NCBI RefSeq assembly: GCF_001294575.1
Contig: NZ_CP012676.1
Coordinates: 3,486,001 to 3,550,000, forward strand
Direction: 5' to 3'
Length of the DNA: 64,000 nt
DNA from: Pseudomonas versuta
GTDB taxonomy: Bacteria > Pseudomonadota > Gammaproteobacteria > Pseudomonadales > Pseudomonadaceae
Shown here: positions 1-64,000 of the stretch, in pieces
Layout: every line of letters starts with the position of its first letter
Position numbering within the stretch: position 1 is the stretch's first letter
The notes under the pieces: model-generated
The model's input: the letters and a program-made list of their open reading frames with translations, nothing else
Database searches by the model: none
What the model was told of the DNA's origin: nothing
Program-made: the position numbers and the translations under genes

Positions 1-883
1 CTGCGGCCAGAACGGCGAAGCCTACGAACTGTCACTGGCTGACCGCTGGATCATCTCGCAGCTGCAGCGCACCGAAGCCGAAGTGACCCGTCATCTCGAC
101 CAGTTCCGCTTCGACCTCGCCGCTCAAGCGTTGTACGAGTTCATCTGGAACCAGTATTGCGACTGGTACCTGGAACTGTCCAAGCCTGTGCTGTGGGACG
201 AAAACGCTCCGGTTGAACGCCAGCGCGGCACGCGTCGCACCCTGGTACGGGTACTGGAAGTGGCCTTGCGTCTGGCGCACCCGTTCATGCCGTTCATCAC
301 CGAAGAAATCTGGCAGCGCATCGCGCCGCTGGCCGGCGTCGAAGGCAAGACCATCATGTTGCAACCGTGGCCGGTGGCGAACGAAGCGCGCATCGACCAG
401 GCTGCCGAAGATGATATCGAATGGCTCAAGGGCCTGATGCTCGGCACGCGCAACATCCGTGGCGAGATGAACATCGGTCCTGGCAAGCCTTTGCAGCTGT
501 ACCTGAAAAACGTCAGCAGCGAAGATCAGCGCCGTTTGACCGAGAACGATGCCCTGCTCAAAAAGCTGGCTAAACTCGAATCCATCACCGTGCTGCAAGA
601 CGGCGCCGAAGCACCGCTGTCCGCTACCGCTCTGGTTGGCGAGATGGAAGTGCTGGTGCCAATGGCCGGCCTGATCGACAAAGATGCAGAGTTGGCGCGC
701 CTGGACAAGGAAATCCAGCGCTTGCACGGCGAAGTTGCCCGCGTTGGCGGCAAGTTGTCGAACGCCGCATTCGTTGACAAGGCTCCGGCCGAAGTCATCG
801 AGAAAGAACGTGCCAAGTTGGCCGAAGCCGAACAGGCTTTGAGCAAACTGGCAGAACAGCACGCGCGGATTTCCAGCCTGTAA
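1..883 (+). CDS. valS: Valyl-tRNA synthetase, C-terminal part (5' end outside window)
   Basis: This is the carboxy-terminal part of the class Ia synthetase that charges tRNA-Val in the cytoplasm. The frame is open from base 2, so the gene enters from the left edge; about 293 residues are visible. The anticodon-binding domain is recognisable by [12 protein letters not shown] and by [13 protein letters not shown] near residue 95. The last 75 or so residues are a charged, Leu/Ala-rich helical arm ([16 protein letters not shown]), the coiled coil that contacts tRNA in ValRS. It stops with TAA 17 bases before a nested inverted repeat. The following genes (rlmF, HU, yejK) match the valS neighbourhood I recall from P. 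putida-type genomes. Identity is secure; only the N-terminal catalytic half is missing from view. Confidence 0.95.
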
Positions 884-899
884 TAACGCTGCGCACCTG

Positions 900-1004
900 A
901 TCGCGGGCAAGGCCTACTGGCCTGCTGTTCACTTAAGCGAAAGCCGACCCTTCAGGTCGCGCCGGTCTTAAGTGAACAGCAGGGTTTGAGGCCTTGCCCG
1001 CGAT
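900..1004. repeat. Nested inverted repeat (REPIN-like) between valS and rlmF
   Basis: Outer arms ATCGCGGGCAAGGCC (900-914) and GGCCTTGCCCGCGAT (990-1004) are perfect complements. Inside them lie perfect 16-base arms CTGCTGTTCACTTAAG (922-937) and its complement (967-982) around a 29-base loop. The outer arms resemble a REP half-site, but the inner palindrome is unusual for a REPIN. It could form a large cruciform or hairpin just after valS. Confidence 0.85.
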
Positions 1005-1027
1005 TGCTTTTGTGGAATGAATTGAAC

Positions 1028-2044
1028 ATGACGACCCCACGTACTTCCAAAGCCACACGCCACAAGCCCAAGTCCGCTGCAGAGGCCAAACCGGTCGAGC
1101 CGCGCGTCAAGCCCAGCCTGCACCCGCGCAACCGTCACCAGGGCCGTTACGACTTCCCGCAGCTGATCTCGGTCTGCCCTGAACTGGCCGAATTCGTGAT
1201 CATCAACCCGTATGGCAAAGAGAGCATCGACTTTGCCAACCCGACCGCCGTACGCGTATTCAACCGCGCCCTGCTCAAGGCGTTTTACGGCATTGCTCAC
1301 TGGGACATCCCGGCTGACTACCTGTGCCCGCCGGTTCCCGGGCGCGCCGACTACGTGCACTTCCTGGCCGACCTGCTGGCCAGCATGAACGACGGCGAAA
1401 TCCCCCGCGGCCAGAACGTGCGCGTGCTGGACATCGGCATGGGCGCCAACTGCGTCTACCCGCTGATCGGCCATAGCGAATACCGCTGGCAGTTCCTGGG
1501 CACTGAAGTCGACCCGACTGCAGTCAAGGCGGCCAAGGCCATTGTGCAGTCCAACGGTCTTAACAAAGCCATCAGCCTGCGCCTGCAGCCTAACCCGCAG
1601 AAGATCCTGCTGGACCTGCTGGAGAGCACCGAGCGTTTCGACCTGACCATGTGCAACCCGCCGTTCCACGCGTCCCTGGACGAGGCTACACGCGGCAGCG
1701 AGCGTAAATGGCGCGCACTGGGCAAGGCAGATCCCAAGCGCAAGCTGCCGGTTCTGAACTTTGGTGGCCAGGCGGCCGAATTGTGGTGTGAAGGCGGCGA
1801 GCAGCGCTTTGTGACTCAACTGATCCGTGAAAGCGTGCAGGTGGGCCGCCAGATCCTGTGGTTTAGCGTACTGGTGTCCAAGGCGTCTAACCTGCCGGCA
1901 ATCCAGACCGCGCTGAAAAAAGCCGGAGCGCGTGAAAGCCAGGTCGTCGACATGTCCCAGGGCAACAAGCAAAGCCGCTTTGTGGCCTGGACATTCCATG
2001 ACAAGGATCAGCAGCAAATGTGGCGCGAAAAAAACTGGAAGTAA
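1028..2044 (+). CDS. rlmF: 23S rRNA (adenine-1618-N6)-methyltransferase RlmF
   Basis: SAM-dependent methyltransferase that makes m6A1618 in 23S rRNA. The start at 1028 gives 338 residues beginning [16 protein letters not shown], a basic N-terminal tail usual in this family; an in-frame upstream extension to about 986 would overlap the inverted repeat and has no support. Motif I ([15 protein letters not shown]) begins near residue 134, and the N6-adenine methyltransferase signature NPPF is at 210-213 ([12 protein letters not shown]). The C-terminal part ([26 protein letters not shown]) is typical of RlmF/YbiN. It is expressed alone, with an inverted repeat before it and a REPIN after it. No ideal ribosome-binding site is visible. 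Confidence 0.93.
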
Positions 2045-2059
2045 GCACCCCGTAACCCC

Positions 2060-2125
2060 GTAGGAGCGAGATTGTCTCGCGATCTTTTACACAATCAAAA
2101 GATCGCGAGACAAGCTCGCTCCTAC
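2060..2125. repeat. REPIN, GTAGGAGCGAG type
   Basis: Two facing REP arms, GTAGGAGCGAG at 2060 and CTCGCTCCTAC ending at 2125, with internal complementary GATCGCGAGAC sequence. This is the most frequent repeat type of the window. It lies 15 bases after rlmF. Confidence 0.9.
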
Positions 2126-2160
2126 AAGGGAAGACGGTGTTTTCAGGATTTGCACCCATA

Positions 2161-2200
2161 AAAAAGCCGCGCTTCGAAGTGATTCGAAGCGCGGCTTTTT
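2161..2200. terminator. Bidirectional rho-independent terminator between rlmF and the HU gene
   Basis: A perfect 18-base stem (AAAAAGCCGCGCTTCGAA at 2161-2178, its complement at 2183-2200) closes on a GTGA loop. The A run on one side and T run on the other make it work on both strands, which fits two convergent genes (rlmF on plus, HU on minus). Confidence 0.95.
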
Positions 2201-2210
2201 TGAATCAGTC

Positions 2211-2492
2211 TTACTTGTTAACAGCGTCAGTCAGGCCTTTGGCCACAACGAGCTTGATAACTTTTTTGGCTGCGATTTCGATGGCAGCGCCAGTCGAAGG
2301 GTTACGGCCAGTGCGGGCAGGACGCTCGGTCACTTTCAGTTTGCCAATACCTGGCAGAGTGATTTCGCCGCCATTTTCCAATTGATCAGCAACGATCTGG
2401 GCCAGTTGGTCCAGAGCGTTACGCGCGGTAGTTTTTGGCGCGTCGATAGCTTCAGCGATATCGGCGATCAGTTGGTCTTTAGTAATAGCCAT
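2211..2492 (-). CDS. hupN: HU-family nucleoid DNA-binding protein (HupN type)
   Basis: Small basic histone-like protein of 93 residues that bends and compacts DNA as a dimer. The family core is clear: N-terminal helices (MAITKDQLIADIAEAID), the GEITLPGIGKLKV strand turn, and the flexible arm with RPARTGRNPSTG (about residues 57-68) whose Arg-Asn-Pro intercalates into the minor groove. The start ATG follows a good ribosome-binding site (AAGGAA, read on the minus strand at 2501-2506). It sits beside yejK, another nucleoid protein, on the opposite strand. P. putida has three HU genes; the position next to valS suggests HupN rather than HupA or HupB, though the paralogue assignment is from memory. 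Confidence 0.9.
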   Translation of the reverse strand: MAITKDQLIADIAEAIDAPKTTARNALDQLAQIVADQLENGGEITLPGIGKLKVTERPARTGRNPSTGAAIEIAAKKVIKLVVAKGLTDAVNK

Positions 2493-2878
2493 TGAGATGT
2501 TCCTTCCCTATCAAATTCATTTGGTTTGCAGAGTGCAATGTCAGCCATCGAGCCAGATCTCAAGGGTCTGGCACACCCGCCAGCTTTCACGACGAATCGC
2601 GGATGTAGATAGCTAAAACGGGGTTTGGTTCGACCTGACATATGCTGAATGCATGCATTGCGCCGTTTCCGAGCGCAAGACCGGGCAAAACTAGCACAGA
2701 GACAGCGAAATATCCGCCTCTACCTAGCCATTTGGTCAGCTTTATAGGCTTAAAACCGTAAAAAAACCGTCAAGCCCCGTCTCAAGCGCCCCAAACCCCG
2801 ACCCTGCGCTCAGGTGCGGTACACTTGGCGCCTTTGCGGGGTGTGCACCCTGTCCTCTCATTACTCGCCGAGAAGCCC
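2493..2878. other. Intergenic region between divergent hupN and yejK
   Basis: This 386-base stretch has no gene I can support. It must hold the promoters of hupN (minus) and yejK (plus). An AT-richer patch at 2740-2775 contains a TATAAA-like box and a TTGACG-like box read on the minus strand, but their 21-base spacing is too long for a normal sigma-70 promoter, so I do not call a promoter. Confidence 0.6.
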
Positions 2879-3883
2879 ATGCCGATCCGTCACTGCATCG
2901 TCCATTTAATTGAAAAAAAACCCGACGGTACGCCCGCTGTTCTCCACGCCCGCGACTCTGAACTGGCCGAGTCTCAAGCCATCGAGAACATGCTCGCTGA
3001 CCTCAACGAAAGTTATAACGCCAAGCAAGGCAAGGCCTGGGGTTTTTTCCATGCCGAGTCGGGGGCCCATCCGTTCAGCGGCTGGCTCAAGGAATACCTG
3101 GACGGTGGTACGGACTTCACCGCCTTCAGCCGCGTGGCTGTGGAGCACCTGCAAAAGCTGATGGAAGAATCCAACCTGTCGGTGGGCGGTCACGTGTTGT
3201 TCGCCCATTACCAGCAGGGCATGACTGACTATCTGGCCATCGCCCTGCTGCATCACAGCGACGGCGTAGCAGTGAACGCGGAGCTGGACGTGACGCCTTC
3301 GCGCCATCTGGACCTGGGCCAACTGCACCTGGCCGCACGGATCAACATTTCCGAGTGGCAGAACAACAAGCAGTCCAAGCAGTACATTTCGTTTATCAAG
3401 GGCAAGAACGGCAAGAAAGTCTCGGAATACTTCCGCGACTTTATCGGTTGCCAGGAAGGGGTCGACGGCCCCGGCGAGACCCGCACCCTGCTCAAGGCGT
3501 TCAGCGACTTCGTTGAAAGCGAAGACCTGCCTGAAGAGTCGGCCCGCGAAAAAACCAAGACCCTGGTCGATTACGCCAGCAGCCAGGCCAAGATCGGTGA
3601 ACCGATGGGCCTTGTCGAGTTGTCCGAACTGATCGACGAAGAGCGCCCGAAAGCCTTCTATGACCATATCCGCAACAAAGACTACGGGCTGTCCCCGGAA
3701 ATTCCGGCAGATAAACGCACCCTGAACCAGTTCCGCCGCTTCACCGGACGCGCCGAGGGCCTGTCCATCAGCTTTGAAGCGCACCTGCTGGGCTCCAAGA
3801 TCGAATTCGACGAAGAAGCCGGCACGCTGGTGATCAAGGGCCTGCCTACCCAGTTGCTCGACCAGCTCAAGCGCAACAAGTAA
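2879..3883 (+). CDS. yejK: Nucleoid-associated protein YejK/NdpA
   Basis: Protein of the 37-kDa nucleoid-associated family (YejK, 335 residues in E. coli); this one is 334 residues from the ATG at 2879. The start [17 protein letters not shown] is typical of the family. An upstream in-frame TTG at 2825 would add 18 residues but has no family support. Other conserved stretches are [31 protein letters not shown] and [20 protein letters not shown]. Biochemical role is poorly defined; it binds DNA and co-purifies with the nucleoid. The stop overlaps the next start in TAATG, so the downstream glutaredoxin is probably translationally coupled. Confidence 0.93.
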
Positions 3884-4233
3884 TGCTCAATGGCATCTTG
3901 AAGAAAGTCCTGTTTGTTCTGGTGGTGGTGGTCATCTTCCAGAACTGGGGCAAGATCGAGCGAGTGCTTCACCCCTCGGCCGCGGTGCCCGAGCAAACCC
4001 GGGCCAGTGCCCGGGTGGTGCTGTATGCCACCGAGTGGTGCGGCTATTGCAAGGCCACCCGGCGCTTTCTGGATCAGAAAGGCATCCCGTTCCAAGAGTT
4101 TGATATCGACAAGGATGCCGCCGCCCGCCAGGCCTATGAAGCCCTGGGCGGACGCGGAATTCCGATTCTGGACGTGAACGGCACCTTGCTCAGAGACTTC
4201 AACCCCGATGCGATAATGGCTGCGCTGAAATAA
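3883..4233 (+). CDS. Membrane-anchored glutaredoxin-like protein
   Basis: A 116-residue protein with one N-terminal membrane segment (about residues 7-21, KVLFVLVVVVIF) followed by a glutaredoxin/thioredoxin-fold domain. The redox motif CGYC is at residues 53-56 inside VVLYATEWCGYC, and the cis-proline region is RGIPILDVNG. The charge pattern (basic start, RVLHP after the helix) leaves the orientation uncertain, so it could act on the cytoplasmic or periplasmic face. It shares one base with the yejK stop, implying co-expression. Glutaredoxins with CxxC reduce disulfides or glutathione mixed disulfides; the substrate here is unknown. Confidence 0.85.
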   Translation: MLNGILKKVLFVLVVVVIFQNWGKIERVLHPSAAVPEQTRASARVVLYATEWCGYCKATRRFLDQKGIPFQEFDIDKDAAARQAYEALGGRGIPILDVNGTLLRDFNPDAIMAALK

Positions 4234-4272
4234 CGCTGCGGGTCAGCAAAACCGTAACTTCCCCCGAATCTG

Positions 4273-4383
4273 ATCGCCGGCAAGCCGACTGCCGCAGTTT
4301 TTGTGTGAGTCGGCTTGCCGGCGATTCAATTCAGGCAAACCGATTCCCACTGCTGCTTTTGTGGGAGCTGGCTTGCCGGCGAT
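4273..4383. repeat. Cluster of three REP half-sites (GCCGGCAAGCC type)
   Basis: Half-sites lie at 4273-4290, 4308-4325 (inverted relative to the first, perfect over 18 bases) and 4361-4383 (same orientation as the second, beginning GTGGGAGCTGG). The first two form a hairpin with a 17-base loop. The cluster fills the space between the glutaredoxin gene and the convergent GST gene and may help end both transcripts. Confidence 0.85.
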
Positions 4384-4398
4384 GCAAGCGGCCCGTGC

Positions 4399-5334
4399 TT
4401 ATTGACCCACCGCCTCAATCCGGAACCCGATCCGCGGAAAATGCACATGCACGACCCCGGCCCGTGGATCCTCGCGACGCACTACCAGCTCTTCTGCGCC
4501 GATGTAGACCAATTCGCCCTCTACCGGATCAACCCCATAGTCCGTTGCCGCAACGGTCACGCGCTGGCCTTTGCTAAAGCCAAACCCCGAATCGAACTCA
4601 GGCAAGGCAACCGGCTCGGCACCTTTGGCAACCGCCAGCGCCTGCTCGGCAGTCATTTCAATCGGGGTGCCCTGTCCGAAGTCCAGAACGCGCTGCAACC
4701 AGGCTGAAACTGCCGGATACGCATCAACCAGAGGTGCAGTCACAGGCGTGGCCTTGAGGAACCACAGCGAGTGCGCCAGCGCAAAGTCGGCAATTGAAGG
4801 TTTACCGAACAGGTAGTCACCCTGCTCATGCTGCAACTGCTGCTCCAGCCGCGCCATGATCACCGGCCATTGCAATAAAGCCTGCTCGGCGGGGACACGG
4901 GTGGCACTGCCACCGCTGAACAGGCCAGCGCGATCGGCCACGAACGCCTTGAGCATTTCCGGCGGCATTTTGGCAAACCTCACCGCCGCAGACTCTGGCT
5001 GGAACACCAGGCTTACTGCATGCTGAAACACCACCGAATCAGCCCACGCGGCAAAGGCACTGACCACCAGCTCCTGACCCAGAGGAAACAGTGCTGGTGC
5101 CGATTTCTCCTGCTCCAGTCGGCGCGCAATCAAAGCGGTGTCGCAGTAAATATCCGCTCCGGCCTGCAATACCGGAGTCTTGCGATAACCACCGCTCAGC
5201 GCTGTCAGCTCAGGCTTGGGCATCATGGGCGGGATGTGTACCGAGTGCCACGCAAGCCCCTTGAAGCCCAGTAGAAGGCGTGCCTTTTGTGCGAAAGGGG
5301 AAGCTGCGTAGTGATGAAGAATCAACTCTGACAT
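4399..5334 (-). CDS. Glutathione S-transferase family protein
   Basis: A 311-residue protein whose first 75 residues are a GST N-terminal thioredoxin fold: LILHHYAASPFAQKARLLLG, then the cis-Pro turn in YRKTPVLQAGADIYCD and the glutathione-contacting acidic/Thr pair that follows. A helical C-terminal domain covers about residues 90-230 (YLFGKPSIADFALAH). The last 70 residues form a further beta-rich segment with DYGVDPVEGELVYIG and RREDPRAGVVHVHFP, which is longer than a canonical 200-220-residue GST. Substrate unknown. It is a single gene, convergent with the glutaredoxin gene. Confidence 0.87.
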   Translation of the reverse strand: MSELILHHYAASPFAQKARLLLGFKGLAWHSVHIPPMMPKPELTALSGGYRKTPVLQAGADIYCDTALIARRLEQEKSAPALFPLGQELVVSAFAAWADSVVFQHAVSLVFQPESAAVRFAKMPPEMLKAFVADRAGLFSGGSATRVPAEQALLQWPVIMARLEQQLQHEQGDYLFGKPSIADFALAHSLWFLKATPVTAPLVDAYPAVSAWLQRVLDFGQGTPIEMTAEQALAVAKGAEPVALPEFDSGFGFSKGQRVTVAATDYGVDPVEGELVYIGAEELVVRREDPRAGVVHVHFPRIGFRIEAVGQ

Positions 5335-5377
5335 TCAAATATCCGCCGCAAAAGAGTGAGCCCGCAGCATAACGCAC

Positions 5378-5713
5378 TTAATCAAACTGACCTGCCTGGC
5401 TTTGCACCAGGCATTCCTTGGCACTTTTCTTGAGCTTTTTGATCAGTCGTTCCTGGCGCAACGCTTCGCCTTTATCAGGCCAGGATTCGGTATAGACCAG
5501 AGCAACGGCCGGGCTGGAAGCGAAAAAACGTGCGCCTTTGCCACTTTGATGCTTGGCAAAACGCCGCACCGGATCATCACTGATCCCGCAATACAGCGAA
5601 CCGTTAGCGGCCCGTACCAGGTACACAAACCAGGGTTTGCAACACAGCGGATCTGAAAGGGCCTGAGTCATGACTGGGTCCGTGGCGGGCAATCTATGCA
5701 CAATAATATTCAA
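5378..5713 (-). CDS. GIY-YIG domain protein (YhbQ/UPF0213 type)
   Basis: Small single-domain GIY-YIG nuclease-fold protein, up to 111 residues. The signature reads [20 protein letters not shown], followed by the conserved Arg ([10 protein letters not shown]) and the [17 protein letters not shown] strand; the C-terminal helix carries [13 protein letters not shown]. The motif starts about 30 residues in, so the in-frame ATG at 5671 (97 residues) may be the true start. Members of this group are usually single-domain and of undefined cellular role, possibly DNA repair. It is isolated between the GST and the MFS gene. Confidence 0.85.
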
Positions 5714-5734
5714 TGCTGCGAAACATTAAGGGCT

Positions 5735-7027
5735 TCAAATCTTTTCGCTCTGCGCATTCACATACAAGGCCCGCCCTGCGCCGAGCCCGGCAGCGATGGC
5801 AATGATGCCGATCACGCCGAAAATCCAGCCCACCGCGCTCCAGCCACCGGTCATTTCATGCACAACACCCACCGCCAGTGGCCCCATAGACGCCACCGTG
5901 TAGCCGATCCCCTGGGCCATGCCCGACAAGTTGGCCGCCACATGGGCATCCCGTGAGCGCAGCACGATCAAGGTCAGCGCCAGGCTAAACGCCCCGCCCT
6001 GCCCCAGGCCCAGCACAATCGCCCAGCCCCACAAGCCATCCAGCGGTGCATACAGGCAGCCAAACAGACCGGCCAGAGTCATGCTCATCATCAATACAAT
6101 TGCCAGCCGCTGGTCTTTGCCACGTGTCGACAGCCAGGGGGCACTCAGTGCGGTGATCAGTTGCACAATGACTGAACCCGACATCACCAGCCCGGCCTGA
6201 GTCGGGGTCAGGCCTCGACCGATCAGAATCGAAGGCAGCCAGCCAAAAACGATGTAGGACAGCGAGGACTGCAAACCCATGTACAACGTCACTTGCCAGG
6301 CCAGAGGATCACGCATCAGGCCACTCACCCGATAGGCCACCTTGTGCGCCCCCTGTCGCTTGCCTGCCTGGGGCAGCCAGAAAATGGCCGCCACCAGCGC
6401 AGGTAACGCCCAAAACCCGAGCCCCAGCGCCCAGCTGTCATTCAGATAATTGCTCAACGGCACGGTCGCACCCGCCGCCAGTGCGGCCCCCAGGCACAAG
6501 GCCATGGTGTAGACCCCCATCATCGTTCCGGCATGCCCGGCAAAATCGCGCTTGATGATGCCGGGCAACAACACACCGATCACACCAATACTGGCTCCGG
6601 CCAGAATACTTCCGGCAAAAAGCCCGACTTCCCCCAGGCAACTGCGCAGGGCAATTGCGCCGCCCAATGTAAGAAGAATGCCCAGCACTACCCGTTCCGT
6701 ACCGAAACGCCGGGCAAGGATCGGCGCCAAAGGCGCAAATACGCCCAGGCAAAGCACTGGCAAGGTGGTCAACAAACCCGCCTGGGCCGCAGACAACCCC
6801 AGGCTGTCAGACACTTGAGAGAGCAATGGCGCCATGCTCGACAACGCCGGACGCAGGTTCAGCGCCACCAGCACCAGCCCCAACAGCAACAACCACGCAC
6901 GCACCACCACAGGCGCTTGCTGCACTTGCTCGTCGTCGGCTTCGGCATCGATCAGCAGCTCCTCCAGATCATCCAGATGACGCACCGGTTCGGTGCTGTT
7001 TATCGATGGCGAGGCATTGCGCGGCAT
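5735..7027 (-). CDS. MFS transporter, CynX/NimT family
   Basis: Inner-membrane major facilitator of 430 residues with about 12 hydrophobic segments. The stretch LNLRPALSSMAPLLSQV after the first helix is characteristic of the CynX/NimT (cyanate, 2-nitroimidazole) subfamily. The start at 7027 (MPRNASPSIN) has a GGAG ribosome-binding site; in-frame extension upstream is possible but lacks one. The N-terminus carries about 40 acidic cytoplasmic residues (LDDLEELLIDAEADDEQ) ahead of the first membrane segment, longer than in most relatives. Substrate cannot be read from sequence. It lies downstream of the aap operon on the same strand but is separated by 425 bases of repeats. Confidence 0.87.
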   Translation of the reverse strand: MPRNASPSINSTEPVRHLDDLEELLIDAEADDEQVQQAPVVVRAWLLLLGLVLVALNLRPALSSMAPLLSQVSDSLGLSAAQAGLLTTLPVLCLGVFAPLAPILARRFGTERVVLGILLTLGGAIALRSCLGEVGLFAGSILAGASIGVIGVLLPGIIKRDFAGHAGTMMGVYTMALCLGAALAAGATVPLSNYLNDSWALGLGFWALPALVAAIFWLPQAGKRQGAHKVAYRVSGLMRDPLAWQVTLYMGLQSSLSYIVFGWLPSILIGRGLTPTQAGLVMSGSVIVQLITALSAPWLSTRGKDQRLAIVLMMSMTLAGLFGCLYAPLDGLWGWAIVLGLGQGGAFSLALTLIVLRSRDAHVAANLSGMAQGIGYTVASMGPLAVGVVHEMTGGWSAVGWIFGVIGIIAIAAGLGAGRALYVNAQSEKI

Positions 7028-7203
7028 GGGAACTCCGGTTTGGGCAGTCAAGAAGTCCGGCAGAACGCCATGACTTGATAGCGGGAAGTGTCTGACGTGA
7101 AGCAGGCCAGTCAGCACATTCCTCTGAAAAGTTTGCCGACATGGTAGTCAGCACCCTGAGCAAGGGCAATCAAGTGCGGGTTAAAAGGTGGGCAAAGTAT
7201 TGG

Positions 7204-7497
7204 CGGGGCGGGAGATGGCCAGCGCCACAAAACTGTAAGAGCGCGCTGTTTACGAAGCACTGAAGAGCTCGCGAGCAAGCTCGCTCCTACAGGATATGTG
7301 CTGTTAATGCAGAATCTGATTCAGGGACAGTTTGGTCCGGACATGTTCTGCGGGGACGGGAGATGCCTAACGCCACAAAACTGTAGGAGCGAGCTTGCTC
7401 GCGAGCTGTTTACCGAAGCACGCAAGAGCTCGCTCCTACAGGATGTGTGCTGTTAATGCAGAATCTGGTTCAGGAACAGTTTGGTCCGGTCATTTTG
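7204..7497. repeat. Tandem duplication of the aapP 3' end with its REPIN
   Basis: Two units of about 147 bases, 7204-7350 and 7351-7497, are close copies. Each holds CGGGAGATG, GCCACAAAACTGTA, a REPIN, then the last codons and stop of aapP read on the minus strand. Unit two carries the live end of aapP; unit one encodes a remnant reading RTKLSLNQILH-stop. The REPINs are trimmed reciprocally: unit one lacks about 12 bases of its left arm, unit two lacks 12 bases of its right arm between short GCTCGC repeats. The 7028-7203 stretch between this and the MFS start has no gene. Confidence 0.9.
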
Positions 7498-8216
7498 CGG
7501 GTTGTCGAAGAAATCGTTCGGGGCGGCCTGCTCGACGATTTCACCCTTGTCCATAAATATCACCCTGTTGGCCACGGTACGGGCAAAACCCATTTCGTGG
7601 GTTACGCAGAGCATGGTCATGCCGTCGTCGGCCAGGCCGATCATGGTATCCAGCACTTCCTTCACCATCTCCGGGTCAAGCGCTGAAGTCGGCTCATCGA
7701 ACAGCATGATCTTTGGCTTCATGCACAGTGCCCTGGCAATCGCTACGCGCTGCTGCTGCCCCCCGACAACTGCCCCGGGAACTTGTGCGCCTGCTCCGGA
7801 ATCCGTACCCGCTCCAGATAATGCATGGCGATTTCTTCAGCCTGACGCTTGGGCATCTTGCGCACCCACATCGGCGCCAGCGTGCAGTTTTGCAGGATGG
7901 TCAGGTGCGGGAACAAGTTGAAGTGCTGAAACACCATGCCGACTTCACGGCGCACCGTTTCAATCTGCTTGATGTCGTTGGTCAGCTCGACCCCATCGAC
8001 CACGATGCGCCCTTGCTGGTGCTCTTCGAGCCGGTTAAGGCAGCGAATGGTGGTCGACTTGCCCGAACCGGATGGCCCGCACAATACAATCCGCTCACCC
8101 GGCTGCACATTCAGGTTGATGTCCTTGAGCACGTGGAACTGGCCGTACCATTTATTGACGCCCTGCATTTGAATAATGCCTTCAGGGCTCGCAGGTTTCT
8201 TGATTGCTTCACTCAT
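7453..8216 (-). pseudogene. aapP: AapP, amino-acid ABC transporter ATPase, interrupted by a frameshift
   Basis: The ATP-binding subunit of the general L-amino-acid importer, about 254 residues if intact. The first frame runs from ATG 8216 (good GGAG site) through Walker A (GPSGSGKST) and the Q-loop (VFQHFNLFP) to QLSGG, then enters a wrong frame and stops at TAG. The rest, from [11 protein letters not shown] through Walker B ([12 protein letters not shown]) and the H-loop (CVTHEMGF), continues in another frame to 7453. The break is at a run of six C at 7759-7764 (six G in the sense strand); seven would restore LSGGQQQR exactly. No other damage is visible, so it is either a recent mutation, a slippage site, or a sequencing error in a homopolymer. 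Confidence 0.88.
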
Positions 8217-8229
8217 GTCGCACTCCTAC

Positions 8230-9327
8230 CTAACGCTTGTGGCCAGTGTCCAGCTTGCGCTCCAGATGCATGGAGTAGCGGGACATACCAAAACAGAAAA
8301 TCCAGAACACCAACGCCGCAAACACATAGCCTTCGGTCGCCATACCCAGCCATGTCGGGTCGGCAGCAGCTTGCTTGACGCTGTTGAGCAGGTCGAACAG
8401 GCCGATGATGATCACCAGGCTGGTGTCCTTGAACAGGGCGATAAAGGTATTGACGATGCCGGGGATCACCAGCTTCAGGGCCTGGGGCAGAATCACCAGC
8501 CCCATGCTGCGCCAGTAACCCAGCCCCATCGCGGCGGCCGCTTCGTACTGACCTTTGGGAATGGCCTGCAAACCACCGCGTACCACTTCCGCGACATAGG
8601 CCGACTGGAACAGGATCACGCCAATCAAGGCCCGCAGCAATTTGTCGAAGTTCATGCCCTCAGGCAGAAACAACGGCAGCATCACCGATGACATGAACAG
8701 CACGGTGATCAACGGCACGCCGCGCCAGAACTCGATAAACGTCACACACACCACGCGAATCGCCGGCATGTCCGAACGTCTTCCCAGCGCCAGCAAAATC
8801 CCCAACGGCAAAGCACCTGCGATACCGACCGTGGCAATCACCAGCGTCAGCATCAGGCCGCCCCACTGGCTGGTGGCCACGTTGCTCAGCCCCCAGTAAC
8901 CGCCATGCAGCAGGCTGTAAGCCAGCACCGGGTACACCACCAAAAAGCCCAGGCCGTAGATCGCCTTGTGCTTGAAGCGCGAGATAAACAACGGCGCGAT
9001 GCCGATCACGGCCAACCACACCGTCAGGTCGACCCGCCAGCGCAAGTCACGCGGGTAATAGCCGTACATGAACTGGCCGAAGCGCTGCTGAATGAAGACC
9101 CAGCAGGCGCCGTCCTTGGTGCAGTCGGCCCGGGTAGTGCCCACCCAATTGGCGTCAAAGATCGCCCAGCTCAAGAGCGGTGGCACGATCAACCAGATCA
9201 GATAAAAGGCAAACAGCGTAAGCAAGGTGTTGAGCCAACTGGAAAACAGATTGGCCCGGGCCCAGGCGACGATGCCGATGCGGTTGCCCGGCGGCGGCAT
9301 GTCAGGTTTGAAAACATGAGTCGTCAT
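8230..9327 (-). CDS. aapM: AapM, amino-acid ABC transporter permease
   Basis: Inner-membrane permease of 365 residues, second of the two in the general L-amino-acid (Aap/Bzt) importer. A long N-terminal part with several membrane segments and a periplasmic loop (TTRADCTKDGACWVFIQQRFGQFMYGYYP in two pieces of the loop) precedes the conserved His/Glu-type permease core. The cytoplasmic EAA-like loop that docks on the ATPase is EAAAAMGLGYWRSMGLVILP. It begins 10 bases after aapQ and ends 13 bases before aapP, so the three are one transcript. Length agrees with AapM (about 360-385). Confidence 0.92.
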   Translation of the reverse strand: MTTHVFKPDMPPPGNRIGIVAWARANLFSSWLNTLLTLFAFYLIWLIVPPLLSWAIFDANWVGTTRADCTKDGACWVFIQQRFGQFMYGYYPRDLRWRVDLTVWLAVIGIAPLFISRFKHKAIYGLGFLVVYPVLAYSLLHGGYWGLSNVATSQWGGLMLTLVIATVGIAGALPLGILLALGRRSDMPAIRVVCVTFIEFWRGVPLITVLFMSSVMLPLFLPEGMNFDKLLRALIGVILFQSAYVAEVVRGGLQAIPKGQYEAAAAMGLGYWRSMGLVILPQALKLVIPGIVNTFIALFKDTSLVIIIGLFDLLNSVKQAAADPTWLGMATEGYVFAALVFWIFCFGMSRYSMHLERKLDTGHKR

Positions 9328-9337
9328 AGTCCCGTCC

Positions 9338-10519
9338 TCATCGCTCGATCAGCGCAATGCGCGTGTTGTACCAATTCATCAGCAGCGAAATGCTGATGCT
9401 GATGGCCAGGTAAACGCTCATGGTGATGGCAATGACTTCAATCGCTTGCCCGGTCTGGTTGAGTACCGTGCCGGCAAACAGTGAAACCATTTCCGGGTAA
9501 CCGATGCCCGCCGCCAGCGACGAGTTCTTCACCAGGTTGAGGTATTGGCTGGTCAGCGGCGGAATAATGACCCGCAATGCCTGCGGGATGATCACCTTGC
9601 GCAGCGTCGGTCCGGGGCGCAGGCCCAGCGAGCGCGCGGCTTCGGTCTGGCCATGACTCACCGACTTGATGCCCGAGCGCACGATTTCAGCAATGAACGC
9701 CGCCGTATAAACGGTCAATGCGATGGTCAGCGCCAGCAACTCCGGTATCAGCACCCAGCCGCCTACAAAGTTGAAGCCCTTGAGCTGCGGCATTTCCCAG
9801 TGCACCGGCGAGCCGAAGATCAACATGCACACGCCCGGAATCAACAGCATCAGGCCCAGCCCGGCCCAGAACTTGTGAAACGGCACGCCGGTCGCTTCAA
9901 ACCGCTTGTTGGCCCAGCGCGCCATCAGCACCACTGCCACAATCGCCAGCAACACGCTGACTACAAATGGCCAGAACGCATCGGTACCAATGGCCGCCGG
10001 CATGTTCAGGCCGCGGCTGCTCATATAGAAAGTGTCAGCAAAGTTGTGACTGTTGCGTGGCCCCGGCATGGTCAGGAAGACCGCGAAGTACCAGAACAGA
10101 ATTTGCAGCAATGGCGGGATATTGCGGAATACCTCAACGTAAACCGTTGCCAGTTTGTTGATCATCCAGTTAGGCGACAACCGGGCAATACCGATAATAA
10201 AACCCAGAATGGTCGCCAGGATCACGCCTATTACCGACACCAGCAGCGTGTTCAGCAGGCCGATCACAAACACCCGGGCATAACTGTCCGACTCGGTGTA
10301 ATCAATCAAATGCTGCGCAATGCCAAACCCGGCACTGCGTTCAAGAAAGCCAAAACCCGAAGTGATACCCCGGTGTTGCAAGTTGGTCTGGGTGTTGTTG
10401 AACAGATACCAGCCCATGAAGACCACCAACGCGACAGTGATGATCTGAAATAACCACGCACGCACACGTGGATCGCTGAGGCTGAGCCTCGGCTTGGGTG
10501 CGCCGACTTTAGTCTGCAT
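9338..10519 (-). CDS. aapQ: AapQ, amino-acid ABC transporter permease
   Basis: First permease subunit, 393 residues, in the inner membrane. It starts with a cytoplasmic stretch and a membrane helix (LFQIITVALVVFMGWYLF), contains the SHNFADTFYMSSRGLNMPA loop typical of AapQ/BztB, and has the permease docking loop QTEAARSLGLRPGPTLRKVI near residue 300. The start codon follows an AGGGG site. It lies 65 bases after the binding-protein gene aapJ, and that gap holds a strong hairpin. Together with AapM it forms the channel for polar amino acids such as glutamate and aspartate. Confidence 0.93.
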   Translation of the reverse strand: MQTKVGAPKPRLSLSDPRVRAWLFQIITVALVVFMGWYLFNNTQTNLQHRGITSGFGFLERSAGFGIAQHLIDYTESDSYARVFVIGLLNTLLVSVIGVILATILGFIIGIARLSPNWMINKLATVYVEVFRNIPPLLQILFWYFAVFLTMPGPRNSHNFADTFYMSSRGLNMPAAIGTDAFWPFVVSVLLAIVAVVLMARWANKRFEATGVPFHKFWAGLGLMLLIPGVCMLIFGSPVHWEMPQLKGFNFVGGWVLIPELLALTIALTVYTAAFIAEIVRSGIKSVSHGQTEAARSLGLRPGPTLRKVIIPQALRVIIPPLTSQYLNLVKNSSLAAGIGYPEMVSLFAGTVLNQTGQAIEVIAITMSVYLAISISISLLMNWYNTRIALIER

Positions 10520-10548
10520 GAAGTGCCCCTGAAAAAATGGATCAGAAC

Positions 10549-10577
10549 GTCACCCGGTGGTTGGCCCACCGGGTGAC
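10549..10577 (-). promoter_or_regulatory. Intercistronic hairpin between aapJ and aapQ
   Basis: A perfect 12-base stem (GTCACCCGGTGG at 10549-10560 with its complement at 10566-10577) around a five-base loop begins 7 bases after the aapJ stop. No U tract follows directly, so it is more likely an mRNA-stabilising or partial attenuation structure, of the type that lets binding-protein mRNA exceed permease mRNA, than a full terminator. Confidence 0.75.
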
Positions 10578-10584
10578 AGGTCCA

Positions 10585-11613
10585 TCAGCGCACAGGTGGT
10601 GCGTATTGGATGCCGCCGTTGTTCCACAAGGCGTTCAGCCCGCGGTCGATGGCCAGAGGAGTGCTTTTGCCGAGGTTTTTCTCAAACACTTCGCCGTAGT
10701 TGCCGACCTGGCTGACGATCTGCACCACCCAGTCTTTTGGCAGCTTCAGGTCTTTGCCATATTCGCCGTCAGCACCCAGCAAGCGGGCAACATCGGGGTT
10801 CTTGGTGGATTTGGCTTCAGCCAGGACGTTTTTCGAGGTGATGCCGGCTTCTTCAGCATTGAGCATGGCGAACAGGGTCCACTTGACGATGCTGAACCAG
10901 TCCTCATCACCCTTGCGAACTACAGGGCCCAGGGGCTCCTTGGAGATGGTTTCGGGCAATACCACGTAGTCCTTCGGGTTCGCCAGTTTGCTGCGCTGTG
11001 CATAAAGCTGCGACTTGTCGGAAGTCAGCACGTCGCAACGCCCGCTTTCCAGCGACTTGGCGCTTTCGTCGGAGGTGTCGAAGGTGATCGGGGTGTATTT
11101 CAGGTTATTGGCCCGGAAGTAATCCGACACGTTGAGCTCAGTGGTAGTACCGGCCTGGATGCAAATGGTTGCACCGTCCAGTTCCTTGGCACTTTTTACC
11201 CCCAGCTTGTTATTGACCAGAAAGCCGACGCCGTCGTAATAAGTGACCCCGGCAAACACCATGCCCATGCCCGCATCACGGGAACTGGTCCAGGTGGTGT
11301 TGCGTGACAGCACATCGACTTCGCCCGACTGCAGCGCGGTGAAACGCTCCTTGGCGTTCAACTGGCTGAACTTGACCTTGGTTGCATCGCCAAATACCGC
11401 TGCGGCCACTGCGCGGCAGATATCGGCATCGATCCCCAGAATTTTGCCATCCTTGTCAGGCACCGAAAAACCCGGCAAACCATCACTGACGCCACACTGC
11501 ACAAAACCCTTCTTTTTAACGCCGTCGAGCGTTGCGCCTGCGTGAGCAAAACCACTGACACTCAATACGATGGCTGCGGTGGCCAAAGCCAGAGTGGATT
11601 TCAACTGCTTCAT
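10585..11613 (-). CDS. aapJ: AapJ, periplasmic general L-amino-acid binding protein
   Basis: Solute-binding protein of 342 residues that feeds AapQMP. A Sec signal peptide is clear (MKQLKSTLALATAAIVLSV, cleavage probably after AHA at residue 25). The mature part shows the family-3 binding-protein pattern: GVKKKGFVQCGVSDGLPGFS, GIDADICRAVAAAVFGD, NAKERFTALQSGEVDVLSRN and TTELNVSDYF. It has a strong GGAGG ribosome-binding site and is first in the aapJQMP operon, so the operon promoter should lie just upstream, at plus-strand positions above 11613. Family and order are certain; substrate range is inferred from Aap homologues. Confidence 0.94.
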   Translation of the reverse strand: MKQLKSTLALATAAIVLSVSGFAHAGATLDGVKKKGFVQCGVSDGLPGFSVPDKDGKILGIDADICRAVAAAVFGDATKVKFSQLNAKERFTALQSGEVDVLSRNTTWTSSRDAGMGMVFAGVTYYDGVGFLVNNKLGVKSAKELDGATICIQAGTTTELNVSDYFRANNLKYTPITFDTSDESAKSLESGRCDVLTSDKSQLYAQRSKLANPKDYVVLPETISKEPLGPVVRKGDEDWFSIVKWTLFAMLNAEEAGITSKNVLAEAKSTKNPDVARLLGADGEYGKDLKLPKDWVVQIVSQVGNYGEVFEKNLGKSTPLAIDRGLNALWNNGGIQYAPPVR

Positions 11614-12691
<1,078 letters not shown>

Positions 12692-12775
12692 AACCGAAAC
12701 ATCCTGTCGTTCACTACGCCGAGCACGCGACTTGCATTACACTGCCCGGCGTACACTCCTTAACCAACTGATGAG

Positions 12776-14266
12776 ATGACCGTGCTCAAAGCACTCAAAA
12801 AAATATTCGGTAAAAGCGAGGCTGAGCCACTCGCATCAGCTTCAGTGACACCTTCGAGCATCACCAGCCCGCGCACCGACGCGCAACAGCCTGGTCGCTC
12901 TGCTCCTGCTCAAGCCTCGGTGAACACTCCCGACGTACAGCCCGCTCCTGAACCGGTACAGATCGAACAACCCAAAGTTGCAAAACCACGGCGTGAAGCG
13001 GCCCCCAAGCCGCCGGTCATACCCTGGAAACTCGAAGACTTCGTGGTCGAACCGCAAGAAGGCAAAGTCCGCTTTCACGACTTCAAGCTCGCCCCGGAGC
13101 TGATGCACGCCATTCAGGATCTGGGTTTCCCGTATTGCACCCCGATTCAGGCAGGCGTACTGGGCTATACCCTCAGCGGCCGTGACGCCATCGGTCGCGC
13201 CCAGACCGGCACCGGCAAAACGGCCGCATTCCTGATTTCGATCATCAGCCAGCTGACCCAGACCCCGCCGCCCAAAGAACGCTACATGGGCGAACCGCGC
13301 GCGCTGATCATTGCGCCGACCCGCGAGCTGGTGGTGCAAATCGCCAAAGACGCAGCCGACCTGACCAAGTACACCGACCTCAATGTCATGACATTCGTCG
13401 GCGGCATGGACTTCGACAAGCAGCTCAAACAGCTTGAAGCCCGTCATTGCGACATTCTGGTAGCCACTCCGGGCCGTCTGCTGGACTTCAACCAGCGCGG
13501 TGAAGTGCATCTGGACATGGTCGAAGTCATGGTGCTCGACGAAGCCGACCGCATGCTTGATATGGGTTTTATCCCGCAAGTACGCCAGATCATTCGCCAG
13601 ACCCCGCCGAAAGCCGAGCGCCAGACGCTGCTGTTCTCTGCGACCTTCACCGAGGACGTGATGAACCTGGCCAAGCAATGGACCACCGACCCGGCCATTG
13701 TCGAAATCGAAGCGCTCAACGTCGCCAGCGACATGGTAGAGCAACACGTTTACGCGGTTGCCGGGGCAGACAAGTACAAGTTGCTGTTCAACCTGGTGAA
13801 CGACAACGGCTGGGAGCGGGTCATCGTTTTCGCCAACCGCAAGGACGAAGTGCGCCGCATCGAAGAACGCCTGGTGCGTGACGGCATCAACGCCGCGCAA
13901 CTGTCGGGTGACGTGCCTCAGCACAAACGCATCAAGACCCTCGAAGGTTTCCGCGAAGGCAAGATCCGCGTACTGGTGGCCACCGACGTGGCAGGTCGCG
14001 GGATTCACATCGACGGGATCAGCCACGTCATCAACTTCACCCTGCCCGAAGTGCCGGACGACTACGTGCACCGTATTGGCCGTACAGGCCGGGCGGGCGC
14101 CAGCGGTGTCTCGATCAGTTTTGCCGGTGAAGACGACTCGTATCAATTGCCGTCGATCGAAGCGTTGCTGGGCAAAAAAATCAGCTGCGAAACACCGCCG
14201 ACCGAATTGCTGCGACCTGTAGTACGGGCCGTGCGCAAGCCCCATGATCCGACCGTAACGGCCTGA
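12776..14266 (+). CDS. rhlB: DEAD-box ATP-dependent RNA helicase RhlB
   Basis: RNA helicase of 496 residues associated with mRNA decay. About 95 N-terminal residues are low-complexity, Ala/Pro-rich and followed by [20 protein letters not shown], the Q-motif region. Motif I is AQTGTGKT (142-149), Ia PTREL, II DEAD (255-258), [18 protein letters not shown] and [12 protein letters not shown]. The TRPVR-like tail expected of RhlB is represented by [12 protein letters not shown]. The start at 12776 is the only usable ATG nearby, because the one at 12771 runs into a stop at once. It is convergent with moaE, with a REPIN between. Confidence 0.9.
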
Positions 14267-14273
14267 TCACCTC

Positions 14274-14336
14274 CCTGTAGGAGCGAGCTTGCTCGCGAGC
14301 TTTTAACGGCTCGCCAGCAAGCTCGCTCCTTCAGGG
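14274..14336. repeat. REPIN, GTAGGAGCGAGC type
   Basis: Facing arms begin CTGTAGGAGCGAGCTTGCTC and end CAAGCTCGCTCCTTCAG; the right arm has diverged slightly (GCTCGCCAGC, and TTC for TAC). It fills the gap between the convergent rhlB and moaE genes. Confidence 0.9.
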
Positions 14337-14345
14337 GCCACGCCG

Positions 14346-14798
14346 TTATTTCTTCCAGCGGTCCGCTGCTTCCTCATCGCTCACGCGACCTTCGACCCAA
14401 CGCGGGCCATCCGCGGTCTGTTCCTTTTTCCAGAACGGCGCCCGGGTTTTCAGGTAGTCCATGACAAAGGCGCAGGCATCGAATGCGGCCTGACGATGGG
14501 CACTGGCCACGCCGACAAAGACTATCGGCTCGCCCGGCTCAAGCGCCCCAACACGGTGCAACACTTCAAGCTTGAGTAGCGGCCAGCGCTGTTCGGCTTC
14601 AAGCACGATCTTGCCCAGGGCTTTCTCGGTCATGCCCGGGTAGTGTTCCAAGAACATCCCCGCCACATCGCGCCCGTCGTTGAAGTCACGCACATAACCG
14701 ACAAAACTCACCACCGCGCCCACCCCCAGGTTGGCCGCGTGCAGCGCATTGACCTGCGCCCCCGGATCGAAAGCTGCCGCTTGCACCCGCACCGTCAT
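14346..14798 (-). CDS. moaE: Molybdopterin synthase catalytic subunit MoaE
   Basis: Large subunit of molybdopterin synthase, 150 residues. It transfers two sulfurs from MoaD thiocarboxylate to cyclic pyranopterin monophosphate to form molybdopterin dithiolene. Family landmarks are GAVVSFVGYVRDFN, LEHYPGMTEKAL, VLHRVGALEPGEPIVFVGVA and the C-terminal active-site Lys region RAPFWKKEQTADGPRWVE. It starts two bases after moaD and is the last gene of moaC-moaD-moaE. Confidence 0.96.
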   Translation of the reverse strand: MTVRVQAAAFDPGAQVNALHAANLGVGAVVSFVGYVRDFNDGRDVAGMFLEHYPGMTEKALGKIVLEAEQRWPLLKLEVLHRVGALEPGEPIVFVGVASAHRQAAFDACAFVMDYLKTRAPFWKKEQTADGPRWVEGRVSDEEAADRWKK

Positions 14799-14800
14799 GT

Positions 14801-15046
14801 TCAGCCTCCCGTCACGGGCGGGAAAAACGCCACTTCGTCGCCGTCCGCCAAGAGCTCGTCAGGCTTGCACAGTTCCTCATTGCGCGCACACATCAGGTTC
14901 GACTCGGCCAATACCTGCCAGGCCCCGCCCCGCTGCATCAGGTACCCGCGCAACTGATCGATGGAGCTGAACTCACCTTCCACTGTTTCGCCATCCAGCC
15001 CCAGGGCTTCACGGTAGCGAGCAAAAAACACCACCTTGAGCTTCAT
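14801..15046 (-). CDS. moaD: Molybdopterin synthase sulfur carrier subunit MoaD
   Basis: Ubiquitin-fold sulfur carrier of 81 residues. Its C-terminal Gly-Gly (FFPPVTGG) is activated and thiocarboxylated, then inserted into the MoaE active site. The N-terminus [16 protein letters not shown] and the [10 protein letters not shown] segment are typical. Its ATG overlaps the moaC stop by four bases (ATGA), indicating translational coupling. Confidence 0.96.
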
Positions 15047-15516
15047 GACGCGTCAGCCTGAAAGTGCCCGCTCTTGCCGCCGAGTTTTTCAAGCACGCGC
15101 AGGTTTTCGATCGTCATGCCGCGATCGACCGCCTTGCACATGTCATAAATCGTCAGGGCTGCGACGCTGGCGGCGGTCAGCGCTTCCATCTCGACTCCGG
15201 TCTGCCCCGACAGTTTGCAGCGGGCCACGATCAGAACCGCATCACTGCCCTGGGCACTGAGCTCAACCTTGACGCTGGTGAGCATTAGCGGGTGGCACAA
15301 CGGGATCAGATCCGAGGTTTTCTTCGCCGCCTGAATGCCGGCGATCCGCGCCACGGCAAAAACATCGCCCTTGGGGTGACCGCCACTGACGATCATTTCC
15401 AGGGTTTCAGGGCGCATGCGCACCACGGCTTGGGCCGTCGCCTCACGGGATGTCACGGCTTTATCGGTGACATCGACCATGTTGGCGCGGCCTTGGGAAT
15501 CCAGATGAGTCAGCAC
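15043..15516 (-). CDS. moaC: Cyclic pyranopterin monophosphate synthase MoaC
   Basis: Converts 3',8-cyclo-dihydro-GTP to cyclic pyranopterin monophosphate in molybdenum cofactor synthesis. I start it at the GTG at 15514-15516 because this gives the family N-terminus [19 protein letters not shown] and has GGAG upstream; it yields 157 residues (E. coli 161). Active-site stretches are [15 protein letters not shown] and [20 protein letters not shown]. An in-frame extension to 15849 overlaps the opposite YdcZ-like gene and is not real. No moaA is in view, so it must lie elsewhere. Confidence 0.94.
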
Positions 15517-15664
15517 AGGGGGGGTACTCCAGAGGGGAGCTGCGATTGTAAACCCGAGGTTCGGTTCAAGGCCATCGACCCCGCGAATACCCCGCATCAG
15601 AACATCGAATTGGCCGCCTGCTCGTCTTGGCCGTACAACGGTTGAAACTTTGGAGGCCGTACTC

Positions 15665-16111
15665 ATGCCACTTTTTGTTGCCATTGCCCTGAGCCTGCTT
15701 GCCGGTGCTGCAGTGCCCTTGCAAGCCGCCAGCAACGCCCGGCTGGGGGTGACGCTGGGGCATCCGTTCTGGGCCACAGTCATTTCATTGCTGGTCAGCA
15801 GCGTCGCCATTGCGCTGGTGATGCTCATCGTCAAAGTCCCGCGGCCCAACCTTGGCGCCCTGCTGAGCGGTCCCTGGTGGATCTGGCTCGGCGGCCTGGC
15901 CGGAGTGTTTTACATCACCGTCGCGCTGATCAGCGTACCGCGTCTGGGCGCACTCAATTTCATCATGGCCGTGGTACTGGGCCAGCTGATTATTTCGCTG
16001 GTGATTGATTACTTCGGCTTGCTCGGGCTGCCAAAGAACACCCCGGGCCTGCAGAAAATACTCGGGGTGAGCGTGGTACTGGCAGGGTTCGTGATTGCCT
16101 CACGGGGCTGA
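15665..16111 (+). CDS. YdcZ-family (DUF606) DMT-type membrane protein
   Basis: Small inner-membrane protein of 148 residues with four or five hydrophobic helices, belonging to the DUF606/YdcZ branch of the drug/metabolite transporter superfamily. Signatures are [14 protein letters not shown] after helix one, [16 protein letters not shown], and [25 protein letters not shown]. The ATG at 15665 has TTGGAGG upstream; the one at 15650 does not. Single five-helix members are thought to work as dimers, and no partner gene is adjacent. Substrate unknown. It is divergent from moaC. Confidence 0.85.
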
Positions 16112-16150
16112 CGAAATGACTCAACTGCCCCAACAGCAATACTGCCAAAA

Positions 16151-16217
16151 CTGTAGGAGCGAGCTTGCTCGCGAGCTCTTCAATATCAAAAGCTCGCGAG
16201 CAAGCTCGCTCCTACAG
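16151..16217. repeat. REPIN, GTAGGAGCGAGC type
   Basis: Near-perfect facing arms (CTGTAGGAGCGAGCTTGCTC start, complement ending 16217) around CTCTTCAATATCAAAA. It separates the convergent YdcZ-like gene and LysR gene. Three copies of a GGTCGGGA-like 8-mer follow at about 16225-16245, just before the LysR stop. Confidence 0.92.
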
Positions 16218-16250
16218 ATCGAAAGGTCGGGAGGTCGGGAGGTCAAAGGA

Positions 16251-17150
16251 TCAGGCGCTGACCTGTTTGACCAGTTCGCGCAGCCAGCGATGGGCCGGGT
16301 CCTGGTTAAAACGGTTATGCCAGGCCTGCACATAGTTGAACGGGGCAACCGTCAGCGGCGGTTCCAGCGCCACCAGCGTGTCCCCAAGCGGCACGTTGGC
16401 CAAGGTGCGGGTGGCCACGGTGAGGATCAAGTCGGTGCCGGCAATCATCCCGGGCGCCGCGCCCCAATGAGGCACGTTGACCGCCACCCGACGTTTTAAA
16501 CCACGGGCCCGCAACACGTTATCGACTTCACCCCGGGTGTTGCCGTCCATCGACACCAGCAGGTGCGGGCGCGCCAGGTAGCTGTCCAGATCAAGCACAC
16601 CATTTTCAGGGAGAGAACGACGGTTGAGCAGGCAGGTAAAGGTTTCTTCAAACAGCACCTCAGTGCAGATATCCGCCCCCAGAGCGGGAAACACACCGAT
16701 GGCCAGGTCGATCCTGCCCTGCCCGACTTGCTCAAGCATGCCCTGGCGGCTGTCCTGGATCACCACCAGCGAGGTGTCCGGCGCCTGCGCCCGGAGTTGC
16801 ACCAGCAATTTTGGCAGCACGATCGCCGCCCCGTAATCGGACATGGCGATGCGGAAGGTGCGTTGCGAGTCTGCCGGCACAAAGTCGATGGACTGGCCGA
16901 GCAAGGTTTCAATCTGCCCCAGGATCTCCTTGAGCGGTGCCTGAAGGTTTTGCGCCAACGCACTGAGCACGACCTCGTTGCCCTGGCGAATCAGCAACGG
17001 ATCATCGAGCAACACCCTGAGTTTATTCAGCGAGTGGCTGATGGCCGGCTGACTCAAATGCAAACGGACGCCGGTACGGGTCACGTGTTTTTCAGTCAGC
17101 AGCGCATCGAGCACTACCAACAAATTCAGATCGATATTGCGCAATAACAC
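16251..17150 (-). CDS. LysR-type regulator of the adjacent RND pump
   Basis: Transcriptional regulator of 299 residues with an N-terminal winged helix-turn-helix (NIDLNLLVVLDALLTEKH, then LSQPAISHSLNKLRVLLDD) and a C-terminal effector domain. I start it at the GTG at 17148-17150, which has AGGAG 7 bases upstream; the in-frame ATG at 17210 would overlap the divergent gene and lacks a site. The start lies only 39 bases from the start of the adaptor gene on the other strand, so control of that pump is likely. The N-terminal sequence resembles the NodD/PcpR-like LysR branch; the effector is unknown. Confidence 0.88.
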   Translation of the reverse strand: MLLRNIDLNLLVVLDALLTEKHVTRTGVRLHLSQPAISHSLNKLRVLLDDPLLIRQGNEVVLSALAQNLQAPLKEILGQIETLLGQSIDFVPADSQRTFRIAMSDYGAAIVLPKLLVQLRAQAPDTSLVVIQDSRQGMLEQVGQGRIDLAIGVFPALGADICTEVLFEETFTCLLNRRSLPENGVLDLDSYLARPHLLVSMDGNTRGEVDNVLRARGLKRRVAVNVPHWGAAPGMIAGTDLILTVATRTLANVPLGDTLVALEPPLTVAPFNYVQAWHNRFNQDPAHRWLRELVKQVSA

Positions 17151-17189
17151 CCGACTCTCCTGTCTTGGCCAACTCCTAGGGAGCGCTTC

Positions 17190-18323
17190 ATGCTTGAACC
17201 CGAACAACACACTGAAACAGCGCGTAAGCGGAGCAAGCTTACCTCAGGCTACGTTTTATACGCGCTTTTAGCCGTGGTGCCATTGCTGCTCGCCTGGGCC
17301 GTATGGCACTGGCAGCAACCGGCGGCCGTTGCTTTTGCAGCGACGCCGGTGAAGGTGGCAGTGGCTACCGTCAGCAACCGGCCACTGGTCAGTTATGTGC
17401 AAGCCATCGGCGAGCTGGAAGCGGTGCAAGCAGTCAGCGTGCCCGCCGAGATCGGCGGGCGGATTGTCGAGCTGCCGATTGAGTCCGGACAACGCGTGAG
17501 CCGCGGGCAGATTCTGGTTCGGCTCAACGATGCGCCACAGCGCGGGCAATTGCTGCGCTTGCAAGGCCTGCTCGACAACACCCGCACACGCCTGGAGCGG
17601 ATGAAACAACTGATCGGCGCCAATGCCATCTCCCGTGAAGCGCTGGACAACGCCCAGGCTCAATACACGGCTGCCCGCGGCGCTGTGCAAGAGCTGATCG
17701 CCGAGATCGAGCAACGTACGATTCGTGCCCCCTTTGCCGGAACCCTGGGTATCCGGAAAGTGCATTTGGGCCAATACGTGAATGCCGGTGACACCCTGAT
17801 CAATCTGCTCGGCAACCAGGGCCTGTACGTCAATTTCAGCGTGCCCGAACAAGTTGCATCGCGCTTTACTCCCGCCAGCACGTTGCAGGTCGAGCTCGAC
17901 GCCCTGCCCGGCCAGCCTCTGACAGCGGTGCTCAACAGCATCGATCCGTTCCTCGACCGCTCGCGCACCCTGAGTCTGCAGGCCCGCCTGCAAAACCCGC
18001 CCGACAGCGCCTTGCCGCGCATGTTCGCCCGAGTGCGATTACCCCTGCCCCTGCCCGCAAATACCCTGAGCGTGCCTGAAACAGCCGTCACCTACAGCGC
18101 GTATGGCGAGGATGTCTATGTCGTCAACCCTTCGCTTACGCCCACCGTGCGCCGGGTTTCAGTCAAAACCGGTGAGCGCCGGGATGGCCGGGTAGTGATC
18201 AGCCAGGGAGTGGCCGCCGGTGATCAAGTGGTGATCAGCGGCCAGATCAAACTCAGCGATGGCGCCAGCATCGAGCCCGTCCTTCATAGCGCCCTGAGCG
18301 TAGATGCGGGAGCCGGCGAATGA
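17190..18323 (+). CDS. RND efflux pump periplasmic adaptor (membrane fusion protein)
   Basis: A 377-residue adaptor linking an RND permease to an outer-membrane channel. One N-terminal membrane anchor (about residues 21-41, LYALLAVVPLLLAWAVW) is followed by a split lipoyl domain (VSVPAEIGGRIVELPIESGQ and the TIRAPFAGTLGIRKVHLGQY half), a helical hairpin between them, and a beta-barrel/membrane-proximal part. AGGGAG precedes the ATG. It overlaps the permease gene by four bases. The pair resembles MexJK or MexPQ-type pumps; no outer-membrane gene accompanies it, so a channel such as OprM would be borrowed. Confidence 0.9.
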   Translation: MLEPEQHTETARKRSKLTSGYVLYALLAVVPLLLAWAVWHWQQPAAVAFAATPVKVAVATVSNRPLVSYVQAIGELEAVQAVSVPAEIGGRIVELPIESGQRVSRGQILVRLNDAPQRGQLLRLQGLLDNTRTRLERMKQLIGANAISREALDNAQAQYTAARGAVQELIAEIEQRTIRAPFAGTLGIRKVHLGQYVNAGDTLINLLGNQGLYVNFSVPEQVASRFTPASTLQVELDALPGQPLTAVLNSIDPFLDRSRTLSLQARLQNPPDSALPRMFARVRLPLPLPANTLSVPETAVTYSAYGEDVYVVNPSLTPTVRRVSVKTGERRDGRVVISQGVAAGDQVVISGQIKLSDGASIEPVLHSALSVDAGAGE

Positions 18324-21300
18324 AATTCACCGATATTTTCGTCCGCCGTCCGGTGCTCGCCCTGGTCGTGAGCCTGATCATCCTGTTGGCCGGGCTCAAA
18401 GCCTGGATGGACCTGCCGGTCCGTCAGTACCCGTTACTGGAGAGTTCGGTGATTACCGTCACTACCGACTATCCCGGTGCTCCGGCCGATCTGATGCAGG
18501 GCTTTGTTACCCAACCGATCAACCAGTCACTGGCCTCGGTGGAAGGGGTGGATTACATCAGTTCCTCGTCGGTGCAAGGCCATAGCGTGATTACCTTGCG
18601 CATGGCCCTCAACCAGGATTCGGCCAAAGCCTTGAGCGAAGTGATCGCCAAGGTCAATCAGGTCAAATATCGCCTGCCGGAACAGGCCTACGACCCGGTC
18701 ATCGAGCGCTCGGCCGGTGAGGCAACGGCTGTGGCCTATGTCGGTTTTTCCAGCGACACGCTCTCGGCCGCAGCCATGAGCGACTACCTGAGCCGGGTAG
18801 TACACCCCTTATTCGCCACCCTCGAGGGCGTGGCCAAAATCGAGACCTTTGGCGGCCAGCGCCTGGCGATGCGTGTCTGGCTCGACCCGCAGCGCATGGC
18901 CGCCCACGGCGTCAGCGCCGATCAGGTTGAGCAGGCGATCCGCGCCAACAACTTCCAGGCCGCGCCGGGGCAGATCCAAGGTCAGTACGTAATCTCATCG
19001 ATTCAAGTCAACAGCGACCTGAGCACCCTTGATGAGTTTCGCCAACTGGTGATCAGCAACCGCGGCGACCACCTGCTGCACCTGGGGGACATAGCCGAGA
19101 TCGAGCTGGGCTCCGCGGCCTACGAAACCAGCGCCCTGATGGACGGCAAACCCGCCGTACACCTGGGCCTGTACGCCACACCCGGGGGCAACCCGCTGCA
19201 GATCGTCGAGGGCATCAAGCGCCTGCTGCCCGAGATCCGCAAAACCCTGCCGCCGGGGGCCGAAACTGCGCTGGCGTTCGAGACCGCGCACTTCATTGAG
19301 GCATCAATCATGGAGGTCATCAAAACCCTGATTGAGGCCATGTTAATCGTGGTGGTGATTATTTATCTGTGCCTGGGCTCGTGGCGTAGCGTGCTGATTC
19401 CGATCCTCAGCATTCCCCTGTCCCTGATGGGCGCACTGGCCTTGATGGCGCTGGCCGGTTTCAGCATCAACCTGCTCACCCTGCTGGCAATGGTGCTGGC
19501 TATCGGCCTGGTGGTGGACGACGCCATTGTGGTCACCGAAAACATCCACCGCCATATCCGCCAGGGTCTGGCTGCGCAGCAGGCGGCGCTGATCGGCGCA
19601 CGGGAAATAGCCTCGCCGGTCATCGCCATGACCATCACCCTGGCGGCGGTATATCTGCCCATCGGCCTGATGAACGGCCTGACCGGCGCCCTGTTCAAGG
19701 AGTTTGCCCTGACCCTGGCGGGCGCCGTGCTGGTGTCCGGGGTGATCGCCCTGACCCTGGCCCCGGTGATGTGCGCCAAACTGCTGCCCGCAGGTGACAA
19801 CGAAGGCCCCATGGGGCTGCTGGCCCGGCGTTTCTTCCAGCGCTTGTCGCGCAGCTATCAGCGAGCCCTGGTGCACTCGTTGCGTCGCCGCGGCGCAGTG
19901 CTGGGGTTTGGCTTGCTGGTGCTGCTCAGCTTGCCGCTGCTCTATGGCCAGGCAGACAAGGAACTGGCGCCCAACGAAGACCAGGGCAACCTGTTGCTGG
20001 CAATCAAATCGCCGCAGCATGCCAATCTCGATTTTGTCGAGCGCTACGCCGGGCAACTGAGCCTGCTTCTCGGCGCCATCCCCGAAGCCACAGGCACCTG
20101 GATCATCAACGGCACCGACGGCATCGCGGCCAGCTATGCCGGGATCAATCTGAAGGAGTGGAGCCAGCGCGGGCGCAGTGCGGCGCAGATCCAGAGCGAA
20201 CTTCAGCAGCAGGTGGATGCCGTAGAGGGCAACTCGATCTTCGTCTTCCAGATGCCCCCCCTGCCCGCCTCGACCGGCGGCTTGCCGGTGCAAATGGTGA
20301 TCCGCAGCACTGAAGATTACCGCGCGCTGTTTCAGGCCATGGAAGTGATCAAGCAACAGGCCCGGGCCAGTGGTTTGTTCGCAGTGGTCGACAGCGACCT
20401 GGAGTTCAACAATCCGCTGACCGAAGTGCGCATTGACCGTAGCAAAGCCAACAGCCTGGGCATTCGCCTGCAAGACATCGCCAGCACGCTCGCGGTGCTG
20501 GCCGGCGAAAACTACACCAACCGGTTCGGCCTGCAGGGCCGCTCCTACGATGTGATCGCGCAAACCCGGGCCAGTCAGCGCATGACCCCCGATGCCCTGA
20601 ACGGTTTCTATATCAACACTGAGGCCGGCACCCAAGTACCGCTGTCGACCGTGGTCAGCCTGCACAACGACATCCAGCCCAATCGCCTCAAGCAGTTCAA
20701 CCAGCAAAACTCGGCAACCTTCCAGGCCATCCCGGCACCGGGCGTCAGCTTGGGTGAAGCGGTGGCCTTTTTGGCTGCACAAGGCGAACAACTGCCTGCC
20801 AGTTTCCACCATGACTGGCAGTCCGATTCGCGGCAATTCATCCATGAAGGCAACGCCCTGCTGCTGACCTTTGTACTCGCCCTGATTGCGATCTATATGG
20901 TGCTGGCAGCGCAGTACGAGAGCCTGCGTGACCCGTTGATCATCCTGATTACCGTGCCACTGTCGATCTGCGGCGCCTTGCTTGCGCTGGCACTGGGCTG
21001 GGCCACGCTCAACATCTATACCCAGATCGGCCTGGTGACCTTGATTGGGCTGATCAGCAAGCATGGGATTCTGATGGTGGAGTTTGCCAACGAACTGCAA
21101 GTGCTCCATGGCTACTCCCCGGCGCAGGCCATCATCCGCTCTGCATGCATTCGCCTGCGGCCGATCCTGATGACCACCGCGGCGATGGTCGTCGGCCTGG
21201 TGCCGCTGTTGTTTGCCAGTGGTGCGGGGGCCAGCAGCCGCTTCGGGCTGGGCATCGTGATTGTGGTGGGAATGATCGTGGGGACGTTGTTTACGCTGTT

Positions 21301-21382
21301 TGTATTGCCGTCGGTCTATACGGTGATCTCAAAGAGACGCCCCCAATACCTGCAGGATCGAGCTTACTCGCGAGCTGTTTAA
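18320..21382 (+). CDS. RND multidrug efflux permease (HAE1 family)
   Basis: Inner-membrane proton-driven pump of 1020 residues with the usual 12 helices and two large periplasmic loops. The N-terminus FTDIFVRRPVLALVVSLIIL is typical. The proton-relay aspartates of helix 4 are at 400-401 (GLVVDDAIVVTENI), and helix 10-11 contains LIGLISKHGILMVEFANEL. It overlaps the adaptor gene by four bases. The last ten codons (LQDRAYSRAV) and the stop come from the left arm and loop of a REPIN that begins at 21349, so the native tail has been replaced. Those residues are beyond the last membrane helix in the cytoplasm, so function is probably intact. Confidence 0.92.
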   Translation: MKFTDIFVRRPVLALVVSLIILLAGLKAWMDLPVRQYPLLESSVITVTTDYPGAPADLMQGFVTQPINQSLASVEGVDYISSSSVQGHSVITLRMALNQDSAKALSEVIAKVNQVKYRLPEQAYDPVIERSAGEATAVAYVGFSSDTLSAAAMSDYLSRVVHPLFATLEGVAKIETFGGQRLAMRVWLDPQRMAAHGVSADQVEQAIRANNFQAAPGQIQGQYVISSIQVNSDLSTLDEFRQLVISNRGDHLLHLGDIAEIELGSAAYETSALMDGKPAVHLGLYATPGGNPLQIVEGIKRLLPEIRKTLPPGAETALAFETAHFIEASIMEVIKTLIEAMLIVVVIIYLCLGSWRSVLIPILSIPLSLMGALALMALAGFSINLLTLLAMVLAIGLVVDDAIVVTENIHRHIRQGLAAQQAALIGAREIASPVIAMTITLAAVYLPIGLMNGLTGALFKEFALTLAGAVLVSGVIALTLAPVMCAKLLPAGDNEGPMGLLARRFFQRLSRSYQRALVHSLRRRGAVLGFGLLVLLSLPLLYGQADKELAPNEDQGNLLLAIKSPQHANLDFVERYAGQLSLLLGAIPEATGTWIINGTDGIAASYAGINLKEWSQRGRSAAQIQSELQQQVDAVEGNSIFVFQMPPLPASTGGLPVQMVIRSTEDYRALFQAMEVIKQQARASGLFAVVDSDLEFNNPLTEVRIDRSKANSLGIRLQDIASTLAVLAGENYTNRFGLQGRSYDVIAQTRASQRMTPDALNGFYINTEAGTQVPLSTVVSLHNDIQPNRLKQFNQQNSATFQAIPAPGVSLGEAVAFLAAQGEQLPASFHHDWQSDSRQFIHEGNALLLTFVLALIAIYMVLAAQYESLRDPLIILITVPLSICGALLALALGWATLNIYTQIGLVTLIGLISKHGILMVEFANELQVLHGYSPAQAIIRSACIRLRPILMTTAAMVVGLVPLLFASGAGASSRFGLGIVIVVGMIVGTLFTLFVLPSVYTVISKRRPQYLQDRAYSRAV

Positions 21383-21411
21383 AAGCTCGCGAGCAAACTC
21401 GCTCCTACAGG
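21349..21411. repeat. REPIN forming the 3' end of the RND permease gene
   Basis: Facing arms CCTGCAGGATCGAGCTTACT and its partner ending CGCTCCTACAGG. The left arm lies in the coding frame of the permease and the loop GTTTAAA supplies its TAA at 21380-21382. The right arm ends 10 bases before the convergent phoH-like gene stop. Confidence 0.9.
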
Positions 21412-21420
21412 TTAATTGCC

Positions 21421-22815
21421 TCAGAGGTGAGATTCGGCGTACTCGGCCAGAATCGAACGCGGCACCCCTTGCAGGGCTATATGCACACCGTTGGGGAAAT
21501 CCTTGAAACGCTCCGTCAGGTAGGTCAGCCCCGAACTGGTGGCCGACAGGTAAGGGGTGTCGATCTGCGCCAGGTTGCCCAGGCACACCACTTTCGAACC
21601 TGCGCCCGCACGGGTGATGATGGTTTTCATCTGGTGCGGTGTCAGGTTCTGGCACTCGTCAATCAGGATCAGGCTTTGCTGGAAGCTGCGGCCACGGATG
21701 TAGTTCAGGGATTTGAACTGCAACGGCACCTTGCTCAGGATGTAATCAACGCTGCCATGGGTGTTTTCGTCCTCCATATGCAAGGCTTCAAGGTTATCGG
21801 TGATGGCCCCCAGCCAAGGTTCCATTTTCTCGGCTTCAGTACCCGGCAAGAAGCCGATCTCCTGATCCAGCCCTTGCACGCTGCGGGTACAGATAATGCG
21901 CCGGTAACGCTTGCTGACCATGGTTTGTTCGATCGCTGCGGCCAGCGCCAGAATGGTTTTACCCGAACCCGCCGCACCCGACAGGTTGACCAGATGAATG
22001 TCCGGATCAAGCAAGGCAAACAGTGCCAGTGCCTGATAGATATCCCGCGGTTTCAAGCCCCACGCTTCCTGATGCAGCAGCGGCTCCTGATGCAGGTCGA
22101 GTATCAGCAGGTGGTCCTTGCGAATCTCCTTGATCCAGCCGACGAACCCCTGTTCATCAATGATGAACTCGTTGATATGCACGGCAGGCAGGTTGTCGAT
22201 CAACTGCACCTGGTGCCAGGTCCGACCATGGCCCTGACGGGTTTCGACTTTGCTGACCCGGTCCCAGAACGAGCCCGTCATGGTGTGATAGCCACGGGGT
22301 AGCAGCGCCACGTCGTCAACCAGCTGGTCAGTGCTGTAGTCCTCGGAGGCGATCCCGCACGCCCGGGCCTTGAGGCGCATGTTGATGTCTTTGGTCACCA
22401 GCACCACACGCCGCTCAGGGTCACGGGTGTGCAGATCGATCAGCTGGTTGATGATGATGTTGTCGTTGAGGTTTTCAGGGAGCAGCGCGTTAGGCTCCCT
22501 GCGCTTGTTCATCAGAATCGATAAAAAGCCTTTGGGACCGCTTTTGCCCCGCAGGATAGGTACACCCGCCTCGACGTCTTCGGGAGAAGACGCACCCAGT
22601 GTCTGATCAATCAGACGAATCGCCTGGCGACACTCCGCAGCCACCAGTAATTTTCCGGTTTTGAGTTTGTCGAGCTCTTCGAGCACGGTCATCGGGATGG
22701 TGACGTGGTGCTCCTCGAAATTGAGCAGCGCGTTTGGATCGTGAATCAGAACATTGGTATCGAGTACATAAAGGATTGGCTGGTTGGAAGAAGGAGTGCG
22801 TCCGTGATCATCCAT
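21421..22815 (-). CDS. PIN-PhoH family ATPase/ribonuclease
   Basis: A 464-residue cytoplasmic protein of the YlaK/PhoH2 type. The N-terminal PIN domain (VLDTNVLIHDPNALLNF, VTIPMTVLEELDKLK) carries the acidic residues of an RNase site; the C-terminal PhoH domain is a P-loop ATPase with Walker A GAAGSGKT ending at Lys286, the adjacent TRSVQGLDQEIGFLPG loop and Walker B LILIDECQNLTPHQMK. PIN-PhoH proteins studied in mycobacteria are sequence-specific RNA helicase/RNases; the role in Pseudomonas is not established. It is a single gene convergent with the RND pump. Confidence 0.92.
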   Translation of the reverse strand: MDDHGRTPSSNQPILYVLDTNVLIHDPNALLNFEEHHVTIPMTVLEELDKLKTGKLLVAAECRQAIRLIDQTLGASSPEDVEAGVPILRGKSGPKGFLSILMNKRREPNALLPENLNDNIIINQLIDLHTRDPERRVVLVTKDINMRLKARACGIASEDYSTDQLVDDVALLPRGYHTMTGSFWDRVSKVETRQGHGRTWHQVQLIDNLPAVHINEFIIDEQGFVGWIKEIRKDHLLILDLHQEPLLHQEAWGLKPRDIYQALALFALLDPDIHLVNLSGAAGSGKTILALAAAIEQTMVSKRYRRIICTRSVQGLDQEIGFLPGTEAEKMEPWLGAITDNLEALHMEDENTHGSVDYILSKVPLQFKSLNYIRGRSFQQSLILIDECQNLTPHQMKTIITRAGAGSKVVCLGNLAQIDTPYLSATSSGLTYLTERFKDFPNGVHIALQGVPRSILAEYAESHL

Positions 22816-23111
22816 ACTCGGTCACCTTTGTGGGAGCCATTCGACGCAATACCACAACAGTGCTGCGCCTCGAAGTGACTGCCGAACTCATCTGATGCGT
22901 TCAGATGAATACCCTTCCCGATGGGTCCTGGAAGACGCCACCTGTGGTGCAGGTTTCGGCGGTCTGTCTTCGTAATACTCCTAAACGTGTGACAAAAAAA
23001 AGGATTTTTAACGAATAAAGAATTTATTTTTCAGAATGACGAATCGCCTTGGCGGATGCCCGAAGCGCAGCTAGAGTCAGAGGTCTATATGTAACTTTTT
23101 CTTACCCAAGC
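22816..23111. other. Upstream region of the phoH-like gene
   Basis: About 300 bases without a gene, between the phoH-like start and a REPIN. It contains an A/T-rich patch at 22990-23040 that may hold the promoter for the minus-strand phoH-like gene. I see no clear regulatory motif. Confidence 0.5.
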
Positions 23112-23170
23112 CCTGCAGGAGCGAGCTTGCCTCGCGATTTTTTAAACAGCTCGCGAGCAAGCTCCTACAG
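23112..23170. repeat. REPIN supplying the stop codon of the deacetylase-like gene
   Basis: Left arm CCTGCAGGAGCGAGCTTGCC, right arm GAGCAAGCTCCTACAG (missing a few bases relative to others). The right arm CTACAG, read on the minus strand as CTGTAG, provides the last Leu codon and TAG stop of the polysaccharide-deacetylase-like gene at 23165-23167. Confidence 0.88.
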
Positions 23171-24286
23171 AGGTTTTGCGCAATCCGCCCAGCCAAGCCC
23201 GCTCTGCGCCGTTGCCTTCAATAGCCAGGGCAATGCGCTGCGCACCTTGTCCTGGGTATCGTGAAAAGCAATCACCCCGTGGCGCCACAACAACATCAGG
23301 CTCAATACCCGTTGTGCTGACTGCTCGGCCGTCATGCCGCCAGCCATGTCTTGCGAATCAATGTCCCACAGCGCCACCTTCACGCCTTGCGATTCAAAGA
23401 ACCCTGCGCTATCCGCCCGACGCTGCCCATAAGGCGGACGAAACAGAGGAACGTAGTTCTGAGGCACCCCTTGTTTGACCAACGCCAGGCTGCGCAAAAT
23501 CGAAGCCTGCCAGTCTTGCCAATGGCTGTGGGAACGATACTCCCAGCCCTGCACGCCCACGCACTGCCCCTGGTACAGCGCCTTCACTGCTGCTTCGGAG
23601 CTTTTATCGAGTCGGGCTTGCAGACTGTTACCCAGAACAAAGAACGTGGCACTGATCGATTGCTTGCGCAGATAGTCGGTCAACCAGTCCGTGTTACCCG
23701 GTGACTGCGTCGGGCCGCTGTCAAACGTCAGCATGAACAGCCGGTCATTCATCTCATCGCCGTTGAACTCATGATCCCCGAACAGGCCGATTTCACTGCT
23801 GATTTGCGGGAACAGCGCCGCCATGCGCAATTGCTCATCCAGATAGCGCCGGTGAAACTCGCGGGCCGGTTCGGCCCAGGCGGCATAAAACGAGTCATCG
23901 GCGACTTCGAACTTGCCCGCCTGCTCACGCAAACTGTCCATGTCATCGACGTAATAGCAAAACGATGCGTCCTGATCGCAGCTCTGCTGTGCAAAGTTGT
24001 AATTGGCCAGCAGCCGCAACCATAGCTTGCGCCGCAGGCTATCAATCTCATCGATGTTGATGACCTTCAGGTTCAGACGCTGCTTCAGAGCATTGTCATC
24101 AAGCGCCTCGCTGGCCAGCAAGGCGTGAGCGAAGGTCAGGATTTCTGCACGCGAGGCCACATCGAACAAGGCCGGGCTGTTCAGTTGTTCAGGCCATGTG
24201 CTGCGGTCCAGCGTCGCCGGTTCGTTCGGCACTGCCACTGCCGCCGAACACAGCAGCCAGGCGCAGAAAATAAGAGCAATGCGCAC
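23165..24286 (-). CDS. NodB-like polysaccharide deacetylase homologue with altered metal site
   Basis: Exported protein of 373 residues from a GTG start with GGGAG upstream. A signal peptide covers about residues 1-19 (IALIFCAWLLCSAAVAV). Residues about 20-180 are a helical N-terminal part with no family I recognise; the NodB homology domain follows. Motif 1 reads TFDSGP at 187-192, where active enzymes have TFDDGP, so the metal-binding Asp is Ser190. In motif 2 the first metal His appears to be Glu249 (EYRSHSHW), leaving the second. Motif 3 (RPPYG) and motif 5 (IAFHDT) are intact. It may be inactive or use another chemistry. The stop codon lies in a REP arm, so the native C-terminus may have been longer. 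Confidence 0.82.
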   Translation of the reverse strand: MRIALIFCAWLLCSAAVAVPNEPATLDRSTWPEQLNSPALFDVASRAEILTFAHALLASEALDDNALKQRLNLKVINIDEIDSLRRKLWLRLLANYNFAQQSCDQDASFCYYVDDMDSLREQAGKFEVADDSFYAAWAEPAREFHRRYLDEQLRMAALFPQISSEIGLFGDHEFNGDEMNDRLFMLTFDSGPTQSPGNTDWLTDYLRKQSISATFFVLGNSLQARLDKSSEAAVKALYQGQCVGVQGWEYRSHSHWQDWQASILRSLALVKQGVPQNYVPLFRPPYGQRRADSAGFFESQGVKVALWDIDSQDMAGGMTAEQSAQRVLSLMLLWRHGVIAFHDTQDKVRSALPWLLKATAQSGLGWADCAKPL

Positions 24287-24335
24287 GGATCCGTCTCCCT
24301 TTAAAAAACTGCCAGCACTATAACCGCACCGTACC

Positions 24336-24420
24336 GTAGTCGCTGACGAGGCACGAGGCTGCGAAAGGATTTGTTGAAGGTCCTTCGGCCCTTATCGCAA
24401 CCTCGTACCTCGTCAGCGAC
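24336..24420. repeat. Inverted repeat, GTAGTCGCTG family
   Basis: Arms GTCGCTGACGAGGCACGAGG (24339-24358) and CCTCGTACCTCGTCAGCGAC (24401-24420) match except at one position. The outer GTAGTCGCTG motif is shared with the repeats at 27246 and 42385, making a third, rarer REP family. It sits between the deacetylase-like gene start and yaaA, in a gap of 215 bases. Confidence 0.85.
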
Positions 24421-24501
24421 GAGGGCTTCCTATCACCACCATAGGTGGAGTCAAACCCCGCCAGCGCCTAGAATCGCCCGACGCTAAAAGGAGACGACCT
24501 C

Positions 24502-25281
24502 ATGCTGATGGTGATTTCACCCGCTAAAACCCTCGATTACCAGACGCCGCCGGCCACTGCGCGTTTCACCCTGCCGCAATACCTGGACCACTCCCAGGAA
24601 CTGATCGGGCAATTGCGCGAACTGAGCCCGCAACAGATTGGCGAGCTGATGCATTTGTCCGACAAGCTTTCGGGGCTCAACGCGGCCCGTTTCGGCAGCT
24701 GGACCCCGGCCTTCACTCCCGAAAACGCCAAGCAGGCGCTGCTGGCCTTCAAGGGTGATGTGTACACCGGCCTCAATGCCGTGGACTTCAATGAAGCCGA
24801 CTTTGACTACGCACAGACCCATCTGCGCATGCTCTCGGGCCTGTATGGCCTGCTGCGGCCACTGGACCTGATGATGCCGTACCGCCTGGAAATGGGCACC
24901 AAGCTGGCCAATGCCCGCGGCAAGGACCTGTACGCCTTCTGGGGCACCCGCATCAGCGAATGGCTGAATCAGGCCCTGGCCGAACAAGGCGATGACGTGC
25001 TGCTCAACCTGGCGTCCAACGAATACTTCTCGGCAGTCAAAAAGCCGGCCCTGAACGCGCGCATCATCAACACCGAATTCAAGGACCTGAAAAATGGTCA
25101 GCACAAAATCATCAGCTTCTACGCGAAAAAAGCCCGGGGCATGATGAGCCGCTTCGTGATCAAGGAGCGGATCAATAATCCCGAACTGCTCAAACAGTTC
25201 GACGAGCAGGGCTACCGCTACAGTACCGAACAGTCAAAACCTGACCTGTTGGTTTTCCTGCGTGACCACGCCCCCGAATAA
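24502..25281 (+). CDS. yaaA: Peroxide stress protein YaaA
   Basis: DUF328/UPF0246 protein of 259 residues. E. coli YaaA (258 residues) lowers intracellular free iron during peroxide stress and binds DNA. Signatures are [14 protein letters not shown] at the N-terminus, [12 protein letters not shown], the GDVYTGLNA segment, [21 protein letters not shown] in two parts and [14 protein letters not shown] good AAAAGGAG site precedes the ATG. It is upstream of algD in the same direction but 634 bases separate them, so they are independent. Confidence 0.94.
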
Positions 25282-25355
25282 CCCCCGCCTTTTTGACGCA
25301 GCTCTGTCCCGCAGAGCATGCGTCGCGCTGTAAATCCCCGCCTGAGGCACTGCAT

Positions 25356-25382
25356 GAACTTAAATTCACTCGACAAATGTGA
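25356..25382 (+). promoter_or_regulatory. AlgU (sigma-22) promoter candidate 1 for algD
   Basis: GAACTT at 25356-25361, a 16-base spacer and TGTGA at 25378-25382, against the AlgU/RpoE consensus GAACTT-N16/17-TCTGA (10 of 11 positions). It would give a leader of about 530 bases. Confidence 0.45.
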
Positions 25383-25420
25383 ATTTTTTTCGTAATGGCA
25401 CCCTGTTTTTTAATCGGTAC

Positions 25421-25482
25421 TGGCACTTAACTATTAGTCACGACCAACTACCCGTTATTAAAGGGCCAAACCTTAAGTGCCA
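25421..25482. repeat. Spaced 10-base inverted repeat upstream of algD
   Basis: TGGCACTTAA (25421-25430) and TTAAGTGCCA (25473-25482) are perfect complements 42 bases apart, about four helical turns. The spacing suits a looping or dimeric regulator between the two promoter candidates, but no regulator can be named from it. Confidence 0.5.
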
Positions 25483-25550
25483 TCAATATGAAAGCAGTGC
25501 CATCTTTTTCGAAATTGTTCATATCCCGGGAAAACGCGATCAACGGACCG

Positions 25551-25577
25551 GAACTATGTTCATAAGTGCTGCTCAGA
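25551..25577 (+). promoter_or_regulatory. AlgU (sigma-22) promoter candidate 2 for algD
   Basis: GAACTA at 25551-25556, a 16-base spacer and TCAGA at 25573-25577 (9 of 11 consensus positions). The resulting leader of about 330 bases is close to the leader length known for P. aeruginosa algD, which favours this one on position. Confidence 0.5.
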
Positions 25578-25915
25578 GAATCCGTAACATTTATTACAAG
25601 GTTTGTAGGAAATGACTTACAACGACGGCACTAACTTCGATCGTATATAAGATTTAATAGACCGTGACCAACACGGTTGACAATCGCTCATCGCGATCCG
25701 CATGAAATCGCTTATCAACCAATGAGTTACAGCCAAAAACCGACAATACCAGGTTATGCCTGCGACCCGGCATGCCTTGTAATAAATGATCAGTTGCTCG
25801 CTTTAAGCACAACTTAAAACAGTTTGAAACTTAACGATGTCTGTTCCAGACGTTGCGGGCTTTATTTGCCGTAATTCCTGGTACGCCCCTACTTTAGATG
25901 ACAGAGGTAAATGCG

Positions 25916-27232
25916 ATGCGCATTAGCATATTTGGTTTGGGTTATGTCGGTGCCGTGTGTGCCGGTTGTCTCTCTGCACGTGGCCATGAAGTTATCGGGG
26001 TCGATATTTCCCAGGACAAAATTGATCTGATCAACCTCGGCAAGTCGCCCATCGTGGAACCCGGCCTGGGCGAACTGCTGGCCCAGGGCATTCAGACCGG
26101 ACGCCTGCGTGGCACTACCAATTTTGCCTCGGCGATCCGTGAAAGCGATCTGTCGATGATTTGCGTCGGCACGCCGAGCAAGAAAAACGGCGACCTGGAA
26201 CTCAACTACATCGAAGCGGTGTGCCGTGAAATCGGTGCAGTACTGCGTGACAAAACCTCGCGCCATACCATCGTGGTACGCAGCACCGTATTGCCGGGCA
26301 CCGTGAAAAATGTCGTGATCCCGCTCCTTGAGCAATGCTCGGGCAAAAAAGCCGGTATCGACTTCGGGGTCGCAGTAAACCCTGAGTTCCTGCGTGAAAG
26401 CACCGCCATCGCCGACTACGACCAGCCACCAATGACCGTGATCGGCGAGTTCGACACCGCCTCCGGTGATGTGCTGCAGGCGCTGTACGAAGAACTCAGC
26501 GCCCCGATCATCCGCAAGGACATCGAAGTGGCCGAGATGATCAAGTACACCTGCAACGTGTGGCACGCCACCAAAGTGACCTTCGCCAACGAAATCGGCA
26601 ACATCGCCAAAGCGGTCGGTGTGGATGGCCGTGACGTGATGGACGTGGTGTGCCAGGACAAAACCCTCAACCTGTCGCAGTACTACATGCGCCCGGGCTT
26701 TGCCTTCGGCGGTTCGTGCCTGCCCAAGGATGTACGTGCCCTGACCTTCCGCGCCGGCTCCCTGGATGTTGAGGCGCCGCTGCTCAACTCACTGATGCGC
26801 AGCAACGAATCGCAAGTCCAGAACGCCTTCGACATCGTCGCCAGCCACGACAAACGCAAAGTCGCCCTGCTCGGCCTGAGCTTCAAGGCCGGTACCGACG
26901 ACCTGCGTGAAAGCCCGCTGGTTGAACTGGCCGAAATGCTGATCGGCAAAGGGTTCGAGCTGAGCATCTACGACACCAACGTCGAATACGCCCGCGTACA
27001 TGGTTCGAACAAAGAGTACATCGAATCGAAAATCCCCCACGTCTCGTCCCTGCTCAACTCTGACTTTGACGCCGTCATCAACAACAGCGACGTGATCATC
27101 CTGGGTAACCGCGACGAACAATTCCGCGCCCTTGCGCAAAACGCCCCCCACGGCAAGCAAGTGATCGACCTGGTGGGCTTCATGTCCCAAGCCACCAGCG
27201 TCAGCGGCCGTACTGAAGGCATTTGCTGGTAA
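25916..27232 (+). CDS. algD: GDP-mannose 6-dehydrogenase AlgD
   Basis: Committed step of alginate synthesis: four-electron oxidation of GDP-mannose to GDP-mannuronate in the cytoplasm. The start at 25916 (MRISIFGLGYVGAVCAGCL) has GAGGT upstream and gives 438 residues (436 in P. aeruginosa); an ATG 18 bases earlier is less likely. The NAD-binding Rossmann motif GLGYVGAVCAG is at 8-18, and the catalytic Cys lies at position 268 (FGGSCLPKD), the number known for AlgD. The C-terminal nucleotide-sugar domain includes LLGLSFKAGTDDLRESP. First gene of the alginate operon; the gap to alg8 holds a REP-family inverted repeat. Confidence 0.97.
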   Translation: MRISIFGLGYVGAVCAGCLSARGHEVIGVDISQDKIDLINLGKSPIVEPGLGELLAQGIQTGRLRGTTNFASAIRESDLSMICVGTPSKKNGDLELNYIEAVCREIGAVLRDKTSRHTIVVRSTVLPGTVKNVVIPLLEQCSGKKAGIDFGVAVNPEFLRESTAIADYDQPPMTVIGEFDTASGDVLQALYEELSAPIIRKDIEVAEMIKYTCNVWHATKVTFANEIGNIAKAVGVDGRDVMDVVCQDKTLNLSQYYMRPGFAFGGSCLPKDVRALTFRAGSLDVEAPLLNSLMRSNESQVQNAFDIVASHDKRKVALLGLSFKAGTDDLRESPLVELAEMLIGKGFELSIYDTNVEYARVHGSNKEYIESKIPHVSSLLNSDFDAVINNSDVIILGNRDEQFRALAQNAPHGKQVIDLVGFMSQATSVSGRTEGICW

Positions 27233-27245
27233 CAAACCCTTTCCT

Positions 27246-27322
27246 GTAGTCGCTGCCGAAGGCTGCGAACAAGCGCGAAGCGGTTGCGCTTTTCAAAGCT
27301 CGCAGCTTGCGGCAGCGACTAC
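27246..27322. repeat. Inverted repeat (GTAGTCGCTGCC family) between algD and alg8
   Basis: Arms GTAGTCGCTGCCGAAGGCTG and CAGCTTGCGGCAGCGACTAC are near-complementary. It occupies 77 of the 134 bases separating algD from alg8 and, if transcribed, would form a long hairpin inside the operon mRNA. Confidence 0.88.
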
Positions 27323-27366
27323 GGGGTTTGCGCACTACCGCCTTAATGCTCAAACGGATACTGATT

Positions 27367-28848
27367 ATGCCCAGGCTTAAAAACGGCCTTCTCCAGGCCG
27401 CCGGTTGGCTGTTTTACCTGACACTATTGATGGGCCTCGCGCTGGCGCTGCCGACATCGATCTTCGACGCCGAGTCGAAAAACTTTATTTTCCTGATTGG
27501 CGTCGTGGGTATCTGGCGCTACTCAATGGGTGCCACGCACTTCCTGCGCGGCATGCTGTTTTTATATGTGGTGTACCCGCACCTGCGGCGCAAAGTGCGC
27601 AAACTGGGCACGTCTGCCGACCCCTCGCACGTGTTCCTGATGGTCACCAGTTTTCGCATCGACGCCCTGACCACCGCCCAGGTGTACAGCTCGGTGATTC
27701 GCGAAGCGATCGACTGCGGCCTGCCCACCACCATCGTCTGCTCGCTGGTCGAGATGTCCGATGAGTTGCTGGTCAAAAGCATGTGGCAACGGCTCAACCC
27801 GCCTGCCCGGGTCAAACTGGACTTTGTACGCATCGCCGGCACCGGCAAGCGCGATGGCCTGGCCTTTGGTTTTCGTGCCATCTCCCGCCATCTGCCGGAT
27901 GAGCGCGCAGTGGTTGCAGTGATCGACGGCGACACCGTGCTCGCCCCCGGCGTAGTGCGCAAAACCGTGCCCTGGTTTCAGCTGTTCGGCAATGTCGGCG
28001 GCCTGACCACCAACGAATTTTGTGAAGTGCGCGGCGGCTACATCATGAGCGAGTGGCACAAGCTGCGCTTCGCCCAGCGTCACATCAACATGTGCTCCAT
28101 GGCCCTGTCCAAACGCGTGCTGACCATGACCGGGCGCATGTCCGTGTTCCGCGCCAACGTGGTCACCGACCCGGCCTTTATCGCCGATGTTGAAAGTGAT
28201 TCGCTGCAGCACTGGCGTCTGGGCCGCTTCAAGTTTTTGACCGGCGATGACAAGTCCAGCTGGTTCAGCCTGATGCGCCTGGGTTACGACACCTTCTACG
28301 TGCCGGACGCCGCCATCTACACCGTGGAACACCCGCCGGAAAAAAGCTTTATCAAGGCCAGCCGCAAACTGATGTTTCGCTGGTACGGCAACAACCTGCG
28401 CCAGAACGCCCGGGCGCTGGGCCTGGGGGTCAACCGCCTGGGCCTGTTCACCAGTCTTGTGCTGTTCGACCAGCGGGTGTCGATGTGGACCTCCTTGCTG
28501 GGCCTGACCGCCGCACTGATCGCCACGGCCCGATACGGCATCAGTTTCCTCATCGCCTACCTGCTGTGGATCGGCTTCACCCGCCTGGTCCTGACCCTGT
28601 TGCTCGCCTGCTCGGGGCACCGGATCGGCCCGGCTTACCCGCTGATTCTTTATTACAACCAGATCGTTGGCGCGCTAGTGAAGATCTATGTGTTCTTCCG
28701 CCTCGACCAGCAATCCTGGACCCGTCAGGACACCAAATTGACCCGTGATCTGGCCAGCTTTCAACGTTGGTTCAACACCTGGTCGTCCCGGACCATGACC
28801 TTCTCCGCCGGCAGCATCTTCGTCGCCGTGCTGTTGATGATGGTCTGA
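27367..28848 (+). CDS. alg8: Alginate polymerase Alg8 (mannuronan synthase, GT2)
   Basis: Inner-membrane glycosyltransferase that polymerises GDP-mannuronate into polymannuronate. From the ATG at 27367 ([18 protein letters not shown]) it has 493 residues, against 494 in P. aeruginosa; in-frame codons further upstream, at 27346 or in the repeat, are weaker. Membrane segments flank a GT2 domain whose nucleotide and metal residues are visible as [12 protein letters not shown] and [18 protein letters not shown] with GDDKS following; the Arg-Trp of the processivity motif is in [12 protein letters not shown]. Polymerisation depends on c-di-GMP bound to Alg44. The visible ribosome-binding site is weak, consistent with limiting translation. 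Confidence 0.95.
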
Positions 28849-28883
28849 ACCGCTTCGATCGAATTAACCAGGAACAAGACCTT

Positions 28884-30053
28884 ATGAACACTCAAGTAAA
28901 CGCCAACGTTGTCCACGAATCTGAAGCCCAGCGCCAGCATGCGCGGGTCAAAATCCCGGCCAAGCTGCGCTTTTTCGGCGCCGACCGTACGCCGATGGAG
29001 GTCAAGCTGATTGACCTCTCGGCAGGCGGCCTGAGCTTCAACGCTGCCAACCAGCCCTTCAAGGTCGGCGATGTAATCAAAGGGCGCTTACAGTTTGTAA
29101 TCGACAACCTGGGCCTGACGATGGACGTCGACCTGCTGGTACGCAACGCCGACCGCCAGACCGGCCGCGTCGGCTGCCAGTTCCAGAACCTCGACCTGCA
29201 AGACATTGCCACCCTGCGCCATCTCATCACCTCGCACCTGAGCGGCGACATTGTGACCATGGGCGAAGTGCTTGCCACCTTGCAGCGCGACAACTTCACC
29301 AAGGCGCGCAAAGTCAAGGACGGCGGCAGCGGCATGAGCCCTTTCGGGCGCTTTAAAGCCGTCACCTTCAGCGCCGGGATTTTTGTCGTCGGCCTGCTGG
29401 CCTTCGGTTTTGTCGCCAAGTCGGTCTACGGCCTGTACTTCGTGACCCACGCCCAGTCGGCACTGGTCAGCGTGCAGGGGCTGAACATCACCATGCCCCG
29501 CGACGGCACCGTACAAAGCCTGATCAAGGATGACCAGCTGGCGGCCAACGGCGCGCCACTGGCCACCTTCAGCACCAGCATGCTCGATGTACTCAAGGGC
29601 CACCTGGACGAGAACCAGCTGCAACCCGAGAACATCGAAACCCTGTTCGGCAAGCAAATGACCGGCACCCTGACCTCGCCATGTGACTGCGTAGTTGCCG
29701 AGCAACTGGTTGCCAACGGCCAGTACGCCAGCAAGGGCGACGTGATTTTCAAACTGGTACCGCGCAACAGTGAAGCCGACGTGGCTGCACGTTTCAGCTA
29801 CCGCCAGTTTGGCAACGTACTGCCCGGCACCCGCGTCAACTTCCAGGTAGCCGGTGAAGACGCCGTTCGCAGCGGCAAGATCATCAGCAGCACCAGCCTG
29901 GACAGCGACAACCTGTCCTCGGACATCCGCGTGCAAATCAAGCCCGACGCCCCGCTCGACAGCGCCCTCACCGGTCGCCCGGTTGAAGTCAGCAGCGATC
30001 GTGGGCCCTCGTTGAACTGGCTGATCGACAAAGCCATGGCTGCGGGTCTTTAA
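28884..30053 (+). CDS. alg44: Alg44, c-di-GMP-binding co-polymerase
   Basis: Membrane protein of 389 residues, the same length as in P. aeruginosa. The N-terminal cytoplasmic PilZ domain binds c-di-GMP: the RxxxR pair is Arg17 and Arg21 (RQHARVKI), and DLSAGG starts at Asp44. One membrane helix follows (about 155-175, FSAGIFVVGLLAFGFVA), then a periplasmic adaptor-like region with lipoyl/HlyD character (VAEQLVANGQYASKGDVIFK). It activates Alg8 and probably bridges to the AlgK/AlgE export complex. The ATG at 28884 has AGGAA upstream; the in-frame extension upstream overlaps alg8. The stop is three bases before the algK ATG. Confidence 0.96.
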   Translation: MNTQVNANVVHESEAQRQHARVKIPAKLRFFGADRTPMEVKLIDLSAGGLSFNAANQPFKVGDVIKGRLQFVIDNLGLTMDVDLLVRNADRQTGRVGCQFQNLDLQDIATLRHLITSHLSGDIVTMGEVLATLQRDNFTKARKVKDGGSGMSPFGRFKAVTFSAGIFVVGLLAFGFVAKSVYGLYFVTHAQSALVSVQGLNITMPRDGTVQSLIKDDQLAANGAPLATFSTSMLDVLKGHLDENQLQPENIETLFGKQMTGTLTSPCDCVVAEQLVANGQYASKGDVIFKLVPRNSEADVAARFSYRQFGNVLPGTRVNFQVAGEDAVRSGKIISSTSLDSDNLSSDIRVQIKPDAPLDSALTGRPVEVSSDRGPSLNWLIDKAMAAGL

Positions 30054-30055
30054 CC

Positions 30056-31543
30056 ATGACAAACCTTACCCCCAATCAGCGGTGGGAGCTGGCTTGCCAG
30101 CGATTGCATCCCCCCGGTGTTGCAGGCCAACCCCATGGACCGTATCGCTGGCAAGCCAGCTCCCACAAGATTACCGCGCTATGTCTGCTGGCCATCGCGC
30201 TGGCCGGCTGCTCCGGCCTGCCCGATCAACGTCTGGCCAATGAAGCGCTCAAGCGTGGCGATATCGCCACCGCGCAACAGAACTATCAAGTGCTCGCCGA
30301 CCTGGGCTACACCGAGGCCCAGGTTGGCCTGGCCGATATCTGGATGCAAAGCCGCGACACCGAGCAACTGAACAAAGCCGAAGCCACCTACCGGGCAGCG
30401 GCGCAAACCTCGCCCCGGGCCAAGGCGCGTCTGGGCCGTTTACTGGCAGCCAAGCCCGGCGCCACCGACGCTGAACTGCACGAAGCGCAAACCTTGCTCA
30501 AGCAAGCCTTTGCCAGCGGCGACGCCAGCAGCCTCACACCTTTGGCCATGCTGTATTTGCAGCACCCGCAGAGCTTCCCCGAGGTCAACGCACAGCAGCA
30601 AATCAACCAGTGGCTCGCGGCTGGCTATCCCCAGGCGGGCCTGGCGCAAATTGCCCTGTACCGCATTCAAGGCACCTACGATCAGCATCTGGATCAAGTC
30701 CAGTCCATCTGCAAACAGGCGCTGGTCAGCAATGACAGCTGCTATGTCGAGCTGGCCACGGTTTATCAGAAACAAGGCAACACCGAACAGCAGGCGCAGT
30801 TGCTCAAGCAACTTCAAAACGCTTACCGCGAGGGCAGCGCATCGGCCCAACGGGTCGACGGCGTTGCCCGGGTGCTGGCCGATCCGAGCCTTGGCACTCC
30901 CGACCCGGATACGGCCAAATCGTTGCTTGAGAACATCGCACCGATTTACCCGGCGGCCTGGGTCAGCCTCGCGCAACTGCTCTACGACTTCCCGGAGCAA
31001 GGCGATGTCGCACAATTACAGGCCTACCTGGACAACGGCCGCGCGGCAGATCAGCCACGAGCCGAGCTGCTGCTGGGCAAGCTGTACTACGACGGTAAAT
31101 GGCTGACCCCGGACGCGAAACAGGCCGAGGCGCATTTCCTGCAGGCAGTGGATAAAGAAGTGGCCGCCGATTACTACCTGGGGCAGATCTACCGCCGTGG
31201 TTACCTGGGGCAGGTCTACCCGCAAAAAGCCCTCGATCATTTGCTCAAGGCTGCCCGTAACGGCCAGAACAGCGCCGACTTCGCCATCGCCCAGCTTTTC
31301 TCCCAAGGCAAGGGGACCCAACCCAACCGGCTCAACGCCTACGTGTTCAGCCAGCTGGCCAAAGCCCAGGACACCCCGCAAGGCAATGAACTGGCCGCGC
31401 AACTCGATGAGCAACTGCCCGTAGAGCAGCGCGCGCAGGCTCAACGCCTGCTGCAAAAAGAACAAGCGGTGCGTGCCACCTTGAGCCAGAACGCCCTGGC
31501 CGTGCAGACGCTGGAACAAGACAACGGCGAGGAAACCCCATGA
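30056..31543 (+). CDS. algK: AlgK, outer-membrane TPR lipoprotein, with REPIN-encoded N-terminus
   Basis: TPR/Sel1-repeat scaffold lipoprotein that helps place the AlgE porin; 495 residues as read. The mature part is standard (Cys52 then [20 protein letters not shown]) with repeats throughout, such as [14 protein letters not shown] and [20 protein letters not shown]. The start ATG lies two bases after the alg44 stop, as expected. However, codons 9-37 are made by a complete REPIN (30082-30166), so the signal peptide hydrophobic core ([13 protein letters not shown], 39-51, lipobox LAGC) is preceded by about 38 residues instead of a handful. The frame stays open. An in-frame TTG at 30104 is the only alternative start and has no good site. 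Export may be affected. Confidence 0.93.
30082..30166. repeat. REPIN inside the algK coding sequence
   Basis: Perfect facing 23-base arms of the GTGGGAGCTGG type (30082-30104 and 30144-30166) around a 39-base loop. It is the only complete REPIN in the window that lies inside a gene near its start, and it is read through in frame. Confidence 0.95.
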
Positions 31544-33015
31544 CCCTGAACCCTTTTGTGAAAGCCGGCATTGGCCTGTCCTTCGCCCTGCTGTGGTCGT
31601 GCCCGACACTGGCGGCCCTGACCGATGAGCAGAATTTTGGTCTGGAGATGAAAGTCACTGCCCAGTCCGAAGACGACCGTGACCTCGGTACCCGTGAAGG
31701 CGGTGACGTCAACGGGGTGGGGCTGGACCTGCGTCCATGGGTGTATGGCGAGCGCGGTAACTGGAGCGCCTATGCCATGGGCCAGGCCGTGACCTCCAGC
31801 GACATTATTGAAACCGATACCCTGCAACAGTCCGATGAAGAGCAATCGAGCAGCGGCAATGACGCGCGCAAACCGGACAAAAGCTATCTGGCTTTACGCG
31901 AGTTCTGGATCGGCTACAAAGGCTTCACCGCTTACCCCGGCGAGCAGCTCAAACTCGGGCGCCAGCGCCTGCACAACGATGATGGCATGTGGCGCGATAC
32001 CAACATCGAAGCCCTGAACTGGACCTTCGACACCACCCTGCTCAAGGCCAACCTCGGCGCGGCGCAGCGCTTCAGCGAATACCGTACCGACCTCAGCGAA
32101 CTGGCCCCGGACGATCAGGACCGGTTGCACCTGTACGGCGATATTTCGGCGCAATGGAAACCCGGCCAATGGGTCGGCGCCCGCGCCCACCACAGCCACG
32201 ATGACGGCAAGCTCAAGCACGAAGGCGCAGAAATCGACGCCCTGGATAAAACCCGTAACGGCGACCTGACCTGGCTCGGCATCGAGGCTAACAGCGACGC
32301 CTACAACTACCGCAACACCAACACCGTCAACTACTGGGCCAGCGTCACCGGCATGACCGGCAAGCGCGACAGCCTGGCCACCTCGACGGTCGACGGGCAC
32401 ACCCTCGCCGGCGCTAAAACCAGTGACGACGTCGACGGCTGGGCCACCGATCTGGGGGTGCGTTTGCGCCTTGATCCGAACTGGCAGGTGGGCGGTGCCT
32501 ACTCCCGCGCCAGCGCCAACTATCAGCAGACCGGGCTTGAGAGCAACCGCTCCAGCTTCACCGGGACCCGCTCGCGGGTTCACCGTTTTGGTGAAGCCTT
32601 CCGTGGCGAGATGCAGAACATCCAGAGCGCCAGCCTGTTCACCTCGTGGCAGTTGCGCGACGACTACGACGCCAGCCTCGTCTACCACAAGTTCTGGCGC
32701 GTCGACGCCAGCAAGCCGGTGGGCAGCAACGGCATCAATGCCGTAGAAAACAGCGAAGATCCCACCAGCGGCCTGCTCTCCAGCACCTCACTGCCGCTGG
32801 TCGACGGCAAAAACGACCTCGGCCAGGAAATGGACCTGGTGGTCACCAAGTACTTCAAAAAAGGCCTGCTGCCTGCCGCCCTCAGCCAGTCCATCGATGA
32901 GCCTTCGGCCCTGGTGCGGTTTCGCGGCGGTGTATTCAAGCCGGGCGATGCCTACGGCAAAAGCGTGGACTCGTACATGCACCGCGCGTTTGTCGACGTG
33001 ATCTGGCGCTTCTGA
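31540..33015 (+). CDS. algE: Alginate export porin AlgE
   Basis: Outer-membrane beta-barrel of 491 residues through which alginate leaves the cell. A signal peptide ([20 protein letters not shown]) ends near residue 25. The barrel is marked by alternating polar/aromatic strands, Arg-rich segments of the anion-selective pore ([18 protein letters not shown]) and a C-terminal aromatic residue in VDVIWRF, the BAM recognition signal. GAGGAAA precedes the ATG, which overlaps the algK stop by four bases. AlgE is 490 residues in P. aeruginosa. Confidence 0.96.
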
Positions 33016-33041
33016 TGACAACGCCAACGGGAGTGCGAGAG

Positions 33042-34613
33042 ATGAACCATCCTGCCAATAAAGGCGCGGTCAGCCTGCTGGCCGGCGCCCTGCTGCTGGC
33101 AAGTTCAATGGCCTTTGCCAGTGTCGAGCCACCGCGCCCGGGCCTGGCCAAAGAGCTGCAACAGGCCAAGACCTATACCGTGCGTACCGCCCCCAGCGCG
33201 CCGCTGGAAATAGCCAAACCGGCACTGCCCGACATCAGCGGCTACACCGCCGAGGCGGCAGCGGCCAAGATCGTGCGCAGTACCGCCGGCAAGGTCAGCG
33301 TGCGCCGCATGATGCAGGAAAACGCCCTCAAGGACTTTATCGGCGGCGACAACAAAATGGCCGAATGGGTAGTGCGCCAGGGCGGCATCCCCCAGGCAAT
33401 TTTTATCGACGACGGCTATGTAAACCTCAAGGATCTGGCCCGCCGCCTGCCGAAACAATACTTCAGCGAAACCGCACCGGGGGTATACCTGGCACGCTTG
33501 CCGATCGTGGTCGGGCACAAGGGCATTCTGGACATCGACAGCAGCACCAAAGAGCTGCGCCTGTCTGAAGAAGCCGGTGCATTCATGGTCAACGACGGCC
33601 AGCTGTTCGTGCGCGACACCAAGGTCACCGGCTGGCGCGAAAAGGACAACGGCCCGGCGACCTTCCGTGATGCCAAGGCGTTTCGCCCGTTCCTGCTGGC
33701 CTGGGGTGGCACCGAGACGTACATCGTCAACAGCACAATGGCCAGCTTCGGCTACGCCAACAGCAAGTCGTACGGGGTGAGTATTTCCCAGTACACGCCC
33801 AACATGGCCAAGGTGGTCAAACGCGATGAGCCGACTGGCTGGATCGTGGGCTCCGAATTCTCGGACATGTGGTACGGCTTCTACTGCTATGAAACCCGCG
33901 ACTTTGTGGTCAAGGGCAACACCTACCGCGACAACATCGTCTACGGCATCGACCCCCATGACCGTTCCCACGGGCTGATCATCGCCGACAACGATGTGTT
34001 CGGCACCCAACGCAAGCACGGGATCATTATTTCCCGCGAGGTGAACGACAGCTTCATCTTCAACAACCGCAGCCATGACAACAAATTGTCGGGCCTGGTG
34101 ATCGACCGCAACAGTTCCAACAACCTGATTGCCGACAACCAGATTTTCCAGAACCACACCGACGGCATCACTCTCTACGAGAGCGGTGACAACCTGCTGT
34201 GGGGCAACAAGGTGATCAACAACCGCCGCCACGGAATCCGGGTGCGCAACAGCGTGAATATCCGGCTGTACGAAAACATCGCCCTGGCCAACGGCCTGAC
34301 CGGCGTCTACGGCCACATCAAGGATTTGACCGAGACCGACCGCGACATCGACCTCGACCCGTTCGACACCCAGGTGTCACTGATTCTGGTAGGTGGCGAA
34401 CTGGCCGGTAACGGCAGCGGCCCGCTGAGCATCGACTCGCCCCTGAGCATCGAGCTGTATCGGGTATCGATGCTGGCCCCGAGCAAATCCAGCGGCATCA
34501 GCTTCAACGGCATTCTGGGTGAGCGCCAGGGCGAGATTCTCGACCTGCTGGTGCGCCAGCAAAAAGCCGTGCTGATCGACCCCGTTGAACGCCAGACCGA
34601 AATGCGCGACTGA
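33042..34613 (+). CDS. algG: Mannuronan C5-epimerase AlgG
   Basis: Periplasmic enzyme converting D-mannuronate to L-guluronate within the polymer; 523 residues from the ATG at 33042, which follows a GGGAG/GAGAG stretch (an ATG at 33015, overlapping the algE stop, would add nine residues). The signal peptide is AVSLLAGALLLASSMAFAS. The right-handed beta-helix is obvious as repeated Asn-rich turns (FNNRSHDNKLSGLVIDRNSS, LIADNQIFQNHTDG). The catalytic motif DPHD is at residues 304-307 in YGIDPHDRSHG. It also protects nascent polymer in the export complex. Confidence 0.96.
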   Translation: MNHPANKGAVSLLAGALLLASSMAFASVEPPRPGLAKELQQAKTYTVRTAPSAPLEIAKPALPDISGYTAEAAAAKIVRSTAGKVSVRRMMQENALKDFIGGDNKMAEWVVRQGGIPQAIFIDDGYVNLKDLARRLPKQYFSETAPGVYLARLPIVVGHKGILDIDSSTKELRLSEEAGAFMVNDGQLFVRDTKVTGWREKDNGPATFRDAKAFRPFLLAWGGTETYIVNSTMASFGYANSKSYGVSISQYTPNMAKVVKRDEPTGWIVGSEFSDMWYGFYCYETRDFVVKGNTYRDNIVYGIDPHDRSHGLIIADNDVFGTQRKHGIIISREVNDSFIFNNRSHDNKLSGLVIDRNSSNNLIADNQIFQNHTDGITLYESGDNLLWGNKVINNRRHGIRVRNSVNIRLYENIALANGLTGVYGHIKDLTETDRDIDLDPFDTQVSLILVGGELAGNGSGPLSIDSPLSIELYRVSMLAPSKSSGISFNGILGERQGEILDLLVRQQKAVLIDPVERQTEMRD

Positions 34614-34624
34614 GGATGACTGTT

Positions 34625-36058
34625 ATGCCCCCCCATATGATCAAATTTCTAAGCTTGTCGGGCCTGACCGCCGCCATCCTCGCCGCCGGTTGCGGCGTGC
34701 AGGCAGACGAGATTCAAGCCCCGGCATTCAGCGCAGAACCTTGCTGCAACCTGTGCCCCCAAGCCCACGACGCGAAAAACTACACCACACGCTACCAGCA
34801 AAACTTCACCACCCTGGTGCAGGCTGAAGGCGACTGGCTGTTCCGCACCCAGGAAGACCTGCGCACCGAATTCGACACCACGCCGGCCGGCTACAAACGC
34901 ATGCAGCAATTGCACGATGCGTTCAAAAGCAAAGGGGTGGAGCTGGTGGTGGTGTATCAACCGACCCGCGGGCTGGTCAACCGCAACAAACTGATGCCCG
35001 CCGAGCGCGAAAAATACGACTACGACAAGGCCCTGAAAAACTATCAGGCCATGCTCGGGCGCTTCGCCAAAATGGGCTACTACGTGCCCGACCTGTCACC
35101 TTTGACCAACGAAAAACAGGCCCACGATTTCTACTTCCGCGGCGACCAGCACTGGACACCTTACGGGGCTGAACGCACCGCCAGAATCGTCGCCGACACC
35201 GTGAAAAAAATCCCCGGTTTCGCCGATATTCCCCAGCGTGAATTCGAGACCAAAATCTCCGGGCGCATGGGCAAGACCGGCACCCTGCACAACATGGCCG
35301 GCCAGCTATGCGGCACCAGCTATGCCGTGCAGTACATGGATCAGTTTAGCACCGAGCCCAAGGGCGAAGCCGCTGACGGCGACCTGTTCGGCGATTCGGG
35401 CAACCCGCAGATCACCCTGGTGGGTACCAGCCACAGCGGCAAAAACTACAACTTCTCGGGTTTTCTGGAGCAGTACATCGGTGCCGACGTGCTCAACGTT
35501 GCCTTCCCCGGTGGCGGCCTGGAAGGCTCGATGCTGCAGTACCTGGGCAGCGAAGAATTCCAGAAAACCCCGCCAAAGGTGCTGATCTGGGAATTCTCAC
35601 CGCTGTATCGCCTCGATCAGGAAATCACCTACCGGCAAATGCTGTCCTTGCTCGACAACGGTTGCGAAGGCAAGCCCGCGCTGATGAGCAACAGCACCAC
35701 GCTCAAGCCCGGCGCGAACCAGATGCTGGTCAATAGCCGCAACCTGGACCTGCGCAACGCCAATCACCAAATTGATATCCGCTTCGCCGACCCCTCGGTG
35801 AAAACCTTGCAAGCCACCCTCTGGTACATGAACGGGCGCCACGAGAATCTGAAAATCGACAAGCCGACCACTTCTGACACCGATGGGCGTTTCGCCTTCG
35901 AACTGCGCACTGACGAAGACTGGGCCAGCCAGAATTTGCTGGCCATTGAAATCGAGGGTCCGCAAGCCGGGGCCGAGCCGCAGAAGGTCGAGGCCCGACT
36001 CTGCAAACGCAACGTATTCCCCTCCCCTGCGCAATCCCACGCGCAGGCCGGACGATGA
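34625..36058 (+). CDS. algX: Alginate O-acetyltransferase AlgX
   Basis: Periplasmic SGNH-like acetyltransferase that places acetyl groups on mannuronate, with a C-terminal carbohydrate-binding module. Starting at the ATG at 34625 (GAGG nine bases upstream) gives 477 residues and puts the catalytic residues at the P. aeruginosa numbers: Asp174 and His176 (RGDQHWTP) and Ser269 (GTSHSGKN). That agreement is why I prefer this start to 34616 or 34637. Signal peptide near [15 protein letters not shown]. Paired cysteines (CCNLCPQ near residue 40) are family features. Overlaps algL by four bases. Confidence 0.95.
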
Positions 36059-37188
36059 GGTATCTGATGCCAACTGCACCGATCACACTACGTTCATTAC
36101 TGACCCCGGCCTTGCTCGGGCTGGCGATGTTTGCCAGCACCGCCAACGCCGCCGAGACACTGCGCCCGCCCCAGGGTTATTACGCTGCGGTCGAAGCCTT
36201 TAAAACCGGCGATTTCAAAAACGACTGCGAGACCATGCCGCAGCCGTACACCGGCAAGCTGGAATTTCGCAGCAAGTATGAAGGCTCGGACAAGGCCCGC
36301 TCGACACTCAATGTCGACTCGGAAAAAGCCTTCCGCGAGGCCACTTCCGGCATCACCACCCTGGAACGCAGCACCAGTAAAAAGGTGATGCAATTCATGC
36401 GTGACGGTCGCCCGCAACAGCTCGAATGCACGCTGAACTGGCTTACGGCCTGGGCCGAGGCCGATGCACTGATGAGCAAAGACTTCAATCACACCGGCAA
36501 GTCGATGCGCAAATGGGCGCTGGGCAGCATGGCCTCGTCTTACATCCGCCTGAAATTCTCCAGCTCGCAGCCGCTGGCCCAACATCCGCAGCAAGCGCAG
36601 GTGATCGAAGCCTGGTTCAGCAAAATGGCGGATCAGGTGGTCAGCGACTGGGACAACCTGGCGCTGGAAAAAACCAATAACCACTCGTACTGGTCGGCAT
36701 GGTCAGTGATGGCAACCGCCATCGCCACCAACCGTCGCGACCTGTTCGACTGGTCGGTGAAAGAGTTCAAGGTCGGCGCCAATCAAGTCGATGCCCAAGG
36801 CTTTTTGCCCAACGAACTCAAGCGCCAGCAACGTGCCCTGGCCTATCACAACTACGCCCTGGCGCCCCTGTCGATGATCGCCAGTTTTGCCCTGGTCAAT
36901 GGCGTGGATCTGCGCAACGAAAACAACGGGGCCCTGAAACGCTTGGGCGAACGCGTGCTCAGCGGGGTCAAGGACCCGGATGAGTTCGAACAAAAGAACG
37001 GTAAAAAGCAGGACATGACCGACTTGAAAGTCGACGCCAAATTCGCCTGGCTCGAACCCTTCTGCACCCTCTACACCTGCACCCCGGACGTCATTGAAAT
37101 GAAACGCGGCATGCAGCCGTTCAAGACCTTTCGACTGGGTGGCGATTTGACCCGGGTCTACGACCCGGCCCACGAAAAAGGCAAATAA
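36055..37188 (+). CDS. algL: Alginate lyase AlgL
   Basis: Periplasmic poly(mannuronate) lyase of the PL5 family, 377 residues, that clears misrouted polymer during export. Signal peptide through MFASTANA. The catalytic NNHSYW segment has His210 here, and the [13 protein letters not shown] helix carries the Tyr acid/base; [17 protein letters not shown] is another conserved stretch. The ATG overlaps the algX stop (ATGA); a second ATG at 36067 has a better-spaced GAGG and may be the real start. Confidence 0.96.
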
Positions 37189-37205
37189 CCCGCCACCCTG
37201 AACCC

Positions 37206-37274
37206 TCTGTAGGCGCGAGCTTGCTCGCGAGCTCTTCGAGATCAAAAGATCGCGAGCAAGCTCGCTCCTACAGA
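37206..37274. repeat. REPIN between algL and algI
   Basis: Facing arms CTGTAGGCGCGAGCTTGCTC and the complement ending GCTCGCTCCTACAG, 18 bases after algL. One base of the left arm differs from the common form (GGCGC for GGAGC). Confidence 0.9.
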
Positions 37275-37315
37275 GGGGAAAAGGGAAGACGCGAAGAAGG
37301 GATTGCATCGATTTA

Positions 37316-37349
37316 CCCCCCCGACTTTTTCATGGGGGGTTTGGGGGGG
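37316..37349 (+). promoter_or_regulatory. C7/G6/G7 homopolymer block upstream of algI
   Basis: Seven C (37316-37322), an 11-base spacer, six G (37334-37339), TTT and seven G (37343-37349). The C run can pair with either G run, giving two mutually exclusive hairpins 40-70 bases before the algI start. The runs are also prone to slippage. Function is a guess. Confidence 0.45.
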
Positions 37350-37387
37350 CCTGGCCCTTTACTGTTGGTCAACACGGAGAAGTCAGG

Positions 37388-38938
37388 ATGGTTTTTTCAT
37401 CCAATGTGTTCCTGTTTATGTTCTTGCCAGTATTTCTGGCGCTGTATTACTTGAGCGGGCAACGCTATCGCAACCTGCTGCTACTGCTCGCCAGCTATGC
37501 GTTCTACGCCTGGTGGCGGGTGGATTTCCTGGCACTGTTTATCGCCGTCACCCTCTGGAACTACTGGATCGGCCTCAAGGTCGGTGCCGCCGGGGTGCGC
37601 ACCAAACCCGCCCAACGCTGGCTGTTGCTCGGGGTAGTGGTCGACCTGGCGATTCTGGGCTACTTCAAGTACGCCAACTTTGGCGTCGACAGCATCAACG
37701 CCATGATGAGTTCGGTGGGTCTGGACCCGTTCATCCTGACCAATGTACTGCTGCCCATCGGGATCTCGTTCTACATCTTCGAGTCCATCAGCTACATCAT
37801 CGACGTGTACCGCGGCGATACCCCGGCGACCCGCAACCTGATCGACTTTGCCGCCTTTGTGGCGATCTTCCCGCACCTGATTGCCGGGCCCGTGTTGCGC
37901 TTTCGCGACCTGGCCGACCAGTTCAATAACCGCACCCACACCCTGGACAAGTTCAGCGAAGGTGCCACGCGGTTCATGCAAGGGTTTATCAAAAAGGTAT
38001 TCATTGCCGACACCCTGGCAGTGGTTGCCGATCACTGTTTTGCCCTGCAGGCCCCGACCACCGGCGATGCCTGGCTCGGAGCGCTGGCGTACACCGCGCA
38101 ACTGTATTTCGACTTCTCCGGTTACAGCGACATGGCCATCGGTCTGGGCTTGATGATGGGTTTCCGCTTTATGGAAAACTTCAAACAGCCGTACATCAGC
38201 CAGTCGATCACCGAGTTCTGGCGCCGCTGGCACATCAGCCTTTCCACATGGCTGCGTGACTACCTGTACATCACCCTGGGCGGCAATCGCAAAGGCACGC
38301 TGACCACCTACCGCAACCTGTTCCTGACCATGCTGCTGGGCGGTTTGTGGCATGGCGCCAACATCACCTACATCCTGTGGGGAGCCTGGCACGGCCTGTG
38401 GCTGGCGCTGGAAAAAGCCCTGGGCCTGAACACCAATCCCCGGGCCCTGAACCCGATCCGCTGGGTACTGACCTTCTTCATCGTGGTGCTGGGCTGGGTG
38501 ATTTTCCGCTCCGAAAACCTGCACGTCGCCGCTCGCATGTATGGCGCCATGTTCAGCTTTGGCCAGTGGTCACTGTCGGATCTCAACAGCGCCAACCTTA
38601 CCGGCCTGCAGGTCGCCACCCTGATCGTTGCCTACCTGACCCTGGCCTTTTTCGGCCTGCGCGACCTGTACAACACGCCCAAAACAGCCGGTAAAACAGA
38701 CGCCGACGGCCCTGCCACCGCACAACCGGGCCTGATCAAGGCAGTACCCGGCGATGTGCCGGGCAGCCTGCACCTGCCCGGTTACACCGTCGGCACCGAG
38801 GCCACCGTGCAACCGGCGTACTGGGTTGCTGACTGGCCGCGTTACGCCATGCGCACTCTGATCGTGCTGCTGTTTATCGCCTCGATTCTCAAACTTTCGG
38901 CGCAGAGCTTTTCGCCGTTCCTCTACTTCCAGTTCTAA
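37388..38938 (+). CDS. algI: AlgI, membrane-bound O-acyltransferase for alginate acetylation
   Basis: Inner-membrane MBOAT protein of 516 residues that passes acetyl groups across the membrane to AlgJ/AlgX. Ten or more hydrophobic segments; the MBOAT catalytic His is at 322 (LLGGLWHGANITYILWGAWH). Other marks are FFKYANFGVD-like GYFKYANFG, LPIGISFYIFESISYIIDVY and FWRRWHISLSTWLRDYLYI. A GGAG and an AGGA lie just before the ATG. A 60-residue low-conservation insert before the last helix (TPKTAGKTDADGPATAQPG) is longer than I expect. Confidence 0.95.
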   Translation: MVFSSNVFLFMFLPVFLALYYLSGQRYRNLLLLLASYAFYAWWRVDFLALFIAVTLWNYWIGLKVGAAGVRTKPAQRWLLLGVVVDLAILGYFKYANFGVDSINAMMSSVGLDPFILTNVLLPIGISFYIFESISYIIDVYRGDTPATRNLIDFAAFVAIFPHLIAGPVLRFRDLADQFNNRTHTLDKFSEGATRFMQGFIKKVFIADTLAVVADHCFALQAPTTGDAWLGALAYTAQLYFDFSGYSDMAIGLGLMMGFRFMENFKQPYISQSITEFWRRWHISLSTWLRDYLYITLGGNRKGTLTTYRNLFLTMLLGGLWHGANITYILWGAWHGLWLALEKALGLNTNPRALNPIRWVLTFFIVVLGWVIFRSENLHVAARMYGAMFSFGQWSLSDLNSANLTGLQVATLIVAYLTLAFFGLRDLYNTPKTAGKTDADGPATAQPGLIKAVPGDVPGSLHLPGYTVGTEATVQPAYWVADWPRYAMRTLIVLLFIASILKLSAQSFSPFLYFQF

Positions 38939-38950
38939 GGGGAGCCGACC

Positions 38951-40129
38951 ATGAACCGAACATTACGCATCCTCTACGTCACGTTCTTCTGTGCCCTGCT
39001 GGTGGGCCTGGGGCTGCTGGCCACGCGCAGCTTCATCGGCTTCAACACCACCGGCAAAGACACCGTGCTAAACGGCCGCTGGAGCAAAGCTGTCGAAACC
39101 CGTTACGACGATGAGTTCCCGATCAAGCGACTGGGCACCAACCTCTGGGCAGCGCTGGATTTCACCCTGTTCAACGAAGGTCGTCCCGGCGTGGTGCTGG
39201 GCCGCGATCAATGGCTGTACAGCGACGAAGAGTTCAAGCCGTGGCCCGATGCCGAGCAGCACGTGGCCGACAACTATGCGCTGGTCGAAGGCGTACGCCG
39301 CACCCTCAAGGAACGCGGGATCAAACTGGTGATGGCGGTGGTGCCGACCAAGGTGCGCCTGTATCCCGAGCATATGGGTGAGCAGCGCCCGGCCGCCATT
39401 TATGCCGATCTGTACCGCGACTTCCATGCCCGCCTGGCCGCCAGCAAGGTGCTGGCCCCAGACCTGATGGGCCCGCTGCAACAGGCCAAGCAGGCCGGTG
39501 CGCAGGTGTTCTTGCGTACCGACACACACTGGACGCCGGACGGCGCTCTGATTGCCGCCCAACAGTTGGGGGCTTCGATTGCCGAGCAATTCCCGCTCAG
39601 CGGCAACCCGCAACAGTTTGTGACCGAGGCGCAAAAGGTCGAGCAACACAACGGCGACCTGGAGCGCTTCCTGCCACTGGACCCGTTGTTCAGCAACCTG
39701 CTGCCGCCGTCCGAACCGCTGGAAAAACGCAGCACCCGCCCCGCTGAATCGGCTGCTGACAGCGAAGACTCATTGTTCGCCGACAGCGAAGTGCCGGTGA
39801 CGCTGGTGGGTACCAGCTACAGCGCCAACCCCAACTGGAATTTTGTCGGTGCCCTGAAGCAGGCACTGCGCAGCGATGTCATCAATGACTCCACCGACGG
39901 CCACGGACCGATCCTGCCGATGCTCGCCTACCTCAAAAGCGATGCGTTCAAGAACACCCCGCCACAGGTGCTGATCTGGGAATTCCCCGAGCGTTACCTG
40001 CCGGTGGACAACGAGATTGGCGACGCCGACCCGCAGTGGGTCGCGGACTTGAAACAGGCCGCCGGCCAGCCGCCGCAAGTCGCACAGAACACCGCTGAAT
40101 CCGAGACGCCCGTCCGGGCGCAAAACTGA
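38951..40129 (+). CDS. algJ: AlgJ, alginate O-acetylation protein
   Basis: Periplasmic SGNH-like acetyltransferase homologue of 392 residues, anchored by an N-terminal signal-anchor (ILYVTFFCALLVGLGLLA). It shares the AlgX catalytic pattern: the Asp-x-His pair in RTDTHWTPDG and the Ser in GTSYSANPNW. It works with AlgI and AlgF to hand acetyl groups to AlgX. GGGAG precedes the ATG, 12 bases after algI. The C-terminal 30 residues are low-complexity (GQPPQVAQNTAESETPV). Confidence 0.95.
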   Translation: MNRTLRILYVTFFCALLVGLGLLATRSFIGFNTTGKDTVLNGRWSKAVETRYDDEFPIKRLGTNLWAALDFTLFNEGRPGVVLGRDQWLYSDEEFKPWPDAEQHVADNYALVEGVRRTLKERGIKLVMAVVPTKVRLYPEHMGEQRPAAIYADLYRDFHARLAASKVLAPDLMGPLQQAKQAGAQVFLRTDTHWTPDGALIAAQQLGASIAEQFPLSGNPQQFVTEAQKVEQHNGDLERFLPLDPLFSNLLPPSEPLEKRSTRPAESAADSEDSLFADSEVPVTLVGTSYSANPNWNFVGALKQALRSDVINDSTDGHGPILPMLAYLKSDAFKNTPPQVLIWEFPERYLPVDNEIGDADPQWVADLKQAAGQPPQVAQNTAESETPVRAQN

Positions 40130-40145
40130 AAGAGAGGTACTACTG

Positions 40146-40817
40146 ATGTCATTCAAAGCCATGCCGTTTACACCTGCTCCACGCCGTCTCGCCAAATCCC
40201 TCGCGCTGGTTGCGGGCATGAGCCTGCTCTCAATGCAAGCCTGGGCCGGCGGCGATGCCGCCCTCTATGGGCCGGTTGCGCCGAAGGGGTCGAGCTTTGT
40301 GCGTATTTTTAACGCCAGCCCTCAGCAAGTCAGTGCCACCGTGGGCAGCACCGCCCTCGACGACGTTCCCCCTCAGGGCAGCAGCGATTTCAGCTTTATG
40401 CCCCAGGGTGATTACAGCGCCAAAGTCGGCAGTCAGAACCTGTCGGTGAAACTGGCCGCCGATCACTATTACACCCTGGTCAACAGCGCCAGCGGCCAGC
40501 CGCAATTGATTGAAGAGCCACCGTTCAAAAACAAGCAGAAGTCCCTGGTCCGGGTGCAGAACCTCACCGATAAAACCCTGACCCTGAAAACCGCAGACGG
40601 CAAGACCGACGTGGTCAAGGCCGTGTCTGCCAAAGGCCGTGGCGAGCGCGAGATCAACCCGGTCAAGGTCAGCTTTGCGCTGTTCGATGGCGACAGGAAA
40701 ATCAGTGATCTCAAGCCTGTCGCCCTGGAGCGCGGTGAAGCCGCCGTGCTGTACGTCACCGGCAGCGGTGCCAGCGTCTCGCCGACCTGGGTAAAACGCC
40801 CTGTTTCGACCCGATAA
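40146..40817 (+). CDS. algF: AlgF, alginate O-acetylation protein
   Basis: Periplasmic protein of 223 residues required for alginate acetylation, without an enzymatic motif. Signal peptide: a basic start (PRRLAKSLALVAG) and cleavage near QAWA at residue 36. The mature part is beta-rich (SSFVRIFNASPQQVSATVGS, DYSAKVGSQNLSVKL) and looks like two small beta-sandwich units, consistent with an adaptor between AlgJ/AlgX. AGAGAGG lies upstream of the ATG. The gap to algA holds a REPIN. Confidence 0.94.
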   Translation: MSFKAMPFTPAPRRLAKSLALVAGMSLLSMQAWAGGDAALYGPVAPKGSSFVRIFNASPQQVSATVGSTALDDVPPQGSSDFSFMPQGDYSAKVGSQNLSVKLAADHYYTLVNSASGQPQLIEEPPFKNKQKSLVRVQNLTDKTLTLKTADGKTDVVKAVSAKGRGEREINPVKVSFALFDGDRKISDLKPVALERGEAAVLYVTGSGASVSPTWVKRPVSTR

Positions 40818-40831
40818 AAGCCTTCCCTTGT

Positions 40832-40888
40832 CTGTAGGAGCGAGCTGTGTGCGCGTTGAAAAGCTCGCGAGCAAGCTCGCTCCTACAG
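40832..40888. repeat. REPIN between algF and algA
   Basis: Left arm CTGTAGGAGCGAGC is truncated after GAGC (GTGTGCGCG follows), right arm GCTCGCGAGCAAGCTCGCTC then CTACAG is complete. It fills most of the 102-base gap. Confidence 0.88.
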
Positions 40889-40919
40889 GGGAAACCTATT
40901 TCAGATTTGGAGAGACAAC

Positions 40920-42371
40920 ATGATTCCGGTAATTCTTTCAGGTGGTAGCGGTTCGCGTCTGTGGCCTTTGTCGCGCAAGCAGTTTCCCAAGCAGTTTCTG
41001 GCCCTGACCGGCGAGCAGACGCTGTTCCAGCAAACCCTCGAACGGCTGGTATTCGAAGGCATGCAGCCACCGATCGTGGTGTGCAATAAAGACCACCGTT
41101 TTATCGTCAATGAGCAACTGGCCAACCGCAAGCTCGAGACCCAGCGCATCCTCATGGAACCCTTCGGCCGCAACACTGCGCCCGCCGTGGCACTGACGGC
41201 GATGATGCTGATCAGCGAAGGTCGCGACGAGTTGATGCTGGTATTGCCCGCCGACCACGTACTGGAAGACCGCAAAGCCCTGCAACGGGCGCTGGCCCTG
41301 GCCACCGTGGCCGCCGAGCGGGGCGAAATGGTGTTGTTCGGCGTGCCGGCCCTCAAGCCTGAAACCGGCTATGGCTATATCAAGTCCGCAGCCGACGGCT
41401 TACTGCCCGAAGGCGTGAGCCGGGTCGCATCCTTCGTCGAAAAACCGGATGCCAAGCGTGCCGCCGAGTTCGTCAAAAGCGGCGGCTATTTCTGGAACAG
41501 CGGCATGTTCATGTTCCGCGCCAGCCGCTTCCTCGAAGAACTCAAGCAACACGAGCCGGATATCTATGACACCTGCGTGCTGACCCTGGAGCGCAGCCAG
41601 CAAGACGTCGACACCATCGACATCGACGAAGCCACCTTCGCCTGCTGCCCGGACAATTCCATCGACTATGCGGTGATGGAAAAAACCCAGCGCGCCTGCG
41701 TCGTCCCTTTGACGGCGGGCTGGAGTGATGTGGGCTGCTGGTCGTCGTTGTGGGACGTCAATGAAAAAGACGTCAACGGCAACGTCTGCAAGGGCGATGT
41801 GGTGATTCAGGACAGTACCAACTGCATGATCCACGGCAACGGCAAACTGGTGTCGGTGATCGGTCTGGACAACATTGTGGTGGTCGAAACCAAAGACGCG
41901 ATGATGATCGCCCACAAGGACAAGGTTCAGGGGGTCAAACAGATGGTCAACACCCTGAACGGGCAAGGCCGCAGCGAAACCCAGAACCACTGCGAAGTCT
42001 ATCGTCCGTGGGGCTCCTATGACTCGGTGGACATGGGCGGACGGTTCCAGGTCAAACATATTTCGGTCAAGCCCGGCGCGTGCCTGTCGCTGCAAATGCA
42101 CCACCACCGCGCCGAACACTGGATCGTGGTATCGGGCACAGCAGAAGTGACCTGCGACGAGAACGTATTCCTGCTCACCGAGAACCAGTCGACCTACATC
42201 CCGATTGCCTCGGTACACCGTCTGCGCAACCCGGGGAAAATCGCCCTGGAAATCATCGAAGTGCAGTCCGGCAGCTATCTGGGCGAAGACGACATCGAGC
42301 GCTTTGAAGATGTGTACGGACGCTCGACCCCGGTGGGACGTAGCGTGTCGATCAAGACCATAGCCCAGTAA
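40920..42371 (+). CDS. algA: AlgA, bifunctional mannose-1-P guanylyltransferase / mannose-6-P isomerase
   Basis: Cytoplasmic bifunctional enzyme of 483 residues providing GDP-mannose: fructose-6-P to mannose-6-P and mannose-1-P to GDP-mannose. The N-terminal nucleotidyltransferase has GGSGSRLWPLSRKQFPKQF (about 8-26) and the FVEKPDAKRA segment; the C-terminal cupin isomerase has the metal ligands in QMHHHRAEHW. GGAG lies before the ATG. Last gene of the alginate operon; the 17 bases that follow lead into another inverted repeat that may help end transcription. Confidence 0.97.
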   Translation: MIPVILSGGSGSRLWPLSRKQFPKQFLALTGEQTLFQQTLERLVFEGMQPPIVVCNKDHRFIVNEQLANRKLETQRILMEPFGRNTAPAVALTAMMLISEGRDELMLVLPADHVLEDRKALQRALALATVAAERGEMVLFGVPALKPETGYGYIKSAADGLLPEGVSRVASFVEKPDAKRAAEFVKSGGYFWNSGMFMFRASRFLEELKQHEPDIYDTCVLTLERSQQDVDTIDIDEATFACCPDNSIDYAVMEKTQRACVVPLTAGWSDVGCWSSLWDVNEKDVNGNVCKGDVVIQDSTNCMIHGNGKLVSVIGLDNIVVVETKDAMMIAHKDKVQGVKQMVNTLNGQGRSETQNHCEVYRPWGSYDSVDMGGRFQVKHISVKPGACLSLQMHHHRAEHWIVVSGTAEVTCDENVFLLTENQSTYIPIASVHRLRNPGKIALEIIEVQSGSYLGEDDIERFEDVYGRSTPVGRSVSIKTIAQ

Positions 42372-42384
42372 CGCCCATCACTTT

Positions 42385-42476
42385 GTAGTCGCTGCCGCAG
42401 GCTGCGATAAGGGCCGCAGGCCCTTGCTTTCAGCTCTGCGGCGAATAAAAACCTCGCAGCCTGCGGCAGCGACTAC
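42385..42476. repeat. Inverted repeat (GTAGTCGCTGCC family) after algA
   Basis: Perfect 23-base arms at 42385-42407 and 42454-42476, starting GTAGTCGCTGCCGCAGGCTG. Same family as the repeat between algD and alg8, so two copies of this rarer family bracket the polymer-synthesis genes. An inner imperfect palindrome GGGCCGCAGGCCC is inside. Confidence 0.9.
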
Positions 42477-42559
42477 AAGTGGCGCAGCGCGGCATCGCGC
42501 TTGATGCCGCGGGCTTCACCCCTCATGCTGACAGCTCATCTTCAGATAAGGCGAGCGTC

Positions 42560-43024
42560 ATGCTTATCGGCGTTTTACTGATCATCACCTGGCTCATCCT
42601 GTTGCTGCGCTATCCGTCCAAGGCATTGCCGGTGTCGCTGGCGGCAGTGGTCGGCCTGGGTCTGGTGGCCGCATCGGTGGCGTGGCTGGACAACCGCGAA
42701 GCCCGGCAACTGGAACGGCTTGAACTGCGTATTACCTACGCACCCGGCGAATGCCCGGCTGACCGTCCCCTCGCTGTGACCCTGCGCAATGGCAATGACG
42801 TGCCGCTGATCGAACTGGGCTGGCGGATCGCGGCCTATGCTCCGGGCGATACCGTCAATCTCGCCGACAACCTCTACACTGCCCCCCGCTATCGTGGCCC
42901 TGGCGAACTTCAAGGCGCTGCGACCTGGCATGACTGTTTGCCCATGCCGCCCCTGCGCGCCGGTTATCGCCCGCAAACCCTCGAGTTCCGCGCAGAGCGC
43001 CTGCAAGGCAGCTTTTCCAACTAA
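42560..43024 (+). CDS. Small conserved membrane protein, function unknown
   Basis: A 154-residue protein with two membrane helices at the N-terminus (about 2-17 and 24-43: LIGVLLIITWLILLL, LPVSLAAVVGLGLVAASVAW) and a roughly 105-residue beta-rich soluble domain (LELRITYAPGECPADRPLAV, LIELGWRIAAYAPGDTVNLA) that would face the periplasm. The start at 42560 has AAGGCGAG upstream. Relatives in Pseudomonas are, as I recall, sometimes labelled multidrug transporter, but nothing in the sequence supports transport. It is 10 bases before the SDR gene and probably co-transcribed with it. Confidence 0.75.
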   Translation: MLIGVLLIITWLILLLRYPSKALPVSLAAVVGLGLVAASVAWLDNREARQLERLELRITYAPGECPADRPLAVTLRNGNDVPLIELGWRIAAYAPGDTVNLADNLYTAPRYRGPGELQGAATWHDCLPMPPLRAGYRPQTLEFRAERLQGSFSN

Positions 43025-43034
43025 GGATTTTTTG

Positions 43035-43853
43035 ATGCCCCGTGTCTTGATCACCGGTTGTTCCAGCGGCATTGGCCGCGCCCTGGCCGATGTCTTCCAC
43101 AAGGCCGGCCATGAAGTCTGGGCCTGTGCCCGCAAACCGCACGACGTGGCCCGACTGGCGACGGCAGGGTTTCACGCGGTGCAACTGGATGTGAATGATC
43201 CGGTAGCGCTGGCGCAACTGGCCGAACGCCTGGCGCAGGACGGGCTGGATGTGCTGATCAACAATGCCGGCTATGGCGCCATGGGCCCGGTGCTCGACGG
43301 TGGCGTCGAGGGCATGCAGCGCCAGTTTGAAACCAATGTGTTTTCCGTGGTCGGGGTGACCCGCGCCCTGTTTGCAGCACTGCGCCGCAACAACGGGCTG
43401 GTGATGAATATCGGCAGTGTCTCCGGGGTACTGGTCACGCCGTTTGCCGGGGCCTACTGCGCCTCAAAAGCCGCCGTGCATGCCCTGAGCGATGCCCTGC
43501 GCATGGAGCTGGCGCCCTTTGGCATTCGCGTACTGGAAGTGCAGCCCGGCGCCATCGATACCGCGTTCGCCAGCAATGCCAGCGCTCAGGTTGAAGAACT
43601 GATTGCCCGGGACTCACCCTGGTGGCCGATGCGTGAAGGCATTCGCGCTCGCGCCAGGGCTTCACAAGACAACCCTACGCCGGTGGCTGCGCTTGCTGAC
43701 GCCGTGTTCAAAGCCACGCAAAAATCCAGGCCGCCGTCGATATTGCGCTTCGGCAATGGCAGCCGTGCCCTGCCGCTGCTGGCCGCGTTGCTGCCGGGCT
43801 GCCTGCTGCAAAAAATCCTCATGAAGCGCTTCGGGTTGAATACCGGGAACTGA
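43035..43853 (+). CDS. Short-chain dehydrogenase/reductase
   Basis: Classical SDR of 272 residues. NAD(P) binding motif TGCSSGIG at 7-14, the NNAG motif in LINNAGYG, Ser in NIGSVSG and the YxxxK pair in YCASKAAVHAL. The long C-terminal part (about 190-272) with FGNGSRALPLLAALLPGCLL is hydrophobic at the end and suggests membrane association, as in retinol-dehydrogenase-like SDRs. AAGGA precedes the ATG. Substrate unknown. Probably in one unit with the small membrane protein upstream. Confidence 0.88.
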   Translation: MPRVLITGCSSGIGRALADVFHKAGHEVWACARKPHDVARLATAGFHAVQLDVNDPVALAQLAERLAQDGLDVLINNAGYGAMGPVLDGGVEGMQRQFETNVFSVVGVTRALFAALRRNNGLVMNIGSVSGVLVTPFAGAYCASKAAVHALSDALRMELAPFGIRVLEVQPGAIDTAFASNASAQVEELIARDSPWWPMREGIRARARASQDNPTPVAALADAVFKATQKSRPPSILRFGNGSRALPLLAALLPGCLLQKILMKRFGLNTGN

Positions 43854-43864
43854 AGAACTGTCAC

Positions 43865-43922
43865 CTGTAGGAGCGCGCTTGCTCGCGAGCTTTAGAGGCT
43901 CGCGAGCAAGCTCGCTCCTACC
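43865..43922. repeat. REPIN, GTAGGAGCG type
   Basis: Facing arms around TTTAGAGG between the convergent SDR and LysR genes. One mismatch in the left arm (GCGCGC for GCGAGC). Confidence 0.9.
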
Positions 43923-43927
43923 GTTTT

Positions 43928-44812
43928 TTAGCTCTGGTGTTTCATGAAATCGATAAACACCCGCACCTTGAGCGGCAAATGGCGGGTATCGGGATACAGG
44001 GCGTAGACCCCCTGGCGGGTCAGTTGCCACTCAGGCAGCAGGTGAATCAGGCGCCCGGTGCGCAAGTCATCCTCGATCAGCCAGTCGGGCAGGATCGCCA
44101 CCCCCTGCCCGGTCAGGGCAAAAGCCCGTAATACCGAGGAATTGTCGGCCTTGATCCGCGCCCTGGCGGGGTTGGGTTGATAGGGTTGAGTCGTTGCGCG
44201 CCCGACATGGGTAATACTCAACTCCCCGACCCGCCCGTGCTCCAGCCACGGGGTCTGCTCAAGGGCATGCACCGAGTCGATGGGCGCCACGCTGGCGACA
44301 AATGCCGGTGTGGCCACGGGCAAAATATCGAAGGTACTCAATTGCACGGCCCGATGGCTGGAGTCGACCACCCGGCCGAGCCGCAGGGCCACGTCAAAAC
44401 GCTCGGAGATCAAGTCCGCGTGGGTCGATGACGTGGACAGGTGCACCTTGAGATCGCGGTGCAGGTCGCGAAACAGCTCCAGCGCCGGCACCACCTTGGC
44501 CAGTGCATATTCCACAGTGGTGGTAATGCGTAATGTGCCCTTGAGTTCGGTGTGCTCACTGCGGGCTTCGTCTATCGCCAGTTGCGCCGCTTCCAGCATG
44601 CTCAGGCAGTGCAGATAAAAGCGCTCCCCGGCCTCGGTCAGCGCCAGCCGCCGGGTGTTGCGCGTCAACAGAGTCACCCCCAGCTCGGCCTCGAGCCGCT
44701 TGATGTTAAAGCTCACCACCGCCCGGGTCTGGCCCAGCAAATCGGCGGCGGCCGTCAGGGAACCGGCTTCGACTACAGCTTTGAAGGTGTCGAATCGATC
44801 GAGACTGACCAT
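43928..44812 (-). CDS. LysR-type transcriptional regulator
   Basis: A 294-residue regulator with N-terminal helix-turn-helix (FKAVVEAGSLTAAADLLGQT, then AVVSFNIKRLEAELGV) and an effector domain of the CrgA/DmlR-like branch (ELKGTLRITTTVEYALAKVV; SERFDVALRLGRVVDSSH). It is divergent from an MFS transporter with 109 bases between starts, so it probably controls that gene. The region contains a TTGACAAT-type promoter-like element (44828-44850, with an internal AATTTTGACAA repeat). Confidence 0.88.
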   Translation of the reverse strand: MVSLDRFDTFKAVVEAGSLTAAADLLGQTRAVVSFNIKRLEAELGVTLLTRNTRRLALTEAGERFYLHCLSMLEAAQLAIDEARSEHTELKGTLRITTTVEYALAKVVPALELFRDLHRDLKVHLSTSSTHADLISERFDVALRLGRVVDSSHRAVQLSTFDILPVATPAFVASVAPIDSVHALEQTPWLEHGRVGELSITHVGRATTQPYQPNPARARIKADNSSVLRAFALTGQGVAILPDWLIEDDLRTGRLIHLLPEWQLTRQGVYALYPDTRHLPLKVRVFIDFMKHQS

Positions 44813-44921
44813 GCTGAATCTCGCTCATTGTCAAAATAATTTTGACAATCTAGCAGTCCAGACGCGGTTCCTCCAGCCGCAAAAGCAGCCTACTGTGCCC
44901 TGCGCAATCAAGGAGCCGGTC

Positions 44922-46145
44922 ATGGCCTATCGCAATAAAATCGCCCTGGTGTATTTGCTGGGCTACGCACTGGATCTGGTGAACATGTTCGCCGCCGCCA
45001 TTGCCTACCCCGACATCAGTCAGCAACTGCAGGCCTCGGTCAGCCAACTGGGCTGGGTCGCCAATGCCTACATGCTCGGCCTGACCCTGGTCATCATCCC
45101 CGGCGTGTGGCTGGCAGCGGTATTTGGCGAAAAACGCCTGATCATGGCCTCGCTCTTGTTGTTCAGCCTGGCGTCATGGTGCGTGGCGCAGGCAGGTTCG
45201 ATTGAGGCGCTGATTGGCTGGCGTCTGCTGCAGGGCCTGGGTGGCGGGTTATTGATTCCGGTGGGGCAGGCCATGGTCTATCGACATTTCCCCGTGCGCG
45301 AACGGGCTCGCCTGACCTCGGTAATTTTGCTGGTGGCGTTGCTGGTGCCCGCCTTGTCACCGGCCCTGGGTGGCCGGGTCGTTGAGGCCTGGTCATGGCG
45401 CTGGGTGTTTTATGCCAATTTGCCGCTGGCATTGCTGGCACTGTTGCTGGCCGGCTGCTGGCTCAAATCAGAGCCGCGCCCCGCCTCACGCCCGGTGCTG
45501 AATGCCCGCAGCCTGGCAACCGGCGCCCGGAACATGGGGCGCTTGCTGAAAAGCCCGTTGTTGCGGGTGGCGATGCTCACTTATCTGTTTATCCCCGGGA
45601 TTTTTATCGGCACCCAGCTGGTGAGCATCCTGTATCTGCATCAACAGGGTTTGAGCCCTGCCCAGACCGGCATCCTGATGCTGCCATGGGCGCTGGCATC
45701 GGCCCTGGGCATTACCCTGAGCCGCTATCAGTTCAATCGTCTCGGGCCAAAACCCCTGCTTTTGCTGGGTATGACGGCCCAGGCCACAGGCATTGCGCTG
45801 CTGATCCAGGCGGATGTTTCAAGCACCTGGCAGACGATGGCGCTGTACGGACTCATGGGCTTTGGCGGCAGCCTGTGCAGCAGCACCGCGCAAAATACCG
45901 CGTTTATCGATGTCAGTGCCCGGCGCATGGGCCACGCCAGCGCACTGTGGAATATCAACCGGCAATTGAGTTTCTTGCTCGGCCCGGCGTTGATGATGGG
46001 CATATTCGCGGCCTTGACCGTGATCACCTCGACGCCCCGCGCCTTTGCCCTATGCTTTGCCATCGGCGCTGCGTTGACCCTGTTGCCGTTGTTTGCAGTG
46101 TTACGCCTCAATACCCCATGCGTGCTGGCCTTGCTGGCACCCTGA
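44922..46145 (+). CDS. MFS transporter, DHA2 (EmrB-like) type
   Basis: Inner-membrane facilitator of 407 residues, about 12 helices. The N-terminus AYRNKIALVYLLGYALDLVN is followed by VSQLGWVANAYMLGLTLVI, the usual helix-1/2 pattern of drug/proton antiporters, and motif A-like FGEKRLIMAS; GWRLLQGLGGGLLIPVGQAM is motif C-like. AAGGAG precedes the ATG at 44922; an in-frame extension upstream is spurious. DHA2 proteins usually have 14 helices; this one is shorter. Likely regulated by the divergent LysR; 14 bases ahead of a SnoaL-like gene. Confidence 0.87.
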   Translation: MAYRNKIALVYLLGYALDLVNMFAAAIAYPDISQQLQASVSQLGWVANAYMLGLTLVIIPGVWLAAVFGEKRLIMASLLLFSLASWCVAQAGSIEALIGWRLLQGLGGGLLIPVGQAMVYRHFPVRERARLTSVILLVALLVPALSPALGGRVVEAWSWRWVFYANLPLALLALLLAGCWLKSEPRPASRPVLNARSLATGARNMGRLLKSPLLRVAMLTYLFIPGIFIGTQLVSILYLHQQGLSPAQTGILMLPWALASALGITLSRYQFNRLGPKPLLLLGMTAQATGIALLIQADVSSTWQTMALYGLMGFGGSLCSSTAQNTAFIDVSARRMGHASALWNINRQLSFLLGPALMMGIFAALTVITSTPRAFALCFAIGAALTLLPLFAVLRLNTPCVLALLAP

Positions 46146-46159
46146 CCGAAGAGAAATTG

Positions 46160-46555
46160 ATGACTGACTATTCGAGCTACTTCGACCTTGTAACCGAAAC
46201 CCATGCCGAGATTGAGGGCTGGTTCTCAGGGCTGGAACCTGGCGTATTGCCCATCTTGCTGGGGCGTTTTTCAGCGCAGTTTTCGATGATTACACCCGGC
46301 GGCAAAGAGCTGGATATGGACGGTGTAGAAGCGCTGTTTGAACAGCTGCGAGGTGCCCGCCCAGGGCTGAATATCACCTTGAGTGACTTCAAGGGCATCG
46401 CCCTGTATGCCGGCGGCGCGGTGGTCAGCTACCGCGAGTTGCAAGAGGAGCACAACGGCAACCGTACCGATCGGCGCGCTACCGTGGTTTTTGAAAAGGA
46501 TGCCGGTGGCAAGGTGCTGTGGCGCCATTTGCATGAGACTTTCTGCGCCGATTGA
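46160..46555 (+). CDS. SnoaL-like/DUF4440 small protein
   Basis: A 131-residue protein with the cone-shaped NTF2/SnoaL fold signature of DUF4440 proteins: an N-terminal helix pair (YFDLVTETHAEIEGWFSG), FSMITPGGKELDMDGVEALF, then beta strands ending WRHLHETFCAD. No catalytic residues can be assigned. It follows the MFS gene by 14 bases with GAAGAG upstream, so it is co-transcribed; it may process the transported compound or be part of its detoxification. Confidence 0.75.
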   Translation: MTDYSSYFDLVTETHAEIEGWFSGLEPGVLPILLGRFSAQFSMITPGGKELDMDGVEALFEQLRGARPGLNITLSDFKGIALYAGGAVVSYRELQEEHNGNRTDRRATVVFEKDAGGKVLWRHLHETFCAD

Positions 46556-46572
46556 TACCCGGGGCAGGCCCT

Positions 46573-46656
46573 GTGGGAGCTGGCTTGCCAGCGATGCAAG
46601 CGACTCGGTTGATTGCATTGACCAAGGTGATGCTATCGCTGGCAGCCAGCTCCCAC
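46573..46656. repeat. REPIN, GTGGGAGCTGG type
   Basis: Facing arms begin GTGGGAGCTGGCTTGCCAGC and end GCAGCCAGCTCCCAC; the right arm lacks two bases (GGCAGCC for GGCAAGCC). It sits between the convergent SnoaL-like and adaptor genes. Confidence 0.9.
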
Positions 46657-46665
46657 AAAAAAACG

Positions 46666-47532
46666 TTATTGCGCTGCTGCATCCTGCTGCACGATCACCG
46701 TGCAGGTGGTGCCCGCTGCCAGCAGGAAACCGTCGGGGATTTCATCGATGTGGATACGCACCGGCACCCGCTGCGCCAGGCGCACCCAGTTGAATGTGGG
46801 GTTAACGTCAGCGACCAGCTCCCGGCTCTCGGGGTTGTCGCGGTCGTAGATGCCACGCGAGATGCTTTCGACATGCCCCTTCAATACTTCGCCGCTCATC
46901 ATCTGCAGATCGGCTTTGTCACCCACGCGAATGTGCGGCAGTTTGGTTTCTTCGAAGAAGCCATAAACCCAGAACGAGTTCATGTCGATCACCGCCATTT
47001 TCGGATCACCGACCCGGGCATAGTCACCGCGGTGCACATTGAGGTTGGTCACGTAGCCGTCGACCGTAGCCAGGACCTTGGTGCGCTTGAGGTCAAGTTG
47101 CGCCGCGTCCAGCTGGGCCAGGGCGTGCTGGTAGTCGGCCAGTGCCGAGTCGGCAATGTTGCTGGCGTCGTCACGGTTTTCGCGCGAGATCACCATGCTG
47201 TCCATGTCTGCCCGGCGATGGGCGTTGACCTTGCGCATCTCCCAGGTGGCCTTGCGGGACGCCACCAGCGATTGCGCCTGCTTGACCACGATCTCGTAGT
47301 GCTCGGGGTCGATTTCCAGCAGTACGTCGCCCTTTTTCACCAACTGGTTGTCCTTGACCGGTACGCCAACCACGTACCCGTTAACGTCGGCGGCGACGTT
47401 GATAATATCGGCCCGTACCCGTCCATCACGGGTCCACGGGGTATTCATGTAATGCTCCCAGAGGGTGCGGCCGATCCATATCGCAAGGGCCAAAACCAGC
47501 AAGGTGGCAAGCAGGCTGAAGAACTTTTTCAT
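46666..47532 (-). CDS. HlyD-type adaptor of an AaeXAB-like exporter
   Basis: Periplasmic adaptor of 288 residues, AaeA/EmrA-like. N-terminal anchor FFSLLATLLVLALAIWIG (4-21), then lipoyl halves NVAADVNGYVVGVPVKDNQ and RTKVLATVDGYVTNLNVHRG and a barrel domain (FEETKLPHIRVGDKADLQM). The start at 47532 (MKKFFSLL) follows the DUF1656 gene by 10 bases. It should link the FUSC pump to the outer-membrane lipoprotein encoded upstream. Confidence 0.9.
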   Translation of the reverse strand: MKKFFSLLATLLVLALAIWIGRTLWEHYMNTPWTRDGRVRADIINVAADVNGYVVGVPVKDNQLVKKGDVLLEIDPEHYEIVVKQAQSLVASRKATWEMRKVNAHRRADMDSMVISRENRDDASNIADSALADYQHALAQLDAAQLDLKRTKVLATVDGYVTNLNVHRGDYARVGDPKMAVIDMNSFWVYGFFEETKLPHIRVGDKADLQMMSGEVLKGHVESISRGIYDRDNPESRELVADVNPTFNWVRLAQRVPVRIHIDEIPDGFLLAAGTTCTVIVQQDAAAQ

Positions 47533-47542
47533 CGGATCGGTC

Positions 47543-47743
47543 TCAACGGTAAACAGTGAGCGCCATGGCGCCAAAAAGACAAGCAAACAGGCTCAGGCGC
47601 AGCAGCGCCGGGTGCCAGAAGAAGCGATACAGGTCATAGCCGGAAAACAGTCTGTCAAAGGCCCACGCCAACCCCGCCGCGATAAAAAACATCAGGGTCA
47701 TGCTGGGCATGTAGACGCCGTGGAAGGCGATTTCACGAGGCAT
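47543..47743 (-). CDS. DUF1656 (AaeX-like) small membrane protein
   Basis: A 66-residue protein with two membrane helices (MTLMFFIAAGLAWAFDRLF and ALLRLSLFACLFGAMALTV) and the family start MPREIAFHGVYMPS. DUF1656 proteins, such as AaeX, always accompany FUSC pumps and adaptors. The ATG at 47743 overlaps the FUSC stop by 11 bases, so it is translationally coupled. In-frame codons upstream of 47743 lie inside the FUSC gene and are not real. Confidence 0.9.
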   Translation of the reverse strand: MPREIAFHGVYMPSMTLMFFIAAGLAWAFDRLFSGYDLYRFFWHPALLRLSLFACLFGAMALTVYR

Positions 47744-49919
47744 TTTCAAGTCCTTGCTGCCGGGCATAGGCGGCCAGCGGCGATTGCGGATCAAGCAGTG
47801 AAGTACGGATAAAGTGCAGGTAGCTTTGCACCCGGACCAGCGCCGAAGTATCAAAGTTACGGGCGAACGGTTCATCGGTGGCCTGAACCCGGCTGATGGC
47901 GTGATCAACTGCGATCAGTGCACGTTCAAGGTTGCTGTTGCCCGGCGCAATGAACAGACGCACCAGCGCCCGACCCATGACCCGGATGGCCTGACGCCAT
48001 GGCTGGGACTCGGCGTAAGCCGGGTGGATCGGCAAAATCGCCTGTTCCTTGCGCAGTTCGATAATCGCGTGGCCGATTTCCAGCACCACAAACATCCAGC
48101 GCAGCAAGTTGCGTTGCACCTGCGGATTGCCGGCTGCGAGGCCGTAAGCCTGGTGCATCAGGTCACGGGTGCGGCTCTCAAGGCTGGAGCTCAAACCGCG
48201 CAACTTGCCGCTGATGGCGTACACCACCTGCTCGCGCAGATCCTGCTCCAGACGGCTCCATAACCAGCGGCTGTTGGGCGGCAGAATAATCGCACCGGCT
48301 GCCGCGCAGACCAGCATGCCCAGCACCATCGCGATGTAGTCATTGATGAACTGGTAGGGGTTGTAAATGGTCAGGTTGTCCGGAACCGAGCCGGTGCTGA
48401 AAAAGATCAGCAAGCCCAGGCCGACCCCGGCGTACTTGGCCCGCGAGGTGAGGAACGAGCCAAATATGATCACCGGCGCCAGCACCAGGCACAGCAGCGG
48501 GAAACCGTCGATGCGGGGCAGCACGAAGAACATTTCGACAAAGCCCACCAGTGCACCGATAAAGGTGCCGCACGCCATCTGGAAAGCCATGCGTTTAGGG
48601 TTGGGGGTGGCCGCGGACAACCCCACGGTAGCGGCGGCAATCAGGGTCATGGTGGCGCCGCTGGGCCAGGCCGTCATCACCCAGTAGGTGCCGAGCACCA
48701 CCAGAATGAACGCTGCCCGAATCCCCGAGGCGGCCGCTGACCACCAGTTGGTTTGCGAGATGAAGGGTTGGTCCCAATGCTCGCGCTCGTGGGTGTGGGC
48801 CACCAGCGAAGCGTGGGTCAACGCGTAGTTGTGCAGGTCGTCAACAAAGCGGAACAACAGTTCATAGGCGGTGTTGAAGTCCAGGAAGTCCGAAGGGCCC
48901 GGATCGGTTTCAAGAAAGCTCACCCGCAGTGCACGCACATGCCCCGGCAGGCCGGCCTTGAAGGCCTCCAGCTGCTCGGCCAGCAGCACCGCGTCCTTGT
49001 CCGTCAATGAGCGCCCGGCGTAGGTATCGAGCAACTGCGCGAGCAATTCCAGCTCCGGTTCGATGGCCGACACCACTTGCACCACACCGCGGCTGCGAAG
49101 ACGCGCGAGCAATTGGTGCAGGGCATTGAAGCGGGTGGTGATGGCCATGAACTCACTGTTCAAACGACTCAAACGGCCACTGCGACGACGCATGTGCGGA
49201 TCTTCGAACACGGTCACGCTGCGCATGCCTTCCAGGCCCACACTTTCGCTGATAAAGCGCATGTTGCTGTCTTCATAGGTCTCTTGCGAAGACTGGTTGC
49301 GCAGCCCCTGGGCCACGAAGCCGGCAAACACACCAAAGCGTTTATACAGCGCGTCATGCATGGCCGCGCCTGCGGTTTTAGGCAGGATGGCTGCACTGAC
49401 AACGGTAGAGCAGAGGATGCCCAGGGAAATTTCCAGCACCCGCCAGACCGCGGCCATAAAGGCGCCATCGGGGTGGGCCAGCGCAGGCAGGCCGACCATT
49501 GCCGCGGTGTAACCGGCCAGGACAAAACCATAGGCCCGGAAGTTGCGGCAACGGGCCGCACCGGCCGAGCAGATACCGACCCAGATCGCCAGTGAGCCCA
49601 GGAACAATACGGTGTTCTGGGCAAACAAAGCGATCAGCGCAACCATTACCGCCGAGCCGGTCAGGGTGCCCAAAAACCGGTAAAAGCTTTTGGCAAACAC
49701 CTGGCCACTTTGCGGTTGCATCACGATAAATACAGTGATCATCGCGGTGCGTGGCTGTGGCAGTTCAAGGCGCATGGCCAGCCACAGGGTCAAAAAGGCC
49801 GCGATCAATACTTTGAAAATATGGACCCAGGTCACGCCATCGCTGCGCGCCCAGTCATAAAAGCCACGGCGCCATTCCAGGGAATACAGCCAGCGTACCG
49901 GGGCGGGCAAGTGGTTCAT
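47733..49919 (-). CDS. FUSC-family exporter, AaeB-like
   Basis: Inner-membrane protein of 728 residues with two blocks of about six helices each, separated by a long soluble helical part (about residues 190-375). Landmarks are RTAMITVFIVMQPQSGQVFA near residue 55 and its second-repeat counterpart WPSGATMTLIAAATVGLSAA near 425. The best studied relative, AaeB, exports p-hydroxybenzoate and related aromatic acids as a relief valve. Gene order outer-membrane lipoprotein, FUSC, DUF1656, adaptor is a single minus-strand operon with overlaps or gaps under 25 bases. Confidence 0.9.
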   Translation of the reverse strand: MNHLPAPVRWLYSLEWRRGFYDWARSDGVTWVHIFKVLIAAFLTLWLAMRLELPQPRTAMITVFIVMQPQSGQVFAKSFYRFLGTLTGSAVMVALIALFAQNTVLFLGSLAIWVGICSAGAARCRNFRAYGFVLAGYTAAMVGLPALAHPDGAFMAAVWRVLEISLGILCSTVVSAAILPKTAGAAMHDALYKRFGVFAGFVAQGLRNQSSQETYEDSNMRFISESVGLEGMRSVTVFEDPHMRRRSGRLSRLNSEFMAITTRFNALHQLLARLRSRGVVQVVSAIEPELELLAQLLDTYAGRSLTDKDAVLLAEQLEAFKAGLPGHVRALRVSFLETDPGPSDFLDFNTAYELLFRFVDDLHNYALTHASLVAHTHEREHWDQPFISQTNWWSAAASGIRAAFILVVLGTYWVMTAWPSGATMTLIAAATVGLSAATPNPKRMAFQMACGTFIGALVGFVEMFFVLPRIDGFPLLCLVLAPVIIFGSFLTSRAKYAGVGLGLLIFFSTGSVPDNLTIYNPYQFINDYIAMVLGMLVCAAAGAIILPPNSRWLWSRLEQDLREQVVYAISGKLRGLSSSLESRTRDLMHQAYGLAAGNPQVQRNLLRWMFVVLEIGHAIIELRKEQAILPIHPAYAESQPWRQAIRVMGRALVRLFIAPGNSNLERALIAVDHAISRVQATDEPFARNFDTSALVRVQSYLHFIRTSLLDPQSPLAAYARQQGLENAS

Positions 49920-49942
49920 TTACAGGCTCTCGGGGTTGAGCA

Positions 49943-51454
49943 TCAATGTACAAACGGCGCCATGAGGGCTGGCGGTTTGTCGGGCACGTAACGATCTTGT
50001 TTCGGTACATCGCTGCCGGCACCAAGGCCGCCACCCAGCGCTGTCACCAACTCGGCATGGGCAACCAGGCGTGCGGCCTGGACCTGCTGTTGCACTTGCT
50101 GCTGACGAAACAGCAGGGTTTGTGCGTTGAGTACGTTGAGGTAATCGGTCAGGCCGCGCTGATAGGCGAGCATCGCGATGTCGTAGGTTTTTTGGGCAGC
50201 GCTAACCGATTCGGCGGCGAACACTTGCTGCTTGTCCATGGACTCGCGCTTGATCAACTGATCGGAAATACCCTTGAGCGCAGTCACCAGGGTCTGGTTG
50301 TACTTGGCGACGGCCATGTCATAGCCGCTTGCAGCCACACCCAGTTGCGAGCGCAGGCGACCGCCATCAAAGATCGGCAGCGAGATCGCCGGGCCGACGT
50401 TGTAGGTGAGTTTCTTCGCGCTCAGGAACTCCAGCGCGCCGCCCCCCGTAGCCATAAAGCCAAGGCTGGCGACCAGGTCGACGTTGGGGTAGAAGTCGGC
50501 ATGCGCCACATCGATACCACGCGTCTGTGCGGCCACTTCCCAACGGCTGGCAACGACGTCCGGGCGCTGGCCCAGCAGTTCGGCCGGCAACGTGGAAGGC
50601 AGTTTGAGCGCGGTGTTTAATGCCATCACCGGGCGTTTGAGACGTGCGCCCTCGCCCGGACCTTTACCCGCCAGGGCAGCCAACTGGTTGCGCGTGAGGG
50701 CGATTTCTTCTTCCTGGGCGTCGATCTGGCGATGGATTTCGGGCAGCGGCGCTTGCGCCTGGCTGACTTCGAAATGCGTGCCGATACCGCCGTCCAGGCG
50801 TTTTTGCGCCAGATCGAGGATCTGCTCTTGCTGGTGCAAGGTCGACTCAATGATGTCGAGCTGAGCAAAGTGCAGCGACAACTGGATATAGGTGCGAATC
50901 ACGTTGTTCTGCAATTCAAGTTGCGCCTGGCGCGCTTCGGCAACGCTCATGTGCGCCATGTCCACGGCCTGTTCGGTGTTGTTGCTGTCGCGGCCCCACA
51001 GATCGAGGGAAAAACTGAAGCCCAGGGCGGCGTTGTTGTCCCAGGTGGTGGCGTTGTCCAGCTCACCCGGACCGTAAAACTGGTCCGATGGCCAATTGTG
51101 ACGTTTGAGCGTCGAGTCGCCATTGATCTGCAACGACTGCGCCGACTCGGCGATCCCGGCCATGGCTCTGGCCTGCCGCACACGGGCGGCGGCCATGGCC
51201 ATGGTTGGACTACCCTGCACCGCAAGGCTGACCCAGTCATTCAATTGCGGATCGCCATAAGCGTGCCACCATTGAGCCTTGGGCCAGTTGGCGTCTTGCG
51301 CGGCGTTTTGAATGGCCTCGTCGGTGACCAGTGTATTAGCGGCGAGCATCGTGTCTTTTGGACCGATACCACCGAAGCTGATGCAGCCGTTTAATGCTAA
51401 CGATAAAGCCAGAACACTGAGGGCTTTAAGCTCTCTGCTGATGCGACGTTGCAC
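49943..51454 (-). CDS. Outer-membrane efflux lipoprotein (NodT/OprM family)
   Basis: TolC-like outer-membrane channel of 503 residues. It starts with GTG (51452-51454); the lipoprotein signal is LKALSVLALSLALNGC with the lipobox Cys near residue 24. The two structural repeats contain ARVRQARAMAGIAESAQSL and FGMATGGGA-like GFMATGGGALEFLS; PTMAMAAARV and AQAPLPEIHRQIDAQEEEIAL are helical barrel segments. It is first in the AaeXAB-like operon and gives that exporter its own outer-membrane channel. The divergent LysR gene begins 213 bases away. Confidence 0.9.
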   Translation of the reverse strand: MQRRISRELKALSVLALSLALNGCISFGGIGPKDTMLAANTLVTDEAIQNAAQDANWPKAQWWHAYGDPQLNDWVSLAVQGSPTMAMAAARVRQARAMAGIAESAQSLQINGDSTLKRHNWPSDQFYGPGELDNATTWDNNAALGFSFSLDLWGRDSNNTEQAVDMAHMSVAEARQAQLELQNNVIRTYIQLSLHFAQLDIIESTLHQQEQILDLAQKRLDGGIGTHFEVSQAQAPLPEIHRQIDAQEEEIALTRNQLAALAGKGPGEGARLKRPVMALNTALKLPSTLPAELLGQRPDVVASRWEVAAQTRGIDVAHADFYPNVDLVASLGFMATGGGALEFLSAKKLTYNVGPAISLPIFDGGRLRSQLGVAASGYDMAVAKYNQTLVTALKGISDQLIKRESMDKQQVFAAESVSAAQKTYDIAMLAYQRGLTDYLNVLNAQTLLFRQQQVQQQVQAARLVAHAELVTALGGGLGAGSDVPKQDRYVPDKPPALMAPFVH

Positions 51455-51667
51455 TGCTGCAAATACCTGAGGGTGATAGGAGGGATAAAACCGAAGAAGA
51501 CAATTCTAGGCCCTGGCAGGTGCAGCGATAAGCTGGCATAAATGTGAATCTTTATTACCATTCTTGGGATAATCCCTTGGTCTTATGCAAACCTGCCAGT
51601 AAACGCTGAAACTTCGTGTCACAATTTGTCGCTGCTTGTTGTCGTTGCCCCTACTTGAGAGCACTCC

Positions 51668-52600
51668 ATGGACACTTTGCAAAATATGCGCGCCTTCAGC
51701 TGCGTAGCCGAAGCCGGAAGTTTCACCGCCGCGGCTGCCATGCTGGATACCACCACTGCCAACGTCTCGCGCGCGGTCTCCAACCTTGAGGCCCACCTGC
51801 AAACCCGCTTGCTCAACCGCACCACTCGACGCATCGCCCTGACCGAAGCCGGCAAACGTTATTTGCTGCGCTGCGAACAGATCCTGGCCTATGTCGAAGA
51901 AGCTGAAGCCGAGGCCAGTGACGCTCACTCGCGCCCGGCCGGCCAGCTCAAGGTGCACACGATGACCGGCATCGGTCAGCACTATGTGATCGACGCCATC
52001 GCCCGTTATCGCAAGACTCACCCCGACGTAACGTTCGACCTGACCCTGGCCAACCGCGTGCCGGACTTGCTCAACGAGGGCTATGACGTGTCCATCGTGC
52101 TCGCCAGCGAGCTGCCGGATTCGGGGTTCGTGTCACAGCGTCTGGGCATCACCTACAGCATCGTCTGCGCATCGCCCGGCTATGTGAAAACCAACGGCAC
52201 CGCGGACAAGCCCGGCGACCTGCTCAACCATGCCTGCCTGCGCCTGGTAAGCCCGGTGATCGCACTGGATAAATGGGTATTTGAAGGGCCGGAAGGTCAG
52301 GAGATGGTCGTGATCAACTCCTCGCCGTTTTTGGTCAACTCGGCCGATGCGATGAAAACCGCGATTACCAGCGGCATGGGCGTCGGCATATTGCCGGTGT
52401 ACGCGGCCATCGAAGGCCTGCGCAACGGCACCCTGGTGCGCATGCTGCCCAAGTACCGCTCCCAGGAGCTGAACCTGTACGCCATCTACCCGTCGCGCCA
52501 GTACCTGGATGCGAAGATCAAAACCTGGGTGGAATACATGCGCGGTTCGTTACCCGAGATTCTGGCGGCGCATCAGACCGAGCTGGCGACCTATAGCTGA
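51668..52600 (+). CDS. LysR-type regulator of the AaeXAB-like operon
   Basis: Regulator of 310 residues. HTH: MRAFSCVAEAGSFTAAAAML then TANVSRAVSNLEAHLQT; effector domain with GQLKVHTMTGIGQHYVIDAI. It resembles the AaeR/CrgA branch and is divergent from the exporter operon, as aaeR is from aaeXAB. The 213-base gap contains an AT-rich region at 51535-51600 suited to both promoters. The hydroxyacid dehydrogenase gene follows on the same strand after 142 bases. Confidence 0.9.
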   Translation: MDTLQNMRAFSCVAEAGSFTAAAAMLDTTTANVSRAVSNLEAHLQTRLLNRTTRRIALTEAGKRYLLRCEQILAYVEEAEAEASDAHSRPAGQLKVHTMTGIGQHYVIDAIARYRKTHPDVTFDLTLANRVPDLLNEGYDVSIVLASELPDSGFVSQRLGITYSIVCASPGYVKTNGTADKPGDLLNHACLRLVSPVIALDKWVFEGPEGQEMVVINSSPFLVNSADAMKTAITSGMGVGILPVYAAIEGLRNGTLVRMLPKYRSQELNLYAIYPSRQYLDAKIKTWVEYMRGSLPEILAAHQTELATYS

Positions 52601-52630
52601 CAGTCAAAACGATCTGGCTGGTGTGATGCC

Positions 52631-52653
52631 ATCGCTGGCAAGCCAGCTCTCAC
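52631..52653. repeat. Single REP half-site, CTGGCAAGCC type
   Basis: ATCGCTGGCAAGCCAGCTCT then CAC: one arm of the GTGGGAGCTGG family with one substitution, without a partner, between the LysR and dehydrogenase genes. Confidence 0.8.
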
Positions 52654-52742
52654 AGGCTTGCTTCATGCCTGAAGGAATTGGCGGATGATCGGCGGGAATG
52701 TTAGCGTGCTTACATTCCCGACAGCCGATGAGTCTTGTTCAG

Positions 52743-53732
52743 ATGAGCCTTTCCAGCACCAAGAAAACCGTACTTGCCTTCAGCCGTGTCACCCCCCAGA
52801 TGGTCGAGCGCCTGCAACAGGATTTCAACGTCATCGTGCCTGACCCCAAGCTGGGCGATCTCAATGCCCAGTTCGATGAAGCTCTGCCCCATGCCCACGG
52901 TTTGATCGGCGTCGGCCGCAAACTGGGGCGCAAGCAACTGGAGAACGCCAGGCAGCTGGAGGTGGTCTCCAGTGTGTCGGTGGGTTACGACAACTACGAT
53001 GTCGACTACTTCAACGAACGCGGGATCATGCTGACCAACACCCCGGACGTGCTCACCGAAAGCACCGCTGACCTGGGTTTCACCCTGATCATGAGCAGCG
53101 CCCGCCGGGTGGCGGAACTGGATGCATGGACCAAGGCCGGGCAATGGCAGGCCAGCGTGCCGCCTGCGTTGTTTGGCAGCGATGTACATGGCAAGACCCT
53201 GGGCATTGTGGGCATGGGCAATATCGGCGCGGCCATCGCCCGCCGTGGTCGCCTGGGGTTCAACATGCCCATCCTCTACAGCGGCAACAGCCGCAAGACT
53301 GCCGTTGAGCAAGAGCTGGGCGCGCAGTTTCGCAGCCTGGACCAGTTGCTGGCCGAAGCCGATTTTGTCTGCCTGGTAGTCCCGCTGAGCGAAAAAACCA
53401 GACACCTGATCAGCCGGCGCGAGCTGGGCCTGATGAAGAAAAGCGCGATTCTGGTGAACATCTCCCGCGGTCCGGTGGTGGATGAACCGGCGCTGATCGA
53501 AGCCCTGCAAAACGGCACGATTCGCGGCGCGGGGCTGGATGTGTACGAGAAAGAGCCGCTGGCAGAGTCACCGTTGTTTGCATTGAAAAACGCCGTGACC
53601 TTGCCGCACATTGGCTCGGCGACCCACGAGACCCGTGAAGCCATGGCCAATCGTGCTTTGGACAACCTGCGCAGCGCCCTGCTGGGCGAACGCCCACAGG
53701 ATCTGGTTAACCCGCAGGTCTTTAAAGGCTGA
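52743..53732 (+). CDS. D-2-hydroxyacid dehydrogenase, GhrB/2-ketogluconate reductase type
   Basis: NAD(P)-dependent reductase of 329 residues. Substrate domain VVSSVSVGYDNYDVDYFN, nucleotide-binding GIVGMGNIGAAIARRG, and catalytic Arg, Glu and His in NISRGPVVDE, DVYEKEPL and LPHIGSATHE. The Ser-Gly-Asn following the second strand (LYSGNSRK) fits NADPH preference. Substrates of this group are glyoxylate, hydroxypyruvate or 2-ketogluconate. Several in-frame starts exist; I take the ATG at 52743, with 52728 as the alternative. No neighbour points to one pathway. Confidence 0.88.
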   Translation: MSLSSTKKTVLAFSRVTPQMVERLQQDFNVIVPDPKLGDLNAQFDEALPHAHGLIGVGRKLGRKQLENARQLEVVSSVSVGYDNYDVDYFNERGIMLTNTPDVLTESTADLGFTLIMSSARRVAELDAWTKAGQWQASVPPALFGSDVHGKTLGIVGMGNIGAAIARRGRLGFNMPILYSGNSRKTAVEQELGAQFRSLDQLLAEADFVCLVVPLSEKTRHLISRRELGLMKKSAILVNISRGPVVDEPALIEALQNGTIRGAGLDVYEKEPLAESPLFALKNAVTLPHIGSATHETREAMANRALDNLRSALLGERPQDLVNPQVFKG

Positions 53733-53765
53733 TACGGCACTGGTCTGCTGCTGATCTGATCTGAT

Positions 53766-53828
53766 CCTGTAGGAGCGAGCTTGCTCGCGAGCTTTTTAAA
53801 CAGCTCGCGAGCAAGCTCGCTCCTACAG
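53766..53828. repeat. REPIN, GTAGGAGCGAGC type
   Basis: Complete facing arms around GCTTTTTAAACAG, between the convergent hydroxyacid dehydrogenase and EamA genes. Confidence 0.93.
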
Positions 53829-53840
53829 GGTGTGCGGGGT

Positions 53841-54737
53841 TCAAGCCAGCTTTGCGGCCATTGGTACCGGCCGGGGTTTGCGAAACACCAGCACGTTGCC
53901 CAGCATCACCAGTACCAGCCCGGCCAAAGCCGGTGCCGTCCATTGGTAACCCTCGGCAAAGGCCGACACGTTGAGTGCCACCAGCGGAAACAATACCGTG
54001 CAATACGCCGCACGCTCCGGCCCCATGCGCCCGACCAGGGTCAGGTAAGCGGTAAAACCGATCACCGAACCCGGAATCACCAGATACAACAACGAGCCGA
54101 TATAACGAGTGTTCCATTCCATGTTGAACGGGATGCCGCTGAACGCGCAGTACAGCGCCAGCATGCTGGCGCCATAGAGCATGCCCCAGGCGTTTGTGGT
54201 CAGCGGTTTGAGCCCGGCTTTTTGCTGCAGGCTCGAGAGCATGTTGCCCGCCGAAAAACACAGGGTACCAATCAATGCCAGGCCCAGACCGAGCAGGATT
54301 TGCGGGGTTGCGGTATGCCCGCTCAACTCCGGCCAGAACAGCAGCCCCAGCCCGAACAGGCCCAGCGCTGCGCCGGCGATCACGTTGCGGGCGATTTTCT
54401 GCTTGAAGAAGATCCGCGCGTTCAGGGCGTTCCATAGCGTGGCGGTGGAAAACACCACGGCGATCAAACCGGTGGTCACCCACTGACTGGCGGTCAGAAA
54501 ACACATGAAGTTCACGCAGAACAAACACAAACCCTGTGCCAGGCAAATCAGATGCCCGCGCCGGTTCATGGTTTGCAGCCGCCGCGTCAGCAGCAATAAC
54601 CCGAACAGCACCAGCGCCGCCAGGCCAAAGCGGTACACGATGGACACCGGAATCGCTACCACCCCCAATTGCAGCTTGAGGGCGATCCAGGTCGTGCCCC
54701 AGATCAACACGGTCAATAAGTACAGGGATAGGTTCAT
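53841..54737 (-). CDS. EamA-family (DMT) exporter
   Basis: Inner-membrane protein of 298 residues with ten helices in two EamA repeats (LYLLTVLIWGTTWIALKLQL; LGLGLALIGTLCFSAGNMLS). The ATG at 54737 has AGGAG upstream; in-frame extension upstream would overlap the divergent regulator leader. EamA proteins export metabolites or amino acids; substrate unknown. It is divergent from an AraC regulator, 134 bases apart, which probably controls it. Confidence 0.88.
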   Translation of the reverse strand: MNLSLYLLTVLIWGTTWIALKLQLGVVAIPVSIVYRFGLAALVLFGLLLLTRRLQTMNRRGHLICLAQGLCLFCVNFMCFLTASQWVTTGLIAVVFSTATLWNALNARIFFKQKIARNVIAGAALGLFGLGLLFWPELSGHTATPQILLGLGLALIGTLCFSAGNMLSSLQQKAGLKPLTTNAWGMLYGASMLALYCAFSGIPFNMEWNTRYIGSLLYLVIPGSVIGFTAYLTLVGRMGPERAAYCTVLFPLVALNVSAFAEGYQWTAPALAGLVLVMLGNVLVFRKPRPVPMAAKLA

Positions 54738-54871
54738 GGCAAGCTCCTGGAGTTGGCTTGCAGTCTGCGATGCAATGCCGGAGCGCACTTGCAGATTCTT
54801 GCGCTTTTGTGGGTTCGGGGCTGGCAGCGGTGATGCGACGGAGTAGGATGCAAAGCGTTGGAGTAATCACC

Positions 54872-55747
54872 ATGTCTGCATTCGATACCCTGCAAGTTTT
54901 TCAATCCATGAGCCGCTCGCCCAATGCCCGTCTGGAGCACAGTGCCGAGCTCGGTGACGGCATGGCCGCAGCCTTGTGGACCAACCATCACGATGCCCGC
55001 GACTATCAAGCGCCGACTCACCACACCCTGTCGTGCTACATCTCGGGCGGCACCGGGACCTTTCGCCGGGAGCAACCGGGAGCAACGGGGGCGCCGGGCA
55101 AACTCTGCGTGCTGCCCGCCGATCATCAGTCGGCATGGGTGATCAATGGCGCCATTCGCCTGGCCCACGTGTATGTCAGCCAGGAGCAATTCGCTCTGGG
55201 TTGCGTGACCTTGCTCGACCGCGAACCTCGCGAGCTGCAGTTGCGCGAAATCACCTTTTTCGATGACGAGCAGCAAACCCGGCGTTTTCATCAATTGATC
55301 AACCTGAACTGGAACGAGCCCGGCGAACGGCTGCTGACCAGCAGCCTGGCCTGCGAGTTGCTCGATCATGCGTTGCTCAACCAGGTGGGCCTGCGCAGCG
55401 GGCTGCAGCTCAAGGGCGGGCTGGCGGCGTATCAACGGCGCCAGTTGGTGGACATGATTGAGCAGCAACTGGCCGAGCCGTTGAACATTGGCCAACTGGC
55501 CGCGCACTGCGCATTGTCGCCTTACCACTTTGCCCGCATGTTTCGCCAAAGCTTCGGCCTGCCGCCCCATCAATACTTGCTGGCGCGCCGCCTGGCGCGA
55601 GCCCGCGACTTGCTGCGCAATAGCGCGCTGGGGCTGGGTGATATTGCATTGGCCTGCGGTTTTGCCAGCGCCAGCCACTTCGCCAACCGGTTCAAGCAGA
55701 CCGTGGGCGCGACGCCGGGGGAATATCGGGCGGCGTTCAGGCCTTGA
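54872..55747 (+). CDS. AraC-type transcriptional regulator
   Basis: A 291-residue regulator. The N-terminal cupin-like half contains the effector pocket (SCYISGGTGTFRREQPGATG, LCVLPADHQSAWVINGAIRL); the C-terminal pair of helix-turn-helices spans about 190-288 (NIGQLAAHCALSPYHFARMF, GDIALACGFASASHFANRFK). GGAG precedes the ATG at 54872. Regulatory target is inferred to be the divergent EamA exporter. Confidence 0.88.
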   Translation: MSAFDTLQVFQSMSRSPNARLEHSAELGDGMAAALWTNHHDARDYQAPTHHTLSCYISGGTGTFRREQPGATGAPGKLCVLPADHQSAWVINGAIRLAHVYVSQEQFALGCVTLLDREPRELQLREITFFDDEQQTRRFHQLINLNWNEPGERLLTSSLACELLDHALLNQVGLRSGLQLKGGLAAYQRRQLVDMIEQQLAEPLNIGQLAAHCALSPYHFARMFRQSFGLPPHQYLLARRLARARDLLRNSALGLGDIALACGFASASHFANRFKQTVGATPGEYRAAFRP

Positions 55748-55768
55748 AGCACATGAACCCCGCATAAC

Positions 55769-55859
55769 CCTGCAGGAGCGAGCTTGCCTCGCGTGCTCTG
55801 TGTCATCCGCAAGATTGCTGAAGAGCTCGCGAGGCAAGCTCGCTCCTACCGGGGGGGGG
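55769..55859. repeat. REPIN with adjacent G9 run
   Basis: Arms CCTGCAGGAGCGAGCTTGCC and GAGGCAAGCTCGCTCCTACC around TGTGCTCTGTGTCATCCGC-type loop, followed at 55851-55859 by nine G. Both arms carry the extra C of the TTGCCTCGCG variant (also seen at 23112). It separates the AraC gene from the TonB receptor gene. Confidence 0.88.
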
Positions 55860-55863
55860 CTGG

Positions 55864-58296
55864 TCAGAATTCCAGGGTGGTGGAGACGCTCACTTGCCGC
55901 GCATCACCCATGGAGACAAACATCCGGCTGGCCGCCGAGGTGTAGTACACGCGGTCGAAGAGGTTTTTGACGTTGAGCTGAACCTTGAGCTTTTGCCCTT
56001 CGACGTGGGTGTCGTAGGTGGCAAAGGCGTCGGCCACGGTGTACGACGGCAAGTCGAAATCGTTCAGGGCGTCGCCCGCACGTTCACCGACATAGCGCGC
56101 CCCGCCTCCGACCCGTAATTTGTCACCACCCACGATGCTGCCAAAGTCATAAACCGCCGACAGCGATCCGCTGTTTTTGGCCACGTTCTGCAAGCGCATG
56201 CCTTGATAAGTCGTGTCTTTGGTGACCTCGGCATCGGTGTAGGCGTAGCTGCCGATCAGGCTCCACTGCTCGCTCAACTGGCCGCTGACATCCAGTTCCA
56301 GACCGCGGGAGCTGACCTGGCCCGCTGTCGAGTAGAGGGTGTCATCCCCCACGGTGGTGGACACCAGGACGTTGCGCTTTTTGATGTCGAATAACGCCGC
56401 ACTGGCGGTGATGCGCCCCGGGATATCCAGTTTGGCCCCCAGTTCCCAGGACTTGGACTGTTCCGGGGCGATGGCCGAGTCCAGCACCACGCCTCCGGTC
56501 AGGGGGGCAATGCTGGAGTTGGGTTTGAATGATTCGGTGTAGCTGCCGTAGAACGACAATTCATCGCTGTAGCGATACACCAGACCCGCACGCGGTATCC
56601 ATTTGACGCCGTTGGTATCGGTGTTGGCCTTGAACGGGATGCCCTTGCCCGCGAGCTGGTCGTACTTCTGGAAACGGGCGCCGGCCACCAGAATCCATTG
56701 ATCGGTCAGGTGGATGGAGTCTTGTGCGAACAGTGAATCACTGCGCAGCAAGTCAGTCTGGTTGCTGTCACTGGCGCTGACCGTGGTGCCCGCCACTTCG
56801 CGGCCATAAACCGGGTCGAGGTAGCTGAAGGGGTATTGGCTGTTCTGGCGAATCAGTTCGGCGCGATAGATTTTGCGGTACTCGTCATCCAGCCCGAACA
56901 CCAGATCATGCTGCATGCCCGCAGCCTGGACCTTGCCTTGCAGGCTGACCGTGGAGAAGCGGTCAGTGGTGATGGCGCCCCGGGTACCGTCCATTTTGCG
57001 AGTCAGGGTGCCGGTAGACGGGTCGACGGCGGTCACGCGAACCTGGCTGGCGTCGTAGGTTTCGCGGCTCCAGCTGTAGCCGAAATGGGCTTTCCAGTCG
57101 TCGTTGAGGTCGTGATCGACTTCAAGGCGGTACAGGTCAGAGCGCCCTTCCATGTTGTTGAACGGTTCGTCGAGACGACGTGTGGCCGGGATATCCAGCG
57201 GGTGGTTGGTGGCCGGGTTGATCGCCGTGCCCCGGTCAAAGGGGGTCAGAAACTCGCGGTGTTCGTAGGCCAGCAGCACTTGGGTGTTATCGCCGTACCA
57301 GGCCAGAGACGGCGCAATCAGGGTCTCGCGGTGCAGGCCAAAGTTGCGCCAGTAATCTTCATCGTCATGATCGATGATCATCCGGTACGCCAGCCCCGAA
57401 TCACCCAGCGCGCCGGTGCTGTCCAGCGTCCCGCCGCTACCGTTTTTGCCTGCACCGTAGCTGGAGCCTTTTACGGTCAGTGCGTTGTACTGCTCCAGTT
57501 GCGGCTTTTTGCTGACCACGTTGACGACACCGCCCGGGTCCTGGATTCCATAGAGCAAGGACGCCGGCCCCTTGAGCACTTCGACCCGTTCGGTGGCCGC
57601 ATTCAGCGCCCTGCCCTGCACCAGCGGCATGCCATCGCGCATGATCGAGCCGTCACGGTTGTCGCCAAAGCCGCGTTTCATCACCGAGTCCTGGGTACCG
57701 CCCAGGGTGTTGCCCTGGGTGATACCGCTGATGTTAGTCAGCGCATCGTCCAGATTGCGCGGAGTCTGGTCGCGGATGACCTGGGCGGCGACCACGTTGA
57801 TGGTCTGCGGGATCTCCATCGACGTGCCCGTGCCGCGCATCACCGAGGTGCTGGCCGGGGGCTGATAGCTTGTGTCACTGACGGCCTGCGAGGTGATGCT
57901 GGTGGCCCCCAGGCTGAGGGTGCCGGCCTCGGGCCGGGGCTCGAGGGCAAAGGTGTTGGCATCGGTACGGCGGGCATTGAAGCCCGTTTGCGCGAGCATC
58001 CGTTGCAAGGCCTGGTCGGCAGGCATGCGGCCCTTGATCGCCGGGGCTTGCAGGCCCAGGGGGGCTTCGTCGGTGTAGACCACGCTGAAGCCGGTCAGGC
58101 GGCTGAAGTCGTTGAGGGCCCGGGGCAGCGGCTCGGCGGGAAGATTGAAATCAAACAGAGCACCGGTTTGCTGCGCAGTGGCCTCGGCGGCCATGGCGAC
58201 AGACAAAGGCGTTAACACCAGACCGGCCATCAAAGCCGAAACGCTCAACCACTGTTTAACCGAACCGCCTGCCGCTGACGTGGACTTCATGCTCAT
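55864..58296 (-). CDS. TonB-dependent siderophore receptor with STN signalling domain
   Basis: Outer-membrane iron-siderophore receptor of about 810 residues from the ATG at 58296 (in-frame codons up to 58344 are possible). Signal peptide about residues 14-36 (LSVSALMAGLVLTPLSVAMA). An N-terminal STN domain (FNLPAEPLPRALNDFSRLTG to the repeat ALQRMLAQTGFNARR) marks it as a transducer that signals through FecR. Plug domain with IRDQTPRNLDDALTN and RVEVLKGPASLLYGIQDPGG; barrel ends in STTLEF with terminal Phe. Most like ferric-pyoverdine/ferrioxamine receptors; the siderophore is unknown. Its sigma and FecR genes are immediately upstream on the same strand. Confidence 0.92.
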   Translation of the reverse strand: MSMKSTSAAGGSVKQWLSVSALMAGLVLTPLSVAMAAEATAQQTGALFDFNLPAEPLPRALNDFSRLTGFSVVYTDEAPLGLQAPAIKGRMPADQALQRMLAQTGFNARRTDANTFALEPRPEAGTLSLGATSITSQAVSDTSYQPPASTSVMRGTGTSMEIPQTINVVAAQVIRDQTPRNLDDALTNISGITQGNTLGGTQDSVMKRGFGDNRDGSIMRDGMPLVQGRALNAATERVEVLKGPASLLYGIQDPGGVVNVVSKKPQLEQYNALTVKGSSYGAGKNGSGGTLDSTGALGDSGLAYRMIIDHDDEDYWRNFGLHRETLIAPSLAWYGDNTQVLLAYEHREFLTPFDRGTAINPATNHPLDIPATRRLDEPFNNMEGRSDLYRLEVDHDLNDDWKAHFGYSWSRETYDASQVRVTAVDPSTGTLTRKMDGTRGAITTDRFSTVSLQGKVQAAGMQHDLVFGLDDEYRKIYRAELIRQNSQYPFSYLDPVYGREVAGTTVSASDSNQTDLLRSDSLFAQDSIHLTDQWILVAGARFQKYDQLAGKGIPFKANTDTNGVKWIPRAGLVYRYSDELSFYGSYTESFKPNSSIAPLTGGVVLDSAIAPEQSKSWELGAKLDIPGRITASAALFDIKKRNVLVSTTVGDDTLYSTAGQVSSRGLELDVSGQLSEQWSLIGSYAYTDAEVTKDTTYQGMRLQNVAKNSGSLSAVYDFGSIVGGDKLRVGGGARYVGERAGDALNDFDLPSYTVADAFATYDTHVEGQKLKVQLNVKNLFDRVYYTSAASRMFVSMGDARQVSVSTTLEF

Positions 58297-58320
58297 GACC
58301 TGTGTGCCAACCTGATACGG

Positions 58321-58339
58321 AATGCGAATTTTTCGCATT
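58321..58339 (-). promoter_or_regulatory. Fur-box-like palindrome upstream of the TonB receptor
   Basis: AATGCGAA-TTT-TTCGCATT, perfect 8-base arms, 25 bases before the receptor start. It matches 15 of 19 bases of the Fur-box form AATGAGAATnATTCTCATT with a symmetrical A-to-C change. Confidence 0.45.
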
Positions 58340-58400
58340 TTCAAGCACTACACGGATGGACCCGGGGTTTACCTCATACCTTGATTGAAAATAATTTCCT

Positions 58401-58472
58401 GTGGGAGCTGGCTTGCCAGCGATTGCTTCAGCCAAACCGGGGCGGTTGAATCGCTGGCAAGCCAGCTCCCAC
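58401..58472. repeat. REPIN, GTGGGAGCTGG type
   Basis: Facing arms GTGGGAGCTGGCTTGCCAGC and its complement ending CTCCCAC, between the FecR gene stop and the receptor gene. Confidence 0.92.
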
Positions 58473-58494
58473 GATCAATGAACAGGTATGAAAC

Positions 58495-59487
58495 TCAACG
58501 CAACACGATCACCCGTCCAAACAAGGTGTGCTGTTCAAACCCGAGCACGCCTTGCAGGGAGGCAAGCACTGCTTGCGGGTCCTGGCTGGGGAAGCTGGCG
58601 CTGATGCGGCGTGAGCCCAGCTGGCTATTGAGCAGCACGATTTGCCCGGGGTAGTAGCGCCTCAGATCGGCCACCACATCGGCCAGCGGCGTCTTGTAGT
58701 AGCCCAGCCAGCCGCTGCGCCACGCCAGTCGGGCCTGACTGTCGACCTGTTGCACCGCGTCGCTCACGGCACCATCGGCATAGGCCACTTGCTGGTCCGC
58801 CGTAAGAATCTGCTGTGGCGCGTGCTCGCCCGCCTTGACCCCTACCCGCCCGGATAACACGGTGACTTGCGCGCCCGCAGGCTGCAGACGCACTTCAAAT
58901 TCAGTGCCCAACACCCGCGCTTCGCCGCCACTGGCATCGACCACAAACGGCTCGCCGGTATGGGTGACGTGGAAAAACGCCACCCCGCGACGCAGTTCGA
59001 CATGGCGTTCACCGCCGCTGAAATTCACCGCAATGGCACTGTCGGCATCCAGCGTGACCCGGGATTGATCGGCCAGGGTCACGGTGCGTACCTGCCCCGG
59101 CGCACTGACGTAATCGGCGCCCAGATCATTGAACCAGCGCATGGGCTGCCAGCCCGCAAATACGCCAACCATCAACAGCAGGCACGCCGCAACGGCCAGC
59201 CCGCTGGACCAGTACCTCACTGTGCTGCGCCGCGAAACCTTCATCGCCGACAAGTAACGGTGCAATGTCAGCGCCTCTTCGTGCGCCAAGGTGCTGCCCG
59301 CCACTTCGCTCAACTCCCATATCACTTGCGCCCGGGCGTAGGCTTCAGCGTGGGCAGGATCGGCCTGCAGCCAACGGCTGAAGGTGGCCTGGTCACCGCT
59401 GTCGGGCTGATCGTGCAACACGGCGAGCCACGCCAGCGCAGTGCGTTCCTGTTCGTCAGTGACCGGGACAACCGCACGATTGATCAC
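58495..59487 (-). CDS. FecR-type sigma regulator
   Basis: Inner-membrane anti-sigma/sigma-activator of 330 residues. Cytoplasmic N-terminal FecR_N domain (ERTALAWLAVLHDQPDSGDQ; WLQADPAHAEAYARAQ), one membrane helix near 94-112 (GLAVAACLLLMVGVFAGWQ), then the periplasmic FecR domain (YVSAPGQVRTVTLADQSRVT, LDADSAIAVNFSGGERHVEL) and a C-terminal STN-like end (IVLLNSQLGSRRISASFP). It receives the signal from the receptor STN domain. It overlaps the sigma gene by four bases. Confidence 0.93.
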   Translation of the reverse strand: MINRAVVPVTDEQERTALAWLAVLHDQPDSGDQATFSRWLQADPAHAEAYARAQVIWELSEVAGSTLAHEEALTLHRYLSAMKVSRRSTVRYWSSGLAVAACLLLMVGVFAGWQPMRWFNDLGADYVSAPGQVRTVTLADQSRVTLDADSAIAVNFSGGERHVELRRGVAFFHVTHTGEPFVVDASGGEARVLGTEFEVRLQPAGAQVTVLSGRVGVKAGEHAPQQILTADQQVAYADGAVSDAVQQVDSQARLAWRSGWLGYYKTPLADVVADLRRYYPGQIVLLNSQLGSRRISASFPSQDPQAVLASLQGVLGFEQHTLFGRVIVLR

Positions 59488-60038
59488 GGTGCGGTCCCTG
59501 CTGGCGGCTCACGCAAACTGGCTTTGCAGGCCTCGAGGGCGCGCATCATGTGTTTTTCGACGGCACTTTGCGACACGCCCATGACCCTGGCGATGTCGGC
59601 GTAGGTACGACCGTGAATCCGGTTGAGCAAAAAAATATGCCGGGTGCGCTCGGGCAAGCCACGCAAGGCAGCCTCGACCTGGCGCAGGTCATTGCCCGCC
59701 TCCAGTGCCGCCTGGGGCTCGCAGCTTCGGGCGTCCGGCTCGGGCTGCCAGTGCTGATTGACCCGCCCGCGAGCGCCTTCGCTGCGCAGATGGTCAATGG
59801 CGATGTTGCCCGCGCTGCGCAGCAAGTAAGTGCTGAGTTCTTCGACCTGCACCAGCGGTCTGCGCCAAAAACGCAGGAACAAGTCCTGAACCAGATCGGC
59901 GGCCGTAGCCCGGCATCCGACACGGCGGCTGACCAGTGCTTCCATTTGTAAACGCTGAGATAAAAACACCTGCAGAAAATGCGCTCGCCCATGACGGGTT
60001 TCACTGCCGGGGCCTTCATTGAGTTCGGGAGAGGTCAT
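59484..60038 (-). CDS. FecI-type ECF sigma factor
   Basis: ECF sigma of 184 residues. Region 2 (VSRRVGCRATAADLVQDLFL, RFWRRP) binds the -10 element and core polymerase; region 4 (RTRHIFLLNRIHGRTYADIA, VMGVSQSAVEKHMMRAL) binds -35. Expected target is the receptor gene. A Fur-box-like sequence lies upstream, so the set should be induced in iron shortage and by the cognate siderophore. The ribosome-binding site is weak. Confidence 0.93.
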   Translation of the reverse strand: MTSPELNEGPGSETRHGRAHFLQVFLSQRLQMEALVSRRVGCRATAADLVQDLFLRFWRRPLVQVEELSTYLLRSAGNIAIDHLRSEGARGRVNQHWQPEPDARSCEPQAALEAGNDLRQVEAALRGLPERTRHIFLLNRIHGRTYADIARVMGVSQSAVEKHMMRALEACKASLREPPAGTAP

Positions 60039-60072
60039 GGGAATCGGTATGCAGGCTGCAAAGGAAAGCGAT

Positions 60073-60092
60073 ACTAATGATAAATATTCTCA
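60073..60092 (-). promoter_or_regulatory. Fur box upstream of the FecI-type sigma gene
   Basis: ACTAATGATAAATATTCTCA; in the 7-1-7 description TGATAAA-T-ATTCTCA (60078-60092) agrees with TGATAAT-n-ATTATCA at 12 of 14 positions. It is 35-55 bases before the sigma start, within promoter range. Confidence 0.7.
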
Positions 60093-60127
60093 TATGCAAA
60101 ATTAGAAGCCAGAGCCTGACCAAATCC

Positions 60128-60188
60128 CTGTAGGCGCGAGCTTTTAACCATGATTACAAACGGCTCGCGAGCAAGCTCGCGCCTGCAG
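60128..60188. repeat. REPIN with shortened left arm, GTAGGCGCGAG type
   Basis: CTGTAGGCGCGAGC followed directly by the loop TTTTAACCATGATTACAAA, then GGCTCGCGAGCAAGCTCGCG and CCTGCAG. The left arm lacks its inner half. Confidence 0.85.
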
Positions 60189-60451
60189 AGTGGTGCTCTT
60201 TACATAATCTGAGCCGGCGAGCCGCCTCCCGACTTCTGTCGCATTTGGATATAAATCGACCATAGCCTGCACACGCGGGGTTGTCCGTCTCATCAAAGAC
60301 TGACGCCGGTCACGGCTGGGGAGGCTTCCTGAAAATAGTGCTTGAAATATTTGTTCATCGGCCCAAACACTGTAACTGAGCGATGACGATGAACCTTTGA
60401 ATGCACGAGGCCGTCAGACCTCACACGAGCACGCTATATAAGGGAAGAATT
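60189..60451. other. Upstream region of the HPF-like gene
   Basis: About 260 bases with no gene. A TATATAA stretch at 60435-60441 lies too close to the start to be its -10 box; an AT-rich segment at 60337-60360 (TGCTTGAAATATTTGTTCAT) is a better promoter candidate. No motif is certain. Confidence 0.45.
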
Positions 60452-60880
60452 ATGCAAACTGAAGTCTTTTCCGATAAGAACATCGCCGTTGACGTACGTA
60501 CCCAGAACTGGGTAACAGCGACAGTTGAAGTTACGCTCGAACGTCATTTGGAAGACCTGACTCGAGTCATCGTGCATGTCACCGATGAGAACGGTGGCAA
60601 GTCAGGTACTAAAGACAAACGTTGCAAAATGGAGGCTCGACCTAAAGGACACCAGCCATTTCTCGTCTCCCACGACGCTGACTCCCTGACAGAAGCGGTA
60701 GAAGGTGCCGCGACAAAACTGGAGCACAAGCTGGAACACCTGTTCGGCAAACTGCGTGGAAAGCACACCCCTAAACTGGCCGTTGAAGGCTTTGAAGAAA
60801 AAGAACCAAAACAGAGTGCTGACGATTTGCTTGAAGAAGAGTTTTTGGAAAAAGAAAAAGAACTCGATAAAATCAGCTGA
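60452..60880 (+). CDS. HPF/RaiA-family ribosome-associated protein
   Basis: A 142-residue protein. Residues 1-100 have the beta-alpha-beta-beta-beta-alpha layout of ribosome hibernation factors (VEVTLERHLEDLTRVIVHVT, RCKMEARPKGHQPFLVSHDA, SLTEAVEGAATKLEHKLEHL, then FGKLRGKHTP). The last 30 residues are very acidic (ADDLLEEEFLEKEKELDK) and differ from the dimerisation domain of long HPF. The ATG at 60452 has GGAAGAA upstream. It may bind ribosomes or compete with HPF; the canonical Pseudomonas hpf lies next to rpoN, so this is a paralogue. A strong terminator follows. Confidence 0.82.
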   Translation: MQTEVFSDKNIAVDVRTQNWVTATVEVTLERHLEDLTRVIVHVTDENGGKSGTKDKRCKMEARPKGHQPFLVSHDADSLTEAVEGAATKLEHKLEHLFGKLRGKHTPKLAVEGFEEKEPKQSADDLLEEEFLEKEKELDKIS

Positions 60881-60900
60881 TTGAGCGTCCAGAACGCACT

Positions 60901-60938
60901 AAAAAAGGCGGGCTTACTTCGGTAAGCCCGCCTTTTTT
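60901..60938. terminator. Bidirectional rho-independent terminator
   Basis: Perfect 17-base stem (AAAAAAGGCGGGCTTAC at 60901-60917, complement at 60922-60938) with a UUCG tetraloop and T run. It ends the HPF-like gene and can also end the minus-strand PsiE gene. Confidence 0.96.
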
Positions 60939-60970
60939 ATGGTTTGAAGAAAGCGCAGTGACCCACATCT

Positions 60971-60993
60971 GTGGGAGCCAGGCTTGCCGGCGA
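60971..60993. repeat. Single REP half-site, GTGGGAGC type
   Basis: GTGGGAGCCAGGCTTGCCGG then CGA: an isolated, slightly diverged arm between the terminator and the PsiE-like gene. An inverted partner is not visible. Confidence 0.75.
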
Positions 60994-61067
60994 CGCCATT
61001 TAACGGCCAGCCCCCACCGATTCAATCGCAGGGAAAGCGGCCTGCTGCTGCAGACTTTCGGTCCGAA

Positions 61068-61568
61068 CTACAACTCGCCCTTCTCCACTTCCGGGTGTTC
61101 ACTCGAGCCGGCCCCGGTCTTGCGACGCGGGTTCTCGATCTTCACCGACGGGAACTGCGACGAGGCATAGCGCACCACCAGAATCGCCAGCGCCAGCAAC
61201 AGAATGGCTCCGGTCAGGTATACCACCCCCATGTCCGGCGGGTTGTGATGCGAGACATTGGAAATCAGCAAACGGGTCAGGGCCGTTATCGCCACATAAA
61301 TCAGGAAGCGCACCGGCATGTGGTTGGTCTTGAAGTAAATCCCGACCATGGCGCCCAATTCGAGGTAGATGAACAGCAGCAGAATGTCATCGATAGAGAT
61401 ATTGCCCTTCTCCACCATCTGCAAAAATTCCATCACCGCCGCCCAGGCAGTGACGGCACCAATGGCAAACAACGCCATGTAGTGGAAGGTTTCGACGAAC
61501 AGATTGCCCATCGATTCAGCCAGTTCATGAACCTGGCGACGTAGCTTCTCAGCTTTGTTAACTCTCAC
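61068..61568 (-). CDS. PsiE-like phosphate-starvation-inducible membrane protein
   Basis: A 166-residue inner-membrane protein of the PsiE family with four helices (FHYMALFAIGAVTAWAAVME, ISIDDILLLFIYLELGAMVG, PVRFLIYVAITALTRLLIS, GVVYLTGAILLLALAILVV) and a charged C-terminal tail. It starts at the GTG at 61566-61568, which has AAGGAG upstream. Function is unknown; E. coli psiE responds to phosphate starvation, but I see no Pho box here. Confidence 0.85.
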   Translation of the reverse strand: MRVNKAEKLRRQVHELAESMGNLFVETFHYMALFAIGAVTAWAAVMEFLQMVEKGNISIDDILLLFIYLELGAMVGIYFKTNHMPVRFLIYVAITALTRLLISNVSHHNPPDMGVVYLTGAILLLALAILVVRYASSQFPSVKIENPRRKTGAGSSEHPEVEKGEL

Positions 61569-61767
61569 GATGCAGCTCCTTGAATCGACTCGAACGGATC
61601 ATCCGCGATGCTCATGACACTTTCTGCATGCAGAAAAAAGGCCAGGCATGGCCAGTAAGATGATGGCCGACGGCTATTAGACACTTCAGACACCCGTTGC
61701 GCACACCAATTGCGGCTAGAGTAAAAAAGCCGCTATTCAAATCCCGGGGATTGGCTTATTCTTTTAG

Positions 61768-61783
61768 CTGTATATAAATACAG
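61768..61783 (+). promoter_or_regulatory. LexA (SOS) box of yebG
   Basis: CTGTATATAAATACAG differs from the consensus CTGTATATATATACAG at one base and lies 42 bases before the yebG start, overlapping the promoter. Strong evidence of LexA control. Confidence 0.92.
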
Positions 61784-61824
61784 TAATCGTTAGATAATTT
61801 ACGTGAAGGCATATGAGGTGGTAA

Positions 61825-62082
61825 ATGGCCGTCGAAGTGGTATACCGCAGCAGCCGAGATCTGGAGCGTTTGTTCATGGATAAAGCCGAAGCTGACCGTC
61901 ATGACAAAATGCTGGAACTTGCAGAGTTGCTGGCTGAAGTGTTGCAAAAGGCTGTGCCGTCACTGAGCGAGCAGCAAGTCGAAGAAGCCGGTATCTACAT
62001 GGCGAAAAACCGCGATGTGTTTGCCAAGGCATTCAAGAGCCAGCCGGACGCCCTGTCCGAACTGCTGGTCGAGAGCGAGTAA
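61825..62082 (+). CDS. yebG: SOS-inducible YebG family protein
   Basis: DNA-damage-inducible protein of 85 residues (E. coli YebG 96). It begins MAVEVVYRSSRDLERLFMDK with the family's paired helices (KMLELAELLAEVLQKAVPSL and QVEEAGIYMAKNRDVFAKAF). It has no known enzymatic activity. A near-consensus LexA box sits just upstream, so it is an SOS gene. Single-gene unit. Confidence 0.93.
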   Translation: MAVEVVYRSSRDLERLFMDKAEADRHDKMLELAELLAEVLQKAVPSLSEQQVEEAGIYMAKNRDVFAKAFKSQPDALSELLVESE

Positions 62083-62157
62083 TTGCACCGGGTGCTCGCT
62101 TGACTCTCCCCCTTGGGGCAGACCCTATCCTGAAAGGCCGTCTTTCAGGTTGGTGTA

Positions 62158-62736
62158 ATGATGAGCAAGCGAGTACTGGTAATTGTGGGTCACCCCTCTA
62201 CCGACAGTTTTTGTGCAGCCCTGGCAGACAACTATGTCGAGACGGCCATTGGCGCCGGCCAGGATGTTCGCGTTCTATATCTCGGCGACCTGTGCTTCGA
62301 TCCGGTCCTTCACGAGGGGTATAACCGAATCCAGCCGCTGGAGCCCGACTTGCTCAAGGCCCAGGTTGATATCACCTGGGCAGAGCATCTGGTACTGGTG
62401 TTTCCAGTCTGGTGGGGCGGCGTTCCGGCTTTGCTCAAAGGCTTTTTCGACCGCATCCTGCTGCCCGGTTTCGCCTTTTCCTACCGCAAGGGCAAAGCCT
62501 TTCCCGAGAAGCTGTTGCTCGGGCGCAGCGCATACCTGCTGGTGACGATGGACACCCCGCCCTGGTATTACAAGTGGGTGTACCGCATGCCCGCACTGCA
62601 TCAAATGCGCAAAACCACTCTGGCCTTTTGTGGCATAAAACCGGTCGCGACCCTGACATTTGGCCCGATTCTGGATTCAACTGCCAAACAACGGGACAAT
62701 TGGCTCGGGCAAGCCCGCAAGCTCGCCATCAAGTGA
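62158..62736 (+). CDS. NAD(P)H-dependent oxidoreductase, flavodoxin-like fold
   Basis: A 192-residue FMN/FAD enzyme of the quinone reductase/MdaB-KefF group. GHPSTDSFCAALADNY binds the flavin phosphate, and FPVWWGGVPALLKGFFDRIL is the conserved flavin loop; the RKGKAF and LLVTMDTPPWYY segments follow. It reduces quinones or similar acceptors by two electrons. A MerR regulator gene follows after 38 bases in the same direction and may regulate both. Confidence 0.87.
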   Translation: MMSKRVLVIVGHPSTDSFCAALADNYVETAIGAGQDVRVLYLGDLCFDPVLHEGYNRIQPLEPDLLKAQVDITWAEHLVLVFPVWWGGVPALLKGFFDRILLPGFAFSYRKGKAFPEKLLLGRSAYLLVTMDTPPWYYKWVYRMPALHQMRKTTLAFCGIKPVATLTFGPILDSTAKQRDNWLGQARKLAIK

Positions 62737-62774
62737 GTACCTGATAGGCGGGCGGCCATAAAAAAGGACTTTTC

Positions 62775-63146
62775 ATGTATATCGGCAAAGCCGCCCAACT
62801 CTCGGGCACCACCATCAAAAGCATTCGTCACTATGAAGACATCGGCCTGCTCCCGGCGCCACAACGCCGTGGCAACTATCGCGTCTACTGCGAGCAGAGT
62901 GTCGAGCGGCTGATGTTCATCAAATGCGCGCAGCAATTGGGCTTCAAACTCAAGGAAATGCTGGCGATTCTTGATGATCACCGCGGGCAGACCCTGCCGT
63001 GGGAAGTGGTAAGGAACGCCGTCACTCATAAAAAACAGGCCGTGATGAATCAGATCCAGGCGCTGCAAAACCAGCACGCGGGGCTGGTCGAGTTTGAGAC
63101 ACGTTTTTTAGGCGCCCATGAACTCTGCCAGCTGCAAAACCTGTAG
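62775..63146 (+). CDS. MerR-family transcriptional regulator
   Basis: Regulator of 123 residues: winged helix-turn-helix (MYIGKAAQLSGTTIKSIRHY, EDIGLLPAP, then GNYRVYCEQSVERLMFIKCA) and a dimerising coiled coil. Cysteines are at CAQQ and near the C-terminal HELCQ; the paired metal-binding cysteines of CueR/MerR are not present, so it is not a clear metal sensor. It follows the oxidoreductase gene by 38 bases and is likely to control it in response to a redox or quinone signal. Confidence 0.82.
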   Translation: MYIGKAAQLSGTTIKSIRHYEDIGLLPAPQRRGNYRVYCEQSVERLMFIKCAQQLGFKLKEMLAILDDHRGQTLPWEVVRNAVTHKKQAVMNQIQALQNQHAGLVEFETRFLGAHELCQLQNL

Positions 63147-63156
63147 GCGCGCCGTT

Positions 63157-64000
63157 TTACGGGTACAACAAGCGCTGCGCCAGTTCGTCCGAGACCCTGG
63201 CCGGTGAGCGTTTTTCAGCCTGGGCGTGGGCGTAGATACCGGTCAGGCGCTGGCTGATGCGGAGCAACTGCTCGTTGATGGCCTCCGGCGTTGCGCCTTG
63301 ATGGGTCAGGGCCATGTAAATCAAGCCGCCCGAATTGATCACGTAGTCAGGCGCATACAGGATTCCCCGGCGCTCTAGCTGGTCGGCCACTTGCAGGTTG
63401 GTCAGCTGATTGTTCGCACAGCCGGCCACCGCCGAGCAACGCAGTTGCGCCACGCTGTGCCAGTTCAGCACGCCTCCCAGGCCGCACGGCGCAAGAATGT
63501 CGCAGGGCGTACTGAGCAGAGCCTCACAGGCAACCGGGTGAGCCCCCAGCTGATCCATGGCCAGACGCACTTTACCGGGATCGGTATCGCACACCAGCAA
63601 CTCGGCTCCGGCCGCATGCAGTTGCTCGGCCAGCGCGTAACCGACCTTGCCCAGGCCCTGCACGGCAACCCTCAGCCCTTCCAGGTTGTCACTGCCCAGA
63701 CGCGACGACGCGGTACTGCGAATACCGGCAAACACCCCCATGGCCGTATGCGGCGACGGGTCGCCTGCGGCCGTGGTGCTGGTAACGTGCCGGGTGCTCT
63801 GGGCAATACAATCCATATCGGCGGTGGAGGTGCCGCTGTCGATGGCAGTGATGTAGCGTCCATCCAGTTGTTCGACACAGCGACCAAAGGCTTCAAACAA
63901 CGCCGCGCGACTTTCGACATGCGCCGCCCGCATGATCACGGCCTTGGCCCCCCCTACTGCCAGACCGGCCAGCGCAGCTTTATAGCTCATGTCCTGGGCC
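63157..64000 (-). CDS. Leucine dehydrogenase-like Glu/Leu/Phe/Val dehydrogenase (N-terminus outside window)
   Basis: C-terminal part (about 280 residues) of an oxidative deaminating amino-acid dehydrogenase. The catalytic Lys region GGAKAVI and the loop DSGTSTADMDCIA are followed by the Rossmann domain with AVQGLGKVGYALAEQL, LLVCDTDPGKV, and a C-terminal substrate/cofactor region (LYAPDYVINSGGLIY). It reads off the right edge on the minus strand. It fits leucine/valine dehydrogenase better than glutamate dehydrogenase by length and the NSGG motif. Convergent with the MerR gene. Confidence 0.87.
   Translation of the reverse strand, partial: AQDMSYKAALAGLAVGGAKAVIMRAAHVESRAALFEAFGRCVEQLDGRYITAIDSGTSTADMDCIAQSTRHVTSTTAAGDPSPHTAMGVFAGIRSTASSRLGSDNLEGLRVAVQGLGKVGYALAEQLHAAGAELLVCDTDPGKVRLAMDQLGAHPVACEALLSTPCDILAPCGLGGVLNWHSVAQLRCSAVAGCANNQLTNLQVADQLERRGILYAPDYVINSGGLIYMALTHQGATPEAINEQLLRISQRLTGIYAHAQAEKRSPARVSDELAQRLLYP

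Follow-up and report, generated by a model that had tools for sequence, protein, structure and literature searches.

A REPIN in the AlgK signal-peptide region of Pseudomonas versuta, probably translated, at a site that appears to have been occupied many times across the genus

How can a repeated palindromic element lie within the first codons of a conserved gene, and is it translated there? REPINs have been described as extragenic; the three commonest 16-mers of SBW25 occur 1,067 times, and only 14 of these copies overlap genes, according to those parts of Bertels and Rainey (2011; PMC3116915) that deal with their location. The window analysed here, a stretch of 64,000 nucleotides from the P. 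versuta genome (G000; one contig of 5,149,788 bases), raises the question at algK, where a complete REPIN stands between the start codon and the hydrophobic core of a lipoprotein signal.

The algK open reading frame occupies positions 30056 to 31543 of the window, on the plus strand, like the other features set out in this paragraph, and follows alg44 (28881 to 30053; start uncertain), whose TAA stop codon is separated by CC from the algK ATG (30056 to 30058). It begins with MTNLTPNQ, crosses the REPIN without a stop, and continues into a hydrophobic core and lipobox. The codons for TNLTPNQ and part of an R (30059 to 30081) lead into the 5' arm, GTGGGAGCTGGCTTGCCAGCGAT (30082 to 30104), which is read as (R)WELACQR; a 39-nt spacer (30105 to 30143), in which relatives show no visible amino acid constraint, separates it from the 3' arm (30144 to 30166), read as (Y)RWQASSH. 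The arms are 23 nt each and 100% complementary. The core of 13 residues, which was aligned to that of relatives, lies at 30170 to 30208, and the lipobox Cys, residue 52 and the first residue of mature AlgK, is encoded at 30209 to 30211; mature AlgK with its stop codon extends from 30209 to 31543. The description given by the first-pass annotation, of perfect REPIN arms in frame between MTNLTPNQ and the core, a 38-residue n-region, and a lipobox at Cys52, was therefore confirmed from the translated reading frame.

The product was identified as AlgK by NCBIfam (NF038194; 771 bits against a cut-off of 700), and its match to solved chains of AlgK starts at residue 53 for 3e4b and at residue 52 for 7ula. 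A hydrophobic core followed by the lipobox Cys is what a signal peptidase II substrate should carry; the n-region is positively charged, as expected, but long rather than short. The surrounding alginate operon is complete by ORF order (algD, alg8, alg44, algK, algE, algG, algX, algL, algI, algJ, algF, and algA, from approximately 25.9 to 42.4 kb of the window). NCBIfam named AlgG and the alginate lyase (algL) outright, and nucleotidyl-transferase and mannose-isomerase domains were found in the algA ORF; subfamily or below-cut-off matches were obtained for algD, algI, and alg44 (in the last case weak adaptor-type matches), and there were no NCBIfam matches for alg8, algE, algX, algJ, and algF. 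The remaining operon names, including alg44, are those that we presume from gene order.

The algK element has the structural features of a REPIN: two inverted REPs around a spacer, membership of a high-copy family, and a Y1 transposase gene flanked by REPs of the cognate kind. In the 5.15-Mb genome there are 191 matches to the algK arm (with up to two mismatches), against 0 for a reversed-pattern control. Three ORFs matched the Y1-transposase model (Y1_Tnp) above the cut-off (L331 to L333, at G000:C1:4746674, 5008597, and 1411317); this model is broader than the RAYT family, and hence we refer to these ORFs as RAYT-like. GTGG REPs, one of them of the algK arm type, flank L333 on both sides, L332 has a GTAG REP pair on one flank, and no REPs were detected beside the third by the search pattern. 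Based on the perfect arms, the genomic matches, and the transposases, we classify the algK element from its sequence as a resident REPIN of this genome. The usual extragenic position does not apply, since the element lies inside the algK reading frame; however, that is a trait of location and not of structure, and the element still counts as a REPIN. Within the alginate operon, the search pattern found REPs in algK only; outside the operon, the window holds more REPs of the same type at 4361, 46573, and 58401 to 58472.

To place the P. versuta element in its genus, AlgK was searched in 298 Pseudomonas genomes, 293 of which had a match, and the search was repeated on 80 less similar genomes. 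We took 220 algK 5' ends from the top of the similarity lists, leaving the least similar AlgKs aside, and scored the 209 in which both the alg44 stop and the lipobox were found by pattern (1 was dropped for want of a lipobox and 10 for want of an alg44 stop). A lipobox-type pattern was present in 219 of the 220 leaders, the 209 scored having it by construction. Long leaders, defined as those of at least 115 nt, made up 146 of the 209, and short leaders made up the other 63. REP words of the GTGG/GTAG-type GGAGC form were found in 141 of the 146 long leaders; among the five without them, L041 is a GTAG-type REPIN and some seem degenerate. One of the 63 short leaders (L168) also holds a REP-like word. 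Named relatives, including P. fluorescens, P. brassicacearum, P. corrugata, and P. lundensis, were fetched as well, and four leaders were inspected outside these counts.

Close relatives of P. versuta differ at the algK site: G106 has no element, G195 has a GTGG element like that of P. versuta, and P. weihenstephanensis has a GTAG element in frame. The element is not an oddity of one genome. An assembly artefact was rejected as well, given that algK leader elements occur in many independent genomes. Two further observations concern the surveyed sequences themselves. The record L253 (JAKJHY010000111.1), titled Mycobacterium sp. MBM, has the same algK leader as P. weihenstephanensis and is probably mislabelled or contaminated, and the AlgK matches at G165:C2:1412892-1414232 and G223:C4:212908-214254 have one internal stop each (TAA and TGA, respectively).

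The n-region has a median length of 44 residues in inserted leaders compared with 10 in uninserted ones, and so long a region, 38 residues in P. versuta, could be taken to mean that the insertion impairs AlgK export and hence alginate secretion in this strain; the first-pass annotation had raised impaired export as one of three possibilities. The evidence does not support it. Mature AlgK is under purifying selection (dN/dS of 0.127 against G195 and 0.097 against G106), inserts are spread over the genus, the core and lipobox are intact, and the operon is complete by order. We therefore rejected impairment of AlgK, which we regard as very improbable. The net charge of the n-region was above zero in 144 of the 146 inserted leaders.

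Comparative data on the reading frame favour read-through, that is, translation of the REPIN as part of AlgK. Counted from 15 nt after the alg44 stop, the algK frame of the 141 REP-bearing leaders contained no stop in 6010 codons, whereas the other two frames contained 120 in 5910 and 252 in 5907 (the stop in L184 falls earlier than the counted stretch and ahead of that gene's own start). All 141 leaders were fully open in the algK frame, compared with 43 and 8 in the other frames. The same pattern was seen when one leader was taken per 85%-identity cluster (76 clusters among the 146 leaders): the algK frame had no stops and was open in 76/76 representatives, while the others had 71 and 122 stops and were open in 23/76 and 7/76. 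In addition, the distance from start to Cys was divisible by 3 in 122 of the 122 inserted leaders with a sequence-anchored start, over 19 different lengths; an anchor meant a start motif that was found from the sequence without regard to frame, and the 24 of 146 inserted leaders lacking it were left out.

How much an open frame says depends on the class of insert. As a control, 49 of the 56 REPINs of a single genome, G108, were read in both orientations, the algK element itself and six more being set aside. The frame used by the LWE class of inserts was open in 17 of 98 readings (14 of 98 with a matching length), whereas the frames of the VGAG and CGSR classes were open by chance in 57/98 and 60/98, so that for these two classes openness alone tells little. 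By this control, LWE, the commonest class, uses the least permissive REPIN frame.

An improbable alternative is an annotation effect, with the REPIN lying in the 5' leader and AlgK starting inside or after it. Chance overlaps of this kind do exist, since P. versuta REPs lie in the upstream extensions of the guaB, iolE, and DUF4823 lipoprotein genes, and the relevant sections of Di Nocera et al. (2013; PMC3733652) make this proposal for most N-terminal REPs of P. putida. Many relatives also have an ATG just past the 3' arm, and in 79 of the 146 inserted leaders some start codon past the element leaves at least 13 residues before Cys. However, an annotation effect predicts conservation neither of frame nor of openness, and both were observed. 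In only 4 of the 146 leaders is a downstream start that leaves this many residues preceded by an SD-like motif, and 67 of the 146 have no such start; the upstream start is preceded by an SD-like motif in 141 of the 146, although by a looser pattern than that applied downstream. In P. versuta itself, the last alternative start is the in-frame TTG at 30104 to 30106, the sole ATG, GTG, or TTG codon between the 5' arm and Cys, with no other in-frame codon of these kinds from there to Cys.

The start codon of the REPIN-free sister bears on the same point. In G106 the ATG occupies the corresponding position, in the arrangement TAA-CC-ATG shared with P. versuta, and the upstream start is therefore likely to be older than the REPIN. 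A relative without the insertion but with a different start inside the region would have counted against the first-pass account; G106 instead keeps the upstream ATG, and the internal start at the TTG that the first-pass annotation had entertained is disfavoured in P. versuta. Read-through with a long n-region is the part of that annotation's account that the frame data favour, and impaired AlgK is the part that found no support. The P. versuta start has no clear Shine-Dalgarno sequence and may lean on coupling to alg44.

Elsewhere in the P. versuta genome, 30 REP heads at 22 places yielded no second clear case like that of algK. A scan of eight ORFs that enclose REPs found none (0/8) with a REP inside a recognised domain; three match families (guaB, iolE, and DUF4823), the match starting after the REP in each, and the other five gave no family match. 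Enclosure of a REP by an ORF is uninformative by itself, given that long chance ORFs take in many REPs. The DUF4823 lipoprotein gene (L232) forms a contrast to algK: a REP lies just 5' of it, in a chance extension of the ORF, and the gene has its own ATG after the REP. A protein search with AlgK residues 4 to 45 returned seven proteins, all of them AlgK with the same leader, and no other REPIN-decorated gene.

A further question is whether the element entered algK once or repeatedly. The 209 leaders fall into translated classes as follows: LWE, 99; VGAG, 14; LWE with a nested VGAG, 7; CGSR, 7; GTAG type, 1; other, 18 (including the P. versuta element, which reads RWE); and none, 63. Among the inserted leaders, the + REP head occurs in each of the three reading frames. 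A single ancient insertion that was inherited vertically without recurrence could account for the LWE class, most members of which share a single large section of the tree. The reading frames, orientations, and REP types of the inserts differ, however, and the insert-free G106 is the sister of P. versuta plus G195 (support values of 94 and 99). A short tree, with many weak forks, was built from the final 330 nt of alg44; on it, presence and absence require at least 27 changes, 15 of which are forced by well-supported branches, and the seven classes require at least 46 label changes, a number slightly inflated by the counting of the P. versuta RWE element as "other." With, moreover, more than 15 of 39 spacer columns differing in 10 of 47 sister pairs, a single insertion was rejected, and we give it hardly any credence. 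Rather, such inserts are found throughout much of the tree and seem to have originated on many occasions.

The number of changes could be too high if species have exchanged algK 5' ends. Near-identical short AlgK signals are scattered on the alg44 tree, in one set comprising L109, L119, L125, L128, L201, L204, and L208 and another comprising L132, L202, L205, L213, and L217, and this distribution suggests that such exchange has occurred. In a further seven leaders (L076, L098, L099, L107, L113, L115, and L219), a second REP is apparently nested in the remnants of an older element and is still in frame. Six genomes have chimeric arms, pairing arms of the same two REP types.

The arms and the spacer have fared differently. 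A set of 100 sequences (the LWE class plus P. versuta) gave 47 sister pairs, with a mean alg44 divergence of 4.9%. Within these pairs, differences amounted to 31% in the spacer and 34% in the stretch just 3' of the element, compared with 8.5% and 11.5% in the arms. Spacer substitutions were synonymous in 25 of 87 cases, where 28% is expected (47 of the 100 sequences fitting the arm pattern), and stops apart, no peptide constraint is therefore visible. The 10 sister pairs with highly divergent spacers suggest wholesale replacement of the element or allele exchange. The P. versuta spacer was compared with others to see if its element and the LWE class go back to one origin; mean identities were 0.58 to LWE spacers and 0.59 to 0.61 to five genomic REPINs, compared with 0.57 for shuffled sequence, and neither source stood out. 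P. versuta and G195 differ at 3 positions of the 153-nt leader, at 24 of 600 positions in alg44, and at approximately 9% of mature algK; three leader differences are too few for special conservation to be claimed.

All 24 stem pairs are present in 57 of the 100 sequences and at least 22 in 87. Of the three REP types counted, the one most frequent in the genome was also the arm type in 39 of 50 cases, compared with a permuted mean of 17 and maximum of 30 (10,000 permutations); kinship was left in this statistic, and type A, that of P. versuta, fits in 8 of 15. The sample comprised 53 genomes with both arms of one type, three of which, of the GCGGGCTTGCCCGC type, were unscored, that type being uncounted. 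This pattern of arms and spacer fits a renewal of the element from the resident REP population.

The paired changes in the arms, together with the strong folds, would be consistent with direct selection for the hairpin as well. In such a case the hairpin would be kept for a function, early RNA structure slowing translation or protecting the mRNA and so setting the level of AlgK relative to its neighbours; this is possible, although doubtful, and is compatible with the tolerance explanation given below. The predicted folding energy of the P. versuta element is -57.9 kcal/mol, and z is below -3, relative to mononucleotide shuffles, for 135 of the 146 long leaders. Among the 47 sister pairs, stem positions changed on both sides and still paired number 53, where coincidence would give 15 (maximum of 25 in 1000), and the arms are much better kept than the spacer. 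Against a function, the 63 short leaders are without such an insert, and the hairpin is thus optional; a change on one side of the stem only, by which a pair arose or disappeared, is seen at 66 positions; arms chimeric for two REP types occur; and the agreement of arm type with the commonest REP type is what homogenisation alone would give.

The placement of the inserts can be described from both ends. In 136 leaders, at least 21 nt separate the earliest in-frame start codon from the first + REP head, the distance being 38 to 45 nt in 113 of these, and the distance from the end of the last - REP head to Cys is at least 38 nt; in P. versuta, the two distances are 26 nt, counted from the A of the ATG, and 42 nt, respectively. 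An initiating ribosome covers a footprint of its own around the start codon and, taken with this footprint, the distances place the inserts between the initiating ribosome and the hydrophobic core. The first-pass annotation had set the hairpin on the algK translation start, where it could tune the AlgK/AlgE level. The stem begins beyond the start codon, and the region from -30 to +15 alone folds at only -4.8 kcal/mol, although in a longer fold (-30 to +130) part of the stretch 5' of the ATG pairs with sequence 3' of the element.

The explanation that we favour, and consider probable, is that the n-region of the signal peptide, being removed on maturation, tolerates REPINs that have been filtered for an open frame. 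It can be envisaged that a resident REPIN inserted in frame into the algK n-region, just past the start codon, and would be translated there; the long form would still be exported, and cleavage by signal peptidase II would remove the n-region as the lipoprotein is released. With the n-region discarded, an insertion there would cost little if the frame stays open. Tolerance would require that the frame be kept and be free of stops, that the insert lie beyond the initiating ribosome, and that the hydrophobic core and lipobox remain intact. Over the genus, REP elements have been gained, lost, and swapped at the algK site many times, and the spacer peptide drifts. The likeness and pairing of the arms would be upheld by renewal from the REP population of the genome, through gene conversion as we infer, or by coevolution with that population, and perhaps also by some usefulness of the hairpin. 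A more speculative version, which we think rather unlikely, is that the alg44-algK junction is a standing landing pad at which resident REPINs are repeatedly installed, the hairpin acting as a speed bump for translation or as a clamp on the mRNA and so adjusting AlgK to the level of the neighbouring products; a selfish hairpin would then be kept for host dosage, its peptide being discarded with the signal.

Several known systems resemble the algK element in part. The extended signal-peptide regions of autotransporters also place an unusually long n-region ahead of the core; they belong to another protein class and their peptide is conserved, unlike the algK spacer peptide. The element shares with REPINs, as treated in the pertinent parts of PMC3116915, the inverted REP pair and spacer, the GTGG head, the high copy number, and a resident RAYT-like transposase, but in contrast to the extragenic REPINs described there it is found, in many species, within the coding frame of a gene that is conserved. 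Intragenic REPs are known. Di Nocera et al. (2013), in the portions of PMC3733652 devoted to them, report GTAG/CGTC REPs in frame within ORFs, more than half of them dimers or grouped repeats coding for 20 to 30 residues, and the algK REPs are likewise in frame inside an ORF. The same portions treat most N-terminal REPs of P. putida, C. koseri, and S. maltophilia as probably noncoding; the algK case differs from these in that frame conservation argues for coding and in that it concerns a signal peptide and one recurrent site. Rickettsia palindromic elements, as outlined in the corresponding section of a review (PMC10969869), are palindromes inserted in frame in unrelated genes. Like them, the algK element is an in-frame, stop-free palindrome in a protein-coding gene; unlike them, in that they decorate many genes, it represents insertions that recur at one gene, in a signal region that is removed. 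A literature search, mostly covering papers outside subscription, found no report of a REP or REPIN in algK in titles or the opening lines of abstracts, and a recurrent signal-peptide site at algK, which these searches did not return, seems new.

The usual view places REPINs outside genes and takes REPs at N-termini for probable errors of annotation; the frame data for algK argue for real translation that recurs genus-wide. Discarded signal peptides may be safe spots for small mobile elements inside genes, and the lineages with and without the element provide a natural series in which it can be asked whether REPINs are tolerated or useful.
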